DNA from: Hyphomicrobium sp.
GTDB taxonomy: Bacteria; Pseudomonadota; Alphaproteobacteria; Rhizobiales; Hyphomicrobiaceae
Reading direction: 5' to 3'
Assembly: GCA_030598645.1 (NCBI GenBank)
Contig: JAUVPN010000161.1
Span: 1-6,493 of the forward strand
DNA: 6,493 nt
The number at the start of each line of letters is the position of its first letter. Positions within the stretch are counted from its first letter, which is position 1. The notes under the pieces were generated by a model. That model searched no databases and was not told the origin of the DNA. It was given only the letters and a program-made list of their open reading frames with translations. This document shows positions 1 through 6,493 of this stretch, piece after piece. Made by a program: the position numbers and the translations under genes.

Positions 1-2
1 GC

Positions 3-137
3 GAACTCTTCGACATGGTCGCTAAGGGAGCGATTAAGATTCCCGTAAGCCGAACCTATGCTTTGAAAGAGGTGGGGCAAGCTCATCGCGATTTGGAGGC
101 GCGCGAGACAACCGGGTCTATCGTGCTGCTGCCTTAA
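3..137 (+). CDS. C-terminal end of a quinone oxidoreductase-like zinc-type alcohol dehydrogenase (partial)
   Basis: Only the last 44 codons are present; the frame is open from the window edge to a TAA at 135-137. The peptide contains ELFDMVAKGAIKI, then a YALKEVGQAHRDLEAR stretch and the ending TTGSIVLLP. This is the standard tail of the medium-chain dehydrogenase/reductase superfamily, quinone oxidoreductase branch: helix, short strand, the 'ALKEVGQAHRDLE' helix, then a TGSIVL-type last strand. Such proteins are soluble cytoplasmic NADPH-dependent reductases of quinones or enones. The NADPH-binding fold and any metal ligands lie outside the window, so the substrate cannot be judged. No neighbour on the same strand is close enough to suggest an operon. 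The family assignment is fairly safe; the exact enzyme is not. Confidence 0.8.
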   Translation, partial: ELFDMVAKGAIKIPVSRTYALKEVGQAHRDLEARETTGSIVLLP

Positions 138-148
138 GCCCAACTGCC

Positions 149-170
149 AAAGAGCGTGCCCAGCTCTTTT
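149..170 (+). terminator. weak hairpin, possible terminator of the oxidoreductase gene
   Basis: AAAGAGC (149-155) pairs with GCTCTTT (163-169) around a 7-base loop and ends in TTTT, 12 bases after the oxidoreductase stop codon. Only four pairs are GC-rich and the T-tract is part of the stem, so it is a weak candidate for intrinsic termination. The position is right for a terminator. Confidence 0.4.
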
Positions 171-440
171 GGAGTTATGGTTATCGCGCGGTAAGCGTGA
201 TCGTGAATACGAGCTTGCGCGGTGCTCAGATACGAACCGAATGCACCACTTTGAGGCGTATGTGTTAGGCGTCCTTTACATCCGCCAACGAATTCGCCGG
301 CTAATTTCCCCGCTGCTGTTTACCAGTTTTCATCCGCACTCTGACATTCTTTCCGCCGTGTTTCCCCTCTCAAGCACAGAGCGGGGAGGGAAGGGGCGGC
401 ACCGGGCACTACAAAATCGCCGCCTCCAATTGAAGCTCAG
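171..440. other. intergenic stretch without a supported gene
   Basis: No frame here has a believable protein: the open frames are arginine-rich and resemble no family I recognise. A C-rich/G-rich pair (CCCCTCT near 364-370 against AGAGCGGGG near 378-386, with one bulged C) could form a hairpin about 75 bases before the Sel1 gene. I see no clear promoter. Confidence 0.5.
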
Positions 441-458
441 GTGCAGGTGTATTGCGTT

Positions 459-728
459 ATGGCACGGCTTGAACTCTTTTCGCATACCACCCTTGAGGGT
501 GCAGCTTCGGGGGGCACGGCGGACGCCCTCTATCAACTTGGTCTCATGTATTGTGTGGGCCGCGATGTAGAGCTCGACCTCGTCGAGGCTCACAAGTGGT
601 TCAATCTTGCGGCTCTGCGTGGCAATGCGGACGCCAAACGATACCGCATCGAGATCGCGCACGAAATGACGAAGAGCGACATCGCACGTGCCCAAAGACT
701 GGCGCGCGAATGGATCGCCGAGCATTAA
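459..728 (+). CDS. small Sel1-repeat (TPR-like) protein
   Basis: This encodes a short soluble protein of 89 residues with one to one-and-a-half Sel1 repeats. Sel1 repeats are alpha-helical pairs that act as protein-protein interaction surfaces; no enzymatic role is expected. The repeat is clear at about residues 20-60: ADALYQLGLMYCVGRDVELD, then L-VEAHKWFNLAALRGN-DA, with the usual A..LG..Y..G..V spacing and the W..AA..G half. The tail (residues 61-89, ending in an AQRLAREWIAEH helix) is typical of small rhizobial Sel1 proteins. ATG at 459 is preferred because family members usually begin near MA.xE; a GTG at 441 in the same frame would add six residues without visible homology. The ribosome site is weak (GGTG). 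There is no signal peptide. It converges on the next gene with only 15 bases between the stops. Confidence 0.75.
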   Translation: MARLELFSHTTLEGAASGGTADALYQLGLMYCVGRDVELDLVEAHKWFNLAALRGNADAKRYRIEIAHEMTKSDIARAQRLAREWIAEH

Positions 729-743
729 GAGAGCCGTGTCGGA

Positions 744-1289
744 TCAGCAATCGCTGAAGAACGAACTCAGGCACGTCCACGTCTTCTTTGCGGCGTTCTC
801 AACCGCATCTCCGGCCTTCTTGAGGGTCTTGCCCGTACCCTTCGCCATGTCCACAACGGTCTTGGGCGGCCCTTCCGGGGCTGGCTCGGCATTTTGCAAA
901 GCGTCATCGGGTTGCGGTTCCGCACCTGGGGCAGGGGCTTCCGCTTCCTCACCAAAGGGAGCTTGAATTGTTTCGGGCGGCGGAACAAATGCCTCATTTG
1001 GTATGTTGGGCCCGTCCGGGACCATCACGGTCCTTGGCACTCCGTCGCATGGTCCTGCTGATGACCGGTCGACGCGGCAGCTTGCATGTTGTCCGCTTTT
1101 CGCCAGCTCCTTGATACAGAGAAATTGTCCGCGCGCGCTGCGCGTCGCGGGGGTCGCGTCGCCACCTATGATGCAGCGATAAAGCGCGTCAGGGCCGGTA
1201 CAGGCGACGCAATATTCCTGGCCGGCGGCGTTCGGCGCGAGTACGCAGCTCAGCAGGATCACCAAATTGATACCGATCGATTTTGGCAT
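744..1289 (-). CDS. secreted cysteine- and proline-rich hypothetical protein
   Basis: I do not recognise a named family. With ATG at 1289 the protein has 181 residues. It starts with MPKSIG, then a hydrophobic segment (about residues 7-18) and an APNAAGQEY stretch that suits signal-peptidase cleavage near residues 22-24, so export is likely. The mature part has a CVAC pair (residues 27-30) and further Cys at 39, 58, 71 and 81, suggesting disulfides in an oxidising compartment. Residues about 90-143 are rich in Pro, Ala and Glu and are probably disordered. Residues about 144-170 form a Lys/Ala-rich amphipathic helix candidate, followed by a tail with two more Cys (173, 181). GGGGAG at 1297-1302 lies seven bases before this ATG and supports it over the longer 200-codon frame, which would hide the signal peptide. 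Similar orphan proteins occur in Bradyrhizobium from memory; function unknown. Confidence 0.7.
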   Translation of the reverse strand: MPKSIGINLVILLSCVLAPNAAGQEYCVACTGPDALYRCIIGGDATPATRSARGQFLCIKELAKSGQHASCRVDRSSAGPCDGVPRTVMVPDGPNIPNEAFVPPPETIQAPFGEEAEAPAPGAEPQPDDALQNAEPAPEGPPKTVVDMAKGTGKTLKKAGDAVENAAKKTWTCLSSFFSDC

Positions 1290-1296
1290 TCGGCTA

Positions 1297-1302
1297 CTCC
1301 CC
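1297..1302 (-). promoter_or_regulatory. ribosome binding site that decides the start at 1289
   Basis: Read on the minus strand this is GGGGAG, followed by seven bases and then ATG. It favours the internal Met directly before the signal peptide over the upstream in-frame start at 1346. Confidence 0.6.
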
Positions 1303-1415
1303 ACTTTACGCGGGCTGTTGATTTTTGCAGGACGCCGAAGTTGCAACGATGCGAGCCTCTAGCGTGTTCGTCAAGGGGCCGGAAAAGCCGATACGACGGC
1401 ATGGTCCGTGGTTGG

Positions 1416-1444
1416 CTTGCAATCCGGGCATCCCACATCTATTA
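1416..1444 (+). promoter_or_regulatory. possible promoter of the tRNA-Ser gene
   Basis: CTTGCA (1416-1421) and CTATTA (1439-1444) are separated by 17 bases, a fair match to alphaproteobacterial housekeeping -35/-10 boxes. Transcription would begin near 1451, leaving a leader of about ten bases before the mature tRNA. Predicted by eye only. Confidence 0.4.
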
Positions 1445-1460
1445 GGAGGCTTCGCTCGCT

Positions 1461-1552
1461 GGAGACGTGGCCGAGAGGCTGAAGGCGGCGGTTTGCTAAA
1501 CCGTTATACGCTTAAGGGCGTATCGAGGGTTCGAATCCCTCCGTCTCCGCCA
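1461..1552 (+). tRNA. tRNA-Ser (anticodon GCU), CCA encoded
   Basis: The acceptor arm GGAGACG (1461-1467) pairs exactly with CGTCTCC (1542-1548), followed by discriminator G1549 and an encoded CCA (1550-1552). The anticodon loop is TTGCTAA (1493-1499) between CGGT and ACCG, giving anticodon GCU at 1495-1497, which reads AGC and AGU serine codons. A long variable arm (about 1506-1523, TACGC paired with GCGTA) marks it as class II, as expected for serine. The T arm has GGTTCGAATCC. The gene looks intact. A decayed integrase starts 176 bases downstream in the same orientation, so the 3' part of this tRNA is the likely old integration target. Confidence 0.97.
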
Positions 1553-1728
1553 AGCTTCTTCTGATCACTACAGCTCATTAGAGATCAAGAGGCGCCAATA
1601 CGCTCGCCATATCATGGGGTTGCGCAACAATTAACATGTGCACAAGTGCCCACTGGATCTTGCGCGACATCAATACAGCGCACCAAAAAAGGGGGGACAG
1701 AAAGGTGGACGCTGCGAAGGGGGACTAC

Positions 1729-2830
1729 GTGACCAAGGCGAACGGGCTGACTTCTGTTTTCGTGAAACAATGTCGGCAAGCTGGCGTTTATCGTGATGGC
1801 CAGGGCCTTATGCTCCGCGTTGAACCAACGGGGACGAAGCGCTGGGTGCTGCGCATCACTGTGCGTGGCAAGCGGCGCGATGTGGGGATCGGTTCTGCGA
1901 AGGATGTGTCACTCGTCGAGGCCCGAGACCGAGCTTTCGAACTCCGGCGAATGGCGCGCGAAGGCAAGGACCCCGTTAGCGCACAACGCGCAACACGAAC
2001 ATCTGTCCCGACTTTTGCCGACGCCGCAGAAATTGTACATCGGCAGAGGCTCAAAGGGTGCTCAAACGGTAAGCACCGTGATCAGTGGATCAATACGCTG
2101 CGGGCTCATGCCTTCCCGGCGATTGGCAACAAGCCCGTCTCGGAGATTACGACAGCCGACGTGCTGGCTGTCCTGACGCCCATTTGGCTGACGAAGCATG
2201 AGACCGCCAGGCGGGTACGGCAACGGATCCATGAGGTGCTTGAATGGGCCGCAGTTGCCGGTTATTTCGATGGCGCCAACCCGGCGATTGGCGTTGGGGC
2301 CGGCCTACCACGGCAACCCAACGGAAATCGCCATTTCGAGGCGATGCCCTACACTGACGTGCCGGCATTTGTGCGAAAACTTAGCGTCGGCGCGCCCGGC
2401 GAGATCGTGCGGCTGGCACTGGAATTTCTCATCTTGACCGCTGGCAGGACCAATGAGGTCGTCGCAGCGCGTTGGAGTGAAATTGACCTCGACTCATCTA
2501 CCTGGACAATTAATTCCGGCCAGCCGCATGAAGGCGCGCCGCGAGCATCGTGTGCCTTTGTCTCCACGGTGTCTGGAACTGCTACAGCGTGCGAAAGAAT
2601 TGCGGCCAAGGGGCGAACTCATTTTTCCGGGCCGGCAGGGCAAGCCACTTTCCAACATGGCGATGGCGATGCTGATGCGACGGCTCGGACGATCGGAGAC
2701 GGTGCATGGATTCCGGTCATCATTTCGGGTTTGGGCAGCAGAAAACACGAGCTTTCCAAGGGAGCTGTGCGAGGCCGCGCTTGCCCACGTCGTCGAAAGC
2801 CGGGGTCTGCTCCCGTCCACGCGGCGATAG
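1729..2830 (+). pseudogene. decayed P4-type tyrosine integrase, frameshifted and lacking its 3' end
   Basis: Integrases of this family insert genomic islands into tRNA genes. From GTG 1729 (AAGGGGG seven bases before; GTG 1705 and a longer frame from 1636 are alternatives) the protein shows an arm-binding N-terminal domain (about residues 1-85: GVYRDGQGLMLRV, then W-x-LR, G-x-GSA, SLVEARD-RA), a core-binding domain (about 95-180) and catalytic Arg in LTAGRTNEV (codon 2446-2448). At 2508-2515 AATT is duplicated; removing one copy restores TWTI directly to PASRMKARREHRVPLSP in the next frame. That frame holds HGFR (His 2705-2707, Arg 2714-2716) and ALAHVVE (His 2786-2788). Homology then stops and the expected EAAY segment with the nucleophilic Tyr is absent; the frame ends at TAG 2828-2830. 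It is therefore a dead integrase next to its tRNA-Ser target, tail to tail with the regulator gene. Confidence 0.85.
2508..2515 (+). other. 4-base tandem duplication (AATTAATT) causing the integrase frameshift
   Basis: Reading ACA ATT and then skipping one AATT gives TWTI followed by PASRMKAR in perfect register, matching the conserved W-x-I-P-x-x-R-M-K pattern of these integrases. The duplication is therefore the likely inactivating change. Confidence 0.75.
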
Positions 2831-3519
2831 CCCGCCAACTTCCGCAGGCCGCTTAAATTGTGGATGCTCACCGTGCCTCATTGCAGGGTCAGCAGATTTT
2901 GTTCCCGGAGCTGTCGAAGGACCCGGTTGACGTGAATGTCGCTGAGCCCGAGAGCATCAGCGATGATAGACTGCGTGAGGGGATGCTCGAATTGCGTCTC
3001 GATCGCGAGCCCGACCAACCTTAGCCGTTCAGCGAGCTCCAGGAAGAAGTGGGCTGTGCGTTCTAGGGCGGTTCTTCTGCCAGTACTCACGAGATGCTCG
3101 ACCACCATTGCCGCGTCTTGGGATGCGGACCACAGGAAGGCTGCGCCGAGACGAGGGAACTTGTTGAAAATTTCTAGCATCCGCGGAGCTTCGACAGCAC
3201 TGAGCACCACATCGGTCAAGGCGGAACACGAGTGATCCGACGTCCGCAGTAGAAGACTGCGCAGACCAATGCAGTCTCCGGGAATCGGAAATCTAATGAC
3301 CTGGCGGCTGCCGTCGGGCAGGATCTTGAAGCTACAGCCCCAGCCGCTCTGCAAGAGGAAAGCCTTCTGACCGGTCTGTCCTTCCTCTATAATGACGTGC
3401 CCGCGCTTAATCTTGAGGGGCTTGGACTGAAGATCGGCCAGGACGCCAAGTTCGTCCTTTGACATCTCCACAAAGCTGTTGAGCTTTTTGGCCAGCGCGC
3501 TGTCAACTTTTGCATCCAT
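2827..3519 (-). pseudogene. Crp/Fnr-family transcription regulator with premature stop and lost 3' end
   Basis: The product binds a small ligand and DNA as a dimer in the cytoplasm. Up to TGA 2878-2880 it has about 213 residues. These include a cyclic-nucleotide-type beta-roll (about residues 35-120: GHVIIEEGQTGQKAFLLQSG, then FPIPGDCIGL), a dimer helix (about 140-170: AALERTAHFFLELAERL-like) and a helix-turn-helix (LTQSIIADALGLSDIHVNRV). It lacks an Fnr-type N-terminal cysteine cluster. After LLTLQ comes TGA, yet the same frame goes on GTVSIHNLSGLRKLAGY (2877-2827), which is the usual Crp wing and C-terminal helix. A CGA-to-TGA change would explain this. Beyond 2827 the frame is just antisense of the integrase, so the last residues are missing. 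ATG 3519 is used; a GTG at 3522 is also possible and both have poor ribosome sites. A shortened protein could still be made, without the wing that contacts DNA. Confidence 0.7.
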
Positions 3520-3560
3520 CACCGGCAGCCGTTCCGTCGAAAGGCCCCTTAATAGCGGAG

Positions 3561-3590
3561 ACCATATCGTTACCTACCCGTTATGGACAA
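3561..3590 (-). promoter_or_regulatory. possible promoter of the Crp/Fnr gene
   Basis: On the minus strand TTGTCC (3590-3585) and TATGGT (3566-3561) lie 18 bases apart, about 40 bases before the start codon. This is a plausible but unproven sigma-70-type promoter. Confidence 0.3.
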
Positions 3591-3636
3591 GAAGTGGACC
3601 GCAAGCTTCTTATCGCGTGTTGCGATATCCTGGAGA

Positions 3637-3665
3637 ATGTCCGCTTTCGGGGGTAAAGCGAACAT
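3637..3665. repeat. palindromic repeat, copy 1 (MSAL..KADI type)
   Basis: ATGTCCGCTTT pairs with AAAGCGAACAT across a CGGGGGT centre, with one mismatch. Its reverse complement closely matches copy 2 at 4837-4865, including the CTTTACCCCC centre and the CATTCTC flank. The minus strand reads MFALPPKADI, the plus strand MSAFGGKANI. From memory such palindromes are scattered through Bradyrhizobium and related genomes. It lies between the Crp/Fnr and FimB-like genes. Confidence 0.65.
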
Positions 3666-3701
3666 CGCTGACCTGCATCACATATTGAACAAATAGCCGT
3701 A

Positions 3702-3790
3702 TTAGCGCTTTGGCCCGCTGCCGCGCTCTCCCTTCGCCGGCAGCTTCTCCAGACTGACCCCGATGGTCTGCCCGTACTGTCCGGGCCTTG
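3702..3790 (-). pseudogene. possible remnant of a protein C-terminus
   Basis: Just beyond the recombinase stop, one minus-strand frame reads from after a TAA to a TAA at 3704-3702. It contains GQYGQTIGVSLEKLPAKGER followed by GSGPKR. The composition looks more like real protein than its shadow frames, but no start codon or family is identifiable. It may be the tail of a gene that lost its 5' part when the recombinase arrived, or chance. Confidence 0.2.
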
Positions 3791-3802
3791 TTTATGCGAG
3801 AC

Positions 3803-4384
3803 CTAATCCCACAGTCCCTCGAAACGGTGACCGGCCACGCGCGTGTACCGTGTCGTGTGCGTGGGATCCCGGTGGCCAAGGAAGTCCTGCGCCGTCCTGA
3901 AGTCCACGCCCTTGTTGGCGAGATAGTAACCGCACGAGTGCCGCAGCATGTGCGGGTGGACGTGCCCGAGTTTGGCCCGCTTGCCGGCTTCCGCGATGAT
4001 GTAGTTGACAGCTTGCCTGGTCAGAGGCTGACGGCCCTCGGAGATGAATAGCCAGGGCAGCTTATCGTCCCGTGTTGTCAGATAGCGCTTGATGGCGCGC
4101 AGCTCGCCACCGGGAATGGGCTGCTGCGTACTGAGCGAATTCTTGACGCGCTTGACCCATATGCGTGACTGCATCAGGTTCAAGGCGTTGCGTCGCAACG
4201 TGACGGTTTCCGACACGCGTAAGCCGTGCCGGTACATCATCAGCAACAAGAGATGGTCGCGGACCCCGTGCCGACCATCCTTGGCGGCCACCAACAGCCG
4301 GTCCATTTCACTCGGATCGAGGAAGTCTTTGACCCGCTCGTGGGCGTCTGTTGCCCTACTTTTTACTTTTCGCCGCTTGGCCAT
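3803..4384 (-). CDS. FimB/FimE-like tyrosine recombinase, apparently intact
   Basis: This 193-residue protein is a stand-alone catalytic domain of the tyrosine recombinase family, close in length to E. coli FimB and FimE (about 200), which invert the fimbrial switch. It would cut and rejoin DNA at short inverted sites through a 3'-phosphotyrosine. All expected catalytic residues are visible: Arg56 (YRHGLRVSE), Lys81 (RVKNSLST), His145 and Arg148 (HPHMLRHSCGYYLANKG), His171 (FLGHRD) and Tyr180 (TTRYTRV), followed by the FimB-like ending RFEGLWD. ATG 4384 is chosen because MAKRRKVKSR begins the conserved part and a GAGAGGG-like ribosome site lies about nine bases upstream; the frame could extend to 4492 but through the inverted repeat. 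No invertible fimbrial operon is visible. It may move its own element or act on the repeat at 4437-4466. Rhizobial symbiosis regions carry many such orphan recombinases. Confidence 0.85.
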   Translation of the reverse strand: MAKRRKVKSRATDAHERVKDFLDPSEMDRLLVAAKDGRHGVRDHLLLLMMYRHGLRVSETVTLRRNALNLMQSRIWVKRVKNSLSTQQPIPGGELRAIKRYLTTRDDKLPWLFISEGRQPLTRQAVNYIIAEAGKRAKLGHVHPHMLRHSCGYYLANKGVDFRTAQDFLGHRDPTHTTRYTRVAGHRFEGLWD

Positions 4385-4436
4385 GTGGTTTTGCCCTCTC
4401 TCAAAGCCCGGTAATTTGGAGAGGCAGCATACCAAA

Positions 4437-4466
4437 CTTTTTACAGAACGCTCCATTTGTAAAAAG
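4437..4466. repeat. 30-base inverted repeat upstream of the recombinase gene
   Basis: CTTTTTACA (4437-4445) is exactly repeated inverted as TGTAAAAAG (4458-4466) with a 12-base centre. It lies 52-82 bases upstream of the recombinase ATG. A competing pair, CGCTCC (4449-4454) and GGAGCG (4469-4474), overlaps it. The arrangement of two nine-base arms around a short centre is what a tyrosine recombinase core site looks like, but an operator for autoregulation or a UTR hairpin is equally possible. Confidence 0.5.
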
Positions 4467-4526
4467 AAGGAGCGCCGAAAGATGGCGCGCAAATTGACTC
4501 AATTCATCTTGTACAGCGCCGGTTCC

Positions 4527-4565
4527 AAAAAAGAAGGCACCGGTCTACGGGAGAAGACCGGTGCC
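4527..4565 (-). terminator. intrinsic terminator (T1)
   Basis: A perfect 11-pair stem (4555-4565 with 4536-4546) and an 8-base loop are followed on the minus strand by TTCTTTTTT (4535-4527). The plus strand has no T-tract after the stem, so the signal is one-directional. Confidence 0.75.
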
Positions 4566-4629
4566 CAAATCTGCCACCATGCTCACGGGGGAATGGCGAG
4601 CTTCCGCGAGGGAGAGCGGAAAGGTGGCT
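4527..4629 (-). ncRNA. candidate small RNA 1 with C-rich loops and its own terminator
   Basis: The minus strand shows a promoter-like pair (see 4636-4663) predicting a start near 4629. The RNA would begin with GCCACC (4628-4623), which pairs with GGTGGC (4578-4573). Inside, TTCCGC/GCGGAA (4621-4616 with 4607-4602) holds the loop TCTCCCTC. A weaker GCTC/GAGC stem encloses a CCCCC loop. The 3' end is an 11-pair stem (GGCACCGGTCT with AGACCGGTGCC) holding the loop TCTCCCGT, followed by TTCTTTTTT. The length would be about 103 nt. Loops with UCUCCC are complementary to Shine-Dalgarno sequences and resemble the CCUCC-loop small RNAs known in alphaproteobacteria (for example the Rhodobacter CcsR group). 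No protein frame in the region is convincing. Homology to a named family is not claimed. Confidence 0.5.
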
Positions 4630-4635
4630 TTGTCT

Positions 4636-4663
4636 GACATAGGCAGGGATCGCCGTTGGTCAA
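4636..4663 (-). promoter_or_regulatory. promoter-like boxes for small RNA 1
   Basis: TTGACC (4663-4658) and TATGTC (4641-4636) are 16 bases apart on the minus strand. The predicted start falls at the first base of a stem of the candidate RNA, and the -35 box begins eleven bases after the preceding terminator. Confidence 0.45.
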
Positions 4664-4679
4664 CACCGAGCCGAAAATG

Positions 4680-4802
4680 CAAAAAGGGCACCGGTTCGCA
4701 GGGACTGGAACCGGCACCCCAACTTGCCGTAAAGAAGGAAGGCATCTTCCGCTAGGGGGATCAAACGGAAGGTGCCCATTCTCAGGTTCGCAGGGCCCCC
4801 GC
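4680..4802 (-). ncRNA. candidate small RNA 2, tandem upstream unit
   Basis: A promoter-like pair at 4808-4837 predicts a start near 4802 and T2 ends the unit at about 4680, giving about 122 nt. The unit has one internal hairpin (GGCACCTTCCG at 4776-4766 with CGGAAGATGCC at 4751-4741) holding a TCCCCCT loop, then the terminator hairpin with a TCCC-containing loop. CCCTGCGAACC occurs twice, at 4795-4785 and 4703-4693. The plan, an internal C-loop hairpin followed by a GGCACCGGT-type terminator, parallels small RNA 1 and suggests duplication. The internal hairpin has one A-C mismatch on this strand and an interrupted T-tract after it, so it may also be a weak terminator. Confidence 0.42.
4681..4719 (-). 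terminator. intrinsic terminator (T2)
   Basis: A 12-pair stem (4708-4719 with 4686-4697) encloses a 10-base loop and is followed on the minus strand by TTTTTGCATTTT. Two positions are G-U wobbles in the minus-strand RNA but A-C mismatches on the plus strand, which identifies minus as the transcribed strand. Confidence 0.65.
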
Positions 4803-4807
4803 TAAAC

Positions 4808-4837
4808 GTTACAGCAGGCGAGCTCCCGTGATGCCAA
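4808..4837 (-). promoter_or_regulatory. possible promoter of small RNA 2
   Basis: TTGGCA (4837-4832) and TGTAAC (4813-4808) lie 18 bases apart on the minus strand. The -35 box abuts the palindromic repeat at 4837-4865. Moderate match only. Confidence 0.3.
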
Positions 4838-4865
4838 TGTCCGCTTTACCCCCAAGAGCGGACAT
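4837..4865. repeat. palindromic repeat, copy 2 (MSAL..ADI type)
   Basis: ATGTCCGCT (4837-4845) pairs perfectly with AGCGGACAT (4857-4865). It reads MSALPPRADI on the plus strand and MSALGGKADI on the minus strand. It is the inverted relative of the copy at 3637-3665, so the two bracket the recombinase gene and the small-RNA region. Confidence 0.75.
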
Positions 4866-4882
4866 TCTCGAAGGCGGTCTAA

Positions 4883-4909
4883 ATGTCCGCTAAGTGCCAA
4901 AACGGACAT
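4883..4909. repeat. palindromic repeat, copy 3 (shorter, variant centre)
   Basis: ATGTCCG (4883-4889) pairs with CGGACAT (4903-4909) around a 13-base centre. It has the same arms as copy 2, 17 bases away, but a different centre (TAAGTGCCAAAA-like, the reverse of the TTTTGGCAC type also seen in rhizobial palindromes). Confidence 0.6.
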
Positions 4910-5110
4910 CGCCGCAGGGCGTTTGGAGGTCGTATCTGCGACATCTCGCGTCATTCGGCGCAGTTCGTTGGCCAAGTGTGATGCCGGTCGTCGACGCTCT
5001 TTTGTCGCACTGTGCCTGTTCCTGACGGCACGGCATTGAATGTCGGTTTCAATCATTCAAGAAGCACCAGAGGTTGGCGGTCCCGTCATTGCGCGGCGAG
5101 ATGCGCCATC
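4910..5110. other. stretch with no supported feature
   Basis: The open frames here are arginine-rich and partly made of the palindromes. I see no RNA gene, repeat or clear promoter between copy 3 and the putative activator site. Confidence 0.4.
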
Positions 5111-5117
5111 TCCCGAT

Positions 5118-5133
5118 TGTGGACCTCACAACA
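5118..5133 (+). promoter_or_regulatory. possible NifA upstream activator site
   Basis: TGT (5118-5120), ten bases, then ACA (5131-5133) fits the NifA site TGT-N10-ACA, although the central T often seen is a C here. It lies about 107-122 bases upstream of the start predicted from the sigma-54-like element, a normal distance for an enhancer site. Such short motifs also occur by chance. Confidence 0.35.
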
Positions 5134-5212
5134 CGTCAAGGGTGAACTCAGATGAACGAATAAGCCTTGGACAAACATTCAGACGACACCACCGATTAGG
5201 GCCGGGCCAAGC

Positions 5213-5229
5213 TTGGCATCCAATGGGCG
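5213..5229 (+). promoter_or_regulatory. possible sigma-54 (-24/-12) promoter
   Basis: TTGGCA (5213-5218) matches the -24 half of the RpoN consensus, and invariant GG (5215-5216) and GC (5227-5228) are exactly ten bases apart. The -12 half is GGGC instead of TTGC, so it is imperfect. The start would be near 5240, about 30 bases before the oxoamine synthase ATG. Confidence 0.4.
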
Positions 5230-5270
5230 GGGCTTGTTAAACGGTAGAAGATTTAAAGCGAGAGGCAAAC

Positions 5271-6493
5271 ATGACTGCTCTGTTTAGAACAATATCCAAT
5301 TTAGCTGGGATCAAGGCTGGAGGCCAAGTTGCGCAAGCCCTGCTCTCGCAAGTTCGCAAGTTGCGTCAAGGAACCTCCCCCGATGGTTTGCGCAGCGATC
5401 AGTCCTATCGGGTCAAAGAATTTTCCGACCTGCCGAATTATCGGGCCATCGTAAATCATCGATCTAGGGCAAAATTATTTGGGGTGGCAGATCCTTTCTA
5501 CCGCTGCCACACCGCAGTGTCGGGTGCCAGAACACATATCGACCGCAAATCATGTGTTAATTTTGCATCTTACGATTATCTTGGTTCTAATGGGCATCCG
5601 GCAACGAGGGCGGCTGCAGAGACAGCTACCAATCAATTTGGCACCTCGGCTACAGCAAGCAGAATTGTCGCCGGCGAGAGGCCTGTGCACCGGAGCCTAG
5701 AAAATGGGCTTGCGCAAGTCTATGGCGTGGAAGATGCGATTGCCTTTGTCAGCGGCCACGCGACCAATGTTTCAACTATCGCGACACTGATGGGGCCGGG
5801 TGATCTCATTGTTCACGACGAACTTATGCATAACAGTGCACTCACGGGCGCAAAGCTGTCTCAGGCCACGTCTCACAGCTTTCGCCATAACGATCTTTAC
5901 GACCTCGAGAGACTGCTTTGTGAAGAGCGAGCAAAGTACAAGAACGCGCTCATAGTGGTCGAGGGTCTGTACTCGATGGATGGCGACATCCCTGATCTTC
6001 CAAGATTGATTGAGCTTAAGCGACAGTATGGCGCATGGCTGATGGTAGATGAGGCGCATGCCCTGGGCGTCCTCGGTGCCACAGGACGCGGCAGTGCTGA
6101 GCACCATGATATCGACCCGAGACAGGTCGACATTTGGATGGGCACACTGAGTAAGGCACTGGCCTCTTGCGGCGGCTACATCGCAGGCAAGAGAGAGCTC
6201 ATTGAGATCCTGAAGTTCAACGCCGCGAGCTTTATCTATTCGGTTGGACTTTCGCCCCCGTTAGCTGCGGCTGCTAAAGCTGCACTAGACCTCATGAGGG
6301 AGGAGCCTGAGCGGGTAAGGCGCTTACAAGAGAATGGTCGGCTGTTTCTCAACGAGGCGAAAGCTGCAGGCCTCGATACCGGTCATAGCGAAGGTTATGC
6401 CGTGGTGTCCGTAATGATCGGCGACATGTACAAGGCGGTGAAGCTGTGTGAGCGGCTACTAGATCGCGGCGTCAATGCATTGCCGATCGTCTA
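5271..6493 (+). CDS. alpha-oxoamine synthase (AONS/SPT family, PKS-associated type), 3' end outside window
   Basis: This PLP enzyme family condenses an amino acid with an acyl-CoA or acyl carrier protein thioester and releases CO2, giving an alpha-amino ketone. 407 codons are visible from ATG 5271 (AGAGG five bases upstream) with no stop; perhaps 40-60 are missing. Residues 1-85 are an N-terminal extension longer than in biotin BioF. The fold-type I core follows: FASYDYLGSNGHP (98-110), GTSATASRIVAGE (124-136), SGHATN (161-166), His187 which should stack on PLP, EGLYSMDGDIPDLP (231-244), VDEAHALGVLGATGRG (259-274, with Asp260 for the PLP nitrogen and His263) and Schiff-base Lys295 in MGTLSKALASCGGYIAG. 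SVGLSPP and the EPERVRRLQ helix match oxoamine synthases linked to polyketide or carrier-protein pathways better than BioF. Substrate unknown. The upstream NifA/sigma-54-like sites suggest symbiotic expression. It appears to open an operon running off the window. Confidence 0.88.
   Translation, partial: MTALFRTISNLAGIKAGGQVAQALLSQVRKLRQGTSPDGLRSDQSYRVKEFSDLPNYRAIVNHRSRAKLFGVADPFYRCHTAVSGARTHIDRKSCVNFASYDYLGSNGHPATRAAAETATNQFGTSATASRIVAGERPVHRSLENGLAQVYGVEDAIAFVSGHATNVSTIATLMGPGDLIVHDELMHNSALTGAKLSQATSHSFRHNDLYDLERLLCEERAKYKNALIVVEGLYSMDGDIPDLPRLIELKRQYGAWLMVDEAHALGVLGATGRGSAEHHDIDPRQVDIWMGTLSKALASCGGYIAGKRELIEILKFNAASFIYSVGLSPPLAAAAKAALDLMREEPERVRRLQENGRLFLNEAKAAGLDTGHSEGYAVVSVMIGDMYKAVKLCERLLDRGVNALPIV

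Follow-up and report, generated by a model that had tools for sequence, protein, structure and literature searches.

The locus

The window, by which we mean the whole stretch of 6,493 nucleotides analysed, carries a tRNA-Ser gene (1461-1552) followed by an integrase frame (1636-2856) with matches to the arm and middle domains and no catalytic-domain match; together these are perhaps the remnant of an integrated element. Further along lie a gene for a Crp/Fnr-family regulator (2878-3522; cNMP_binding and HTH_Crp_2 domains), 1 kb from the RNAs described below, a tyrosine recombinase gene (frame 4492-3803), and a gene for a PLP-dependent aminotransferase class I/II domain protein that is cut by the window end (5271-6491). 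Inverted copies of a ATGTCCGCTTT-like repeat, at 3633-3665 and 4837-4869, bracket the segment that contains the RNA pair and the recombinase gene.

From 4840 to 4525 the minus strand holds two units, each closed by a strong hairpin and then T's. A previous inspection of the letters alone, here called the sequence-only reading, had described this segment as promoter, RNA and terminator twice over. Both terminators stood, as did a candidate promoter for the second unit (RNA-B), while no convincing promoter was seen upstream of the first (RNA-A). The features are as follows.

4837-4869, strand unassigned: copy of a dispersed palindromic repeat (ATGTCCGCTTT-like), on the upstream side of the RNA pair
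about 4775-4679, minus strand: RNA-A core, a long hairpin with GATCCCCCTA in its loop, plus T2; probable weaker tandem paralogue
4719-4686, minus strand: terminator T2
4663-4636, minus strand: candidate promoter of RNA-B, TTGACC-N16-TATGTC, proposed from position and likeness in a relative (L055)
4628-4526, minus strand: RNA-B, about 103 nt, two C-loop hairpins enclosed by a closing stem, with a terminator hairpin after them
4628-4623, minus strand: 5' arm of the RNA-B closing stem P1, GCCACC, pairing with GGTGGC at 4578-4573; predicted +1 at 4628
4608-4615, minus strand: loop of RNA-B hairpin 1, TCTCCCTC
4595-4587, minus strand: loop of RNA-B hairpin 2, CATTCCCCC
4578-4573, minus strand: 3' arm of P1, GGTGGC
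4565-4536, minus strand: stem of terminator T1, loop TCTCCCGT at 4554-4547

T1 is formed by GGCACCGGTCT and AGACCGGTGCC in the 11 perfect pairs that had been claimed for it, with TTCTTTTTT after it, and a terminator scan of both strands between 4300 and 5000 listed it first of four terminator-like sites, at 12 pairs (shuffled sequences gave 0.8 sites). T2, GGGTGCCGGTTC with GAACCGGTGCCC, has the 12 pairs and the TTTTT previously described, two of the pairs being G-U; it was not listed by the scan, and in the predicted fold three extra pairs shorten its loop to TCC. The predicted fold also contains the GCCACC/GGTGGC closing stem, and the C-rich loops named in the sequence-only reading are all present, along with one that it had missed, that of hairpin 2. 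Both units fold more stably than shuffled sequences, at z -4.7 for 4520-4660 and z -4.3 for 4675-4830 (RNA-A), none of 200 shuffles being as stable in either case. The four window frames that overlap or adjoin the RNAs gave no Pfam match. It is very probable that the window contains the gene of a small regulatory RNA whose family is absent from RNA libraries.

Relatives of RNA-B and their distribution

DNA comparison with 103 genomes of the taxonomic family placed relatives of the RNA-B part at two sites in genome G435 and three in G477, the best at E 1e-11 and 1e-10, and short matches at E 0.001-0.007 in five further genomes. At E 0.01, R1, a covariance model made from six sequences, picked up 27 matches spread over 11 of the 103 genomes, and RNA-B, itself a seed of the family model, scores 105.8 bits with it. 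For a second model (R2), the 17 matches that scored 41 bits or more were taken as rows, and L080, L072 and L082 (40.2, 38.2 and 37.8 bits; E below 1e-7) were left out. R2 found 18 matches in four of the eight genomes of the nearest genus. Wider searches gave matches in nine of the 103 family genomes at E 0.001, in six of 397 genomes of the order, and in one of 289 genomes of the class, the last being the seed genome itself; because these searches scored 10-39 candidates per genome, the absences are soft. Across 589 kb of fetched sequence (13 stretches of G285, 16 of G474 and one each of G415 and G303, some selected because a match was already known there), the 11 matches of R2 at E 0.1 all fell at known places.

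In all, 34 matches at E 0.05 were retained, comprising the 17 R2 rows, picked by fit, and 17 weaker ones, among them L081 (30.7 bits), L089 (41.7) and L080 (45.1). Mechanically called frames of at least 90 aa overlap 16 of the relatives' matches; ten such overlapping frames were tested, and nine had no domain. The tenth, in L066, carries a TctC domain, and L066 is probably a false match. A coding nature for the family was rejected, since the 17 members run from 93 to 114 nt in length steps not divisible by three. Judged by these covariance models, RNA-B belongs to a family of structured RNAs with multiple copies in the lineage of the window (Hyphomicrobiales, perhaps Hyphomicrobium-like).

Other routes to relatives gave less. 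A plasmid collection gave no DNA match. The recombinase gene, used as an anchor, led to 29 loci, none titled Hyphomicrobium or near kin, and eight genomes of those loci yielded only chance-level RNA matches (E 0.18 or worse). A search with a flanking protein found nothing in 190 class genomes. The window protein at 1346-744 is 76% identical to a protein of G477 and was matched in seven of the eight genomes of G435's genus, all except G435; in a protein collection it has 34 relatives with identity up to 83%, the one from Hyphomicrobium sp. at 39%. These matches place the host in the Hyphomicrobiales and probably in G435's genus, the description Hyphomicrobium-like drawing on that one named relative.

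A predicted junction with C-rich loops

In an alignment of the 17 R2 rows, 18 of 27 pairs show a two-sided change in one member or more, amounting to 44 cells. Paired cells make up 91.8%, compared with 83.0% after shuffling of partners and 36-46% after sliding; this alignment was fitted to the model and its structure, and its rows are the model's own, picked by fit. An unfitted six-row MAFFT alignment carries a weak signal, with 86.3% paired against 84.4% when shuffled (43 of 500 shuffles as high) and two-sided changes at five pairs, where shuffles give 3.2. Its covariation score was reached by nine of 500 shuffles, and its count of further pair types lies below the shuffled mean; here the rows are misregistered at hairpin 2, and the terminator stem is displaced by bulges. 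When the R2 members were folded singly, a closing stem, at least two hairpins within it and a 3' hairpin appeared in all 17, compared with 18 of 850 shuffles. The loops of these members are 68% C (264 of 391 bases), against 33% elsewhere in the RNAs (445 of 1350) and 45% in the loops of shuffles. The sequence-only reading had proposed that homologous loci be examined for stems that covary around loops that stay C-rich, and RNA-B bears this out across its 17 members in the model-fitted alignment, with little signal in the unfitted six rows. One member, L079 (1501-1610), folds three C-loop hairpins within its closing stem, the sole such case among the 17.

The weaker matches are less uniform: three form the junction (L080, L082 and L089), several have one hairpin, and L072 has no junction. 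Because only these three of 17 form it, our confidence in the explanation favoured below is lowered slightly.

RNA-A matches R1 weakly (29.3 bits, E 8e-7) and scored 32.4 bits in a further family-model search, in which no source but the window had two matches, many of the sources being pieces of 3 kb or the ends of contigs. Its predicted fold forms no junction. It has no DNA relative at E 0.01 in the 103 family genomes, where matches begin at query base 161. Despite the predicted fold, the model scores suggest that RNA-A is probably a weaker paralogue of RNA-B.

Promoters and FNR/FixK boxes

The candidate promoter of RNA-B has the letters and spacing given in the sequence-only reading: TTGACC (4663-4658), 16 bases, TATGTC (4641-4636), and then seven bases to the GCCACC of P1. 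Between 4300 and 5000 a strict scan for sigma-70 promoters detected none, and the proposal therefore draws on position and on likeness to L055 (G477), where TTGACC-N16-CACGTC stands at an equal distance from the RNA. The -10 regions read CCTATGT in the window and in L054 and CCCATAT in L058, which presumably would fit an RpoH-type promoter; such a promoter was not adopted for the family, as these regions fit a sigma-70 promoter equally well.

Upstream of several relatives lies a motif resembling an FNR/FixK box (TTGAT-N4-ATCAA-like). Six positions were examined in each of the 33 members that have upstream sequence (L083 has none), and boxes matching at least nine of ten letters occur six times in these 198 positions where 0.016 would be expected (Poisson p 2e-14). 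The expectation derives from nine boxes counted over 113,759 background positions in these loci, coding DNA included, and the motif had been noticed in these upstream sequences before the counting, L089 having joined later with R2. Over the 120-base upstream stretches there are eight boxes in 3520 positions, only two of them outside the six-position window. With the first P1 base as +1, the boxes are centred at -41.5 in L062, L075 and L081, at -42.5 in L076, at -43.5 in L089 and at -44.5 in L080, so that six of the 33 members have a class II-like box near -41.5. The six come from four genomes (three from G474 and one each from G415, G477 and G435), and five of them fold the full junction. Neither RNA-A nor RNA-B of the window has an FNR/FixK box upstream.

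In Sphingopyxis granuli, most Fnr-activated promoters are reported to have the box at -41.5, with slight shifts (PMC7713065), and the three member boxes at -41.5 coincide with this class II position as reported there for alphaproteobacterial Fnr. The agreement in position supports a predicted transcription start at the first P1 base. As a separate observation, a perfect TTGATGGATATCAA precedes the RNA by about 105 bp in L056 and by about 101 bp in L057, and the L056 locus also contains phaC.

Comparison with known RNA families

On the window, Rfam matches up to E 1 consisted of the tRNA-Ser and, antisense to it, a plastid family below its threshold. The Infernal search against Rfam that the sequence-only reading had called for was run on 36 sources, including all 33 with members, with matches listed up to E 1 or 2; only tRNAs reached the gathering score, and no sRNA family did so. 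Among the sub-threshold matches, ar7 appeared once at 24.2 of 60 bits and BjrC80 once at 20 of 80 bits. The family was found neither in any Rfam model nor among the papers listed by the literature searches (for four of them the best 10 of 678, 15 of 66, 10 of 30 and 15 of 46 entries).

The closest parallels are in the Rhizobiales, where the ar14/NfeR1 and cuckoo RNAs are described as having several hairpins with C-rich anti-Shine-Dalgarno loops that are kept while stems vary, some of these RNAs being multi-copy (PMC10746234, PMC3927594). They differ from the present family, in which a closing stem joins the hairpins into a junction and no Rfam match was obtained; moreover, the ar14/cuckoo loop word CCUCCUCCC occurs nowhere in the RNA of any of the 34 members, CCUCC being present in 15 and CUCCC in 23. 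CcsR1-4 of Rhodobacter sphaeroides (RF02791) share C-rich loops and a 3' hairpin and are reported to share an RpoH-driven transcript with the gene of a DUF1127 protein (PMC10253847). This operon partner marks a difference, as DUF1127 was found in none of the ten window frames of 64 aa or more; with the CcsR1 model, five relatives score 19.5-24.2 bits against a gathering score of 65.3, and the window is not listed.

For BcKCsr2 (RF02883; Bc_KC_sr2 of Burkholderia cenocepacia, reported to be raised by iron depletion, PMC10987360), one relative comes near the threshold: L081 (1470-1603) scores 36.5 of 40 bits at E 9e-6, followed by L089 at 18.4 bits, with no other source, the window included, listed. 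The L081 match begins 31 bases before its P1, in promoter sequence, where it pairs poorly, and the agreement lies mostly in the terminator. The actinobacterial 6C RNA (RF01066) has two hairpins with C-run loops, and L062, L064 and L080 score 26.9-30.3 bits with its model; the gathering score of 47 is not reached, and that model has no closing stem. FnrS of enterobacteria, from another class of bacteria, is a small RNA activated by FNR, as is proposed for the boxed relatives.

The family therefore probably works like the anti-Shine-Dalgarno RNAs, yet by these tests it is not a member of any listed family. The sequence-only reading had likened the loops to those of stress-related anti-Shine-Dalgarno RNAs of other alphaproteobacteria; the likeness probably holds for the way of working, and not for membership. 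As for the link to stress, none was found, and the relatives' promoters suggest low oxygen instead. The family would add a structured, multi-copy group of sRNAs whose closing stem and junction scaffold were unmet among the anti-Shine-Dalgarno RNAs compared.

Neighbouring genes and dispersed repeats

The genes that adjoin the family copies differ from copy to copy. Eleven of 20 neighbouring frames tested in relatives have a Pfam match below E 0.001, with domains including PhaC, PNPase, MutM, PhoU, H-NS, PP2C and universal stress protein, and this variety speaks against a leader of one gene. It bears directly on the idea that RNA-B acts as attenuator or structured leader for the downstream recombinase gene, which lies on the same strand, its longest frame starting about 34 bases after the RNA-B end. 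Relatives adjoin genes of other kinds (PhaC, PNPase, MutM, H-NS and PP2C domains), and in several the downstream frames are convergent, with Pfam support in L075 (MutM) and L078 (H-NS); we regard such a leader as very improbable.

The multiplicity of the copies, and the closeness of the window pair to both a dispersed repeat and a recombinase gene, would also suit a repetitive hairpin element that has spread by transposition and has no RNA function. The ATGTCCGCTTT-like repeat, at up to two mismatches, has 22 copies in G435, three in G229 and one in G270, as counted in 249 genomes (the order of an uncultured Pseudovibrio genome) in the search that led to G435, and a copy also lies upstream of an RNA relative in G477. 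Mobile repeats are usually near identical, and for this reason the great divergence of the family copies, which keep their pairs, counts against a mobile element, as do boxes at a fixed distance from the stem. A functionless element of this kind appears improbable.

Proposed anti-Shine-Dalgarno pairing and mechanism

The complements of the window loops were compared with the five-letter words that precede the first ATG of 316 frames from other genomes of the group, relative to those before 1605 internal ATGs, with the first ATG taken crudely as the start. Seven of the 11 complements (AGGGA, GAGGG, GGGAG, GGGGG, GGGAA, GGGGA and GGAGA) rank 2-20 of 1024 words, one ranks 45, and three rank 253-327. 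The enrichment has p 1e-6 when judged against all words and only p 0.006 when judged against words matched in composition; words taken from the loops themselves rank 172-945. When the genomes were taken singly, using a slightly altered set of loops, G474 showed the enrichment more clearly than G285, whose top word is GGAGG. As far as predicted folds and crude starts allow, the RNAs thus present unpaired C-rich loops complementary to words enriched before starts. Ribosome binding sites are accordingly possible pairing partners of these loops, and we infer that they serve as such here. Pairing of NfeR1 with a ribosome binding site has been reported for ntrB (PMC10746234).

Protein sponges also carry several similar loops on one scaffold, as this family does, and the C-rich loops might accordingly bind a protein rather than mRNAs. 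The enrichment of loop complements before starts argues otherwise, and no loop-binding protein was identified; we consider a sponge unlikely.

The explanation that we favour, and think likely, is that RNA-B, and probably RNA-A, are sRNA genes of a multi-copy family that acts by base-pairing to block ribosome binding sites, a subset of the copies being activated at low oxygen; for the family, transcription, pairing, repression and regulator are all inferred. Transcription would start at the first P1 base and stop after the C-loop terminator hairpin, and the junction would present two or three single-stranded C-rich loops. By pairing with G-rich ribosome binding sites, these would prevent the translation of several mRNAs. 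Family copies would have come under different promoters: a subset would respond to low oxygen through an activator of FNR/FixK type, and RNA-B of the window would run from a promoter lacking an FNR/FixK box.

A broader proposal, offered tentatively as a realistic possibility, is that a Hyphomicrobiales lineage expanded one junction-type anti-Shine-Dalgarno RNA into dispersed genes, several of which were wired directly to FNR/FixK to form an oxygen-controlled brake on translation that would reach many mRNAs. The oxygen-regulator sites of several relatives, placed just where they would activate transcription, suggest RNAs that restrain protein synthesis at low oxygen, and boxes at the class II position predict that some copies rise as oxygen falls, in dependence on FNR/FixK. 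If true, oxygen sensing would be tied to broad translational control in alphaproteobacteria.

A minor observation concerns four matches (L085, L121, L122 and L123) that have in common an upstream conserved stretch, containing AGTGCCCCCC and GTCT between CGG and CCG arms; it gave no Rfam match and is perhaps a second C-loop RNA family.
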